From Myxococcales bacterium (lineage in GTDB: Bacteria; Myxococcota; Myxococcia; Myxococcales; 40CM-4-68-19), in the NCBI GenBank assembly GCA_020201435.1, contig JAIVGS010000003.1, positions 1-48,882 on the forward strand: DNA of 48,882 bases, in the 5' to 3' direction. A program made the position numbers and the translations under genes. The notes under the pieces were generated by a model. It was not told where the DNA came from and did not search any database. It saw only the letters and a list, made by a program, of their open reading frames with translations. Below, one piece after another: positions 1-48,882 of this stretch. How positions within the stretch are numbered: the first letter of the stretch is position 1; each line of letters begins with the position of its first letter.

Positions 1-2
1 GT

Positions 3-980
3 GCGCGGGCGATGATCGCGGGGCCGTGCTCGGTCGAGTCGCGCGAGCAGGTGCTGCGGATCGCCCGCGAGGTGGCCTCCTGCGGGGCCACGATGCTGCG
101 CGGAGGCATCTTCAAGCCACGGACAAATCCTTACGCATTTCAAGGACATGGGCTCGAGGCCCTGGACTGGATGATCGACGCGTCGCGGGATACGGGGCTG
201 CCGATCGTCACCGAGGTGATGGCGGTCGATCAGGTGCAGCCGGTCGCCGCGAAGGCCGACATGCTGCAGATCGGCGCGCGGAACATGCAGAACTTCGACC
301 TCTTGCGCGCGGTCGGGCGGGCGGGGCGGCCGGTGCTGCTCAAGCGCGGCGCGGGCGCGACGGTCGACGAGTGGCTGGGGGCGGCCGAGTACGTCATGGC
401 GGCGGGAGAGACGCGCGTCGTGCTCTGTGAGCGCGGCATCCGCACGTTCGAGACGGCGACGAGGAATACGCTCGACCTGGGTGGCCTGCTCGCGGCGCGG
501 CCGCTGACGCACCTGCCTCTGGTGGCCGATCCGTCGCACGCGGCGGGGCGGGCCGATCTCGTCGAAGGGCTTGCGCGCGCGGCGTGGGCGGCCGGCGCGG
601 ACGGCTTGATCGTCGAGGTGCACGACGATCCGGCGCGCGCGCTGAGCGATGCCGAGCAGGCGCTGGTGCCGGCGCGGTTCCAGGAGCTCTCGAGAGCGCT
701 CGCGCTGCATCCCGACGCGCGGCTGCCGCTCGCGCAGCTCCGGGCGTGGGTCGATTCGATCGATCACGACCTGGCGGTGCTCGTCCAGCGGCGGCTCGAG
801 GTGGCGAAGGTGATCGGCGCCTCGAAGCGGCAGACGGGCCGCGCGGTGCTCGACCCGCGCCGCGAGGCGGCCGTGCGGCGGACGTACATGGAGGCGCTGG
901 GGAACGATCGCGAGCTGGCGAACAAACTCGTCGACCTCCTGATCGAGGCGGCGCGCGCGCAGCAGAGCATCGAGGACTGA
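3..980 (+). CDS. DAHP synthase / chorismate mutase fusion (5' end outside window)
   Basis: Bifunctional enzyme for the first step of the shikimate pathway (PEP + erythrose-4-phosphate to DAHP), with a C-terminal AroQ-type chorismate mutase that converts chorismate to prephenate. The DAHP synthase part begins at IAGPCSVES, a motif normally preceded by more protein, and continues through [30 protein letters not shown] and DPSHAAGR (about the first 235 residues). From about residue 240 an all-helical AroQ domain follows ([19 protein letters not shown], then GASKR). The reading frame is open to the window edge and ATG 12 lies inside the conserved strand, so the true start lies upstream. The C-terminal mutase arrangement resembles the fusions known in Bacteroidetes and some deltaproteobacteria. 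tyrA, which uses prephenate, lies at 7884-8786 on the other strand. Confidence in function is high; the N-terminus is unknown. Confidence 0.93.
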
Positions 981-993
981 CAAAGGAAATACT

Positions 994-1073
994 CACCACG
1001 GAGGCGCGGAGGGCACCGAGAAAAGCCTTTTTGTTTCCAAAACAAACTCCGTGCTCTCCGTGCCTCCGTGGTG
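994..1073. repeat. Large imperfect palindromic intergenic repeat (CACCACGGAGG family)
   Basis: Two 27-nt arms (994-1020 and 1047-1073) are reverse complements with only three mismatches; the left arm starts CACCACGGAGG and the right arm ends CCTCCGTGGTG. Inside is a second perfect 7-bp stem, TTTGTTT (1030-1036) against AAACAAA (1040-1046), so the whole element can fold as one long hairpin with an asymmetric bulge. It fills most of the space between the DAHP synthase stop and the next glycosyltransferase. The arm resembles a dispersed intergenic repeat that recurs in many unrelated environmental genomes and is often mis-called as a short protein. No T-run follows, so a simple intrinsic terminator is not evident, but a role in transcript ends is possible. 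Confidence 0.85.
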
Positions 1074-1137
1074 TGCCGTTGCTTTAGCTGCTGGCCGTCA
1101 GCGTGCGTGATGAATAGCTTTCGCCCGGGAGGGATCC

Positions 1138-2217
1138 ATGCGGCTTTCGGTGGCGCACTTGATCTACGGGCTCGATCTCGGCGGCCTGGAGCAGCTCGTG
1201 GTCCAGCTCGCGGACCGAAGCCGGCAGCGCGGGATCGAGGCGTCGATCCTCGCGCTCGGTCCCGACGGGCCCGTCCACGACGTGGCCTCGCGCGCGGGGC
1301 TCGAGGTGGAATTGCTGCCGGCGTCGGGGATGAGCTTCAAGGCGCTGTCGGGGATTCGACGCGCGCTCGAGAAGCGGCGTGTGTCGGTGTTGCACGCACA
1401 CGATCTCGGGCCGTGGCTGAACGCGGCGGCGGTGCGGATGCTGCGGCCGAGCACGCGGGTGATGGCGACGTTTCACGAGCAGCGGACGCCGGAAGGAAAG
1501 AAGCGGACCGCGGCGAACGCAGCGGCGCGCGTGACCGACGCGCTGGTCGCGTGCGGCGAGAAGGTGCGGCAGGACATCCTCGGCTGGGCGCCGGCGGGAG
1601 CCCGGGTGCCGGTGATCGCGAACGGCGTGCCGCTGGTCGAGGGTGATCGCGCGGCGGCGCGCGCCGAGCTCGGCGTCCCCGAGGGCGCGGTCGCGATCGG
1701 GTATTGCGGGGGGATGCGGCCGATCAAGGGACCCGACAAGCTGCTGCAGGCGTTCATCGACAAGTTCGCCGATCGCGCGGACGTGCAGCTGTATCTGATC
1801 GGCGCGGGACCGATGGAGGACGAGCTGCGATCGACGGCGCGCGGGCACGCCAACGTGCATTTCACCGGCCTGGTAGTGGGCGCCGCGCGACTTCTGCCGG
1901 GGCTCGACGTCTACGCGCAGACGTCGCTGAGCGAAGGGCGATCGCTGTCGATGCTGGAAGCGATGGGCGCGGGGCTGCCGACGGTGGCGCACGATCTTCA
2001 GCCGGTGCGCGAGATCCACCAGGAAGGTGTGACCGCGCTGCTCGCGCCACTCGGCGATCGCGCGGCGCTCGGTGCGGCGCTGCAGCGGCTGGTGGGCGAC
2101 GCGCCGTTGCGCGCGCGGATGGGAGCGGCGGCGCGGTCGCTCGCGCAGCGGCATTCGATCGAGCCGATGGTCGACGCGTACGAGGCGCTCTATCGCGAGC
2201 TGGCAGCGCGGGCGTGA
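1138..2217 (+). CDS. GT4-family glycosyltransferase
   Basis: Retaining GT-B glycosyltransferase, 359 residues, probably cytoplasmic or membrane-associated and acting in surface polysaccharide or glycolipid assembly. The N-terminal Rossmann half starts VAHLIYGLDLGGLEQLV, whose glycine-rich turn is typical of the acceptor domain. The C-terminal nucleotide-sugar half has GGMRPIKGPDKLLQAF and the EX7E motif in SEGRSLSMLEAMGAGLP. The ATG is supported by a strong Shine-Dalgarno sequence, GGAGGG at 1128-1133, four bases upstream. The gene overlaps the next one by 4 nt (GTGA), so the two are likely translationally coupled. The sugar donor cannot be read from the sequence. Confidence 0.88.
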   Translation: MRLSVAHLIYGLDLGGLEQLVVQLADRSRQRGIEASILALGPDGPVHDVASRAGLEVELLPASGMSFKALSGIRRALEKRRVSVLHAHDLGPWLNAAAVRMLRPSTRVMATFHEQRTPEGKKRTAANAAARVTDALVACGEKVRQDILGWAPAGARVPVIANGVPLVEGDRAAARAELGVPEGAVAIGYCGGMRPIKGPDKLLQAFIDKFADRADVQLYLIGAGPMEDELRSTARGHANVHFTGLVVGAARLLPGLDVYAQTSLSEGRSLSMLEAMGAGLPTVAHDLQPVREIHQEGVTALLAPLGDRAALGAALQRLVGDAPLRARMGAAARSLAQRHSIEPMVDAYEALYRELAARA

Positions 2218-3290
2218 TCCGGGTCCTCCATCTGCGGCAGGGGTCGGGGCTCTACGGGGCCGACCGCGCCGTGATCGCGCTGGCCGAGGCGACGGAGGCG
2301 CCGTACGAGGCGGTCGTCGGGTCGATCCAGCGGCCCGGCCAGCCGGATTTACTCTCCGAGGAAGCGCGCCGGCGCGGACTGGCGGGTGTCCGATTCGAGA
2401 GCGCGCGCCGATTCGATCTCGCCTGCGCGCGATCGGTCGGAGCGTGGGCGCGCGAGAACGGGGTGCAGCTCCTGCACGCTCACGATTTCAAGGCGCTGTT
2501 CGTCGCGCTCTTCGCCGGCGTTCCGGTGGTCGCGACGTTTCACGGCGACACCGGGAGCACGCTCGCCGTACGGGTGTACGAGCTGGTGGCGCGGCTCCTC
2601 GCGAATTTCACCCGCGGTGTCGCCGCGGTCTCGCGGGTGTTGGAAGCCCGGCTGCGCCGGTGGGTGCGCGGGGCGCCGGTCGCGTTCGTGCCCAACGCGG
2701 TTCCGTCCTGGGCGCCGGTCAGCGACGCGGAGCGCGTGGCCGCACGCGGCCGATTCGGGGTCGATCGATTCTGCATCGCGGTCGTCGGCCGGCTGTCGCC
2801 GGAAAAGGGGCATCGGGTGCTGTTCGATGCGCTGCGCGGCCGGCGGGACGTGGTCGCGCTCATCGCCGGCGATGGGCCGCTGCGTGAAGAGCTGGAAAGG
2901 ACTGCACTTTTTGACGCGCGTTTCCTCGGCTTCGTCGAGGACACGCGGGCGGTGTTCGCGGCGGCGGACGTGGTCGTGCTGCCGTCGCTGACCGAGGGAT
3001 TGCCGCTGGTCGCCCTCGAGGCGATGTCGCTGGGGCGGTGCCTGGTCGCGAGCGCGGTCGGCGAGCTGCCGGAATTGCTGGCCGACGGCGCCGGCGTGCT
3101 GGTGCCGCCGGGCGATCCGCGCGCGTTGTCGGAGGCCGTCGATAGAGTGAAAAATGGGGAAGGCTGCGCCGCGATCTTCGGGGCGCGAGCCGCCGCCCGG
3201 GCGCGGCTTTACGACGTCGCGGCCATGGCGGGGGCGTACGCGTCGTTGTACGGCCGGGCGTTGTCGCCGATGCCGAGCACTTCGCGATAG
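2214..3290 (+). CDS. GT4-family glycosyltransferase
   Basis: Second GT-B glycosyltransferase, 358 residues from a GTG start that overlaps the preceding stop (GTGA). Visible motifs are LHLRQGSGLYGADRAV near the N-terminus, LHAHDFKA, a donor-domain start at VVGRLSPEKGH, and EX7E in LTEGLPLVALEAM. Start choice: the open frame runs further upstream inside the previous gene, but the coupled GTG gives the normal GT4 N-terminus. Its last 82 bases overlap in antisense with the 3' end of the convergent glycosyltransferase at 3209-4465. It probably acts with its two neighbours on the same glycan; donor and acceptor are unknown. Confidence 0.86.
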   Translation: MIRVLHLRQGSGLYGADRAVIALAEATEAPYEAVVGSIQRPGQPDLLSEEARRRGLAGVRFESARRFDLACARSVGAWARENGVQLLHAHDFKALFVALFAGVPVVATFHGDTGSTLAVRVYELVARLLANFTRGVAAVSRVLEARLRRWVRGAPVAFVPNAVPSWAPVSDAERVAARGRFGVDRFCIAVVGRLSPEKGHRVLFDALRGRRDVVALIAGDGPLREELERTALFDARFLGFVEDTRAVFAAADVVVLPSLTEGLPLVALEAMSLGRCLVASAVGELPELLADGAGVLVPPGDPRALSEAVDRVKNGEGCAAIFGARAAARARLYDVAAMAGAYASLYGRALSPMPSTSR

Positions 3291-4465
3291 TGCCGCGAGA
3301 CCGCCTGCGCGATCTGCGCGGGCGTGAACGGCTCGACGGTCTTGCGCGCTTCCCGGGCGAGCGCGTCCGCCAGCTGCCGGTCGCGCCAGAGCCGCACCAG
3401 CGCGCGGGCGAACTCGCCGGGCTCCTCGGCGAGCAACAGGTCCTTTCCATCGGTGTACGGCAGTCCCTCGGCGGCCACGCGGCTCGCCACCACGGGCACG
3501 CCCGCCGCCCATGCCTCGAGGATCTTGATGCGCGTCCCCGATCCAGCGCGCAGCGGGATCGCGGTGGCGAACGCGCGATCGAGCCACGGCTGCACCAGCG
3601 GCACGCTGCCGGCGACGGCGACGTCGTGCCCGGCCAGCGACTGGATCTGCAGCGGTGGATTGCGGCCGACGATGGCCAACCGCGATCCGGGGAGCAGCCC
3701 GCGGCAGCGCGGCCAGATCTCTTTCGCGAGCAGGAGCGCGGCGTCGATGTTGGGCCGCCAGTCGAGCGAGCCGACGAAGACCACGTCGCGGCGCTGCGCG
3801 ACCATCGGCGCGCTGAGCGGCGGGATCGCGTTCGGGACCACCCGGACCGCGCTCGATCCCATCGACCGGAAAGCCTCCGCGTCCTTGTCCGAGCAGGTGA
3901 AGATCAGGTCCATCTCGCGCGCCAGCTCCGCCTCGAGCTCGCGGATGCGGCTCGCCTGCCAGCGCATCGCCTTGCGCTGCCAGCGCGGCGCGGAATCGGC
4001 GACGCGCTCGACGATCTCGGCCTCGACGTTGTGCGCGTCGAGAACGAGCTTCGCCTTCGGTTGCAACCGGCGCACCAGCGGCCACGAGAGCGCGGTGTGC
4101 GCGTGGTCGAAATGGATGGCGTCGAATTCCCGCTCCTCGAGCAGCTCGCGCAGCCGCGCGGGGAACCACCCGTAGCGGCAGTAGCCCGCGGGCGCGCCGA
4201 GGACGAAGCCCATCGCCTCGGTGAACAGCGCATCGACCGGCCCCGTCCTGTGAACGGCGAAGGCGCGGCCGCGGAGCGTGCGATCGAGCGCCTGGATGTC
4301 GTCCTGCTCGCGCGACCAGCAGAGGGAGACCAGATCGAACGTCGCATCGAGCGCGCGCAGCATCGTCAGGGCGCGCAGGTTCCCGCCGGTGTTGGCCGGC
4401 ATCGGAACGCCTGGGAGCAGCGCCAGGACGCTCGCCTGCTTCGGGTTTTCCCTGACCCCTCCCAC
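3209..4465 (-). CDS. GT4-family glycosyltransferase
   Basis: GT-B glycosyltransferase of 418 residues. It opens with LALLPGVPMPANTGGNLRA (acceptor-domain glycine turn), has DAHNVEAE in the middle, FVGSLDWRPNIDAALLL at the start of the donor domain, and RAGSGTRIKILEAWAAGVPVVAS as donor-binding loop and helix. This layout matches the subgroup of GT4 enzymes seen in exopolysaccharide and sugar-transferase clusters. The C-terminal tail (PYNDAYAPAMAATS) extends antisense into the end of the plus-strand glycosyltransferase. It lies downstream of the tyrA-receptor-lipoprotein set with a 59-base gap, so co-transcription is possible but not certain. Confidence 0.85.
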   Translation of the reverse strand: MGGVRENPKQASVLALLPGVPMPANTGGNLRALTMLRALDATFDLVSLCWSREQDDIQALDRTLRGRAFAVHRTGPVDALFTEAMGFVLGAPAGYCRYGWFPARLRELLEEREFDAIHFDHAHTALSWPLVRRLQPKAKLVLDAHNVEAEIVERVADSAPRWQRKAMRWQASRIRELEAELAREMDLIFTCSDKDAEAFRSMGSSAVRVVPNAIPPLSAPMVAQRRDVVFVGSLDWRPNIDAALLLAKEIWPRCRGLLPGSRLAIVGRNPPLQIQSLAGHDVAVAGSVPLVQPWLDRAFATAIPLRAGSGTRIKILEAWAAGVPVVASRVAAEGLPYTDGKDLLLAEEPGEFARALVRLWRDRQLADALAREARKTVEPFTPAQIAQAVSRHYREVLGIGDNARPYNDAYAPAMAATS

Positions 4466-4524
4466 GTCCGAACGTTACGCATTGCGCCGACCTGAACACA
4501 GGTGAGGAGCGCTCGCCCTTTCGA

Positions 4525-5316
4525 TCACTTCACCGCCGCTTCGCGTTCCAGCCAGTCGACGCCGCCGCGGCCGTCGCGGAGCACGACCCAGAAGCGAACG
4601 TTTTGGCCGGCGGTTTTCGGAGCGGTCCATTCGACCCAGGTCGGAGCCGGTTGGCCGGTCGCGGTCACGTCGGTCGAATGCAGCCAGGCGAGCGTGCCGT
4701 CGGTGGCGAAGAAACTGAACAGGTAGCGCTCGGTCGGGTCGTGTTTTTCGGCGGCGATCGGCTGCAGGCGGATCGTTCCGCCGGCGTGCGCCTCGGGAAT
4801 CTGGAGATCGACGAGCCGCGGGTTGAGGTTCGCCGGGCCCTTCAGCGGAGTGCGCAGGGTCAGCGTCGCGAATCCGGAGAGATTCGCGAGGTCGGCGGCC
4901 GCGTCGAAACCGATCAGGAGCGGCACGCCTCGATCGAGAGCGGCGACGACGGAGCCGCCGTCGAACGGGGTGGTGGCGGCGAGCTCGACGATGCGCGGGT
5001 CCGCGAGATCGAGGCGCGCCGCGAGCGGTCCGGCGTCGGGGAGATCGATCCCTGCGCTGCCCGGACAGTCGAGGGTCGGCGAGGGTACGCCGCTCAAATC
5101 GGTGCAGAGGGCGAACCGGATCGAAATCGGAGCGCCCGACGGATCGACGGCGAGCGCGGTCAAGGTCGTCGACGGCAGTCCCGCGTCGGGCTGCACGATC
5201 AGCTCCGGCGGCTCCGCCTTGATCCCCAGTACGCGCAGCTTGCTGACGTGCGATTGGGCCTCGAGGCCGGCCGGACAGCCGGCGGCGAGCAGTCCGATGG
5301 CGAGCAGCAGGCGCAT
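4525..5316 (-). CDS. Predicted lipoprotein, function unknown
   Basis: 263-residue exported protein. The N-terminus MRLLLAIGLLAAGC looks like a short lipoprotein signal with lipobox AAGC, giving Cys14 as the lipidation site. The remainder is beta-rich, with WVEWTAPKTAGQNVRFWVVLRDGRGG near the end resembling an Ig-like or fibronectin-like strand pattern; I do not recognise a family. The ATG overlaps the stop of the TonB-dependent receptor by one base (TGATG), so the two are very likely co-translated and this protein may be a surface or periplasmic partner of the receptor. A longer open frame continues upstream inside the receptor gene but has no signal peptide. Confidence 0.72.
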   Translation of the reverse strand: MRLLLAIGLLAAGCPAGLEAQSHVSKLRVLGIKAEPPELIVQPDAGLPSTTLTALAVDPSGAPISIRFALCTDLSGVPSPTLDCPGSAGIDLPDAGPLAARLDLADPRIVELAATTPFDGGSVVAALDRGVPLLIGFDAAADLANLSGFATLTLRTPLKGPANLNPRLVDLQIPEAHAGGTIRLQPIAAEKHDPTERYLFSFFATDGTLAWLHSTDVTATGQPAPTWVEWTAPKTAGQNVRFWVVLRDGRGGVDWLEREAAVK

Positions 5317-7880
5317 CAAAACGACCCTTTCACGCCCAGCGTCGGGATCACCGGCAAGCCTTCGAACCAGGCGTGCTGCGAGAAGTCGTAGCTGTAGACG
5401 GAGCCTTCGATCGATCGATGGTTGTACGCGTTGAGCACGTCGACATACGCGTCGAGCATCCAGGCGTCGAACGTCCAGGTGCGATCGAGCCGTACGTCGA
5501 GCTGGTGGAACGTCGGCAGGCGCGACGAGTTGATCGGGCCGTAGATCGGCAGATACGCGTCGAAGTTGGCGAGGTAGCGCGAGCCGATCACGGGCGTGTC
5601 CGGATTTCCGGTGATGATTCGATAACGGCCGCCGATCTGCCAGCCGCCGCCGAATCGCCAGGAGGCGACCGCGGTGAGGTTGTGGGTCTGGTCGAAATCG
5701 AAGAGCCGGCGCCGGTCGCCGGGACGATCGATGCGATCGCTTCGCGATAGGGTATATGCGATCCAGCCGAACAATCGCTCCGACAGCTCCTTTCTGATCA
5801 GTATTTCGAGTCCGAAGACGCGGCCGACGCCGGCGTTGTCGAGAAGGTCGGGCGTGTCGTTGCGGACGATCAGCTCCGAGAGACCTTTGTAGAACCCTTC
5901 GACGCTGGCGAAAAAGCCCGGCAGCGGCCGCAGCTCGACGCCGAGCGTCGCCTGCCACGCGCGCTCAGGGAGGATGGCAGGATTGCCGAACGGGCGCGCG
6001 GCGTCTCCGTTGCGCGCGCCTTCCGAGTACATGCCGAGGCCGCCTTTCACGGCGACCTTTTCCGAAGGCTCCCAACGGGCCGAGAGCCGCGGCGTGATCG
6101 TCCCCGTCGTATTCGATTCACGCGGCGAATATCGATAGAGATCGGCGCGCAGGCCGGGCGTGACCGAGAGGTTCGGCAGCAGGTGGATGCGCGCCTCGGC
6201 CCAGACGCCCGGCGACAGGCGATTGAAGAGCGTGGGCGCGAGCGAGATCGTCGCGTCGTCGGGACGCGGGCTTTGGGTGTTGTAATCGCCCTCGCGGAAA
6301 AGAAACGACTGGCGAAAAACTGCCGAGACCAGCAGCCGGCGATTCGCGACGTCGATGCCCGAGGCGATGCCGAGATTTTCCGAGACCTCCCAGGTGGCGG
6401 TGCTGCGCAGGTAGGTGTCGTGGGCATCGAGCAGGAAGTTGCTCGGACCGACGACGAATTTGAGGAGCAGCTTCTCGAACATCGCCACCGTGTTCAGCGA
6501 CAGGCTGCCGTTGCGCCACTCGTGCTTGAACCGGAATTGCTGGAAGCCGGTCTCGGCGTCGATCGAGCCGGAGAGATTCGGATCCTGCTCGAGCGGGCGC
6601 TCGACGAGGAGGCCGAGCGCGTCGTCGGAGGTGAGCGCGATCAACGAGAGCCGGTGCGCGCTGCCCGGCGGTTGCCAGTCGACGCGCAGTTGCGCATCGT
6701 AGTAGCGCGGCGCGACGGTCAAACCGACGTCGCCGTTCGACGAAACCGCCGCGCGCAGCACGAAGTCGATGTAGCTGCGGCGGCCGGCGACCGCGACGGT
6801 GAGACCGGGGAGGATCTTTCCCTCGACCAGCGCGCTCGATTCGAGCAGGTTCAGGTTGGCGTAGCCGTGCGGCTCCTCGCGGAGGTTGCGGGTGCGCACT
6901 TCGACGAGGCCGCCGGTGAGGTCCCCGTATGCGGCGCTGAAGTTGCCCGGGATGTAATCGATCGCGTCGAGGAGATCGGGGTTGAACGTCGAGGAGAGCG
7001 CGCCGAAGTGGAAGAGCAGCGGGATCGGCTCGCCGTCGAGGTAGACCAGCGAGTCGCCCGGCTTGCTGCCGCGGATGACGAGGAGGCCGCCGCCGATCGG
7101 GCTGGTGCGCGCGACGCCGGGGAGGTCCTCGACGATCTTGACGGCGTCTCCCTGCGCGCCGGGTATCTTGTCGAACTCCTCCCTGCTGACGACGGTGTGG
7201 GAGATCTCGCGCCGCTCGCGCTCGCCCTGTACGGTCGCCTCGTAGGGGCTCGCGTAGACGGGCTGCAGGCGGTATTCGACCTCGAGTTTTTCGCCGGGCT
7301 TTACCGTTTCACGCGCAGTGAAACGCTGGTAGCCGGGAGCGGCGATGACGATCTCGATCGGGCGGCCCTCGGGAACTCCGCGGAGCTCGAAGCGGCCGTC
7401 CTTGTCGGTGAGCGCGGAAAGGTCGTCAGCGAGCACTTCGATGCCCGACAGCTTGCGGCGCGTGCCGCGCTCGCGGACCTGGCCGGCGAGGTTGACGGGC
7501 GTCTCCTGTGCGGCGATCGGTTTCAGCTTCGGCGGTGCGGCGAAGTTGAATGCGTACTGGATGCGGACGGCGATCGGCTCGTCGCCGCGGCGGGCGGGTT
7601 CGAAGCGCAATTTCCGCGCTGCGGCGAGCGCCGATTCATCGAATCCCGGCTGGGGCGCCGAAAGGACGCGGACGTTCTGCGGCAAGCCTTTTTCGTCGAC
7701 GTCGAGCTGCAGCAGGACGCGCGCCGCGGTCGTCGCGCCCGGCGGATAGTCGGCCATGACCGGCTCGAGGAGCCGCGGCGGGCTCAAGGCCTCGGGCTCG
7801 CTCTTGTCGCGCACCGGGTCCGGCACCGGCTGCGCGAGCGCGGCGTGGGAAATGACGAACAGGACGAGGAGCCGGCGCAT
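5316..7880 (-). CDS. TonB-dependent outer-membrane receptor with N-terminal TonB-like domain
   Basis: 854-residue outer-membrane receptor. Domain order: signal peptide (residues 1-16, ending AALA); a TonB C-terminal-like domain at about 35-115 (ADYPPGATTAARVLLQLDV, FDESALAAARKLRFEPA); a carboxypeptidase-regulatory-like beta domain at about 128-205 (LAGQVRERGTRRKLSGIEV, DGRFELRGVPEG); a plug domain (ISHTVVSREEFDKIPG, GGLLVIRGSKPGDSLVYLDG); and a beta-barrel ending in an aromatic-rich strand with terminal Phe. In classical systems the TonB domain is a separate inner-membrane protein, so its position here at the mature N-terminus of the receptor is notable. The gene starts 3 bp after the tyrA stop and overlaps the lipoprotein gene. 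The substrate is unknown. Confidence 0.9.
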   Translation of the reverse strand: MRRLLVLFVISHAALAQPVPDPVRDKSEPEALSPPRLLEPVMADYPPGATTAARVLLQLDVDEKGLPQNVRVLSAPQPGFDESALAAARKLRFEPARRGDEPIAVRIQYAFNFAAPPKLKPIAAQETPVNLAGQVRERGTRRKLSGIEVLADDLSALTDKDGRFELRGVPEGRPIEIVIAAPGYQRFTARETVKPGEKLEVEYRLQPVYASPYEATVQGERERREISHTVVSREEFDKIPGAQGDAVKIVEDLPGVARTSPIGGGLLVIRGSKPGDSLVYLDGEPIPLLFHFGALSSTFNPDLLDAIDYIPGNFSAAYGDLTGGLVEVRTRNLREEPHGYANLNLLESSALVEGKILPGLTVAVAGRRSYIDFVLRAAVSSNGDVGLTVAPRYYDAQLRVDWQPPGSAHRLSLIALTSDDALGLLVERPLEQDPNLSGSIDAETGFQQFRFKHEWRNGSLSLNTVAMFEKLLLKFVVGPSNFLLDAHDTYLRSTATWEVSENLGIASGIDVANRRLLVSAVFRQSFLFREGDYNTQSPRPDDATISLAPTLFNRLSPGVWAEARIHLLPNLSVTPGLRADLYRYSPRESNTTGTITPRLSARWEPSEKVAVKGGLGMYSEGARNGDAARPFGNPAILPERAWQATLGVELRPLPGFFASVEGFYKGLSELIVRNDTPDLLDNAGVGRVFGLEILIRKELSERLFGWIAYTLSRSDRIDRPGDRRRLFDFDQTHNLTAVASWRFGGGWQIGGRYRIITGNPDTPVIGSRYLANFDAYLPIYGPINSSRLPTFHQLDVRLDRTWTFDAWMLDAYVDVLNAYNHRSIEGSVYSYDFSQHAWFEGLPVIPTLGVKGSF

Positions 7881-7883
7881 GCC

Positions 7884-8786
7884 TCAGGGAGAGCGCGCCG
7901 GCCGGACCCTGGTCGAGACGGTGGGCAGGCGCATCCGGCGGCGTTCGTCGGCGAGGTTGCCGAGGCGATCGAGGGCCGCGTTCGGATCCTGCTCGATCTC
8001 GTCGGCGAGCGCACGCAGGCGCTGCGCGAGCGCGCGGGCTTCGGAGGGGATGAATCGGTTGAGGGCGGCAGCGCCGCCGACCGTCCCGTCGCCGGCGAGG
8101 CGCGTGGTGTCGCGGAAGCCGCCCGCGGCCAGGTCGCGCGCGAGCGCGGCGGCGTCGCCGGCCGAGAGCAGCGATTCGACGATCGACGCCGCGGCGAGAT
8201 ACGGAAGGTGCGAGGCGAAGGTCACGGCGCGGTCGTGCTTCGCCGGATCGACGTCGAGCACTTTCTCGGCGCCCGCGGCCATCCAGAGCGAGCGGACGCG
8301 GGTGCCGGCTTCCCTGCGTGCGCGCTCGTCGGCCGCCCCGACCGGCGGGCAGACCGCGATCGTCGCTCCGGCGAACAGCGCCGGGTCGGCCGCGGCGAAG
8401 CCGCGATACTCGGTGCCCGCCATCGGATGCGCGCCGACGAAAACGACGCGATCCTGCTTCGCGCCCGCTTCGCAGACACGCTCCTTCGCGCCGCAGACGT
8501 CGGTGAGGACAGCGCCCCGCGCCATCCGCCCCGCGATTTCCGGAAGCATTTCGAGAAGCGGTTGCGCGGGCGTACACAGCACGACGAGGTCGCACGCTTC
8601 GAGCGCCGCGTCCTCGACCGAACCGCCGACGTCGACGGCACCTCCCTCGAGCGCCTGCTCGATCGCCCGAGGGTCGGCGTCGGCTCCGACGATGCGCACG
8701 CCCGCCAGCGACCGACGGAGCGCGAGCGCGAGGGAGCCGCCGATCAGCCCCAGTCCGACGATCGCGATCCGCTGCGGGTCCGCCAT
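7884..8786 (-). CDS. tyrA: Prephenate dehydrogenase
   Basis: NAD(P)-dependent enzyme that oxidatively decarboxylates prephenate to 4-hydroxyphenylpyruvate for tyrosine synthesis. The 300-residue protein has the Rossmann motif GLGLIGGSLA at the N-terminus, LTDVCGAKERV, the active-site segment GAHPMAGTEYRG, and the helical C-terminal dimer domain with HDRAVTFASHLPYL and GGFRDTTRLA. The ATG at 8786 gives the standard short lead to the Rossmann strand. No ACT regulatory domain is present. It is the first gene of a minus-strand set with a TonB receptor 3 bp downstream, which is an odd partner. Confidence 0.93.
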   Translation of the reverse strand: MADPQRIAIVGLGLIGGSLALALRRSLAGVRIVGADADPRAIEQALEGGAVDVGGSVEDAALEACDLVVLCTPAQPLLEMLPEIAGRMARGAVLTDVCGAKERVCEAGAKQDRVVFVGAHPMAGTEYRGFAAADPALFAGATIAVCPPVGAADERARREAGTRVRSLWMAAGAEKVLDVDPAKHDRAVTFASHLPYLAAASIVESLLSAGDAAALARDLAAGGFRDTTRLAGDGTVGGAAALNRFIPSEARALAQRLRALADEIEQDPNAALDRLGNLADERRRMRLPTVSTRVRPARSP

Positions 8787-8836
8787 TCCCTCGTTCTACA
8801 CCAGGGTGCGGCCGGGAGGCTGCCTGCAGGGGAAAC

Positions 8837-8868
8837 GGAGTTCCCGTTGACTGCCGGACGAGAACTCC
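8837..8868. promoter_or_regulatory. Inverted repeat and -35-like sequence between divergent genes
   Basis: The 108-bp gap between tyrA (minus) and the repeat lipoprotein (plus) contains a 7-bp perfect inverted repeat, GGAGTTC (8837-8843) and GAACTCC (8862-8868). Between the arms is TTGACT (8847-8852), which matches a -35 box on the plus strand, but no good -10 sits at 16-18 bp. The arrangement suits an operator, but it rests on sequence alone. Confidence 0.3.
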
Positions 8869-8894
8869 AAAGTTTACAGGTACGGGGGATCCCT

Positions 8895-10568
8895 ATGCGA
8901 CTGTGGTGGGCGGGTGCGGCGGCGATCGTGATCGGGTGCGGCGGCCACGACCAGACGCCGCCATCGCAGAACAAGGGTCCGCCGGCGGTCGAGCAGGTCA
9001 CGCTGGCGATCACCACCAGCGGCGACGGCGCGGTGCACGGCGACGTCGATTGCCGCGGCGCCTGCACGCAGCGGTTTGCCAAGGGCAGCAAGGTCGCGCT
9101 GCAGGCGGTCGCGGACAGCGGCGCGAAATTTGCCGGCTGGGGTGGGGCGTGCAGCGGCGACAGCTGCGCGCTCACGCTCGACGCCGACACCGCGGTCACC
9201 GCCACGTTCACCCGGCCACCGCCTCCGCCACCGACGCATCGGCTGTCGGTCTTCGTCGACGGTCACGGAAGCGTGCGTTCGGCTCCCTCCGGAATCGACT
9301 GCGGCGCGACCTGCGCGGCGAGCTTCGACGAAGGCTCCCGGGTCGGCCTCACCCCGGTGCCGGACACGGGGTACGCGTTTTCCGGATGGGGCGGCGCGTG
9401 CAACGGGGCGGGCGGCTGCGTGGTCACGATGACCGGCGACGCGAACGTCTCGGCGAAGTTCGACGCGCTGCCGCCGCAGATGTTCTCGGTCACGCTGTCG
9501 GTGAGCGGTCCCGGCAAGATCACCGGCAACGGCTTCGATTGCCCCGGCAGCGTCTGCTCGATGCAGATCGCGGCCGGAACCACGTTGGCGCTGACCCCGA
9601 TGCCAAACGCGGATGCTCGTTTCATGGGCTGGTCGGGCTGCAGCGGCTCGTGCAACCTGACGGTGACCCAGAACCTGTCGATCGGCGCGCGATTCGAGAA
9701 CGAGGTGCTGGCGCTCGCGCCGTCCGATGGCACCAACGAGATTTTCCTCGCCATCAACTCGACGCAGGTGTTCTACTGGCGCTACGGCAACGGCATCTGG
9801 GGCATCTGGTCGGTCCCGAAGTCGGGCGGCACGGCGAGTCTCGTGTCGTCCGCGTGCTGCGCGAACAAGATGTTCGTCGCCGACGACAGCTACGTCTACT
9901 GGTCCGACTGGTCGGGGATCTACCGCGCTCCCGCCAGCGGAGGCGCATCGCAGCGGCTGTTCACCAGATCCAGCGTGAATGCGATCGCGGTCGACGGCGA
10001 CCGCCTCTTCTGGACCGAGATGCCGTACTACGCGGGCGGCGTCGGTGCCGTCTATTCCGGCAGCACGTCGGGCGGCGCGGTGATGCAGCTCACCTCGGCG
10101 AACCCGACCGGCGGCCTCGCCGTCGACTCGCAGAACGTGTACTGGACCGATCAACACGAGATCGGACGCGTTTCGCGGGCGGGCGGCGCCTCGCAGTTCC
10201 CGATCCAGTGCGGCGGTTGCGTTCCGTGGGTCGTCCGGCTCGACTTCGACACCATCTATTACCGGAACCTCGACGGCGACACATGGGCGCGCGGCAAGGC
10301 CGGCGGCGACTTCCACCAGCTGAACACCGGCAACCCTCGCAGCAACAACCTCACCCACGTCGATCTCGACGTGAACGCGAAGGTCGGCTACTGGCCCTGG
10401 AACGACTTCACCGGCAACAGCCGGAACGGCCTCTTCAAGGCCAACGCCGACGGCAGCGGCTGGACCGCGATCCAGACGTCCTCGGATGCTCTCTGGTACA
10501 GCGTACGGGTGGACGACAACTACATTTTCTACATCCACACCGGCGGGCTCTACCGGCGGCTGAAGTAA
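8895..10568 (+). CDS. Lipoprotein with three InlB-type repeats and a YWTD-like propeller
   Basis: 557-residue predicted lipoprotein: MRLWWAGAAAIVIGC has a lipobox (VIGC) with Cys15 as +1. Three repeats of about 70 residues follow (about 35-106, 117-190 and 196-265), each ending in a GWGG/GWSG segment and a T-F or A-x-F strand, as in divergent InlB B-repeat domains. Each repeat carries two CxxxC/CxxxxC-like pairs (DCRGAC with ACSGDSC; DCGATC with ACNGAGGC; DCPGSVC with GCSGSC), suggesting disulfide staples. A Pro-rich linker (PPPPPP) separates repeats 1 and 2. The C-terminal half repeats VYWSDWSGIYR and VYWTDQHEIGR blocks typical of YWTD-type beta-propellers. GGGGGA at 8884-8889 serves as the ribosome site for ATG 8895. 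The longer open frame upstream is antisense to tyrA and the receptor and is rejected. Ligand unknown. Confidence 0.85.
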   Translation: MRLWWAGAAAIVIGCGGHDQTPPSQNKGPPAVEQVTLAITTSGDGAVHGDVDCRGACTQRFAKGSKVALQAVADSGAKFAGWGGACSGDSCALTLDADTAVTATFTRPPPPPPTHRLSVFVDGHGSVRSAPSGIDCGATCAASFDEGSRVGLTPVPDTGYAFSGWGGACNGAGGCVVTMTGDANVSAKFDALPPQMFSVTLSVSGPGKITGNGFDCPGSVCSMQIAAGTTLALTPMPNADARFMGWSGCSGSCNLTVTQNLSIGARFENEVLALAPSDGTNEIFLAINSTQVFYWRYGNGIWGIWSVPKSGGTASLVSSACCANKMFVADDSYVYWSDWSGIYRAPASGGASQRLFTRSSVNAIAVDGDRLFWTEMPYYAGGVGAVYSGSTSGGAVMQLTSANPTGGLAVDSQNVYWTDQHEIGRVSRAGGASQFPIQCGGCVPWVVRLDFDTIYYRNLDGDTWARGKAGGDFHQLNTGNPRSNNLTHVDLDVNAKVGYWPWNDFTGNSRNGLFKANADGSGWTAIQTSSDALWYSVRVDDNYIFYIHTGGLYRRLK

Positions 10569-10570
10569 CG

Positions 10571-12160
10571 TCAGTGCGCGTCGATGAAGCCGCCGTGCTT
10601 TTCGAGGAAGTCCTCGTAGCCGCCGGCGAAGTCTTCCATGCCGCCGTGATGGAAGGCGAAGATGCGGGTCGCGGCGGTGTCGATCAGGTCGCGATCGTGG
10701 GCGACGAAGATCACCGTGCCGGGATAATTCGAGAGGCCGTCGCCGAGAGCTGAGATCGATTCCAGGTCGAGGTGGTTGGTCGGCTCGTCCAGGACCAGCA
10801 CGTTCGGCTTCACCAGCATCAGCTTGCAGAACAGCAATCGCACGGCTTCGCCGCCGGAGAGCGCCTTGGTCGGCTTCATCCCTTCGTCGCCGCGGAACAG
10901 CATCCGCCCGAGCAGCCCGCGGATCTCCTCGTTGCCCGCGCCGGGATCGATGTCGTGCAGGTAGTCGAAACAGGTGGTGTTGGCCGGGATGATCGGCTTC
11001 ACGTCCTGCGGCATGTACCCGATCTGCGCCTCGTGGCCCCAGATGACCTTGCCGGCGCCCGGCTCGAGCTCGCCGATCAAGGTGCGAACGAACGTGGTCT
11101 TGCCGACTCCGTTGCGGCCGACGACGGCGACCTTCTCGCCTTTGGTGATCAATGCCGAGAAGTTGGTGAACAAGGGCTTGTCGAATCCTTTCGACAAACC
11201 CTCGATGGTCAGCGTCTGTTTCCCGCTCGGCCGCTTCTGCTCGAACTTGATGAAGGGGCGCGCGATGTTCGACTTCTTCATGTCGGTCAAGGACAGCTTC
11301 TCGAGCTGCTTGATCCGGCTCTGCACCTGCGAGGCGCGGGTGCCCGCGGAGAACCGCGCGACGAACTCCTGCAGCTGCTCGCGCTTCTTCATCTTGTCGG
11401 CGTTCTCCGACTCGATGCGGCTGCGCACCTGGGCCTTGGCGCGCACCATGTCGTCGTAGTTGCCGCCGTAGGTGATGATCGTCTCGTAGTCGATGTCGGC
11501 GATGTGCGTGCAGATCGCATTCAGGAAGTGGCGGTCGTGCGAGATGACGATCAGCGTCCCTTCGTATTGAAGGAGAAAATCTTCCAGCCAGTGGATCGAG
11601 TCGAGATCGAGAGAGTTGGTTGGCTCGTCGAGGAGCAGCGCAGTCGGCTTTCCGAACAGCGCCTGCGCGAGCAGGACGCGCACCTTGTTGCCGCCGGTCA
11701 CCTCGCGCATGACCTTGTGGTGGTCCTGCTCGAAGATGCCGAGGCCGTCGAGAAGCGTCGCCGCCTGCGCTTCGGCGGAATAGCCGTCCTCCTCGGCGAT
11801 GGTGCCTTCGAGCTCGCCGAGGCGCGAGCCGTCCTCGTCGGTGAGATCCGGCTTGGCGAGCAGGCGATCCTTCTCCTGCATCGCCTCCCAGAGGACGGTG
11901 TTCCCCATCAGCACGGTGTCGATCACGCGCTTGTCCTCGAACGCGTACTGGTCCTGCTTGAGGACCGAGAAGCGCTTGGGCCGCGAGATGACGCCGGTGT
12001 CCGGCTCGAGATCGCCGGCGAGGATCTTCATGAACGTGGTCTTGCCCGCTCCGTTGGGGCCGGTGAGGCCGTAACGGCGGCCCGGCGGGAACGCCGTGCT
12101 GACGTTCTCGAACAGCTTCTTGCCGGCAAACGCCTTGGTGACGTCCTGAACCTGGATCAT
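10571..12160 (-). CDS. ybiT: ABC-F family ATPase, YbiT type
   Basis: 529-residue soluble protein with two ABC ATPase domains and no membrane segments, the ABC-F layout (ribosome-associated translation factors). Domain 1 has Walker A GPNGAGKTT, signature TGGNKVRVLLAQALF and Walker B ALLLDEPTNSLD. A basic linker (KAQVRSRIESENADKMKKREQ) follows. Domain 2 has GRNGVGKTT, LSGGEAVRLLFCKLML and VLVLDEPTNHLD. Length and the start MIQVQDVTK agree with E. coli YbiT (about 530 residues). A GTG seven codons upstream is possible but less likely. The ybiT role in ribosome function is a family inference; no resistance role is suggested by the context. Confidence 0.9.
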   Translation of the reverse strand: MIQVQDVTKAFAGKKLFENVSTAFPPGRRYGLTGPNGAGKTTFMKILAGDLEPDTGVISRPKRFSVLKQDQYAFEDKRVIDTVLMGNTVLWEAMQEKDRLLAKPDLTDEDGSRLGELEGTIAEEDGYSAEAQAATLLDGLGIFEQDHHKVMREVTGGNKVRVLLAQALFGKPTALLLDEPTNSLDLDSIHWLEDFLLQYEGTLIVISHDRHFLNAICTHIADIDYETIITYGGNYDDMVRAKAQVRSRIESENADKMKKREQLQEFVARFSAGTRASQVQSRIKQLEKLSLTDMKKSNIARPFIKFEQKRPSGKQTLTIEGLSKGFDKPLFTNFSALITKGEKVAVVGRNGVGKTTFVRTLIGELEPGAGKVIWGHEAQIGYMPQDVKPIIPANTTCFDYLHDIDPGAGNEEIRGLLGRMLFRGDEGMKPTKALSGGEAVRLLFCKLMLVKPNVLVLDEPTNHLDLESISALGDGLSNYPGTVIFVAHDRDLIDTAATRIFAFHHGGMEDFAGGYEDFLEKHGGFIDAH

Positions 12161-12197
12161 GAGGGGCGGTGCAGATAACACACCGGCCCGTCTCTTG

Positions 12198-12602
12198 CTA
12201 TCCCGCAGGCGGGCGCGTGACCTCGGGCACCGGAGTGGTCTGCTTCACCAGCCAGGCCTTCGCTTCCTCGACCGTCTCGAAGGCGGCCAGGCGGCGGCCG
12301 CTGAAGGCGTTGATCACCCGGTAGATCACGCGTTGCAGAGCGGACATGCCGACGACCGCGCCCGCCATCACCCAGGGCTGATCGTGCTTCGCGAGATTCT
12401 TCAGCGCCTGCACGATCCGGTCGTCGAACCTGGAATGCTCTACGTTCACCAGCGTGAGCAGCTCCTTGCGCTTCGGCTGCACCGCGACGAACAGCCGCGC
12501 CTGCTCGATGATTCGCAGGCCCTCCTCGACGTCGTCTACGCCGGAGAAGTCCATGTAGACGATGCGGCGTCCCGCGTGTTCGATGAATTTCGTGCGATTC
12601 AT
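12198..12602 (-). CDS. STAS/SEC14-like small protein
   Basis: 134-residue soluble protein beginning MNRTKFIEHAGRRIVYMDFSGV, followed by an alternating alpha/beta pattern (LLTLVNVEHSRFD, QPWVMAGAVVGM, FSGRRLAAFETVEEAKAWL). This matches the small family often annotated as STAS/SEC14 domain proteins, proposed to act as switch or binding modules; no biochemical role is established that I can name. It begins 2 bp after the RegA-like regulator stop, so it is almost certainly the last gene of the hydroxylase-regB-regA operon. The longer frame upstream overlaps the regulator and is not real. Confidence 0.75.
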   Translation of the reverse strand: MNRTKFIEHAGRRIVYMDFSGVDDVEEGLRIIEQARLFVAVQPKRKELLTLVNVEHSRFDDRIVQALKNLAKHDQPWVMAGAVVGMSALQRVIYRVINAFSGRRLAAFETVEEAKAWLVKQTTPVPEVTRPPAG

Positions 12603-12604
12603 GG

Positions 12605-13117
12605 TCACGCCTTGGGCGGATGCTTCTGCAGCTTTCGTTGCAGCGTGCGCCGGTGCATCTTCAGGCGCCGCGCCGCTTCCGAGATGTTGCCGTTGCAGTC
12701 GGCGAGGATGCGGTTCAGGTATTCCCACTCCTGGCGATCGAGCGAAGGGACGTCGGTGTTGGGGGGCGGCCGTTTGCCCTGCAGCGCGGCCTCGATCTCC
12801 TCGGCGTCGGCGGGCTTGTTGAGATAGTTCGACGCGCCGAGGCGGATCGCTTCGACGGCGGTGCCGATGGTTCCGTAGCCGGTGAGCACCACCACCTGCG
12901 GCGGCGGAGAGAGCGCCCGCAGCGCTCGCACCACGTCGAGCCCGGAGCCGCCCGGCATGCGCAGATCGACGACCGCATAGTGCGGCGTGCCCTCGCGCAG
13001 CGCCGGTTCGACCTCGGCCGGCGCTCCGGCGAGCGAGACCTCGTAGCCGCGCCGGAGGAACGCGTTGCGCAGCGCGAGACGAAACGGCTCGTCGTCGTCG
13101 ACGATCAGGATGCGCAT
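12605..13117 (-). CDS. regA: RegA/ActR/PrrA-type response regulator
   Basis: 170-residue response regulator. The receiver domain has the acidic pocket (VDDDE near the N-terminus), phosphoacceptor Asp51 in VVDLRMPGG, Thr79 and Lys101 (LNKPAD). The C-terminus is a Fis-like helix-turn-helix with NISEAARRLKMHRRTLQRKL, essentially the RegA/PrrA/ActR signature. In alphaproteobacteria this regulator controls respiration, carbon fixation and other redox-linked genes. It lies 22 bp downstream of the RegB-like kinase and 2 bp upstream of the STAS/SEC14 gene. Orthology to RegA is strong by motif; the regulon here is unknown. Confidence 0.9.
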   Translation of the reverse strand: MRILIVDDDEPFRLALRNAFLRRGYEVSLAGAPAEVEPALREGTPHYAVVDLRMPGGSGLDVVRALRALSPPPQVVVLTGYGTIGTAVEAIRLGASNYLNKPADAEEIEAALQGKRPPPNTDVPSLDRQEWEYLNRILADCNGNISEAARRLKMHRRTLQRKLQKHPPKA

Positions 13118-13139
13118 CGCGTCTTTTTTATCAATGTTT

Positions 13140-14387
13140 TCAGACTTCGGGAACGGTCAGCGTGATGCGCGTGCCGCGGCCCTCGGTGGATTCGACCCTC
13201 ATCTCGCCGCCTTCGCGCTCGACGACGTGGCGGGCCAGATAGAGCCCGAGCCCGGTGCCGTGGCCGGGCTCCTTGGTGGTGAAAAACGGCTCGCCGATGC
13301 GGCGAAGGAGCGCCTCGGGGACGCCGACGCCGTTGTCGGCGACCGTCAGGTGCAGCTCGTCGCGCGACCGGGACAGGGAGACGCGCACTTCGCGCGCGGG
13401 CCGGCCCTCGGTGGCTTCCGCGGCGTTGTCGAGAAGATTGGCGATCGCCTGCTCGAACGCGCGAACCGGCAGGCAGGCCCGTGCTCGCGTCGCGCCGGGC
13501 TCCACCGCCAGCTGCGGCTGCGGGCCGGGCCGCCCTTCGTGCCAGCGCCTGACCGCGGCCTCGACGACCGGAGCGACCTCGAACTCTTTCGCCTCCTCCG
13601 ATTCGGCGCCGCCGCGGGGGGCGAGCATGTTGCTGATGATCTCCTTGCAACGCTGCACCTGCCGGCGGATCTCCTCGGCCTCGGCCCGGCGATCGCCGTC
13701 GAGCTGCGCCGCGAGCTCACCGGCGAGGATCGCGATGGTGCCGAGCGGAGTGTTGAGCTCGTGCGCGGTGCCGGCCGCGAGCGTGCCGAGAGCGGCGAGG
13801 CGTTCGGCGGCTTCGGCGTCCGATCGCGCGCGATCGAGCTGCTCGCCGCGCTTGCGCAGCGACTCGCTCATCCGCAGCGAGAAGGTGGTGACGAACGCGG
13901 CCGCGACGACGAAGGCGATGAAGCGCCCGCGCAGGTGGAGCAGCGTCGAGTCGCCGCGGAGGACCAGCTCCTCGGCGGGAATGATCTGAAGGCCGCTGAA
14001 AGCGAGGACGCTGCAGGCGGCGACGAAGGTGCTCCAGCGCGCGGGCAGGATCACCGCGCTGATCGTGATGTGGACCAGGTAGAGCACGGCGAACGGGTTC
14101 TCGCGGCCGCCGGAGAGCGCGAGCAGCGCGGTGAGCTCGGCGATGTCGGCGAGCAGGTTGAGCGCGCAGGCGCGATCGGTCGGCCGCCCGCCGCGCGCGA
14201 GCCACACCTGGACCGCGACGTTGCCGAGCGCGAGCGCGCCGCAGGCCGCGAACATCGCGGGGAACGGGAGCGGGCTGTCGAGAAACCGGCTCGCGAGCAG
14301 GATGGTGATCACCTGCCCGCCCACTGCGCCCCAGCGCAGCCGGACGATCCAGCGCAGGTTGATTCGCGCCGCGGACTCAACGCTCAT
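13140..14387 (-). CDS. regB: RegB/PrrB/ActS-type redox sensor histidine kinase
   Basis: 415-residue membrane histidine kinase. About six transmembrane segments occupy residues 1-170 and include GGRENPF at 93-99, matching the GGxxNPF heptapeptide linked to quinone sensing in RegB. The H-box AAGTAHELNTPLGT carries the phosphorylated His209. In the dimer helix, QVQRCKEI places Cys247 where RegB has its redox-active cysteine. N box NLLDNAAEA, G1 DNGVGVP and G2 GTGLGL follow. Known RegB kinases lower their activity when the quinone pool or the cysteine is oxidised; that this protein does so is inferred from the conserved residues. Its start overlaps the upstream fatty acid hydroxylase stop by 11 bases. 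Confidence 0.92.
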   Translation of the reverse strand: MSVESAARINLRWIVRLRWGAVGGQVITILLASRFLDSPLPFPAMFAACGALALGNVAVQVWLARGGRPTDRACALNLLADIAELTALLALSGGRENPFAVLYLVHITISAVILPARWSTFVAACSVLAFSGLQIIPAEELVLRGDSTLLHLRGRFIAFVVAAAFVTTFSLRMSESLRKRGEQLDRARSDAEAAERLAALGTLAAGTAHELNTPLGTIAILAGELAAQLDGDRRAEAEEIRRQVQRCKEIISNMLAPRGGAESEEAKEFEVAPVVEAAVRRWHEGRPGPQPQLAVEPGATRARACLPVRAFEQAIANLLDNAAEATEGRPAREVRVSLSRSRDELHLTVADNGVGVPEALLRRIGEPFFTTKEPGHGTGLGLYLARHVVEREGGEMRVESTEGRGTRITLTVPEV

Positions 14388-14991
14388 GGGTGCCGAACAG
14401 CCGGTCGCAGATCGGGAACGTGATGTTGAAGTTCGTGCGGTTCATGTTGGCCGGGTCGTGGTGCGCCTGGTGATGGAGGCGCAGCTCCCCGCCGAGGCCG
14501 AGGTGGTACGCGAGGTGGAGCCACTCGTAGAGCAGGTAGTAGGACATCGCGGTGGCGACGAAGAACGCCGCGACGTTCATTCCGGCGACGGCCCGGAGCA
14601 GAAAGCCGATCGGGAGCGCGAATAGCCCGAAGAAGAAGAGGAGCAGCACCGGCGGGAAGAGCACCATCTTGAAATCGCGCGTGCTCTCGAGCTGCATCGA
14701 ATCGTGGGTGAAGAAGTGGTGATGCATCAGCGTATGGCGTTTGAAGACCAGCCCGAGGAACCGGCGGCGGTTGTGCATCGGCCCGCGGTGCGCGAGCCAC
14801 TCGACCAGATTGGCGTAGAGGAACGTGATCGGGACCGTCAGCAGCGACCAGCCCGGGTGTTGCACCTTCATCGCGGCGTACGCGATCACGGAGAACGCGA
14901 GCGCGTTCACGAATCCGAAATGCAGGACGCCGCTGTAGCGCGGCCCGAGGATTTCGGCGCGGGTCTGCGCCCGGAATTCGGCGACCTCCAT
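14377..14991 (-). CDS. Fatty acid hydroxylase / sterol desaturase superfamily protein
   Basis: 204-residue integral membrane protein with four or so hydrophobic segments and the histidine clusters of the di-iron hydroxylase superfamily: HRGPMH, HTLMHHHFF and HHQAHHDP. Such enzymes use O2 and electrons to hydroxylate or desaturate a lipid acyl chain, sterol or carotenoid; the substrate cannot be deduced. It is the first gene of the operon with the RegB/RegA redox pair, which fits redox or oxygen control of an oxygen-using enzyme. Its ATG lies in the palindrome CCATGG (14988-14993), directly back to back with the YcaO gene, so its promoter must lie within the YcaO coding region. Confidence 0.85.
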   Translation of the reverse strand: MEVAEFRAQTRAEILGPRYSGVLHFGFVNALAFSVIAYAAMKVQHPGWSLLTVPITFLYANLVEWLAHRGPMHNRRRFLGLVFKRHTLMHHHFFTHDSMQLESTRDFKMVLFPPVLLLFFFGLFALPIGFLLRAVAGMNVAAFFVATAMSYYLLYEWLHLAYHLGLGGELRLHHQAHHDPANMNRTNFNITFPICDRLFGTHER

Positions 14992-15016
14992 GGGCGCAGC
15001 ATATAACGGCGTCCGG

Positions 15017-15988
15017 GTGGATGACCTGCAGCGAACGCTGGGAGTGACGCGCGTGGCGCGCGTGACCGGGCTCGATCGCGCCGGGGTCGAGGTGGCGTGC
15101 GCGGTGCGGCCGGGCGGGCACGTCCTGCAGGTATCGAACGGGAAGGGCTTCAGCTGGGAGGAAGCGCGCGCCTCCGCGCTGTCGGAAGCCGCCGAGCTCT
15201 GGGCGGCGGAGCGTCCGGTGGCGCGCGATCTCGTCTACGCTTCGATCGACGAGCTCAGCGGCGAGAACGTCGTGTGGCCGAACGATCTCGTCGCTCCCCG
15301 GCTCTGGTCGCGCCGGACGCGGATCGCGTGGGTCCGCGCGACGGACGGCGCGTTCGTTCCGGCGCAGACGGTCTACTGCCCGCCGCAGGGCGCGCCGCCG
15401 CTCGGCCCGGCGGTCTTTCGCTGGAGCACGAACGGGATGGGGGCGCATCCGGTCAAGCGTCTGGCGCTGCAACATGCAGTGCTCGAAGCCTGCGAGCGCG
15501 ATCAGCTCGCCCGGGCGCTGCCGCAGGGATGGACGCGGAAGGCGATCGCGGCGCGCAAGCTCCACGCGTCGTCGCTGCCGCTCTGGCGAAAGCTGCGCGA
15601 CGCGCGGCTCGAGGCGCACGTCTTCGATCTCTCGTCGAGAGACTTGCCGGTTGCGGGCGTGGTGCTGATCGATCTCGACGAGGGGCCGATCCCGGTCACC
15701 GCGGGGTATTGCTGCGCGCTGACGGCGACGCGTGCGGTGAATGGCGCGCTGCTCGAAGCCGCGCAGTCCCGGTTGACCGACCTGCATGGCGCGCGCGAGG
15801 ACGTCGCGCACGCCGGGCCGCCGCGCGGCCTGCGTGAAGCCTGCGAGCGGGCGCGTCCGGTGCGCGGGCTTCGTCAGATGCCGGCGGCGCGCCGGTTGCC
15901 CTCGCTGACGTTCGTCGAGCTCTCGTCCGAGCCGCTGCACGTGGTGAAAGTGATTGCGCCCAGGATGCGCGTTTCGGGGCTGTTGTGA
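15017..15988 (+). CDS. YcaO-domain cyclodehydratase/thioamidation-type enzyme
   Basis: ATP-dependent YcaO enzyme (about 323 residues). ATP-site regions are visible in order: VSNGKGFSWEEARASALSEA with following AAE, then STNGMGAHP with HAVLEACERD, and a third block VTAGYCCALTAT with LLEAAQSR. It lacks the C-terminal PxPxP tail of azoline-forming YcaO proteins. YcaO enzymes encoded beside TfuA activate a backbone amide and install a thioamide; known targets are RiPP precursors and McrA in methanogens. The GTG at 15017 is chosen because it leads directly into DDLQRTLGVTRVARVTGLD; ATG 14990 in the same frame adds nine residues and overlaps the divergent start codon. The gene overlaps TfuA by 4 nt. 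No precursor peptide or leader-binding domain is seen. Confidence 0.88.
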   Translation: MDDLQRTLGVTRVARVTGLDRAGVEVACAVRPGGHVLQVSNGKGFSWEEARASALSEAAELWAAERPVARDLVYASIDELSGENVVWPNDLVAPRLWSRRTRIAWVRATDGAFVPAQTVYCPPQGAPPLGPAVFRWSTNGMGAHPVKRLALQHAVLEACERDQLARALPQGWTRKAIAARKLHASSLPLWRKLRDARLEAHVFDLSSRDLPVAGVVLIDLDEGPIPVTAGYCCALTATRAVNGALLEAAQSRLTDLHGAREDVAHAGPPRGLREACERARPVRGLRQMPAARRLPSLTFVELSSEPLHVVKVIAPRMRVSGLL

Positions 15989-16848
15989 AGATCGCGTTCC
16001 TCGGTCCGTCGCTGTCCGGTTCCGAAGCGCGCGGATTCACGGTGCTGCCTCCCGCGCAGCAGGGGGACGTCTGGCGCGCCCTGCGCAGGAATCCTTCCGT
16101 CATCGCGTTGATCGACGGCGTGTTCGAATCGCGGCCGAGCGTCTGGCACCACGAGATCCTCGACGCGCTCGACGCGGGCGTGGCTGTCTTCGGCGGCGCC
16201 AGCATGGGGGCGTTGCGCGCGGCCGAGCTGCACCCGTTCGGCATGGTCGGCGTGGGGCGGATTTTTCGCTGGTATCGCGACGCGGACGTGATCGACGACG
16301 GAGAGGTCGCGCTGCTGCACGCGGGCGCCGAGCACGGCTGGCGTCCGCTGACGGTGCCGCTGGTGAACATCCGCTGGGCGGCGTCGCAGACCTTGCGGCC
16401 GCGGCAGGCGCGTCGGGTGGTGGAGGCGTGCGCGCGGATCTTCTACCAGGACCGCACCTGGCCGCGCGTTCTGGAGCTTTTGCCGAAAGACGCGCATCGG
16501 GAGTTTCGCGCGCTCGACCTGAAAGCCGCCGACGCTCGCGAGGTGCTGCGTGCGGCCGCTGCTTCGACGTCCAGGCCCGAGCCTTCGCTCCGACGTCCTC
16601 CGCCGTCGTCGCTGGTGCGCACCCGATTGGGGCAACCGCCGAACCTGTTGGCCGGATGGGCGCGCGATCTCGGCCTGCGCGTCGAAGTGCGGCCGACGAG
16701 AGATCTCCTCGCGCTCCGCCGCGCCGAGGACGAAGCCCTGGAACGGCTCGTCCTCGATCACGCCGAGCGGATGGTCAACGACGGAATGCCGCAACCACCG
16801 GTCGATCGAACAGGTCGCGGTAGCGCACGGCGCCGGCGATCGCGATGA
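15985..16848 (+). CDS. TfuA-like protein, YcaO partner
   Basis: 287-residue TfuA-like protein from a GTG start overlapping the YcaO stop (GTGA). The TfuA core is clear at about residues 40-110: IDGVFESRPSVWHHEIL, then GASMGALRAAELHPFGMVG, then IDDGEVALLH. TfuA is the partner that supports thioamide formation by YcaO, presumably by helping supply sulfur. Beyond the core is a long Pro/Arg-rich extension ending in RGSARRRRSR; its last 74 bases run antisense into the 3' end of the convergent membrane gene. With no precursor, transporter or peptidase nearby, the target is unknown and may be a housekeeping protein or a precursor encoded elsewhere. Confidence 0.87.
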   Translation: MKIAFLGPSLSGSEARGFTVLPPAQQGDVWRALRRNPSVIALIDGVFESRPSVWHHEILDALDAGVAVFGGASMGALRAAELHPFGMVGVGRIFRWYRDADVIDDGEVALLHAGAEHGWRPLTVPLVNIRWAASQTLRPRQARRVVEACARIFYQDRTWPRVLELLPKDAHREFRALDLKAADAREVLRAAAASTSRPEPSLRRPPPSSLVRTRLGQPPNLLAGWARDLGLRVEVRPTRDLLALRRAEDEALERLVLDHAERMVNDGMPQPPVDRTGRGSARRRRSR

Positions 16849-18055
16849 GGGCGCCGGCCACCACGAGCGCTGCGACGGCAACTCGCCAGCCGCGAGTGGA
16901 GCTGCGCCAGGCGACCACCGTCGCGAGCGCGAGCCACGGCAGGAACGGAACGAAGTAGCGCGGGCCGTAACAGAAGCCGCCCGCCTCGACGTCCGCGGCG
17001 GCGAGGACGAGGAGCACCGGCGCGGCGCCCCATGCCAGATCACGCAGCAATCCCCGCTCACCGCGCACCGCGGCGCGTGCAGCGACGAAGAATCCGGCGG
17101 CCGCCCAGGGCACGAAGGTGAAGACGCCGTGAGCGTCGCCGAAGAAGAGATCGCCGAGCTCGCCGAGCCCCTTGGCAGGCTCGAATCCGGACGTGCCGCT
17201 GATCAACGGCGTATGCGCGAGCAGCAGGTTGAAGACGACGATCGCCGGCCATCCGGCGGCGAAGGTGAACAAGAGGCGCTGCGCGTCGGCGCGCCGACCT
17301 TCGCGAAATCGCAGCGCCGACCAGCCCAGCGCGACGAGCCCGAACGGCGGCTTCACCGCGGCGGCCGCGAAGCAGAGCGCCCCGCACAGCGCGGGCTTCC
17401 CGGCCACCAGCGCCCACAGCGCCCCAATCAGCGCCAGGCCGATCGCCGGCTCGGAGAAGAACGATCGTGCATATGGAAGCAACGAGCTGGCCACGCCCGT
17501 GAGCAGGACCGCGGCCAGCGCTTCACGCGCAGTGAAACCGGCGCGCACCGCCGCCCGCTCCATCGTCACCAGCGTGCCGAAACAGATCAACGCGACCGCG
17601 ACGATCGCGAACGGCTCCGGGTCGCTCGGGCGCAGCGGCGCGAGCAGCAGCGCGACCAGCGCGGGAAACGCCGGCGGATGCGCGGGCACCTCGATCGCGT
17701 CCTTCTCGAATCCCGGCTGCAGCCGCTCGAAGCCACCCTCCTTCCGGTGGCTGCGCCAGTCGAAGACGCGCTGCCACAGCTGGTGCCCGCCGCTGCGGCG
17801 GTCGATCAGGATCGTATGATGATCGAGCTCGTTTCCGCGAAAGCCCGCGCCCGCTTCGTCGCCGCCGCGCCGCACGCGCAGGTAGTCATCGCCGAGCAGC
17901 AGGTCGCGATCGCGGAGGATGCTGGTGACGATCAGGTAGTAGTGCGGCTCGTCGCCGCTCACCACCGCCGGGCGCCTCAGCGTGAATCCTTCGGAGGGCG
18001 CCCAGCCGACGAACGGCACCAGCAGGAAGACCGCGAGCAGGGGAGCGAACCGCAT
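16775..18055 (-). CDS. Multi-pass membrane protein, GT-C glycosyltransferase-like
   Basis: 426-residue integral membrane protein with about ten hydrophobic segments. After the first segment comes SGDEPHYYLI, an acidic motif in the first external loop like that of GT-C enzymes (PMT/GT39 and relatives) that transfer sugars from lipid-linked donors. A short C-terminal tail (YRDLFDRPVVAAFRR) follows the last segment. The start ATG at 18055 gives a signal-like first helix; the much longer frame upstream is antisense to two plus-strand genes. It resembles in layout the other membrane protein at 21090-22541. Function is a fold-level inference only. Confidence 0.72.
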   Translation of the reverse strand: MRFAPLLAVFLLVPFVGWAPSEGFTLRRPAVVSGDEPHYYLIVTSILRDRDLLLGDDYLRVRRGGDEAGAGFRGNELDHHTILIDRRSGGHQLWQRVFDWRSHRKEGGFERLQPGFEKDAIEVPAHPPAFPALVALLLAPLRPSDPEPFAIVAVALICFGTLVTMERAAVRAGFTAREALAAVLLTGVASSLLPYARSFFSEPAIGLALIGALWALVAGKPALCGALCFAAAAVKPPFGLVALGWSALRFREGRRADAQRLLFTFAAGWPAIVVFNLLLAHTPLISGTSGFEPAKGLGELGDLFFGDAHGVFTFVPWAAAGFFVAARAAVRGERGLLRDLAWGAAPVLLVLAAADVEAGGFCYGPRYFVPFLPWLALATVVAWRSSTRGWRVAVAALVVAGALIAIAGAVRYRDLFDRPVVAAFRR

Positions 18056-18097
18056 CGAACGTGACGTTAGCAAGAAGCCGTGCGAGTCTGCGCGCCG

Positions 18098-19135
18098 ATG
18101 GAGTTTCTGCCTCGACGCCGGACGCTTCAGGCGCAGCTCCTGTATTCCTGGGTGCTGGTCAAGCGCTTCCGCTTCACCTTCTTCATGCTGCTGCTGCTCG
18201 TCTTCGGCGGCGGCACGGCGATGTACTTCCTGCTCGCGCATGCGGGCAGGCCGGTGGGCCTCGGCCGCGCGATCGTGGCTGCGTATTTCCTCCTCTTCGC
18301 CCAGCCGATCATCGACATCCCCGACAACGGCGCGGTCGAGCTGCTGGCGGTGCTGATCCCGCCGCTCGGCATCACCACCGTCGCCGAGGGCCTGGTCCGA
18401 TTCGCGTATCTCTTTTTCGCTCGGGAGCGCAACGACAAGGAGTGGTTTTCCGTGCTGGCACAAACGCTCAAGGATCACGTCGTCATCTGCGGCGCGGGGC
18501 GCGTCGGCTTCCGCGTCTTCGAGCGTCTCCACAAGCTCGGCGTGCCGATGGTGATGATCGAGAAGGACGAGTCGAAGCCGTTCCTTGCGGAGATCCGCAA
18601 CGCGGGCGTGGCGGTGTTGATCGACGACGTGCGCGCCGCCGGCGCGCTGCAGCGGGCCAATCTCACCAGGGCCCGCGCGATCGTCTGCGCCACCGACGAC
18701 GATCTCGCGAATCTGAACGTCGCGCTCGACGCCCGCAAGCTGCGCGCGGGCATCCGCGTGGTGATGCGGTTGTTCGACGATGATCTGGTGGAGAAGACGC
18801 GATCGAGCTTCGACGCCCAGGCCTTTTCCACCTCCGCGCTCGCCGCGCCGGCGCTGGCGATGGCCGCGCTCGATCCGTCGATCAAGAATTCCTTCGAAGT
18901 CGGCGGCCGGCTGATGGTGGTCGCCGAGCTGGCCGTCTCCGGCAGCGTCTGCGGGCGTACCGTCGCGCAGCTGCGCGACGAATCGGGGGTGCTCGTCGTG
19001 CACCTGGTGCGCAAGACCGGCGAGACGATCTTCGATCCCTCGGGGCCGTGCTGCTTCGAGCCCGGCGACGTCGTCACCGTGCAGGCGACGTTGCAGGCGT
19101 ACCAGGGGTTGCGCGAGAAGCTGCTCGCCGCGTAA
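18098..19135 (+). CDS. Membrane protein with RCK (TrkA-N/TrkA-C) domains, no K+ selectivity filter
   Basis: 345-residue protein. Two hydrophobic segments with a re-entrant-like stretch between them occupy about residues 20-110. From about 130 a TrkA-N/RCK domain follows with VVICGAGRVGFRVFERL (NAD-binding glycine motif), VMIEKDE and ATDDDLANLNVA. A TrkA-C-like domain forms the last 90 residues (GRTVAQLRDESGVLVVHLVR, GDVVTVQA). The layout is that of a two-TM potassium channel with an RCK gating ring, but where TVGYG should be the sequence reads FAQPIIDIPDNG. ATG 18098 is preferred over GTG 18080. It may be a non-K+ conductance or a sensor rather than a channel. Confidence 0.78.
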   Translation: MEFLPRRRTLQAQLLYSWVLVKRFRFTFFMLLLLVFGGGTAMYFLLAHAGRPVGLGRAIVAAYFLLFAQPIIDIPDNGAVELLAVLIPPLGITTVAEGLVRFAYLFFARERNDKEWFSVLAQTLKDHVVICGAGRVGFRVFERLHKLGVPMVMIEKDESKPFLAEIRNAGVAVLIDDVRAAGALQRANLTRARAIVCATDDDLANLNVALDARKLRAGIRVVMRLFDDDLVEKTRSSFDAQAFSTSALAAPALAMAALDPSIKNSFEVGGRLMVVAELAVSGSVCGRTVAQLRDESGVLVVHLVRKTGETIFDPSGPCCFEPGDVVTVQATLQAYQGLREKLLAA

Positions 19136-19147
19136 GGAACGACGGCC

Positions 19148-21028
<1,881 letters not shown>

Positions 21029-21054
21029 TATCCGCGCCCCCGAACAGCACCCTC

Positions 21055-21075
21055 CGGGCCACTACCCTCGGCCCG
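21055..21075. terminator. Candidate bidirectional terminator hairpin
   Basis: Between the convergent M3 peptidase and the GT-C-like gene, CGGGCC (21055-21060) pairs with GGCCCG (21070-21075) around a 9-base loop. There is no T-run on either side, so termination by this hairpin is only suggested by its position between two stop codons. Confidence 0.35.
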
Positions 21076-21089
21076 ACGAATGCAAGTCC

Positions 21090-22541
21090 CTAGAACGGGC
21101 GGGCGCCGGGCGGCGGCGAGGGTTCCCATTGCGCGGCGAAGTATCGCGCGGCGCCGCGGTCATCGTTCGAGGGCGCGAGCCATTGAACCGCGATCACCGC
21201 GACGGCGACGGCGAACGCGATCCGATTGCGGCGGAGTACCAAAGCGATCGCCGCGACGAGGGCCGCGAAGTACGGCAACGCGCTCCACAATCCCGGGACG
21301 CCGAGCGACTGGAGCGGGTTGCGCGGGATGAATCCGTGCGAGAGCAGCGGCCAGACGACTTCGCGCAGCGGATTCTCGACCTCGAGCGGAAAGCCCTGGC
21401 AGACGGCGGACGCGAGGCCGGTCGCCGCGATCCCCGCCGCGGCAAGGCCGCCGAAGATCGGCGAGAGCCGCGGACGATCGCGGAGCAGCTGCGCCGCGCA
21501 GACCGCGGCGAACGGGACGATCGGTGTGATGTACCGCGGACCGATCACCCAGCCGCTGCGCCACAGCGCGTGGGTGATTTGGAAAATCAAATAATACGCA
21601 ACGATTGCGAATGGAACGTTCTGGCGCGGCCGCAGCGCGAGCACGGTCCACGGCGCCCAGAAGAAGAGTCCCAGATACGGCGCGAACAAAGAGCCGTAGA
21701 ACCGCTCCGGCGTCGGGAGCGAGATGCCGAGGAAGCCGGGCGAGATGTCCCGCACGAACGAGGGATTCTCCAGATGGCCGTACGGCGTCGACCACGGCGC
21801 GCCGAACGCCGACCAGTGGAATTGCGCGACGACGATCGCCCAGGGAAGGGCGCCGAGGATCACGCCGCGCCAGCGGCGCGTCTGCGCGACGAACGCAACC
21901 AGGAGAATCACCGCCGCCGGGGCCGACGGATATTCCATCGCCACCGACGCGGCGGCGAAGAAGCCGACCCAGAACGGCCGGCACTTCCAGAAGCCGCACA
22001 GGTACGCGGCTCCGAGCGCGAGCGCGGCGAGCTGATGTCCGGCGAACATCTGCCCGTAGGTGAGGCTGAGCGATCCGAGGGCACCGGCGAGGACGACCTC
22101 GTCGGGCAGGCCGAAGCGGCGCATCGCGATCCAGAACGCGATCGTCGGCAGGATCATCCAGACCCAGCGCAGCGCGAAGACGCACGACGTCTTCTTCAAA
22201 GGCCCGAACAGACGCATGACGGCGAGGATCGGGACGGCGAGGACCGTCGGGCCCGGCGCCTTCGCCGAGAAGAGCCGTCCTTCGCAGCGCGGCGGCTGCA
22301 GGCGCGGATCCTCGCAGACCAGCGCCTTGTCGTTGACGTATCCCCACGACGCCATCACGCCGGTGTCGCCGTACCGCGTGCGGCGGCCGATCGACCAGCT
22401 GTGATCCTCGACCAGCGCGCGCGCCGCGTAGATGCGCACCAGCTCGTTCGGGTTGTTCACCTTCTCGAAAAAGACGAACAGCCAACCGTACGCGACGAGG
22501 AGCAGGAGCAGCAGCCGTCCTTCGCCGGGGCGCAGGCGCAC
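21090..22541 (-). CDS. Multi-pass membrane protein, GT-C glycosyltransferase-like
   Basis: 483-residue membrane protein with about eleven hydrophobic segments. The loop after the first segment (NNPNELVRIYAARALVED) has the charged pattern seen in GT-C type mannosyltransferase-like proteins. ALWRSGWVIGPRYITPIVPF resembles the PRY/PRF-containing region that the 16775-18055 protein also has (GGFCYGPRYFVPFLPWLAL), suggesting the two are distant paralogues. The start is a GTG at 22541; the ATG at 22549 is out of frame. It ends in a short Pro-rich tail. The donor is probably a polyprenyl-phosphate sugar if the GT-C assignment is right; that is inference. Confidence 0.72.
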   Translation of the reverse strand: MRLRPGEGRLLLLLLVAYGWLFVFFEKVNNPNELVRIYAARALVEDHSWSIGRRTRYGDTGVMASWGYVNDKALVCEDPRLQPPRCEGRLFSAKAPGPTVLAVPILAVMRLFGPLKKTSCVFALRWVWMILPTIAFWIAMRRFGLPDEVVLAGALGSLSLTYGQMFAGHQLAALALGAAYLCGFWKCRPFWVGFFAAASVAMEYPSAPAAVILLVAFVAQTRRWRGVILGALPWAIVVAQFHWSAFGAPWSTPYGHLENPSFVRDISPGFLGISLPTPERFYGSLFAPYLGLFFWAPWTVLALRPRQNVPFAIVAYYLIFQITHALWRSGWVIGPRYITPIVPFAAVCAAQLLRDRPRLSPIFGGLAAAGIAATGLASAVCQGFPLEVENPLREVVWPLLSHGFIPRNPLQSLGVPGLWSALPYFAALVAAIALVLRRNRIAFAVAVAVIAVQWLAPSNDDRGAARYFAAQWEPSPPPGARPF

Positions 22542-22563
22542 GCGGTCATGCTATCACCCGCCG

Positions 22564-23549
22564 ATGCGCATTCTCCTCCTCGTCCTCCCCGCTTGCGTGG
22601 CAACCGCGCCGGCAGCTCGTTTTCCCGCGACGCCGCGGCAGGAACCGGTCCGGCCGAGCTTCGGCTGCCGCGCGCCGCAGCCGATCGTGCAGGGCGATCG
22701 GACGCTGACCAGCGACGGCCGCACGCGCCGCTTCCGGCTGGTGGTTCCGGAGAGCGCGCGCAAGGGTCCGGCGCCGCTGGTCCTCAACATCCACGGGCTC
22801 GCCGAGACGCCGGCGTTGCACGAGTACTACACCGCCATGGACGCGCGAGCGGCCGAGCGCGGCATGGTCGTCGCATACCCGCAGGGCATCCACAACTCGT
22901 GGAACGCCGGCAACTGCTGCGGCCGCGCGATGGACGAGAAGGTCGACGACGTGCGCTTCCTGCGCGATCTGGTCCGCGAGATCGAGAGCGAGATCTGCAT
23001 CGACAGGGCGCGCGTCTACGCGACCGGAATGTCGAACGGCGCGATCCTGTCGTACCGGCTGGCGTGCGAAGCGTCGGACGTGTTCGCCGCGATCGCGCCG
23101 GTCGCGGGCACCGACGCGTTCTCCGACTGCAGACCGAAGCGGCCGGTGGCGGTGCTCGCGTTCAACGGCACCAGCGATCTCCTCGTCCGCTGGGAAGGAA
23201 GCTGGTCCGATCTCGTTCCGGCGCACGAGACAGTCGCCACGTGGCGCGAGCGCACCGGTGCAGCGCACAGGCCGCGACGGTTTACCGGCAGGGTGACGCG
23301 ACCTGCGAAGCGCCGCGCTGCGCGGCGGATACCATCTCCTGCGTCATCGACGGCGGCGGCCACACCTGGCCGGGCGCGATCGTCTTTCCTCTGCTCGGCC
23401 ACACCTCGAACGACGTCGATTCGACCGCGACGATCCTCGACTTCTTCCTCGATCACCCGCTCCAGAGGCCTCAGACCTCAGGCCGCGGCCTTCAGGCTAG
23501 AGACCAATCTCCGGCGCGATCGGCTTCAACGATTCGATCAGAAAATTGA
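22564..23549 (+). pseudogene. LpqC/PHB depolymerase-like esterase, frameshifted
   Basis: An alpha/beta-hydrolase of the LpqC/poly(3-hydroxybutyrate) depolymerase type. The first frame from ATG 22564 encodes a signal-like N-terminus, LVLNIHGLAETP, YPQGIHNSWNAGNCCG and the nucleophile elbow GMSNGA with Ser157. At about 23257-23259, just after WRERTG, the family sequence continues only in another frame: CSAQAATVYRQGDATCE, then CVIDGGGHTWPG carrying the catalytic His. One base appears to be missing in the codon before TGC at 23259. As read, the Ser and His are in different frames and no active enzyme can form. The shifted frame ends at 23549 and overlaps the convergent HD-domain gene. It could be a true pseudogene or an assembly error. 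Confidence 0.85.
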
Positions 23550-24063
23550 CGTGGTCGAACAGCGGACGGCCGATCGCGTCGGCGCCGCCGTAGACGTAGC
23601 TGCGATCGACGGAACGCGCGAACGCCTTGTCCTTGAGCTTCTTCACCACCGATTCGGGCGGAGTGTCGGCGAGCCTTTTCGAGGGGCGCACTTTCGCGAC
23701 CGCGCCGATGAAGCCGACCAGCTCGTCGCAGGCGTAGATCGCTTTCTTCAGCGCAGTGTCGCGCGGGATCTTCATGTAATCGGCGTGCGAGGCGACGGCC
23801 TCGACGATCTCCTCGGGCCAGCCGCGCTCGCGCAGAACGCGGGTGCCGACGTGCAGGTGCGTCGCTTCGGTCGGGTTCTGCTCGTAGTCGAAGTCGTGCA
23901 ACAGCCCGACGATGCCCCACTTCTCGATCTCCGCGGGGTCGGTGACGCCGAACCACTTCGCGTACGCGCGCATCGCCTCCTCGACGGCGCGGGCGTGCTT
24001 GCGCAGCGCATCCCCCTGGGTGAACTCGCAGAGCAGCGCCCAGGCCTCGTCGCGCGTCTTCAT
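23497..24063 (-). CDS. HD-domain phosphohydrolase-like protein
   Basis: 188-residue soluble protein with HD-superfamily metal ligands: LRKHARAVEEAM (first His), GLLHDFDYEQNP (His-Asp pair) and THLHVG/VASHAD further on. HD proteins hydrolyse nucleotides or other phosphoesters; the substrate is unknown. The ATG at 24063 overlaps the permease stop by 4 nt (ATGA), making this the last gene of the ABC transporter operon, so it may act on or respond to the exported substrate. The longer frame upstream lies inside the permease and is not coding. Confidence 0.8.
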   Translation of the reverse strand: MKTRDEAWALLCEFTQGDALRKHARAVEEAMRAYAKWFGVTDPAEIEKWGIVGLLHDFDYEQNPTEATHLHVGTRVLRERGWPEEIVEAVASHADYMKIPRDTALKKAIYACDELVGFIGAVAKVRPSKRLADTPPESVVKKLKDKAFARSVDRSYVYGGADAIGRPLFDHVNFLIESLKPIAPEIGL

Positions 24064-25223
24064 CCCTTCACCGACTCGGCGATCGGCTGCCGCGCGGCAC
24101 GCACCGCTGGCAGCAGGCCGCCGAGGAACCCCATCAGCGCCGCGAACAGCGTCGCCCAGACCGCGATCGCGAGCGCGAACTGGAACTGGAACTTGATCTC
24201 GGTGAACGAGCCGAAGTTGGTGGTGGTGAACGAGAATGCGGCCAGCAACGCCGCCAGCGCGCAACCGCCTGCGGCGGCGATCAGCGCCAACAGGCTGCTT
24301 TCGAGAAGGAAGCTGCCCAGCACCGAGCGCCGGCGAAACCCGAGGGCCCGCAGCGTACCGATCTCGCGGATCCGGCTCGCGACCTGCGCGTACATGGTGA
24401 TCATCGCGCCGATCATCGCGCCGATGAAGAAGAAGAACGAGATCATGTAGCCGATGATGCGGATGAACTTCGCCATCGGTCCGGCAGCGGCCTCGTAATA
24501 GCGGTCCTCCCGACGGGCTTCGAGGGTCCAGCGCGGATCGGCTTCGACGGTGTTCGCCAGGGTCGGCAGCTCGGAGCGCGACTTGAGCCGCACCGTCATC
24601 GCGCTGAATCCGGTGCGCCGGCCGGCGTCGGCGATCTGATCGGCGTCGGCCCAGATCTCGCTGTCGAATCCGCTGCCCCGGGCGTCGAACACGCCGACCA
24701 CCGGCCACTGCCGGCGCGCGATCGAGATCGACTGGCCCACCTCGGCGCCCTTGTAGCGGCCGCGGGTGCTGCGGCCGATCATCACTTCGCTCGTGGCCCA
24801 TTGCGGCACCCGGCCCTCGACGAGGCGCACCGCATGCGAGCGCAGCTGCTCCCAGCCGTCTCGGGTGATGCCGCGGAAGGCGACGTTGGCGGTGCCGTTC
24901 CCGTCGGCGCGCGGAAGCTGGAAGATCATGAACAGCTCGGGCGAGGCCACCGGCTTGCCGCCTTCCACCGCGACCGCCGGGTCGGCCATGAACGTCTTCG
25001 CGCCCTCGCGCGGCAGGAAGCTGGTCAGCTCGGTGGTCGAGCCCTTGCGCAGGATGATCGCGTTGTCCGGCGAGCCGGTGGTCTTCAACGTCTGCTCGAC
25101 GCCGCGCGCGAGCATCAGGACCGCGGCGAAGACGAAGACGACGAGGCCGAGGCCGAAGACGGTCACGCCGGCGGAGAACCGGCGGCGCAGCAGCGAGCGG
25201 ACGTTGTAGGAGAGCGGGATCAC
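24060..25223 (-). CDS. ABC transporter permease, FtsX/MacB type
   Basis: 387-residue permease: one N-terminal transmembrane helix (FSAGVTVFGLGLVVFVFAAV), a periplasmic MacB-like region of about 215 residues, then three helices in an FtsX domain (MISFFFFIGAMIGAMITMYAQV, LLALIAAAGGCALAALLAAF and a final one with PAVRAARQPIAESVKG). GTG start overlaps the upstream permease stop (GTGA). With the second permease, the ATPase and the adaptor it should form a type VII ABC exporter or lipoprotein/substrate mobiliser that uses mechanotransmission rather than a membrane tunnel. The substrate is unknown. Confidence 0.88.
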   Translation of the reverse strand: MIPLSYNVRSLLRRRFSAGVTVFGLGLVVFVFAAVLMLARGVEQTLKTTGSPDNAIILRKGSTTELTSFLPREGAKTFMADPAVAVEGGKPVASPELFMIFQLPRADGNGTANVAFRGITRDGWEQLRSHAVRLVEGRVPQWATSEVMIGRSTRGRYKGAEVGQSISIARRQWPVVGVFDARGSGFDSEIWADADQIADAGRRTGFSAMTVRLKSRSELPTLANTVEADPRWTLEARREDRYYEAAAGPMAKFIRIIGYMISFFFFIGAMIGAMITMYAQVASRIREIGTLRALGFRRRSVLGSFLLESSLLALIAAAGGCALAALLAAFSFTTTNFGSFTEIKFQFQFALAIAVWATLFAALMGFLGGLLPAVRAARQPIAESVKG

Positions 25224-26374
25224 TCCTGCCTCCTCAGCGCGTTCACCACCTCGATGCGGCCGGCCTGCCACGCCGGAACCAGGCTTGCCGCCGCTCCGAT
25301 CGCGGTCGCGGCGAGGACCGTGACCACCACCAGCGCCGGCCGGAGCGGCAGCGGGAAGCCGAAGCCGAAGAAGGTGAGCAGCTTGTGCATGAACGAGAGG
25401 CCGGGCGGAGCGACCAGCACGCCGGCCGCGCCGCCGATCAGGCCGAGGAGGGCGCCTTCGGCGATGGAAAGAAAGCGCACCTGCCGCGGCAGGAAACCGA
25501 TCGCGCGCATGGTGCCCACTTCGGGGATCCGCTCGCGCAGTCCCATCGCCAGCGTGTTCGCGACGATCAGCGCCATGATCACCAGGATCGCGAGGCTGAC
25601 GATCTCGAGCGCGGAGAGGAACGCCGACGAGCCCTGGACGAAATTGAGCCGGAACGCCTTCTCGGTCTCGGAATGCGTCTCGTTGTCGCTGTTGGCGAAC
25701 ATCGCGTCGATGTCGTGGATCACCCGAGTCGAATCGTTGGGATTGGCGATCTTGACGGTGAACAGGCCGACGGTGTCCTTGCGCGACGCCGGCAGCCCCT
25801 CGTTCAGCCGCGCCCACTGGAAGAAGAGATTGTTGGCGATCGTCTCGTCGTCCTGCCCGTAGACGATCCCGGCGATTCGGAAGCGCCAGTCGCCGGGATA
25901 GATCTCGCTGATCAGCGGGACGGTGTCGCCGAGCTTCCAGCCGAATCGTTTGGCGAGCTCCCGTCCGACCAGGCAGGAGTTGCGGTCGGCGATGAAGTCC
26001 TGCGGCGAGCCTTGCGTGAAGCGCAGATCGAACACCTTCAGCGCCGACCGGGGCTCGACGGCGAAGTTGGCGAAGAAGTTGTTGCGCTCCTTGTAGTAAC
26101 CGCCGAACCAGTTGGAGAACGTCACCTCGGTGACGCCCGGGATCGAAGCGATCCGCTCGCGGTAGCTGAGCGGGAGCGGATTGATCAGCGAGACCGCGTT
26201 GCGGGTGACGACCCGATCGGCGGCCGAAGCGTCGCTGCTCGCGTACCACGCGCTGAGCAGCGAGCGAAGGAGGACGAAGGCGAACACGGCGGTCACCGCG
26301 GCAGCGAGGGTCAGCAGCGACCGCGTCTTGTTGCGCAAGAAGGCGTTGCGCAGCGCGAGGCCGGTGAGCGTCAC
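25220..26374 (-). CDS. ABC transporter permease, FtsX/MacB type
   Basis: 384-residue permease with the same four-helix FtsX layout: N-terminal helix (SLLTLAAAVTAVFAFVLL), a large periplasmic part, then IVSLAILVIMALIVANTLAMGLRERIPEVGTMRAIGF, which includes the FtsX coupling segment, and PAWQAGRIEVVNALRRQE at the end. GTG start at 26374 overlaps the ATPase stop (GTGA). Two different permease genes suggest a heterodimeric membrane part, as in LolCE-like systems. The family is secure; the transported molecule is not known. Confidence 0.88.
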   Translation of the reverse strand: MTLTGLALRNAFLRNKTRSLLTLAAAVTAVFAFVLLRSLLSAWYASSDASAADRVVTRNAVSLINPLPLSYRERIASIPGVTEVTFSNWFGGYYKERNNFFANFAVEPRSALKVFDLRFTQGSPQDFIADRNSCLVGRELAKRFGWKLGDTVPLISEIYPGDWRFRIAGIVYGQDDETIANNLFFQWARLNEGLPASRKDTVGLFTVKIANPNDSTRVIHDIDAMFANSDNETHSETEKAFRLNFVQGSSAFLSALEIVSLAILVIMALIVANTLAMGLRERIPEVGTMRAIGFLPRQVRFLSIAEGALLGLIGGAAGVLVAPPGLSFMHKLLTFFGFGFPLPLRPALVVVTVLAATAIGAAASLVPAWQAGRIEVVNALRRQE

Positions 26375-27072
26375 GTGAGCAGCCCTTTCTCGAGGCGGCG
26401 ATGGACGCGCGCTGCCTGGGCGGCGTGCGGATCGTGCGTGACCATCACGATCGTCTTCCCCAGGGTTTCGTTCAGGGTCTTGAGCAGCTGCAGCACTTCC
26501 TCGGCCGACTTGCGATCGAGATCGCCGGTCGGCTCGTCGGCGACGATGATGTTCGGGTCGGCGACGATCGCCCGCGCGATCGCGACGCGCTGCTGCTGTC
26601 CGCCGGAGAGCTGGCGCGGGGTGTGATCGATCCGGTCCTGCAGGCCGACGAGCTTCAACGCCAGCTCGACGCGGCGCATGCGGTCGGACTTCGGCAGCTT
26701 CGCGAGCAGCAGCGGCAGCTCGACGTTCTCGGCGGCGGTCAGGACCGGCATCAGGTTGTAGAACTGGAAGATGAAGCCGATGTGACGCGATCGCCATGCC
26801 GCGCGCGCCGTCTCGCTGAGGTTCGCGATCTCCTCTCCGGAGACCTTGATGCTGCCGCTGGTCGGCGAATCGATCCCGGCGATCAGATTGAGCAGCGTGG
26901 TCTTTCCCGATCCGCTCGGTCCCATCAGCGCCTCGAACGCGGCTTCCGGCACGTCGAGGTTGATGCCGTCGAGGACGGTCAGCTCCTGGCGGTCGCGGAC
27001 GTAGACTTTGCGCAGATCGCGGATCTGGATGATCGCCTTCCCCGGCTGCGGCGCTGCGGCTGTCTCGGCCAT
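26371..27072 (-). CDS. ABC transporter ATPase, LolD/MacB type
   Basis: 233-residue ATPase with Walker A GPSGSGKTT, Q-loop in FIFQFYNLMP, signature LSGGQQQRVAIARA, Walker B IIVADEPTGDLD and switch His in VTHD. This is the LolD/MacB/FtsE-like group that partners with FtsX-fold permeases. The ATG at 27072 (MAETAAAPQ) overlaps the adaptor stop by one base; a GTG one codon upstream is also possible. It sits in the middle of the five-gene operon and powers the exporter. Confidence 0.92.
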   Translation of the reverse strand: MAETAAAPQPGKAIIQIRDLRKVYVRDRQELTVLDGINLDVPEAAFEALMGPSGSGKTTLLNLIAGIDSPTSGSIKVSGEEIANLSETARAAWRSRHIGFIFQFYNLMPVLTAAENVELPLLLAKLPKSDRMRRVELALKLVGLQDRIDHTPRQLSGGQQQRVAIARAIVADPNIIVADEPTGDLDRKSAEEVLQLLKTLNETLGKTIVMVTHDPHAAQAARVHRRLEKGLLT

Positions 27073-28313
27073 CACTGTTTCTCCTTGATGTGCATCCCGT
27101 CCCTCATCTCCGGCGGCGGCGACCGCACGACGCGCGTTCCCGCCGGCGGCCCCTGCCGCAGCGAGACGAGATTTCCCAGCGACGGTCCGGTGACGACCGG
27201 CGCGCTCCGGACGGTGCCGTCCGGCTGCACGACGAACACCGCCTTGTTCTCGCCGCGGTCGACGACCGTGTCGGGCTGGACGGCGGGCGTCGGCGCGGCC
27301 TTCTGCGCGGCCTCGTCGAGCTCGCGCGCGAGGAAGGTGACCTTGGCGCCCATGTCGGGGAGGACGTCGTTCGGATCGTCGACGAACGCGACCTTCACCG
27401 TCACCGTCGCTTTCGCGCGATCGACCCGCGGCCGCACTTCCGCGACCTTGCCGCGATACTTGCGGTCGGGAAACGCGTCGAGCGCGATCTCGGCGGGCGT
27501 GCCGAGCGTGAGCTTGGCGACCTGCGATTCGGAGACGTCGGCCTCGACCTGCAGCGTGCTGAAGTCGGCGATCGAGGCGATGCCGCCGTTGCCGCCGTTG
27601 CCGGCGCTGGTGAAGCCGAAGACGATCTCGCCGATGTCGGTCAGCTTCTGCGTGATCCGCCCGGCGAACGGCGCGCGAACGTAGCAGTTCTCGAGATTCA
27701 CCCGCGCGACTTCGACGCGCGCTCTCGCCGCCGCGACGTCGGCGTGCGCGGCGGCCAGCGCCGCTTTCGTCGTGCCCAGGCGCGCGGTCGCGGCGTCCAT
27801 CGCCGCCGGCGTGGAGACGCCTTTCTGCTGCACGATCGCCTCGCGATCGTACTGGCGCTGCGCGTCCTGGGCGTCGACCTCGGCCCGCTTCTCGCGCGCT
27901 TCCGTGCCGCGCAGATCGGCCTGCGCCTGGAGCAGCTGCGCCTTGTAATCGGCGTCCTCGAGCACCGCGATGAGCTGTCCGGCCTTCACGATGCTGCCAT
28001 CCTCGACGAAAATTTTCGCGATCCGGCCGCCGATGCGCGGCGAGATGTTCGCCTTGCGCTGCGGCACGACGTAGCCGGTGGCGACGAGCAGCTGCGCTCC
28101 CTGCGCGGGCGTGACCAGCGCGACGGTGGTGGTCTCGACCTCGGGGGCGAAGAGGCGGTCACCGACCGCTCTCCAGGCGACGAATGCGATCACCGCGAGC
28201 GCTGCGATCGCCAGCAGCGGCGCCACCCAGCGGGGCATGCCGCGGCGCGTCGGCGCACGGTCGATGCGCAGGCTTTTGAGCTCGTCGGCGAGCGAGGGCG
28301 GAGGCGTGGCCAT
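27072..28313 (-). CDS. HlyD/RND-type periplasmic adaptor (membrane fusion protein)
   Basis: 413-residue adaptor with one transmembrane helix at about residues 27-48 (WVAPLLAIAALAVIAFVAW). A biotinyl-lipoyl-like half motif GYVVPQRKANISPRIGGRI follows, then a helical hairpin rich in Ala/Gln/Arg (about 110-200), the second lipoyl half (NCYVRAPFAGRI), and a beta-barrel. Adaptors of this kind link an inner-membrane ABC or RND pump to the outer membrane. No outer-membrane TolC gene is seen in the window. It is the first gene of the minus-strand operon, 66 bp from the divergent small gene at 28380. Confidence 0.88.
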   Translation of the reverse strand: MATPPPSLADELKSLRIDRAPTRRGMPRWVAPLLAIAALAVIAFVAWRAVGDRLFAPEVETTTVALVTPAQGAQLLVATGYVVPQRKANISPRIGGRIAKIFVEDGSIVKAGQLIAVLEDADYKAQLLQAQADLRGTEAREKRAEVDAQDAQRQYDREAIVQQKGVSTPAAMDAATARLGTTKAALAAAHADVAAARARVEVARVNLENCYVRAPFAGRITQKLTDIGEIVFGFTSAGNGGNGGIASIADFSTLQVEADVSESQVAKLTLGTPAEIALDAFPDRKYRGKVAEVRPRVDRAKATVTVKVAFVDDPNDVLPDMGAKVTFLARELDEAAQKAAPTPAVQPDTVVDRGENKAVFVVQPDGTVRSAPVVTGPSLGNLVSLRQGPPAGTRVVRSPPPEMRDGMHIKEKQ

Positions 28314-28379
28314 TCGCGCGCGTCTCTATCACAAAGCGCGCCGTGGAATAGAGGCCACGCTCGCGCGTATCATCGTCCG

Positions 28380-28691
28380 ATGGATCCTGCCGTCGCAAAG
28401 GCGATCGGAGAGGTGCTCGGGCCGTTCCTCGGCGTGCTCGCCTGCGGCGCGATTCCGGTCGCGCTCGTCTACCTCGGCAAGCATTTCAAGCTGCGCCACC
28501 GCGAGCTCGAGTTGGAGGCGGAGCTGCACGGGCGCGATTCGCAGGCGCGGCTGCAAGCGCTGGAAACGAGGCTCGTCGCCGTCGAAGGCGCCCTCGGCTC
28601 GCTGGTGCAGACGATGTCGCGGCGCCCGGACCTGATGCAGCCGCCGGACGCGCCGCAGCTCGAATCGCGCTTGCTGACGAAAGTGAAGTGA
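28380..28691 (+). CDS. Small single-span membrane protein with coiled coil
   Basis: 103-residue protein: one hydrophobic segment at about residues 10-32 (LGPFLGVLACGAIPVALVYLG), then a highly charged heptad-like helix (KLRHRELELEAELHGR through LQALETRLVAVEGALGSLV), and a polar tail. The topology recalls PspB-like proteins, but I see no decisive family motif, so the function is unknown. It is divergent from the exporter operon; the 66-bp gap holds CTCTAT (28324-28329) and ATAGAG (28348-28353) as a short inverted repeat. No clear ribosome site precedes the ATG. Confidence 0.62.
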   Translation: MDPAVAKAIGEVLGPFLGVLACGAIPVALVYLGKHFKLRHRELELEAELHGRDSQARLQALETRLVAVEGALGSLVQTMSRRPDLMQPPDAPQLESRLLTKVK

Positions 28692-28787
28692 TCAGCCGGC
28701 CAGCAGCAGCAGGGCCGCGATCCCGACCGCGATCGGGATCGGCAGCAGGGCCTTGATCAGGCCGACCGTCCGCCGAGAAACGCGCAT
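28692..28787 (-). CDS. Possible 31-residue membrane peptide
   Basis: A short open frame from ATG 28787 to TGA 28692 encodes MRVSRRTVGLIKALL, then PIPIAVGIAALLLLAG: a basic N-terminus and one transmembrane helix. AGGA lies only two bases before the ATG, a weak ribosome site. Its stop directly abuts the end of the 103-residue gene on the other strand. The hydrophobic pattern with strongly GC-rich codons is suggestive but could be chance. The stretch also holds a 9-bp inverted repeat (28718-28726 with 28733-28741). Confidence 0.33.
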   Translation of the reverse strand: MRVSRRTVGLIKALLPIPIAVGIAALLLLAG

Positions 28788-28805
28788 GGTCCTGAGGTAG
28801 CACGC

Positions 28806-28819
28806 GCGCCCGCGGGCGC
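28806..28819. terminator. GC palindrome downstream of the glucoamylase gene
   Basis: A perfect 14-base palindrome (GCGCCCGCGGGCGC) lies five bases beyond the GH15 stop codon. Its position fits a transcript-end hairpin for that minus-strand gene, but no T-run follows, so this is only a candidate. Confidence 0.28.
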
Positions 28820-28824
28820 CATCA

Positions 28825-30864
28825 TCAGTGTGTCGTATGCGGCAACAGCGCGCCGCGTTGCTGGCGGTAGAAGAACTTCGGCGTTCCGCAGGTCGGGCAG
28901 ATGTCGAGCGCCTCGCGTTTCTCCAGCCAGGCCAGCACGGTGGCGACGAACTCCGCGTGCGACCACGTCAGCGGCGACACCGAGAGAGGCTCGCCGGTGT
29001 ACGGATGCAGCTGCTCGGCGAGAATTCCGCTCGGCAGCGCGTGCTGCGAGACCCAGGTGAGCAGCGGAATGGACTCGCGCAGGTCGTCGACCGAGCGCGC
29101 CTTGGCGATGCCGTGCTGCGCGAGCCACAGCGTGCAGATGAACCACGGATTTCCCGGCACCGCCGCGTCGCCGTTCGCGCGCTGCTGGTACGGATCGGCT
29201 TCGTACCGCGCGACGCCGCCGACGTCGGTGCGCACCCAGAGGCGCTCGCGGATGGCGAGCATCGTCGCCTCGATCTTCGGATCGTCCGGGGCGAACGCGC
29301 CGAATCGCCACGCGCCGTAGAGCGACGCGTCGACGGTCATGTCCGGCTCGTACGTCCCGTCCGGCTTGCGAACCAGCATCCGCGCGAACCGCTTCAGCGA
29401 AGGGTTCCACAGCCGCTGCTCCATGCCGCGGATGACCTCGTCCGCCGCGCGGCCGTAGCGCGAAGCCATCTCCTGCTCGCCGAAGGCGAGCGCGAACGCC
29501 TGCGCCGAGCGCAATCCGCCGACGACGGCGCCGCAGGTCCAGGTCAAGACGCCGCGGCGCTCCTCCCAGAGATCGTAGGAAGGCCAGGGCAACCCGGTCG
29601 CCGGATCGCGCCAGGAGGCGAGAAAGTCCGCCGACCGCATGAACGGCCGGAAGAGCGGCTTCACCATCTCCACGTCGCGGCGGCGCAGGAAGCGCTGCCA
29701 CAGCGCCCACAACACGAGCGCGGTTTCGTCCTCCTGGATCGGCAGCTGCTCGCCGCCGTCCTTCCCGAGCCACGGGTGCCACGACGAGGCGGTCGACCCG
29801 TCGGGGTTGTACTTGTGGAGAAGGTAGCCGTCGGCGGTGACCGCCTGCGCGCAGAACCGGTAGAAAGGCGAGGTCACGTCGACGTGGCCGGCGGCGTCGA
29901 GCGCGGCGGCGACGATCGATCCGTCGCGCGGCCACATGTAGCTGTACGTGTCGCGCGCGTAGGCGGTGATGTCGTGATCGTTGGCGGCGATGATCGCGCC
30001 GTCGTTGTCGATCTGCGTCCGGAGGATGAGCAGGCTTCGCAGGAAGAGGTCGACGACCTCGGCCGGCAGCTCGCCGTACTCGAAGCGATCGCGGGCGACC
30101 CACAGCCGCCAGAACGCGTCGGTGCGCCGCAGGTAGATCGCGGTCCCCCGCGCGCGAATCCGCTCCGCCTGATCGCGCACCTCGCCGTACGTCTCCGCCA
30201 GGCCGATGAACATGGCGCACTGCGCTCTTCCCGACGGCGGAACCTGCACGTCGACGCCCATCGTCGAATCGACCGATCCCTGCTCGATCGGGTTCTGCGA
30301 GAGCAGCCCGTCCTCGGCGTCGACGAAGGTTCCTTGGGCGCCGCTGAACCCTTTCTTCCCGGTGGCGAAGCGCTGCGCGCCGAAGCCGTGCGACCCCGAG
30401 CAGCCGAGGATCGCGTACCGCTTCCCCTTGTAATGGACCAGACACCGCGTCTTGGGATCGAAGAACACGGTGTCGCCCAGATCGACGCCGAAGAGACGGA
30501 GATCGTGGTGCCAGAAGACGCGGACGTCGCGGGCGCGGCCGGAGAGATCCTCGATCTCGACTTCGCGCACCAGCACCGGTTCGTGGAAATCGACCGCGTC
30601 CGAGCAGCGCAACCTGAGCCCGAGCGAAGCGTTCTCCAGCGTGACTTCGGAGGCGAGCGTATCGCGCCGGTAGCCCAGCGTCTTGCGCCAGGCGTCGTCC
30701 TCGACCCAGGCAAACTTGCCGTCCGCCCAGACGCCCATCCGGCAGGCGTGGCCGTCGGTCTGGTTCTCGCGTCCGACGTACGGCCAGTAGAGATCGACGA
30801 GGTTGTAGCGGGCGTCGAAATTGACCAGCAGATCGCCGTTCCCAAGCGTCAACGCACGCGGCAT
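28825..30864 (-). CDS. GH15-family glucoamylase-like glycoside hydrolase
   Basis: 679-residue GH15 enzyme with an N-terminal beta-sandwich of about 270 residues (LTLGNGDLLVNFDARYNLVDLYWPYVGREN) and a C-terminal (alpha/alpha)6 barrel. Barrel motifs include TYSYMWPRDGSIVAAALD, the general-acid region LPIQEDETALVLWAL, and the general-base region AEQLHPYTGEPLSVSPLTWSHAEFV. There is no signal peptide, so it is probably cytoplasmic. Bacterial GH15 enzymes of this length cleave alpha-1,4-glucans from the non-reducing end, or trehalose in some lineages; which one applies here cannot be told. The last 25 residues contain CPTCG, an isolated CxxC pair that could bind metal only in a dimer or by chance. 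Confidence 0.9.
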   Translation of the reverse strand: MPRALTLGNGDLLVNFDARYNLVDLYWPYVGRENQTDGHACRMGVWADGKFAWVEDDAWRKTLGYRRDTLASEVTLENASLGLRLRCSDAVDFHEPVLVREVEIEDLSGRARDVRVFWHHDLRLFGVDLGDTVFFDPKTRCLVHYKGKRYAILGCSGSHGFGAQRFATGKKGFSGAQGTFVDAEDGLLSQNPIEQGSVDSTMGVDVQVPPSGRAQCAMFIGLAETYGEVRDQAERIRARGTAIYLRRTDAFWRLWVARDRFEYGELPAEVVDLFLRSLLILRTQIDNDGAIIAANDHDITAYARDTYSYMWPRDGSIVAAALDAAGHVDVTSPFYRFCAQAVTADGYLLHKYNPDGSTASSWHPWLGKDGGEQLPIQEDETALVLWALWQRFLRRRDVEMVKPLFRPFMRSADFLASWRDPATGLPWPSYDLWEERRGVLTWTCGAVVGGLRSAQAFALAFGEQEMASRYGRAADEVIRGMEQRLWNPSLKRFARMLVRKPDGTYEPDMTVDASLYGAWRFGAFAPDDPKIEATMLAIRERLWVRTDVGGVARYEADPYQQRANGDAAVPGNPWFICTLWLAQHGIAKARSVDDLRESIPLLTWVSQHALPSGILAEQLHPYTGEPLSVSPLTWSHAEFVATVLAWLEKREALDICPTCGTPKFFYRQQRGALLPHTTH

Positions 30865-30920
30865 GCGGCGCAGCGTACCTCACCTTGACCGCCGCGAATC
30901 GGATCTGGTACCCGCGCACG

Positions 30921-32192
30921 GTGCCGAGCCAGCCACCGCCGGAAGGGACGTTCGTCTTCCTGTCCGAGTTGATCGGGCGGCCGGCGCGCGGCGCCTCGGG
31001 AGAACGGCTGGGGAAGGTCGTCGATTTTCTCGCCGACGCGTCCGAGCCCGCGTATCCGAAGGTGACCGCGCTGCGGGTGAAGGTCCCCTCGCTGCGCGGC
31101 GAAGTGAAGCGCGTCGAATGGGCCGACGTCGCCTCCTGCGAGCCGAGCGGGACGCGGCTCAAGCGCGGCGCGGAAGCGCTGCAGCCGCTGAAGCTGCAAG
31201 GGAACGAGATCCCGCTCGCCCAGGACGTCCTCGATCGCCAGATCGTCGACACCGATGACGCGAAGGTCGAGCGGGTGAACGACCTGCACCTGTTGCGCGC
31301 TCGCGGCGATCTGCGCGTCGCCCACGTCGACGTCGGCTTCCGAGGGCTGGTGCGGCGGATGGGCTGGCAGCCCGCGGTCGACGCGCTGCTCAAGAGGCTC
31401 AAGCCGGGCTCGCCCTACCTGCGCAGGGAGCAGTTCGTCCCCTGGAAACACGTCCAACCGCTGGCGGCGGGAACCTCGAAGGTGCGCCTCGACCTCGCTC
31501 GCCGCGCGATGGCGGAAGTGCACCCGAGCGATCTCGCCGAGATCCTCGAGGACCTCGATCGCCGCGAGCGCGCGGTCCTGTTCCGTGATCTGCCGATCGA
31601 GTTCGCCGCCGACGCGCTGGAGGAATCGGAGCCCGGCCTGCAGCGCGAGCTGTTGCGCATGGTCGAGCCCTCGCGGGCCGCCGACATCGTCGAGAAGATG
31701 CAGCCGGACGACGCCGCCGACATGCTCTCCGAGCTGCCGAAAGAGCAGACCGCCGAGATCCTCGCGGCGATGGACCCGCCCGACGCGCGCGTCGTCGAGG
31801 AGCTGCTGACCTACGACGAGAACACCGCCGGCCGGATGATGAACACCGAGTTCTTGCGGCTGCAGCCGGCGATGACGGCGCAGCAGGCGTTGAGCGCGGT
31901 GCGCGATCAGGCGCGCGAGGTCGCGCAGGTGCACGACTGTTTCGTCGTCCAGCGCGATCGCCGTCTGCTCGGCGTGCTCTCGCTGCGCGATCTGTTGCTG
32001 GCTGCGCCGGAGGCGCCGGTCGACGCGATCATGCACGAGCACCCGGCGCCGCTCGAGCCCGAGGATCGCGCCGGCAAGGTCGCCGAGCTGGCCGCCAAGT
32101 ACAACCTCTTCTCGCTGCCGGTCGAAAGGGACGGCAAGCTGCTCGGCGTCGTCACCGTCGACGACGTGCTCGAGAAAGTCCTGCATGGCTGA
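30921..32192 (+). CDS. MgtE N-domain and CBS-pair protein without a membrane part
   Basis: Soluble protein of about 423 residues. The N-terminal 140 residues contain PRC-barrel-like strands (VFLSELIGRPARGASGERLGKVVDFL). Then comes an MgtE intracellular N-domain of repeated short helices (LAEILEDLDRRERAVLFRDL, ADMLSELPKEQTAEILAAM), then TYDENTAGRMMNTEFL leading into two CBS domains to the end. In MgtE these parts sense Mg2+ and gate the attached channel; here the channel is missing and the next gene, overlapping by 8 bases, encodes an NRAMP-like transporter. I infer that it gates or senses for that transporter. GTG 30921 is chosen; an in-frame TTG at 30885 would add 12 residues. Confidence 0.85.
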   Translation: MPSQPPPEGTFVFLSELIGRPARGASGERLGKVVDFLADASEPAYPKVTALRVKVPSLRGEVKRVEWADVASCEPSGTRLKRGAEALQPLKLQGNEIPLAQDVLDRQIVDTDDAKVERVNDLHLLRARGDLRVAHVDVGFRGLVRRMGWQPAVDALLKRLKPGSPYLRREQFVPWKHVQPLAAGTSKVRLDLARRAMAEVHPSDLAEILEDLDRRERAVLFRDLPIEFAADALEESEPGLQRELLRMVEPSRAADIVEKMQPDDAADMLSELPKEQTAEILAAMDPPDARVVEELLTYDENTAGRMMNTEFLRLQPAMTAQQALSAVRDQAREVAQVHDCFVVQRDRRLLGVLSLRDLLLAAPEAPVDAIMHEHPAPLEPEDRAGKVAELAAKYNLFSLPVERDGKLLGVVTVDDVLEKVLHG

Positions 32193-33426
32193 CGCCCAGG
32201 CTCGTTCGCGCTGGGCGCGGTTCGCGGCGGTCATGGCCGTGATCGGGCCCGGCATCATCACCGCCAACGTCGACAACGACGCGGGTGGGATCGCCACCTA
32301 CTCGCAGGCGGGCGCGGACTTCGGTTACTCGCTGCTCTGGACGCTGATCCCGATCACGGTGGCGTTGATCGTCGTGCAGGAGATGACGGCGCGGATGGGC
32401 GTCGTCACCGGCAAGGGTCTCTCCGACCTGATCCGGGAGAGGTTCGGCGTCAAGGCCACCTTCTACGTCCTTCTCGCATTGCTGGTCGCGAACCTCGGCA
32501 ACACGATGGCGGAGTTCATCGGCGTCGCCGAGTCGATGGAGATCTTCGGGGTCTCGCGCTGGATCTCGGTGCCCTGCGTCGCGGTGATCGTCTGGGTTCT
32601 GGTGGTGAAGGGAACCGCGCGGATCGTCGAGCGGATCTTCCTCATCGCCTGCGTCTTCTACGTCGCCTACCTGATCGCGGGTTTTCTCGCCCGGCCGGAC
32701 TGGGCCGAAGTCTCCGCCGGATCGCTGAAGCCGACGCTCGCGCTCACCGCGCCGGCGCTGACGATGGTGGTGACGCTGGTGGGGACCACGATCGCCCCGT
32801 GGATGCAGTTCTATCTGCAGAGCGCGATCGTCGAGAAGGGCGTCCAGACCGACGATTACGCGCTCTCGAGGCTCGACGTGGTCGTGGGATGCATCGTCAC
32901 CGACGTGGTCGCGTTCTTCATCGTCCTCGCCTGCGGCGCGACGATCTTCAAGGCCGGCGGCCACATCGAGTCGGCCAAGGACGCGGCCGTCGCCCTGCGC
33001 CCGCTGGCCGGCAGCTGGGCGAGCGCGCTGTTCGCGTTCGGCCTCTTCAACGCCTCGCTCTTCGCCGCCAGCATCCTGCCGTTGTCGACGACGTATTACG
33101 TCTGCGAGGCCTTCGGGTGGGAGAGCGGGATCGACAAGCGCCGCGAGGACGCGCCGCAGTTCTACTTCCTCTACACCGCGATGATCGTCGTCGGCGCCGG
33201 CCTCGTGCTGCTGCCCGGATTGCCGCTCTTGAAAATCCTGCTCCTCTCGCAGACCGCGAACGGCGTCCTGCTGCCGTTCATCCTCGTCTTCATGCTGCTG
33301 CTCGCCGGCGACGAGCGGCTGATGGGCCGCTATCGCAACGGTCCGGTGCTGACCGCGATCGCCTGGCTCGTCACCATCGCCCTGATCGTCCTCACCGCGC
33401 TGATGTTCTGGTTCACGCTGCGCTGA
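32185..33426 (+). CDS. NRAMP-family divalent cation transporter with altered metal site
   Basis: 413-residue membrane protein with about 11 helices and the NRAMP framework. Helix 1 reads IGPGIITANVDNDAGG: Asp30 is followed by Asn-Asp-Ala instead of the DPGN motif of Mn/Fe transporters. In helix 6 the MPH motif is replaced by IAPWMQF (residues 203-209), so the metal-binding Met is Ala and the His is Trp. Loss of this Met is a hallmark of NRAMP-related Mg2+ transporters (NRMT), so the ion may be Mg2+ rather than Mn2+; that is inference. It is coupled to the MgtE_N-CBS gene by an 8-base overlap and converges on the GGDEF-EAL gene with a 14-base overlap. Confidence 0.87.
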   Translation: MADAQARSRWARFAAVMAVIGPGIITANVDNDAGGIATYSQAGADFGYSLLWTLIPITVALIVVQEMTARMGVVTGKGLSDLIRERFGVKATFYVLLALLVANLGNTMAEFIGVAESMEIFGVSRWISVPCVAVIVWVLVVKGTARIVERIFLIACVFYVAYLIAGFLARPDWAEVSAGSLKPTLALTAPALTMVVTLVGTTIAPWMQFYLQSAIVEKGVQTDDYALSRLDVVVGCIVTDVVAFFIVLACGATIFKAGGHIESAKDAAVALRPLAGSWASALFAFGLFNASLFAASILPLSTTYYVCEAFGWESGIDKRREDAPQFYFLYTAMIVVGAGLVLLPGLPLLKILLLSQTANGVLLPFILVFMLLLAGDERLMGRYRNGPVLTAIAWLVTIALIVLTALMFWFTLR

Positions 33427-35866
33427 CCAGCGGGAACGGCTTTCGCGCGACGATCAATTCGCGGAACGACGCGGCGTCGAGCGGGCGGGAGAACCAGTAA
33501 CCCTGCGCCGACTGCACCTCGAGCTCGCGGAGCTCCCGCAATTGCCCGGGATTCTCGATCCCCTCGGCGACCACTTCCATCTGCAGCGCCTTGGCGAGGC
33601 TGACGATGGTGCGCACGATCTCGGCATTCTTTCCCGGCACGTCGAGGCGCGAAACGAAGCTCTTGTCGATCTTGAGCGTGTCGAAGCGGAAGTTGTGCAG
33701 ATAGCTGAGCGACGAGTAACCGGTGCCGAAATCGTCGAGGAGGAGGTGCACGCCGAGCGTCTTCAGCTGCATCAGCAGCAGCGCCGCCGGACCCGCGTTC
33801 TCCATCAGGACGCTCTCGGTGACCTCGAGGCGCAGCCGCCGCGCGTCGATCCCGCTCGCCGAAATCGCCTCTCGCACGTGATCGATCAGCTCGGCCTGCA
33901 CCAGCTGTTTGCCGGAAAGATTGACGCTCACCGACGCGGTCAGCGGCCGCGGCAGGGCGTCGTTCCACGCCTTGGCGTCGCGGCATGCCTGCTGCAGCGC
34001 CCAGCGGCCGATCGGAACGATCAGGCCGGTCTCCTCGGCCGACGGAATGAAATCGCTCGGCGGAATCTCGCCCCGCGAAGGATGCTCCCAGACGATCAGC
34101 GCCTCGCAGCCGCTGACGTGGCCAGTGCGAAGCGAAACGATCGGCTGGTAGCGGAGGCGCAGCTCGCCGCGCTCGATCGCGCGCCGCAGATCGGTCTCCA
34201 GCTGCAGTTGCGCGCGCGCATCGGCGTGCATCGACGGATGGAAGATCGCGTGCGTCGCGCGGCCCATGTCCTTGGCGCGGTACATCGCGGTGTCGGCGTC
34301 GCGCAGCAGCTCCTCGGGGCGCGTGTAGCCCGGCGTGCCCATCGCGACGCCGATCGAAGCGGTCGCGAAGACCTCGGTCCCCTCGAGATCGTGCGGCGCG
34401 GCCAGCGCCTCCTGGATTTTCTCGGCGGTGCGCACCGGCACGTCGGGATCGGCGAAGTCCTCGAGCAGCACGACGAACTCGTCGCCGCCGAGGCGCGCGA
34501 CGGTGTCGCCCGGCGGAATGCCGTCGACGATCCGGCGCGCGACGTGCACCAGCAGCAGATCTCCGTGCATGTGCCCGAGGCTGTCGTTGACCGTCTTGAA
34601 GCGATCGATGTCGAGGAACAGCACCGCGAATCGATAGTCGCTGCGCCGTTGCTGCCGCGCCATCGCCTGCCCGAGGCGGTCCATGAACAGCGATCGATTG
34701 GGCAGGTTGGTCAGCGCGTCGTGGAGCGCGTCGTGGAGGAGCTTTTCTTCCGCGTTCTTTCGCTCGGTGATGTCGGTCTGCGATCCGGCGAGCCGATACG
34801 CCTTTCCGCTGCCGTCGCGCACCGCCGCGCCGCGGACCAGCATCCACCGCCAGCTCCCGTCGACGTGCCGGACCCGATGCTCGGTCTCGAGATGCGGCGT
34901 GCGCCCCTCGAGATGCAGGCCAAGATCGCCGAGCAGGCGATCGCGATCGTCGGGATGCACGCGGTCGAACCACTGATCGGGCTGGCCGGTGATCTCGCCC
35001 TCCGCCAGCCCGAGCTGCGCCTTCCAGCGGGCGGAGAAGAAGATCTTGTTCCTGCGCAGGTCCCAGTCCCAGAGGCCGTCGTTGGCGCCCTGCGCGGCGA
35101 GCGCGTACCGCTCCTCGCTCTCGCGCATCGCCCGCTCGACGCGCTTTCGCTCGGTGACGTCGAGCAGCATGCCGATCACCGCGCCGCGCCCGTTGAGCAT
35201 GGTGCGCGCGCCGTGCACCTCGATGTCGATCGCCGAACCGTCCTTGCGCTTGCCGCGGATCGTGTAGTGCACGCTCTGCAGCTTTCCTTCCACCCGCAGC
35301 CGCAGGTATTCGTTGACCACCGGCAGGTCCTCGGGCCAGGTCAGATCCTGGACGGTCTTTTCGTACAGCTCGGACTGCGTGTAGCCGAAGATCTCGGCGA
35401 GCTTCGGATTCGCGTACGCGTACCGGTTGTCCTGGACGATGTAACAGCCGACGATCGACTGCTCGACCAGGCCGCGAAACTTGTCCTCGCTGGCTTTCAG
35501 CGCCTGCGCCGCCTGCATCCGCTCGGTCACGTCGCGCGCGATCCCCTGCACGCCGACCGGCCGGTATCCGCGATAGACCAGCCTGCTGGTCACCTCGAGC
35601 GGGACCCGGCGGCCGTCCTTGGCGGTGATCTCGATCTCGAAGAGCTGCATCTCGCTGGAGAGCTTCTTCTCGATCGCTTCCCGCGCGCGGTCGAGCGACT
35701 CGGGCGGGACGATGTCCCAGATCCGCAGCTTGAGCGCCTCTTCGCGCGAATATCCGGTGACCCGCTCCCAGGCCTTGTTCACCCAGGTGAAACGGCCCTC
35801 GAGATCGTGCGCGTAGATGATGTCGCTGGCGTTCTCGACCAGCTCTCGATGGTTCGCTTCCTCCAC
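33413..35866 (-). CDS. Triple-PAS GGDEF-EAL cyclic-di-GMP enzyme
   Basis: About 817 residues from GTG 35866. Three PAS domains in tandem (from ANHRELVENASDIIYAHDL; from KFRGLVEQSIVGCYIV; from RYALAAQGANDGLWDWDL), each ending in DVTER/DITER-type linkers. A diguanylate cyclase domain follows with intact RLGGDEFVVLLEDF and then an EAL phosphodiesterase domain with CEALIVWEHP, SVNLSGKQL, DDFGTGYSSLSYL and KIDKSFV. Both catalytic motifs look intact, so it could make or degrade c-di-GMP; usually one activity dominates. No transmembrane segment is seen, so it senses cytoplasmic signals through PAS. The longer frame upstream overlaps the MarC gene on the other strand and is rejected. Confidence 0.88.
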   Translation of the reverse strand: MEEANHRELVENASDIIYAHDLEGRFTWVNKAWERVTGYSREEALKLRIWDIVPPESLDRAREAIEKKLSSEMQLFEIEITAKDGRRVPLEVTSRLVYRGYRPVGVQGIARDVTERMQAAQALKASEDKFRGLVEQSIVGCYIVQDNRYAYANPKLAEIFGYTQSELYEKTVQDLTWPEDLPVVNEYLRLRVEGKLQSVHYTIRGKRKDGSAIDIEVHGARTMLNGRGAVIGMLLDVTERKRVERAMRESEERYALAAQGANDGLWDWDLRRNKIFFSARWKAQLGLAEGEITGQPDQWFDRVHPDDRDRLLGDLGLHLEGRTPHLETEHRVRHVDGSWRWMLVRGAAVRDGSGKAYRLAGSQTDITERKNAEEKLLHDALHDALTNLPNRSLFMDRLGQAMARQQRRSDYRFAVLFLDIDRFKTVNDSLGHMHGDLLLVHVARRIVDGIPPGDTVARLGGDEFVVLLEDFADPDVPVRTAEKIQEALAAPHDLEGTEVFATASIGVAMGTPGYTRPEELLRDADTAMYRAKDMGRATHAIFHPSMHADARAQLQLETDLRRAIERGELRLRYQPIVSLRTGHVSGCEALIVWEHPSRGEIPPSDFIPSAEETGLIVPIGRWALQQACRDAKAWNDALPRPLTASVSVNLSGKQLVQAELIDHVREAISASGIDARRLRLEVTESVLMENAGPAALLLMQLKTLGVHLLLDDFGTGYSSLSYLHNFRFDTLKIDKSFVSRLDVPGKNAEIVRTIVSLAKALQMEVVAEGIENPGQLRELRELEVQSAQGYWFSRPLDAASFRELIVARKPFPLVSAA

Positions 35867-35929
35867 GACGGAGGAATGGTAGGCACGGAGGGCGCTCCCG
35901 TGCAAAGGATGGTAGAGACCGGCGCTCAG

Positions 35930-36571
35930 ATGATGAAAGAATGGTTGGGCTTCAGTCTGCTGTCGCTGTCGGCGATCTTCTTCGTCGTCGACCCGATGGG
36001 CGTGATCCCGGTGTTCATCGCGATCACCCAACACGACTCGCCGGAAAAACGGCGCAGCATGGCGATGCGCGCCTCGCTTGCTGCCTTCTTCATCCTCTCC
36101 ACGTTCGCGGTCGCCGGCACGCTGATCTTCCGCGTCTTCGGCGTCACGCTCGGCGCCTTCAAGGTCGCCGGCGGCGTGCTGCTGCTGCTCACTTCGATCG
36201 AGATGCTCAAGGCGCAGCCGCAGCGGACGCGCACGACGCCGGAAGAGCAGCAGGAGGGCGCCGAGAAGGAGGACGTCGCCATCTTTCCGCTCGCGATTCC
36301 GCTCCTCGCCGGTCCCGGATCGATCGCGACGGTGACCGCGTTGATGGGCCGGGCGGGGAGGATTCTCTTCGCGGTGCCGGTGATCCTGTCGATCGCCGTG
36401 ACCTGCGCCGCGAGCTACCTGATGCTGATCGCGGCGGAGCGGATCCAGGGGCTGCTCGGCGTCACCGGGCTCAACGTGATGAACCGCGTGATCGGCCTGA
36501 TCATCGGCGCGATCGCGGTGCAGTTCATGTTCGACGGTTTGAAAGACACGTTCCCGGGGCTGCTGCATTGA
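35930..36571 (+). CDS. MarC-family integral membrane protein
   Basis: 213-residue membrane protein with six hydrophobic segments and MarC-family landmarks: FFVVDPMGVIPVFIAIT near the N-terminus, AGGVLLLLTSIEML in the third segment, and AIPLLAGPGSIATVTALM. The family's transport role is unsettled. Start choice: ATG 35930 or 35933 give the usual MKEWLGF start; ATG 35909 is also in frame. Its stop overlaps the TTG start of the next gene, and it opens the long plus-strand envelope-gene run. Confidence 0.83.
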   Translation: MMKEWLGFSLLSLSAIFFVVDPMGVIPVFIAITQHDSPEKRRSMAMRASLAAFFILSTFAVAGTLIFRVFGVTLGAFKVAGGVLLLLTSIEMLKAQPQRTRTTPEEQQEGAEKEDVAIFPLAIPLLAGPGSIATVTALMGRAGRILFAVPVILSIAVTCAASYLMLIAAERIQGLLGVTGLNVMNRVIGLIIGAIAVQFMFDGLKDTFPGLLH

Positions 36572-37347
36572 GGCCGGTGGTGCTGCTCGCCTGCGCGGGC
36601 TGCGCGCTGCCGGTCGTCTCGGCGGGGACGTTTCTTCCCGCCGGCGATCTGCAGCCCGGCGAAGTCCACGCCAGCCTCTCGATGGAAGCGGGCCGCGTCC
36701 TCGCCGGTCCCAGCGACGTCCACGATCTGCCGGCGACTCCGCCGGAAGCGCAGGCGTGGGAGGTCTCGACCTGGGTGGCCTCCGACGTCTCGTTGCGATG
36801 GCAGGCGGCGCGCCGTCTCGCGGTCGAAGCCCAGCTCAAGGTGAGCAACCCGATCTCGCCGTTCGTGCCCGAGCCGGTCGGCGGCGCGATCGGCGCCCGC
36901 CTCCGGGTCTACGAACGTTCGCCCGACGGAGGGCTGGCGATCGAGATCGGCGCGCGCGGCGTCGGCGTCGGCGTGCGGCAGCGGATCGATCGGTCCAAGG
37001 ACGGCCGCTCGCAGACCGATCTCTGGGACTACCGCGCCTGGGGCGTCGAAGTTCCCGTCGTCGTCACGTACCGCGTCAACCCCTTCTTCGCCGTGACCGG
37101 GTCGCCTTTCCTGCGCGCGTATCTGATCCGCGTGTGGCACACCGAGATCGCCGGGCTCAACGAGCAGCAGGCAGCGCTGCAATGGTCGCCGGTGCTCTCC
37201 GGCGGCGTCGGCGGATCGGCGGCGTTCGATCTCGGGCCGCTCGAGCTGTCGCCGGGAGTCGCGCTCGAGCTGGCGACGAGGCCGGGTCCGGGAGCGGCGA
37301 CGCACCTCTTGTTCGAGCCGGGGATCTCGGTGGGGACGCGGTTTTGA
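36568..37347 (+). CDS. Predicted outer-membrane-like lipoprotein, function unknown
   Basis: 259-residue exported protein. The start is a TTG overlapping the MarC stop (TTGA). MRPVVLLAC gives a short signal with lipobox LLAC; GTG 36577 would give a truncated signal. The mature part is built of amphipathic beta strands (VEAQLKVSNPISPF, LAIEIGARGVGVGV, VPVVVTYRVNPFFAVTG, LELSPGVALELATR) and ends in VGTRF with terminal Phe, like a small outer-membrane barrel. Lipid anchor plus barrel is unusual, so one of the two readings may be wrong. It lies between marC and waaA, overlapping both by 4 nt. Confidence 0.68.
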   Translation: MRPVVLLACAGCALPVVSAGTFLPAGDLQPGEVHASLSMEAGRVLAGPSDVHDLPATPPEAQAWEVSTWVASDVSLRWQAARRLAVEAQLKVSNPISPFVPEPVGGAIGARLRVYERSPDGGLAIEIGARGVGVGVRQRIDRSKDGRSQTDLWDYRAWGVEVPVVVTYRVNPFFAVTGSPFLRAYLIRVWHTEIAGLNEQQAALQWSPVLSGGVGGSAAFDLGPLELSPGVALELATRPGPGAATHLLFEPGISVGTRF

Positions 37348-38594
37348 CGCCGCTCGCCACCGCGGTCGAGTACGTCGTCTTCTGGCTCATGCTGCCGTTC
37401 CTCCTCTTGCATCCTCGGGTGCGCGAGGGTGTGCGGCGCCGGCTCGGACTCTACGAAGCGGTCGCGATCCCCGAGGGTCCGCGCGTGTGGCTGCACGGCG
37501 CGTCGGCCGGCGACGTGCTCGGGCTGGTGCCGATCGTCCGCGAGCTCAAGGCGCTGCGCCCGGATGCCCGGGTGATCATTTCGTCGATCACCGATTCGGG
37601 CGCGGCGATGGCGGTGCAGAAGCTTCGCGGGCTCGCGGACCTGGTCACTTTTTTGCCGTACGATCTTCCCGGCGCGTGCCGGCGCACGCTCGCGGCGCTT
37701 CGTCCCGCGGTGCTGGTCCTCGAGTACACCGAGCTGTGGCCGCAGCTCATCGACGCAGCCTCGCGGTCCGGCGTCAAGCTCGCGCTGACCAACGGCCGGC
37801 TCAGGCCGCGCAACGTCCGACGCTACCGCTGGATGTTCTCGCTGGTCGGGAACCTGTTGTCGAAATTCGACGTCCTGATGATGCGCGCCGACGAAGAGGC
37901 CGAGCGCGCGCTGGTGTTGGGCGCGCCGCGCGATCGCGTCGAGGTCACCGGCAACACCAAGTTCGACGCGCTGGCGGTGAGCGTGCCCGAGGGTCCCGAT
38001 GAATCGCTGCGCGCCGCGCTCGGCCTCGGCGCGGAGCGGCTCTGGGTCTGCGGGTCGACCCACGAAGGCGAGGAGGGAGCCCTGCTGCGGGTGTTTTCCG
38101 CGCTGCGCAACGAGCATCGGGATCTGCGGCTCTTGATCGCGCCGCGCTACATCGAGCGGGCAGGGCGCGTCGTGGCTCTGGCGCGATCGATCGGACTGGC
38201 GGCGCGATTGCGTTCGCAGGGGCCGGGGACGGAGCCGGTGATCGTGCTCGATACCATCGGCGAGCTGGTGCGCATGTACCAGCTCGCCACGATGGTCTTC
38301 GTCGGCGGCAGCTTCGGCCGTCGCGGCGGCCAGAACATCCTCGAGCCCGCGGCGTGCGGAAAGCCGGTGCTGTTCGGGCCGCGGATGGAGAACTTCGCCG
38401 ACAGCGTGCAGGTCCTGGTCGGACGCGGAGGGCTGCAGGTGCGCGATCCGGTCGCGCTGTTGCGGCTGATGCGCGATCTGCTCGCGCGGCCGGACGAGAT
38501 CCGCAAGCTGGGCGAGCTGGCGCGCGAGGCGGTGTCGTCGGTGCGTGGCGCGAGCGCGCGGGATGCGCGGTTGATCGCGGAGCTCCTGCCGTGA
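37344..38594 (+). CDS. waaA: Kdo transferase (3-deoxy-D-manno-octulosonic acid transferase)
   Basis: 416-residue membrane-anchored GT30 enzyme that transfers Kdo from CMP-Kdo to the lipid A precursor. One hydrophobic anchor is at the N-terminus (AVEYVVFWLMLPFLLLHP). Family motifs follow: VWLHGASAGDVLG, SSITDSGAAMA, VLEYTELWPQLI, NGRLRPR, VTGNTKFD, GSTHEGEEGALL, VFVGGSFGRRGGQNILEPAA. Length is close to E. coli WaaA (425). The TTG at 37344 overlaps the previous stop (TTGA). It is followed at once by lpxK, a common pairing. Confidence 0.94.
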   Translation: MTPLATAVEYVVFWLMLPFLLLHPRVREGVRRRLGLYEAVAIPEGPRVWLHGASAGDVLGLVPIVRELKALRPDARVIISSITDSGAAMAVQKLRGLADLVTFLPYDLPGACRRTLAALRPAVLVLEYTELWPQLIDAASRSGVKLALTNGRLRPRNVRRYRWMFSLVGNLLSKFDVLMMRADEEAERALVLGAPRDRVEVTGNTKFDALAVSVPEGPDESLRAALGLGAERLWVCGSTHEGEEGALLRVFSALRNEHRDLRLLIAPRYIERAGRVVALARSIGLAARLRSQGPGTEPVIVLDTIGELVRMYQLATMVFVGGSFGRRGGQNILEPAACGKPVLFGPRMENFADSVQVLVGRGGLQVRDPVALLRLMRDLLARPDEIRKLGELAREAVSSVRGASARDARLIAELLP

Positions 38595-39541
38595 GCTTCT
38601 GGTGGTCTGCTTCCCCGCCGGCGTGGTCACTCGCGCTCGCGCCGCTCGAGCTCGCGTACCGCGCCGGAGCCGCGGTCCATCGTATTTCAGTCCGGCGCGC
38701 ACACGCTCGCGTGCCGGTGATCTCGGTCGGCAATCTCACCGTCGGCGGGGCGGGGAAGACCCCGGTCGCGATCGAGATCGGCCTGCGGCTTGCGGCCCGC
38801 GGCTTGCGGCCCGCGGTCCTGAGCCGCGGATACGGTCGCCTCATGCGCGCGCCGATGCAGGTGTCTTTCGAGTCGCGCGTCGACGAGGTCGGGGATGAGC
38901 CGCTCTTGATGGCGCGTCGCGGCCTGACCGTGTTCGTCGGACCGCGGCGTGCGTTGCTCGCGGACATGGCGGTGCAGCGCGGCGCCGACGTCGTCATCCT
39001 CGACGACGGGTTGCAGCACCACGCGCTGGCGCGCGATCTCGACGTGGTGGTGGTCGACGCGTCGAATGCGTTCGGCAACGGGCGTCTGCTGCCGCGCGGG
39101 CCGTTGCGCGAGGTGCCGTCGGCGCTTCGGCGCGTGCAGCGCGGGCTGCTGTGGTTCACGCGAAGCGATCTGCCGCGAGACGCGCGAACGGCTTCGCTTC
39201 CGCCGTGGCCGGCGGTGGAAAGCTCGTATGCCGCTCGCGAGGACCTGCGCCGAAAGCGTGTCTTTCTCTTTGCCGGCATCGCCCGGCCGGCCTCGTTCGA
39301 GGCGACCGTGCGCGGACTCGGCGCCGAGATCGCGGGTGCTCGGTGGTTCGGCGATCACCACCGGTATGGCGCGTCCGATCTCGCGGCGCTGCGGCGCGAT
39401 GCGGGCGACGCGATGCTGGTGACGACCGAGAAAGACCTGGTCCGCATCGATCAGCCGCATGGGATCGTCGCAGTACGGGTCGACGTTCGAATCCACGCCG
39501 GTGAAGACGCGCTCGACGCCGCGTTGAAGGCGGTCCTGTGA
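38591..39541 (+). CDS. lpxK: Tetraacyldisaccharide 4'-kinase
   Basis: 316-residue lipid A kinase that adds the 4'-phosphate to the disaccharide. It has an N-terminal membrane-associated helix, the P-loop VGNLTVGGAGKTP, AVLSRGYGR, VGDEPLLMA and the DDGLQHH motif that follows, all diagnostic of LpxK, then FAGIARPASFE and DHHRY in the C-terminal lobe. GTG start overlaps the waaA stop (GTGA) and its own stop overlaps the next gene in the same way. Confidence 0.95.
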   Translation: MSFWWSASPPAWSLALAPLELAYRAGAAVHRISVRRAHARVPVISVGNLTVGGAGKTPVAIEIGLRLAARGLRPAVLSRGYGRLMRAPMQVSFESRVDEVGDEPLLMARRGLTVFVGPRRALLADMAVQRGADVVILDDGLQHHALARDLDVVVVDASNAFGNGRLLPRGPLREVPSALRRVQRGLLWFTRSDLPRDARTASLPPWPAVESSYAAREDLRRKRVFLFAGIARPASFEATVRGLGAEIAGARWFGDHHRYGASDLAALRRDAGDAMLVTTEKDLVRIDQPHGIVAVRVDVRIHAGEDALDAALKAVL

Positions 39542-40296
39542 TCGGCGAGGCTCTCGGAGTTCTCGCGTACTGGCTCGGGATCCGCCGGCGCGTGGCGCTC
39601 GACAACCTGACCCGCGCATTTCCGGAGAAGACCGCCGCGGAGCGCCACGCCTTGGCCCGCGCCGCGTACGCCCAGCTCGGGTGCAGCCTGGTCGAGTTGA
39701 TCCTGCCGATGCCCCCCGTCGAATTCGACGGCTGGGAGATCTACGAAAGGGCGCGCGCGCAGGGCCGCGGCGTCGTCTGCGCCATCGCGCACTACGGAAA
39801 TTTCGAGCTCCTCGCCCGCGCCGTCGCTCGACGCGGTGTCAAGCTGACGTTGATCGGCCGCCGGCTGCGGGGCGCGTTCAACCGGTGGCTGGTCGAGAGC
39901 CGCGGCGTCCACACGCTGCCCGACCGCGGCTCGAGCGGCGGCGCGGTGGCCGCGCTGCGCCGTGGAGAGGTGCTGGCCATCGCCGTCGATCAGAACATGC
40001 AGCCGAGCCGCGGCGTCTTCGTCGATTTCTTCGGCACGCCGGCGTGCACGACGCCGGCCGCGGCCGTCTACGCGCTGCGCGCGGGAGCGCCGCTCCTCGC
40101 TGCTTTCCCCGTCCGTTCTAAAATCAGAACGCACGTTGTGAAAGTGTGCGGGCCGTTCCAAACCTCGAAGCGCGGCCACGAAGCCGTGCTCGATCTCACG
40201 CAGCAGGTCACCCGCGCCGTCGAGGACGCCGTCCGCGAGCATCCCGACCACTGGTTCTGGGTGCATCGCCGGTGGAAGACGCGCCCGCCGGGGTAG
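39538..40296 (+). CDS. LpxL/HtrB-type lipid A acyltransferase
   Basis: 252-residue acyltransferase of the lauroyl/myristoyl transferase family. The catalytic HX4E motif is in AIAHYGNFELL, followed by TLIGRRLRGAFNRWL, AIAVDQNMQPSRGVFVDFFG and PDHWFWVHRRWKTRP at the end. It is shorter than E. coli LpxL (about 306) mainly because the N-terminal membrane helix is reduced. GTG start overlaps lpxK. Bases 40108-40137 carry one copy of the unusual AT-rich motif, encoding RSKIRTHVV with an AGA codon. It adds a secondary acyl chain to Kdo-lipid A by family inference. Confidence 0.88.
   Translation: MIGEALGVLAYWLGIRRRVALDNLTRAFPEKTAAERHALARAAYAQLGCSLVELILPMPPVEFDGWEIYERARAQGRGVVCAIAHYGNFELLARAVARRGVKLTLIGRRLRGAFNRWLVESRGVHTLPDRGSSGGAVAALRRGEVLAIAVDQNMQPSRGVFVDFFGTPACTTPAAAVYALRAGAPLLAAFPVRSKIRTHVVKVCGPFQTSKRGHEAVLDLTQQVTRAVEDAVREHPDHWFWVHRRWKTRPPG
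40108..40137 (-). repeat. AT-rich motif copy A, inside the LpxL-type gene
   Basis: Read on the minus strand: block AACGTGCGTT, spacer CTGATTTTAG, then AACGGACGGG, in which the last block diverges. On the plus strand CGTCCGTTCT (40110-40119) pairs with AGAACGCACG (40126-40135) around AAAATC, with one mismatch. It shares its core with copies B, C and D. It sits in codons AAA ATC AGA within a GC-rich gene. Confidence 0.7.
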
Positions 40297-40305
40297 ACTG
40301 GGAGC

Positions 40306-41469
40306 GTGTCCGCGTTGCGGTTCATCCCGCTCCTGCTCGTGCTCACCGCCGTCCAGGTCGGGCTCTGGTCGGCGCTGTGCGCGCTCTTCCTTCCGCAGCC
40401 CGGGCAATCCAGGCAGCGCAGAAACCTCGCCCTCGGTCTGGCCGCTCTCGCGGTGTTCTTCGTCTCGTTCATGGCGGCCTCGCGAACGCTGGTCGGACTG
40501 CCCGCGCCGTTGCGGGAGTTCGTCGTCGAGCCGCTGCTCGCGATCGAGGTCCTTTCAATTCCTCTGATGCTGCTGCTCGGCTTCACGCTCTCGATCGCCC
40601 GCCGGGTGCCGGCCGCAGCGAACACGGGCGAGCTGGCCGAGCCGCGTCGCGTTTTCCTCGCCCGCGCCGCGACCGGACTGGTCGGAGTGACGGGAGCAAC
40701 CGCGATCGTCGGCATCGAGCAGGCCGAGCTTGCGCCGCAGCTCTCGCGCCATGAGATCCCGATCTCCGGATTGCACCGCGATCTCGACGGATTGCGCGTC
40801 GTCCACCTCTCCGACATTCACGCCGGCGCGCTGATGTCCGAAGAACGGATGCTTCGGATCGCGCGCGCCGCGGCGGCGTTGGATCCAGACGTCGTGGTCC
40901 TGACCGGCGATCTGCTCGACGTCAGCCCGCGCGCGGCGGGGCCGTTCTCACGGGCGTTCAGGACGCTTCACGGCAGGCTCGGCACGTTCGCGATCTTCGG
41001 CAATCACGACTATTTCGCCGGACCCCGCGACGCCGAGCGCGCGGTGCGCGACGCCGGGGCGACGCTGCTCCGCAATTCGGGCGCGCGCGTCGAACGCGGC
41101 AGGGGGTCGCTCTTCGTCGGCGGCGTCGACGACCCGTCGCGCGGCGCGCTCGGCGTCGATCCGGCGCGGGCGCTGCGAGCGGCTCTGCCGGGGGAGCCGC
41201 GGATCCTCCTCGCGCACCGGCCATCGCTGTTCGAGATCTGCGCGAACGCAGGGGCGCAGCTCGTGCTCTCGGGACATACCCACGGCGGTCAGATCGCGTT
41301 CTCTCCGCGGTGGTCGTTGGCGCGGCTGCTCGGTCCTTACACCATGGGGCTCTACCGCGCCGAGGGCGCGCACCTCTACGTCCACCGTGGAATGGGCACG
41401 GTCGGACCGGCGCCGCTGCGCCTCGGCTCTCCTCCCGAGATCGCCTTGCTCACGCTGCGTGGAGTATGA
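40306..41469 (+). CDS. Membrane-anchored metallophosphoesterase, YkuE/LpxG-like
   Basis: 387-residue protein with three N-terminal hydrophobic segments (about residues 5-100) and a C-terminal calcineurin-type phosphoesterase domain: HLSDIHAG, LTGDLLDVS, FGNHDYF, LLAHRP and LSGHTHGGQI supply the metal ligands. This is the YkuE-like group, to which chlamydial LpxG, a UDP-2,3-diacylglucosamine pyrophosphatase, also belongs. Position inside a lipid A/core gene run makes an LpxG role plausible, but no LpxH or LpxI gene can be checked from this window. GTG 40306 is preceded by GGGAG. Confidence 0.8.
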   Translation: MSALRFIPLLLVLTAVQVGLWSALCALFLPQPGQSRQRRNLALGLAALAVFFVSFMAASRTLVGLPAPLREFVVEPLLAIEVLSIPLMLLLGFTLSIARRVPAAANTGELAEPRRVFLARAATGLVGVTGATAIVGIEQAELAPQLSRHEIPISGLHRDLDGLRVVHLSDIHAGALMSEERMLRIARAAAALDPDVVVLTGDLLDVSPRAAGPFSRAFRTLHGRLGTFAIFGNHDYFAGPRDAERAVRDAGATLLRNSGARVERGRGSLFVGGVDDPSRGALGVDPARALRAALPGEPRILLAHRPSLFEICANAGAQLVLSGHTHGGQIAFSPRWSLARLLGPYTMGLYRAEGAHLYVHRGMGTVGPAPLRLGSPPEIALLTLRGV

Positions 41470-41482
41470 GAGAGACCGCCGC

Positions 41483-42523
41483 ATGAACCCGGATCTCGAG
41501 CGCCTGCTCGACCGCTTCTCCGGCGCGCGCGTCGCCGTGCTCGGCGATCTCGTCGCCGACGAGTTCGTCTACGGCGAGACCGACCGCATCAGCCGCGAGG
41601 CGCCGGTGCTGATCGTGCGGTACGAGTCGGCGGAATTGAAACCGGGGTGCGCGGCGAATGCGATCGCCAACCTCTGCGCCCTCGGAGCGCAGGTGCAGGC
41701 CATCGGCCTCGTCGGCGACGACCAGATCGGCCGCCGGCTGCGGCAGCTCTTGCGCGAGTCGGGCGCGGACGACGGGACCGTCTTCGTCACCGACGGCGCC
41801 GCGACGTCGACCAAGACGCGGGTGCTCGCGGGCGGCAAGAACACGCGCCGCCAGCAGATGCTGCGCATCGATCGCGACGGTCCGCGCGAGCCGAGCGCGC
41901 AGTTGACGCAGAAGCTGCTGAAGGCGATCGCGTCGGCGCGCTGCGACGCGATCCTGATCTCCGACTACGGGCTCGGGCTGCTCTCGCCGCCGCTGGTGGA
42001 AGCGGTGCGCGCGCTCGCGGGGCAGGGTCGCACGGTCTGCGTCGACGCCCGTTATGGCCTCGCGAAATATCGGGGCGTCACGGTCGCCAAGCCGAACGAG
42101 GTCGAGCTCGAAGCGGTGGTCGGCCGCGCGCTCGGCGACGACCCGGCGTCGCTCGAGGAAGCGGGCCGCGAGGCGCTCAAGACGCTGCGGGTCCAGTCGC
42201 TCCTGGTCACGCGCGGGCGCAACGGAATGGCGCTGCTCCGGCCCGGCGCCCAGACGGCGCTGTTGCCGGTGCATGGGTCGCAGGACGCGGTCGACGTGAC
42301 CGGCGCCGGCGACACGGTGATGGCCGCGAACACGGTGGCGATCGCGGCGGGAGGCGATCCTGTCCAGGCGATGCGGCTCGCCAACGTGGCCGGAGCGCTG
42401 AAGGTGCAGAAGGCCGGCACGGCGACGGTGTCGACAGCGGAGCTGCGCGCCGAGTTGCGCCGCGCGCCCGTCGCGCAGCCGACGCTCCTCCTGCGCCGCA
42501 TGCAGCGGGCGGGGCGGAGGTGA
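41483..42523 (+). CDS. hldA: D-glycero-beta-D-manno-heptose-7-phosphate kinase
   Basis: 346-residue PfkB-family kinase matching the first domain of HldE/RfaE. It starts LLDRFSGARVAVLGDLVADEFVYGETDRISREAPV, continues with KPGCAANAIANL and STKTRVLAGGKNTRRQQMLRID, then YGLGLLS, VAKPNEVELE and the catalytic DVTGAGDTVMA. It phosphorylates heptose-7-phosphate at C1 on the route to ADP-heptose. In E. coli this is fused to the nucleotidyltransferase; here the second activity is the next, overlapping gene. A GmhB phosphatase is not in the window. Confidence 0.93.
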   Translation: MNPDLERLLDRFSGARVAVLGDLVADEFVYGETDRISREAPVLIVRYESAELKPGCAANAIANLCALGAQVQAIGLVGDDQIGRRLRQLLRESGADDGTVFVTDGAATSTKTRVLAGGKNTRRQQMLRIDRDGPREPSAQLTQKLLKAIASARCDAILISDYGLGLLSPPLVEAVRALAGQGRTVCVDARYGLAKYRGVTVAKPNEVELEAVVGRALGDDPASLEEAGREALKTLRVQSLLVTRGRNGMALLRPGAQTALLPVHGSQDAVDVTGAGDTVMAANTVAIAAGGDPVQAMRLANVAGALKVQKAGTATVSTAELRAELRRAPVAQPTLLLRRMQRAGRR

Positions 42524-42993
42524 TCTGCACCCTCGAGCAGGCAGTCGCTGCGCGCGAGGAAGCGCGTGCGCGCGGCGTCCTGTGCGCGGTCGCGAACGGC
42601 GCGTTCGACCTGCTGCACGTCGGCCACGTCCGTTATCTCCTCGCCGCGAAAGAGCTCACGCGAGGCGGTCTGCTCGTCGTCGGCGTGAACAGCGACGTTT
42701 CGGTCCGTGCCTCGAAAGGCGCCGGCCGGCCGGTGCTGCCCGAGCGCGAGCGGGCCGAGATCGTCGACGCGGTCAAGGGCGTCGACTGCGTCGTCCTCTT
42801 CGACGAGCCCGCCGCTGCCGCGCTTCTCGAAGCGTTGAAGCCCGATCTGCACGTCAAAGGCACCGACTACACGGCCGAGAGCGTTCCGGAGCGCGAGGCA
42901 GTCGCCGGCTTCGGCGGCCGCACGGTGATCGCCGGCGATCCCAAGGATCACTCGACCACCGATCTGATCGCGCGGCTCAAGGCGCTGCTGTGA
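42520..42993 (+). CDS. hldC: D-glycero-beta-D-manno-heptose-1-phosphate adenylyltransferase
   Basis: 157-residue nucleotidyltransferase matching the second domain of HldE. The HxGH motif is in NGAFDLLHVGHVRYL; VGVNSDVSVRASKG, VLPERERAEIVDAVKGVDCVVLF and LHVKGTDY are family signatures. It makes ADP-heptose from heptose-1-phosphate and ATP. GTG start overlaps hldA by 4 nt, so the split halves are translationally coupled. The stop overlaps the GT2 gene. Confidence 0.93.
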   Translation: MICTLEQAVAAREEARARGVLCAVANGAFDLLHVGHVRYLLAAKELTRGGLLVVGVNSDVSVRASKGAGRPVLPERERAEIVDAVKGVDCVVLFDEPAAAALLEALKPDLHVKGTDYTAESVPEREAVAGFGGRTVIAGDPKDHSTTDLIARLKALL

Positions 42994-43724
42994 TCTCGGC
43001 GACGATCATCGCGCAGGACGAAGAGCGCGCGATCGTCCCATGCATCGAGTCGGTGAGCGGCTTCTGCGAAGAGATCCTCGTCGTCGACGGCGGATCGAAG
43101 GACCGCACGCGCGAAGTCGCGTCCAAAATAACGGGCGTTCGAATTTTAGAACGTCCGTTCGACGACTTCGCGCGGCAGCACGAATTCGCCCGCAGCGAGG
43201 CGCGCGGCGAGTGGGTCTTCTCGATCGACGCCGACGAGCGCGCCTCGCCCGAGCTGGCCCAATTCACGCCGGGCAGCCATGCCGCGTATTCGCTCCCGTT
43301 CAAGAACCATTTCCGCGGGGTCTGGCTGCGGCATGGCGGCTTCTGGCCGGATCGGCACGTTCGCCTCTTCCGGCGCGCCGCATGCCGTTACGATCTGTCT
43401 CGCACCGTCCACGAGAAGCTGGTCGTCGACGGCCCGATCGCGCCGCTCGATGCGCCGATCCTCCACTTCACGTACGAATCGCTCGAGGACTGCCTGGCGA
43501 AGATGACCCGCTACGGCCTCAGCGCGGCTGAGATGCTGCACGGGCAGGGCCGCCGGGCGACCGCGCTCGACGTCGCAGTACGGCCGTTCTGGAGATTCGT
43601 GCGCGGTTATGTGTTCAAGGCGGGCTTTCTCGACGGCGCACCAGGCGCCGCCGCGGCCTGGGCCCGCGCTTACGAGGCCTACGTGAAGTACGCGAGATTG
43701 TGGGAGCTTTCGCGCTTTTCGTGA
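42990..43724 (+). CDS. GT2-family glycosyltransferase, WaaE/KdtX-like
   Basis: 244-residue GT-A glycosyltransferase. [20 protein letters not shown] opens the donor fold; [10 protein letters not shown] and SIDADER (the DAD metal site) follow; then [12 protein letters not shown] and HEKLVVDG, typical of LPS-core beta-glucosyltransferases of the WaaE/KdtX type. GTG start overlaps hldC. Bases 43130-43159 carry a full copy of the AT-rich motif, encoding [10 protein letters not shown] with TTA and ATA codons. The sugar added (often glucose on heptose) is inferred from family and context. Confidence 0.85.
43130..43159 (+). repeat. AT-rich motif copy B, inside the GT2 gene
   Basis: Three 10-base blocks in order: AACGGGCGTT, CGAATTTTAG, AACGTCCGTT. 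The flanking AACGnnCGTT blocks start 20 bases apart. GGGCGTTC and GAACGTCC can pair around an 8-base loop. The codons used include ATA, CGA and TTA. Confidence 0.75.
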
Positions 43725-43741
43725 TAGGAGCACCGGGCAAG

Positions 43742-43915
43742 ATGGCCATCGCCGCAGAGCTGAAGGAGATCCTCGCCTGCCCCAGGTGCAAGGGCGAGCT
43801 CGAGTTTCACGAGGAAGAGCAGAAGATCGTCTGCAAGGCCTGCAAGCTCGTGTACCGCATCGACGACGACATCCCGGTCATGCTGGTGGACGAAGCCAAG
43901 CCGCTCGAATCGTGA
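43742..43915 (+). CDS. Trm112/YcaR-family zinc-ribbon protein
   Basis: 57-residue protein with the Trm112-like fold: Cys13-Pro-Arg-Cys16, then [25 protein letters not shown] with Cys31 and Cys34. Bacterial members (YcaR-like) are small, often beside lpxK/kdsB in LPS operons; homologues act as methyltransferase activators in archaea and eukaryotes, but the bacterial role is unclear. ATG 43742 gives the standard length; an in-frame ATG at 43700 lies within the GT2 gene. The stop overlaps the next gene (GTGA). Confidence 0.87.
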
Positions 43916-44928
43916 AGGCGCTGCTGCAGAGGCTCGAGGCGCGCCCGCCGCGGCGCGTGCTCGTGATTCAGACCGCGTTCCTAGGCGACACGGTGTTCAC
44001 CTCCGCGCTGGTTCGCGCGCTCAAGGCGAAGTGGCCCGAGGCCGACGTCGATCTTTGCGTCGCTCCGCGCGGAAAGGACGTCGCCCAGGCGATGCCGGGC
44101 GCGGGGTTCGTTCACGTGTTCGACAAGCGGGGCCCGGATCGCGGGCTTCGCGGATTGCGGCGGATCGCGGCGCGAGTCGCAACCCGCCAGTACCACCTCG
44201 CGGTGATTCCGCACCGGTCGGTGCGATCGGCTTTGGTCGCGTGGCTGGCGCGTATTCCCGAGCGCGTCGGCTTCGCGCGCGCGGCCGGCGCGCTGCTTTA
44301 TACAACGCGCGTTATAAGTTTAGAACGCACGTTCTTGAAGCAGGAAGCGGACCTCGCCCGCGCTCTCGGCGCCGAGCCGGTCGCGATGGCACTCGAGCCG
44401 CGTCGCGAATGGATCGGCGCGGCGCGCGCAGCGTTGGGAACCTCCGCCCAGGAACGACTGGCCGCGATCTGCATCGGGTCGGAGTGGGAGACGAAGGTCT
44501 GGCCGGCCTCGCGCGTCGCATCTCTCGCGCGCCTGTTGACCGAGCGCGGGTTCCGCCCGGTCCTCGTCGGTGGACCGCGCGAACGCGCGATGGCGCGGGA
44601 GGTGAACTGCGGCTCCATCGACACCACCGGCAACCCGGTCGGCGAGGCGCTCGCGATCCTCAAGATGTCGGCGCTCGCCGTTGGCGGAGACACGGGCCTC
44701 GTCCACGCCGCGCGCGCGATGGGCGTCCCGACCGTCGCGGTCTTCGGCCCGACGTCGCCCTCGGTCCACCTCTTCGGTCCGCGCGAACGAGCGGTTTCGC
44801 TGGATCTTTCCTGCTCGCCGTGCAGCGTGCACGGCTCGCGGCGCTGCCCGCTCGGCCACCACCGCTGCCTGCGCGATCTCGACGCCGACCGCGTCGCCGC
44901 AGCGTGCCAGGACGTGCTCGAGGCATGA
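43912..44928 (+). CDS. waaF: GT9 heptosyltransferase, WaaF-like
   Basis: 338-residue GT9 enzyme that adds heptose from ADP-heptose to the inner core. N-terminal [23 protein letters not shown] is the family's glycine loop. The C-terminal half has [15 protein letters not shown] (acceptor/donor site region), [10 protein letters not shown], and [24 protein letters not shown] with [18 protein letters not shown], as in heptosyltransferase II. GTG start overlaps the Trm112 gene. Bases 44304-44333 hold a full copy of the AT-rich motif ([11 protein letters not shown], with ATA and TTA). WaaF rather than WaaC is favoured by the C-terminal Cys cluster, but is not certain. Confidence 0.87.
44304..44333 (+). 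repeat. AT-rich motif copy C, inside the waaF gene
   Basis: Blocks AACGCGCGTT, ATAAGTTTAG, AACGCACGTT, with the same 20-base period as copy B and in the same codon phase (TTA GAA CGC). It uses ACA, ATA and TTA codons. Confidence 0.75.
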
Positions 44929-45947
44929 CCGATCCGCGCCTCGATCCGCCGCCCGGTCTTGTCACGCGGCTGATCGCGCGAATCGCAACCGCGCTGCTAC
45001 CGCTGGACGAGTCACTGCCGCCGCTGGCGGGAATCCGCCGTGTCCTCGTCGTCCGCACCGACGACCGCGTCGGCAACGTGCTGCTCACCGTCCCGCTCGT
45101 CCGCGCGGTGCAGAAAGCGCTGCCCCATGCGCAAGTCGATCTGCTCGTCGCCGCCGGCCAGGCGCGGGTCGTCGCTGGGCTTCCAAATTTGGAGATCGTC
45201 AGGTTCGACAAGCGCAAACCGTGGCGACTGCCGCGACGAGCGTCGTACGAAGTGGTGATCGACGCTGCCCACTGGCACGCGTTCTCGCTCACGTCCGCTC
45301 TCGTTTCGCGCTGGGCGAGCGGGCATTGGCTGATCGGCGCCGACCGCGGCCCGTCGTGGATCTACAGCGCCGCGCTCCCGCCTCCCGCGCCAGGAACGCC
45401 GGAGGTCGCCGCGAAGGTCGCCCTGGCCCGCGAGCTGGGCGCCGCGGACCTGCCGCCGCTCGAGACGGCTCTCGGAACAAAGCCCGTCGACTTCGCGCTT
45501 CCGCCGCGTTTCGTAGTGGTGAACCCCGGCGCACGAAAAAAAGATCACCGATGGGATAATTTTAGAACGCTCGTTACAAAACTGCGATTGCCCGCGCTCA
45601 TCGTTTGGGGTCCGGGCGAAATGGACGTGGCCGTCGCGCTCGCGGCGGAGTCGGGCGGCACGGTCGCCCCGAAGACCGACCTCGATCAGCTCGCCCACAT
45701 CTTTCGCAAAGCCGCCGCCGTCATCACCAACGACACCGGCCCGATGCACCTCGCCGTCGCCTGCGGCGCGCCCACGGTCGGACTCTTCCTCACCCAAGCC
45801 GGCCTGCGCTGGGCGCACGAGGGCCCTCGCTTCCGTGCCGTCGTCAACCCGACCGTCGAGACCGTCCTCTCCGCGGTGAACGACCTTCTTGACAGCACAC
45901 GAGCACCGGCCGACTCTCGCCAGAGCCACAGCGAGGGACCAACTTGA
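44925..45947 (+). CDS. GT9 family glycosyltransferase (heptosyltransferase-like)
   Basis: 340-residue second GT9 protein, more divergent. RRVLVVRTDDRVGNVLLTVPLVRAVQ is the N-terminal loop and ITNDTGPMHLAVACGAPTVGLF the donor-site motif; VVNPGARKKDHRWDNF lies at the interdomain region. The ATG overlaps waaF by 4 nt. Bases 45556-45575 hold the half-copy of the AT-rich motif (DNFRTLVT, with AGA). It may be heptosyltransferase I or III, or act on another sugar. Its C-terminal tail is polar, and its stop overlaps yicC. Confidence 0.83.
   Translation: MTDPRLDPPPGLVTRLIARIATALLPLDESLPPLAGIRRVLVVRTDDRVGNVLLTVPLVRAVQKALPHAQVDLLVAAGQARVVAGLPNLEIVRFDKRKPWRLPRRASYEVVIDAAHWHAFSLTSALVSRWASGHWLIGADRGPSWIYSAALPPPAPGTPEVAAKVALARELGAADLPPLETALGTKPVDFALPPRFVVVNPGARKKDHRWDNFRTLVTKLRLPALIVWGPGEMDVAVALAAESGGTVAPKTDLDQLAHIFRKAAAVITNDTGPMHLAVACGAPTVGLFLTQAGLRWAHEGPRFRAVVNPTVETVLSAVNDLLDSTRAPADSRQSHSEGPT
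45556..45575 (+). repeat. AT-rich motif copy D (half copy), inside the second GT9 gene
   Basis: Spacer ATAATTTTAG followed by AACGCTCGTT. The first AACGnnCGTT block is absent (the upstream bases do not match). It lies in a codon phase different from copies B and C: here the core reads AGA ACG CTC GTT. Confidence 0.65.
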
Positions 45948-46822
45948 TCCGCTCCATGACCGGCTTCGGCGCCGGACGCGGCGAGGCCGGCGGCGAAGCG
46001 CTCACCGTCGAGCTGCGCGCCGTCAACGGGAAGTTCTGCGAGGTCAAGCCGCGTCTCCCGCGCGAGCTGGCGTCCCTCGAGCCCGAGCTGGTCAAGGCGA
46101 TCAAGGCGCGGATCAGCCGCGGCATGATCGACGTCTTCGTCCGCCGCGACGCCGCCGGCGCCAGAGGGCTGACGCCGAAGACCGACCTCCCGCTCGCCGC
46201 CGCGTACGCGAAGGCCCTGCGGGAGCTGAAGGACGAGCTCGGCCTCGCCGGCGAGCCGAGCGTCCACGACATCGCCGCCATGGAAGGCGTGCTCACCCTC
46301 GGCGAGGCCGCAGCCGACGCGGAAAAGCTCGCCGCCGCGCTGCGAGCCGCCCTGCACGACGCGCTCGACGCCCTCGACCAGATGCGCCGCCGCGAAGGCG
46401 AGGCGCTCGCCGCCGATCTGGCAGCGCGCCTGTCGAACATCGAAGCGCAGGCGCGGCAGGTCCAGCAGCTCGCGCCGCTGCAGATCGAAGCCGCCCGGGA
46501 CCGCCTCACCGCCCGGATCGCCGAGCTGACCCGCGGGATCCCGCTCGATCCTTCGCGCCTCGCCCAGGAGGTGGCGCTGATCGCCGATCGCACCGACGTC
46601 GCCGAGGAGCTGACCCGCCTCGCCAGCCACCTCGCCCAGGCGCGCGGACTGATCGGCAGCGACGCGCCCGCCGGGCGCAAGCTCGAATTCCTCGTCCAGG
46701 AGGTGAACCGCGAGATCAACACCATCGGCTCCAAGTCGCAGCACGCCGGCATCGCGCAGCTGGTGGTCGACTTGAAGGCCGAGCTCGAGCGCGTCCGCGA
46801 GCAGGTGCAGAATGTCGAATAA
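45944..46822 (+). CDS. yicC: YicC/YloC-family endoribonuclease
   Basis: 292-residue protein with the YicC signature start MIRSMTGFGAGRGEAGGEALTVELRAVNGKF and the C-terminal block LEFLVQEVNREINTIGSKSQ, which is nearly invariant in the family. The middle is a long charged coiled coil. E. coli YicC is an endoribonuclease involved in small-RNA turnover; activity here is inferred by homology. TTG start overlaps the GT9 stop (TTGA). Pairing with gmk immediately downstream is a widely conserved arrangement. Confidence 0.93.
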   Translation: MIRSMTGFGAGRGEAGGEALTVELRAVNGKFCEVKPRLPRELASLEPELVKAIKARISRGMIDVFVRRDAAGARGLTPKTDLPLAAAYAKALRELKDELGLAGEPSVHDIAAMEGVLTLGEAAADAEKLAAALRAALHDALDALDQMRRREGEALAADLAARLSNIEAQARQVQQLAPLQIEAARDRLTARIAELTRGIPLDPSRLAQEVALIADRTDVAEELTRLASHLAQARGLIGSDAPAGRKLEFLVQEVNREINTIGSKSQHAGIAQLVVDLKAELERVREQVQNVE

Positions 46823-47423
46823 GCCGCTGCTCCTGATCCTGAGCGCGCCGTCGGGAACGGGAAAGACCACGCTCGCCAGGCGGCTGGTCACGGCCAACCC
46901 CGGCGCGATCTTTTCGGTGAGCTACACCACCCGCGCGCCGCGCGGCGACGAGAAGGACGGCGTCGACTACCATTTCGTCAGCGAGACGGACTTCCAGCGG
47001 GCCATCCGCGAAGGCGCCTTCGTCGAGTGGGCCCACGTCCACGGCCATCATTACGGGACGCCGCGCACCGTCATCGAAGAGGCCGACAAGCGCGGCGCGC
47101 TCGCCATCTTCGACATCGACGTCCAGGGCGGTCAGATGATCAAGAAAGCGCACCCCGAAGCCGTCCGCGCGCTGATCCTCCCGCCGAGCCTCGCCGAGCT
47201 CGAGCGCCGCCTGCGCGCGCGCTCGACCGACGACGACGCGACCGTCCGCCGCCGCCTGCACGCCGCTCGGATCGAGATCCGCCTCGCCGGCGCCGCCGGC
47301 TACGAGTACTGGGTCGTCAACGACGACCTCGAAAACGCGTACTCCGATCTCGCCGCGATCGTCCGCGCCGAGCTGTGCCGGGCCGGCCGCCGCCCTCTTT
47401 CGCCCGATCTCGGCATGCCCTAG
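46812..47423 (+). CDS. gmk: Guanylate kinase
   Basis: 203-residue enzyme converting GMP + ATP to GDP + ADP. P-loop APSGTGKTT at residues 12-20 (the usual GPSG has Ala here), VSYTTRAPRGDEKDGVDYHFV (GMP-binding), FVEWAHVHGHHYGTP, and DIDVQGGQMIKK. It starts with ATG inside the last codons of yicC (11-base overlap). Length and motifs are standard for Gmk. Confidence 0.95.
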   Translation: MSNKPLLLILSAPSGTGKTTLARRLVTANPGAIFSVSYTTRAPRGDEKDGVDYHFVSETDFQRAIREGAFVEWAHVHGHHYGTPRTVIEEADKRGALAIFDIDVQGGQMIKKAHPEAVRALILPPSLAELERRLRARSTDDDATVRRRLHAARIEIRLAGAAGYEYWVVNDDLENAYSDLAAIVRAELCRAGRRPLSPDLGMP

Positions 47424-47434
47424 AAAAGGCGGCC

Positions 47435-48882
47435 GTGGCGCGCATCCAGCTCCTCCCCGAGACGCTGCGCAACCAGATCGCCGCCGGCGAGGTGATCGAG
47501 CGCCCCGCCGCGGTGGTCAAGGAGCTGGTCGAAAACGCGCTCGACGCCGGCGCCACGCGCGTCGAGGTCGATTTGATCGACGGCGGCCGCCGGCTGGTCT
47601 CGGTCCGCGACGACGGGACCGGCATGGACCGCGAGGACGCGCTCCTGAGCCTCGAGCGCCACGCGACCAGCAAGCTGCGGAGCAAGGAAGACCTGTTTGC
47701 GATCGCCAGCTACGGCTTTCGCGGCGAGGCGCTTCCGAGCATGGCCGCGGTCAGCCGGTTCACGCTGCTCACGCAGGAGCCGAACGCGAGCAAAGGCACG
47801 CGCATCGAGGTCGAGGGAGGAACGGCGGTGAAGGCCGAAGACGCCGGCGCCCCTCCCGGCACCACCGTCGAAGTGCGGGATCTCTTCTGGAACGTCCCCG
47901 CGCGCCGCAAGTTCCTCAAGCGCGCCCCCGCCGAGCAGGCGCAATGCATCGACGCGATGCTGCGGCTCGCGCTGCCGAGGCCCGACGTCCATTTCACCCT
48001 GCGTGAAAACGGCCGCGCGCTGGTCCAGCTGCCCGCCGGCGGCGACGTCCTCGAGCGCCGCGCCGAGGACGCCCTCGGCCGCGAAGTGCGCGGCCACCTG
48101 CTCTCCTGGAAAGGCGAAACGCGCGGCATCCGCGCGCACGGGCTCGCCGTCAGCCCCGAGGTCGAGTACGGCAGCGCGCGCAACGTCTGGGTCTTCGTCA
48201 ACGGCCGAGCCGTGAAAGACCGCTCGCTCACCCACGCCGTCCTGCGCGCCTACGGCGAGCTGATGCCGCACGGCCGCTATCCGGGCGCGATCGTCTTCCT
48301 CGAGGTGCCGCCCGCCGAGGTCGACGTCAACGTCCACCCGGCCAAGGCCGAGGTCCGCCTCGCCGACCCGCGCGCCGCGTGGGATGCGATCTACGGCGGC
48401 TTGACGCCGATCCTCTCGCGCTCGTCGAGCTGGCTCCCGCCGCCGCGCACGTACGCGATGCCGCCGGCCGGGCCGCAAGCGCACACGGTTGCCGAGCCGC
48501 AGGCGGATCTCGTGAAGCGCCCGACATACTTCCACGGCTTGCGCTACCTCGGGCAGCTTCACCGCACCTACCTCGTCTGCGAAGGACCGCGCGGACTGGT
48601 GCTCATCGACCAGCACGCCGCGCACGAGCGTGTGAACTACCAGATGCTGCGCAGCCGCACCCAGCCCGCGCAGCCGCTGCTGGTGCCGCAGGTCCTCGAG
48701 CTCACCGCAGCCGCCGCCGAACGAATCTCGGCGGCCAAAGACGACCTCGCCGCGCTCGGAATCGAGCTCGATCGGTTCGGTGAAACCGCCATCGCCGTGA
48801 AATCCCTTCCCCACGCGCTCACCGGCGCGAACCTGCCGGCGCTGCTCGCCGACCTCACCGAAGACAGCGCGCCCCTGAAAGA
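47435..48882 (+). CDS. mutL: DNA mismatch repair protein MutL (3' end outside window)
   Basis: The first 482 codons are in the window, with no stop. GTG 47435 gives the standard start ARIQLLPETLRNQIAAGEVIERP. GHKL ATPase motifs follow: KELVENALDAGA, DDGTGM, ERHATSK and SYGFRGEAL, and NVPARRKFLK. After a short linker, the C-terminal domain begins at about residue 365 with GLRYLGQLHRTYLVC and LIDQHAAHERVNYQ. In endonuclease-type MutL this motif is DQHAxxExxxxE; here the last Glu is Gln, so nicking activity may be lost. The frame is free of stops to the window end. It follows gmk by 11 bp. Confidence 0.94.
   Translation, partial: MARIQLLPETLRNQIAAGEVIERPAAVVKELVENALDAGATRVEVDLIDGGRRLVSVRDDGTGMDREDALLSLERHATSKLRSKEDLFAIASYGFRGEALPSMAAVSRFTLLTQEPNASKGTRIEVEGGTAVKAEDAGAPPGTTVEVRDLFWNVPARRKFLKRAPAEQAQCIDAMLRLALPRPDVHFTLRENGRALVQLPAGGDVLERRAEDALGREVRGHLLSWKGETRGIRAHGLAVSPEVEYGSARNVWVFVNGRAVKDRSLTHAVLRAYGELMPHGRYPGAIVFLEVPPAEVDVNVHPAKAEVRLADPRAAWDAIYGGLTPILSRSSSWLPPPRTYAMPPAGPQAHTVAEPQADLVKRPTYFHGLRYLGQLHRTYLVCEGPRGLVLIDQHAAHERVNYQMLRSRTQPAQPLLVPQVLELTAAAAERISAAKDDLAALGIELDRFGETAIAVKSLPHALTGANLPALLADLTEDSAPLK

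Follow-up and report, generated by a model that had tools for sequence, protein, structure and literature searches.

An orphan YcaO-TfuA gene pair conserved across Myxococcales is a candidate for backbone thioamidation of a cellular protein in trans

The window, by which we mean the whole 48,882-nucleotide stretch of DNA that was analysed, comes from a Myxococcales metagenome-assembled genome (MAG; G000) in which no second YcaO was found. It carries adjacent genes for a YcaO-domain protein and a TfuA-like protein (Table 1). Both products score above the curated Pfam cut-offs (128.3 vs. 25.7 bits for PF02624, 136.6 vs. 30 bits for PF07812), which places them in the YcaO superfamily and the TfuA family, respectively. 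TfuA starts at a GTG within the YcaO stop codon (GTGA), bearing out the 4-nt overlap described in the original prediction. For YcaO, an alternative GTG start at 15017 gives a 323-aa protein that fits its relatives better than the product of the ATG. Comparison with the closest congener (L034) gave dN/dS values of ~0.29 for YcaO and ~0.26 for the TfuA core, indicating that both are under purifying selection. YcaO and TfuA are real genes.

The immediate surroundings are also as originally claimed. A fatty acid hydroxylase gene lies back to back with YcaO, the two ATG codons overlapping, and an antisense gene covers the last 74 bases of TfuA. Among the 40 pair loci examined, a PF04116 hydroxylase was present at only one other than the window's (L036), and a homologue of the antisense gene lies close to the pair at L036 alone. 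No precursor, RRE or transporter gene adjoins the window's pair. The absence of an adjoining protease holds for the immediate neighbours, but an M3 oligopeptidase gene lies further downstream and is syntenic in the window's family: in 4 of 5 family relatives examined (L032, L033, L034 and L038) it is found 3′ of the pair on the same strand, either directly after it or after the TrkA gene. At L032 (5222-10216), YcaO, TfuA, TrkA-domain and M3 genes follow one another on one strand with overlaps or gaps of at most 7 nt, an operon-like arrangement; in the window, unlike L032, the antisense gene stands between TfuA and the TrkA-domain and M3 genes.

Table 1. Features of the YcaO-TfuA locus (window coordinates)
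Feature	Position	Strand	Remarks
Fatty acid hydroxylase, divergent neighbour outside the system	14377-14991	-	PF04116 1.7e-9
YcaO-domain protein	14990-15988	+	332 aa; PF02624 E 5.2e-37
YcaO Glu66, Glu69 (= E. coli Glu75, Glu78)	15185-15196	+	kept; invariant wherever aligned
YcaO motif NGMGAHPVKRL, residues 148-158, in place of NGxxSGNxxxE	15431-15463	+	81 vs. 22 alignment
YcaO EACER, Glu166/Glu169/Arg170 (= E. coli Glu199/Glu202/Arg203)	15485-15499	+	kept, 81/81 lineage sequences
YcaO EAAQSR, Glu256/Gln259/Arg261	15755-15772	+	kept, 81/81 lineage sequences
TfuA-like protein	15985-16848	+	287 aa; PF07812 E 4.4e-40
Shortened copy of lineage-specific C-terminal TfuA domain	16546-16785	+	alignments with 20 and 36 relatives
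Arg-rich tail that relatives lack, probably read-through	16786-16848	+	overlaps antisense gene; alignments stop near residue 267
Antisense 426-aa gene, neighbour outside the system	16775-18055	-	overlaps TfuA by 74 nt
TrkA_N-domain protein	18098-19135	+	syntenic within window's family
M3 oligopeptidase	19148-21028	+	PF01432 1e-107; syntenic within window's family only

The distribution of the YcaO lineage was determined by running a lineage profile against 195 Myxococcota genomes. At least 104 Myxococcales genomes carry it, with scores of 312-582 bits; below 312 bits, the 195 genomes gave partial matches and other full-length YcaOs scoring no more than 213 bits. In a phylogenetic tree, a long-stemmed branch with 100/100 support splits the lineage from the remaining YcaOs. 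TfuA is present in 71 of 99 related genomes, and the related records belong to Myxococcales, namely Myxococcus, Corallococcus, Archangium, Anaeromyxobacter and soil Deltaproteobacteria MAGs. The M. xanthus orthologues of the pair are at 4811-5980 and 5977-7140 of L098. A myxobacterial pair also occurs in a record titled Comamonas sp. KCTC 72670 (L100), a label that is probably wrong.

What surrounds the pair depends on the family. Across 40 loci, flanking genes were consistent inside a family and different between families, and in a set of 33 loci the pair alone persisted while its neighbours varied by family; YcaO and TfuA overlap by 1-4 nt in 19 of these 33. At Anaeromyxobacter-type loci, the pair is preceded by genes that by eye resemble those for glycogen phosphorylase and M20 peptidase, and a SUI1-domain gene frequently overlaps the TfuA stop. 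At Myxococcaceae-type loci, the upstream gene encodes a peroxiredoxin or gives a weak DUF2378 match, and a DNA methylase gene lies downstream. In the window's family, a histidine kinase and a response regulator lie upstream, the M3 oligopeptidase downstream, and a TrkA-domain gene is present in several members. No clade-specific partner gene emerged from these neighbourhoods. We conclude that the pair is an order-wide, vertically inherited Myxococcales lineage without a fixed partner gene. At L039 (10720-11097), the SUI1-domain (translation initiation factor) gene overlaps the TfuA stop by 4 nt, raising the possibility of a link to translation.

No conserved short ORF was found beside the pair in the 40 loci, a search whose sensitivity is limited by shadow ORFs, and no precursor, RRE or transporter is conserved there. 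The original description of an orphan pair without a precursor is supported. The only short-ORF candidates were arginine-rich low-complexity matches and single-family genes, and these were rejected. When applied to RiPP-type control loci, an unfiltered short-ORF search returned mostly shadow ORFs. A better control is provided by the gene caller used here, which does detect a 44-aa precursor-like gene at L035. This cysteine-containing gene (5952-6086, plus strand; MNDAMPIERAKPLIIGKETIKRLKAKSAMKSYRTQTSICSYCTP) lies just upstream of a further YcaO-TfuA pair, of the RiPP type, in a genome of the window's family (G007) and looks like a thioamide RiPP precursor. RiPP-type YcaO-TfuA loci in Myxococcaceae (L166-L176) form a separate family in which, as seen at L068-L070, the pair apparently follows a gene for a protein of ~1100-1300 aa; no precursor was found.

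These data suggest that the pair modifies a cellular protein as opposed to a peptide natural product. Conservation of the pair across Myxococcales, turnover of its neighbourhood and the lack of a conserved adjacent short ORF all point to a substrate encoded in trans, and we consider it probable that the pair is a stand-alone, vertically inherited backbone-thioamidation system acting on a conserved cellular protein. The main rival is a split RiPP pathway, in which the substrate would be a small precursor peptide whose gene lies at another place in the genome. Annotation as RiPP clusters is common among bacterial YcaO-TfuA pairs (PMC8120280), other Myxococcales loci contain RiPP-type pairs, and the syntenic M3 oligopeptidase of the window's family is consistent with such a pathway. 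However, other families have no M3 gene near the pair, a precursor, RRE or transporter lies beside it in no family, and a natural-product locus would not usually be inherited vertically throughout an order while its neighbours change. Thioviridamide-type clusters share the same YcaO-TfuA enzyme pair and its presumed chemistry, but the window's pair has no precursor or tailoring genes and occupies a separate tree branch. We therefore regard a split pathway as unlikely.

Some observations count against the preferred reading. The ATP-site position of Glu191 is changed in 78 of 81 lineage sequences, as set out below. The YcaO lineage is also missing from several near-complete genomes, among them four of genus g24, in which the only pair is of the RiPP type, and the four genomes of genus g18, which have no pair at all. 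The pair is thus dispensable. In addition, identity between families is only 45-60%, which is modest if the substrate is highly conserved.

The active site of the lineage was compared in 81 lineage and 22 other YcaO sequences, with residues mapped by alignment to YcaOs in the PDB. An AlphaFold2 model of the window's YcaO (pLDDT 91.4) had M. jannaschii YcaO (6pe3) as its best PDB match. The SGN...E motif of other YcaOs is replaced in the lineage by AHP...x, so that the positions of Gly186, Asn187 and Glu191 are all changed. In 80 of 81 lineage sequences Gly has given way to His, and at the Glu191 position, corresponding to residue 158 of the window's YcaO, Glu is kept in 3 and changed in 78. 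The 22 other YcaOs have Gly in every case, Asn in 21 (the exception is Arg) and Glu in 21 (the exception, Asp, is also acidic). In E. coli YcaO structures, Glu191 is, as we understand it, a Mg2+ ligand. The original prediction had named loss of key ATP-site residues as grounds for abandoning it, and such a loss was found in part: the Asn187/Glu191 motif is lost in nearly the whole lineage, while every other conserved ATP/Mg-site residue tested is kept (Table 1).

Loss of SGN...E could mean that standard ATP-dependent thioamidation has ended, leaving an enzyme with different nucleotide or metal use, one that employs another nucleophile, or a protein with a regulatory role. The near-uniform replacement described above favours such a change. 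Against it, the counterparts of Glu75, Glu78, Glu199, Glu202 and Arg203, as well as Glu256/Gln259/Arg261, are invariant, TfuA remains linked to YcaO, and 73 of 81 lineage sequences have an acidic residue within positions 155-161, usually at 155, although the window's YcaO has none there. Retention of the other ligands would be unexpected in an inactive enzyme; we therefore read the site from these alignments as remodelled but active, and altered chemistry or a pseudoenzyme appears distinctly improbable. With its altered motif, the lineage provides a natural way to test what metal ligands YcaO catalysis requires.

The original prediction had pointed out a long Pro/Arg-rich C-terminal extension outside the usual TfuA core. 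The extension does lie beyond the 217 residues of the archaeal TfuA structure 6xp8, which the window's TfuA matches at 8e-29. It is not a peculiarity of the window's protein, however, but largely a folded domain common to the lineage and shortened here; only the last ~20 residues, which overlap the antisense gene, have no counterparts in relatives. In the M. xanthus orthologue the domain is helical and folds confidently (AlphaFold2, mean pLDDT 89.8). Its best non-TfuA structural matches in Foldseek include the chaperones SurA, PEB4 and PrsA, at E values of 0.36 or worse. Likeness to SurA was not significant by sequence (Pfam SurA_N_3, E 0.26) or in a profile-profile test against Myxococcales SurA_N domains (probability 53%), and we treat it as a weak lead. 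The domain may help in substrate binding.

Orphan thioamidating YcaOs that act on full-size proteins have precedents in the enzymes that modify McrA (PMC5589413) and uL16 (PMC13063428). The nearest curated models are the families of the methanogen McrA-glycine pair (TIGR03266 and NF033432), and the nearest fold is that of methanogen YcaO; as in the window, ycaO and tfuA are adjacent and there is no precursor peptide. The window's proteins nonetheless fall below the equivalog cut-offs, YcaO scoring 116.8 bits on NCBIfam methan_mark_1 (TIGR03266; cut-off 365) and TfuA 156.3 bits on NF033432 (cut-off 235.2), and the pair differs in being bacterial, in its altered SGN...E motif and in its extra C-terminal TfuA domain. 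No PF02249 match to McrA was found in the window's genome, while two methanogen controls were positive. Of the earlier proposal of a substrate encoded elsewhere, by analogy with McrA, the first part is the best explanation for a conserved pair with changing flanks, whereas the absence of McrA makes the analogy one of kind only.

The E. coli enzyme, which thioamidates Met82 of uL16, is likewise an orphan YcaO without a precursor, and a protein substrate is what we infer for the window's pair. In favour of uL16 as the substrate here as well, the uL16 of G000 retains the Arg-Met-Gly loop; this loop is general in bacteria, however, which weighs against the reading. Furthermore, uL16-type YcaO is acidic (pI 4.4) and not accompanied by a neighbouring TfuA (PMC13063428); the YcaO of the window adjoins TfuA and has a pI of 9.8 (lineage median 6.6). 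E. coli has no TfuA, and its YcaO keeps Glu191 and is only weakly similar to the window's protein. RoxA, a protein found together with uL16-type YcaO, is missing from the genome (no PF08007 match). Because the YcaO is basic, TfuA is present and RoxA is missing, modification of uL16 is highly improbable.

To our knowledge, YcaO installs backbone thioamides on only two cellular proteins, archaeal McrA and the uL16 of Pseudomonadota. The order-wide orphan lineage described here, which extends to Myxococcus xanthus, a genetically tractable species, hints at a third such protein and gives the search for it a concrete starting point. Among the literature on TfuA with Myxococcota and on YcaO with myxobacteria, no title or abstract describes the lineage. 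A bolder version of the preferred reading, in which a Myxococcales housekeeping protein carries a new backbone thioamide installed by a TfuA with a SurA-like substrate-binding domain together with a YcaO whose nucleotide/metal site functions although the Glu191 ligand is missing, is conceivable but doubtful.

The reaction that we propose for the window's pair is thioamidation. YcaO would activate a backbone amide oxygen in an ATP-dependent manner, TfuA would deliver sulfide, probably through hydrolysis of a thiocarboxylated ThiS-type carrier, and the product would be a peptide thioamide. Sulfur delivery by ThiS homologues, with TfuA as hydrolase, has been described (PMC13063428). Three ThiS-fold proteins are encoded in the genome, one of them by a gene that adjoins a MoaE-like gene.
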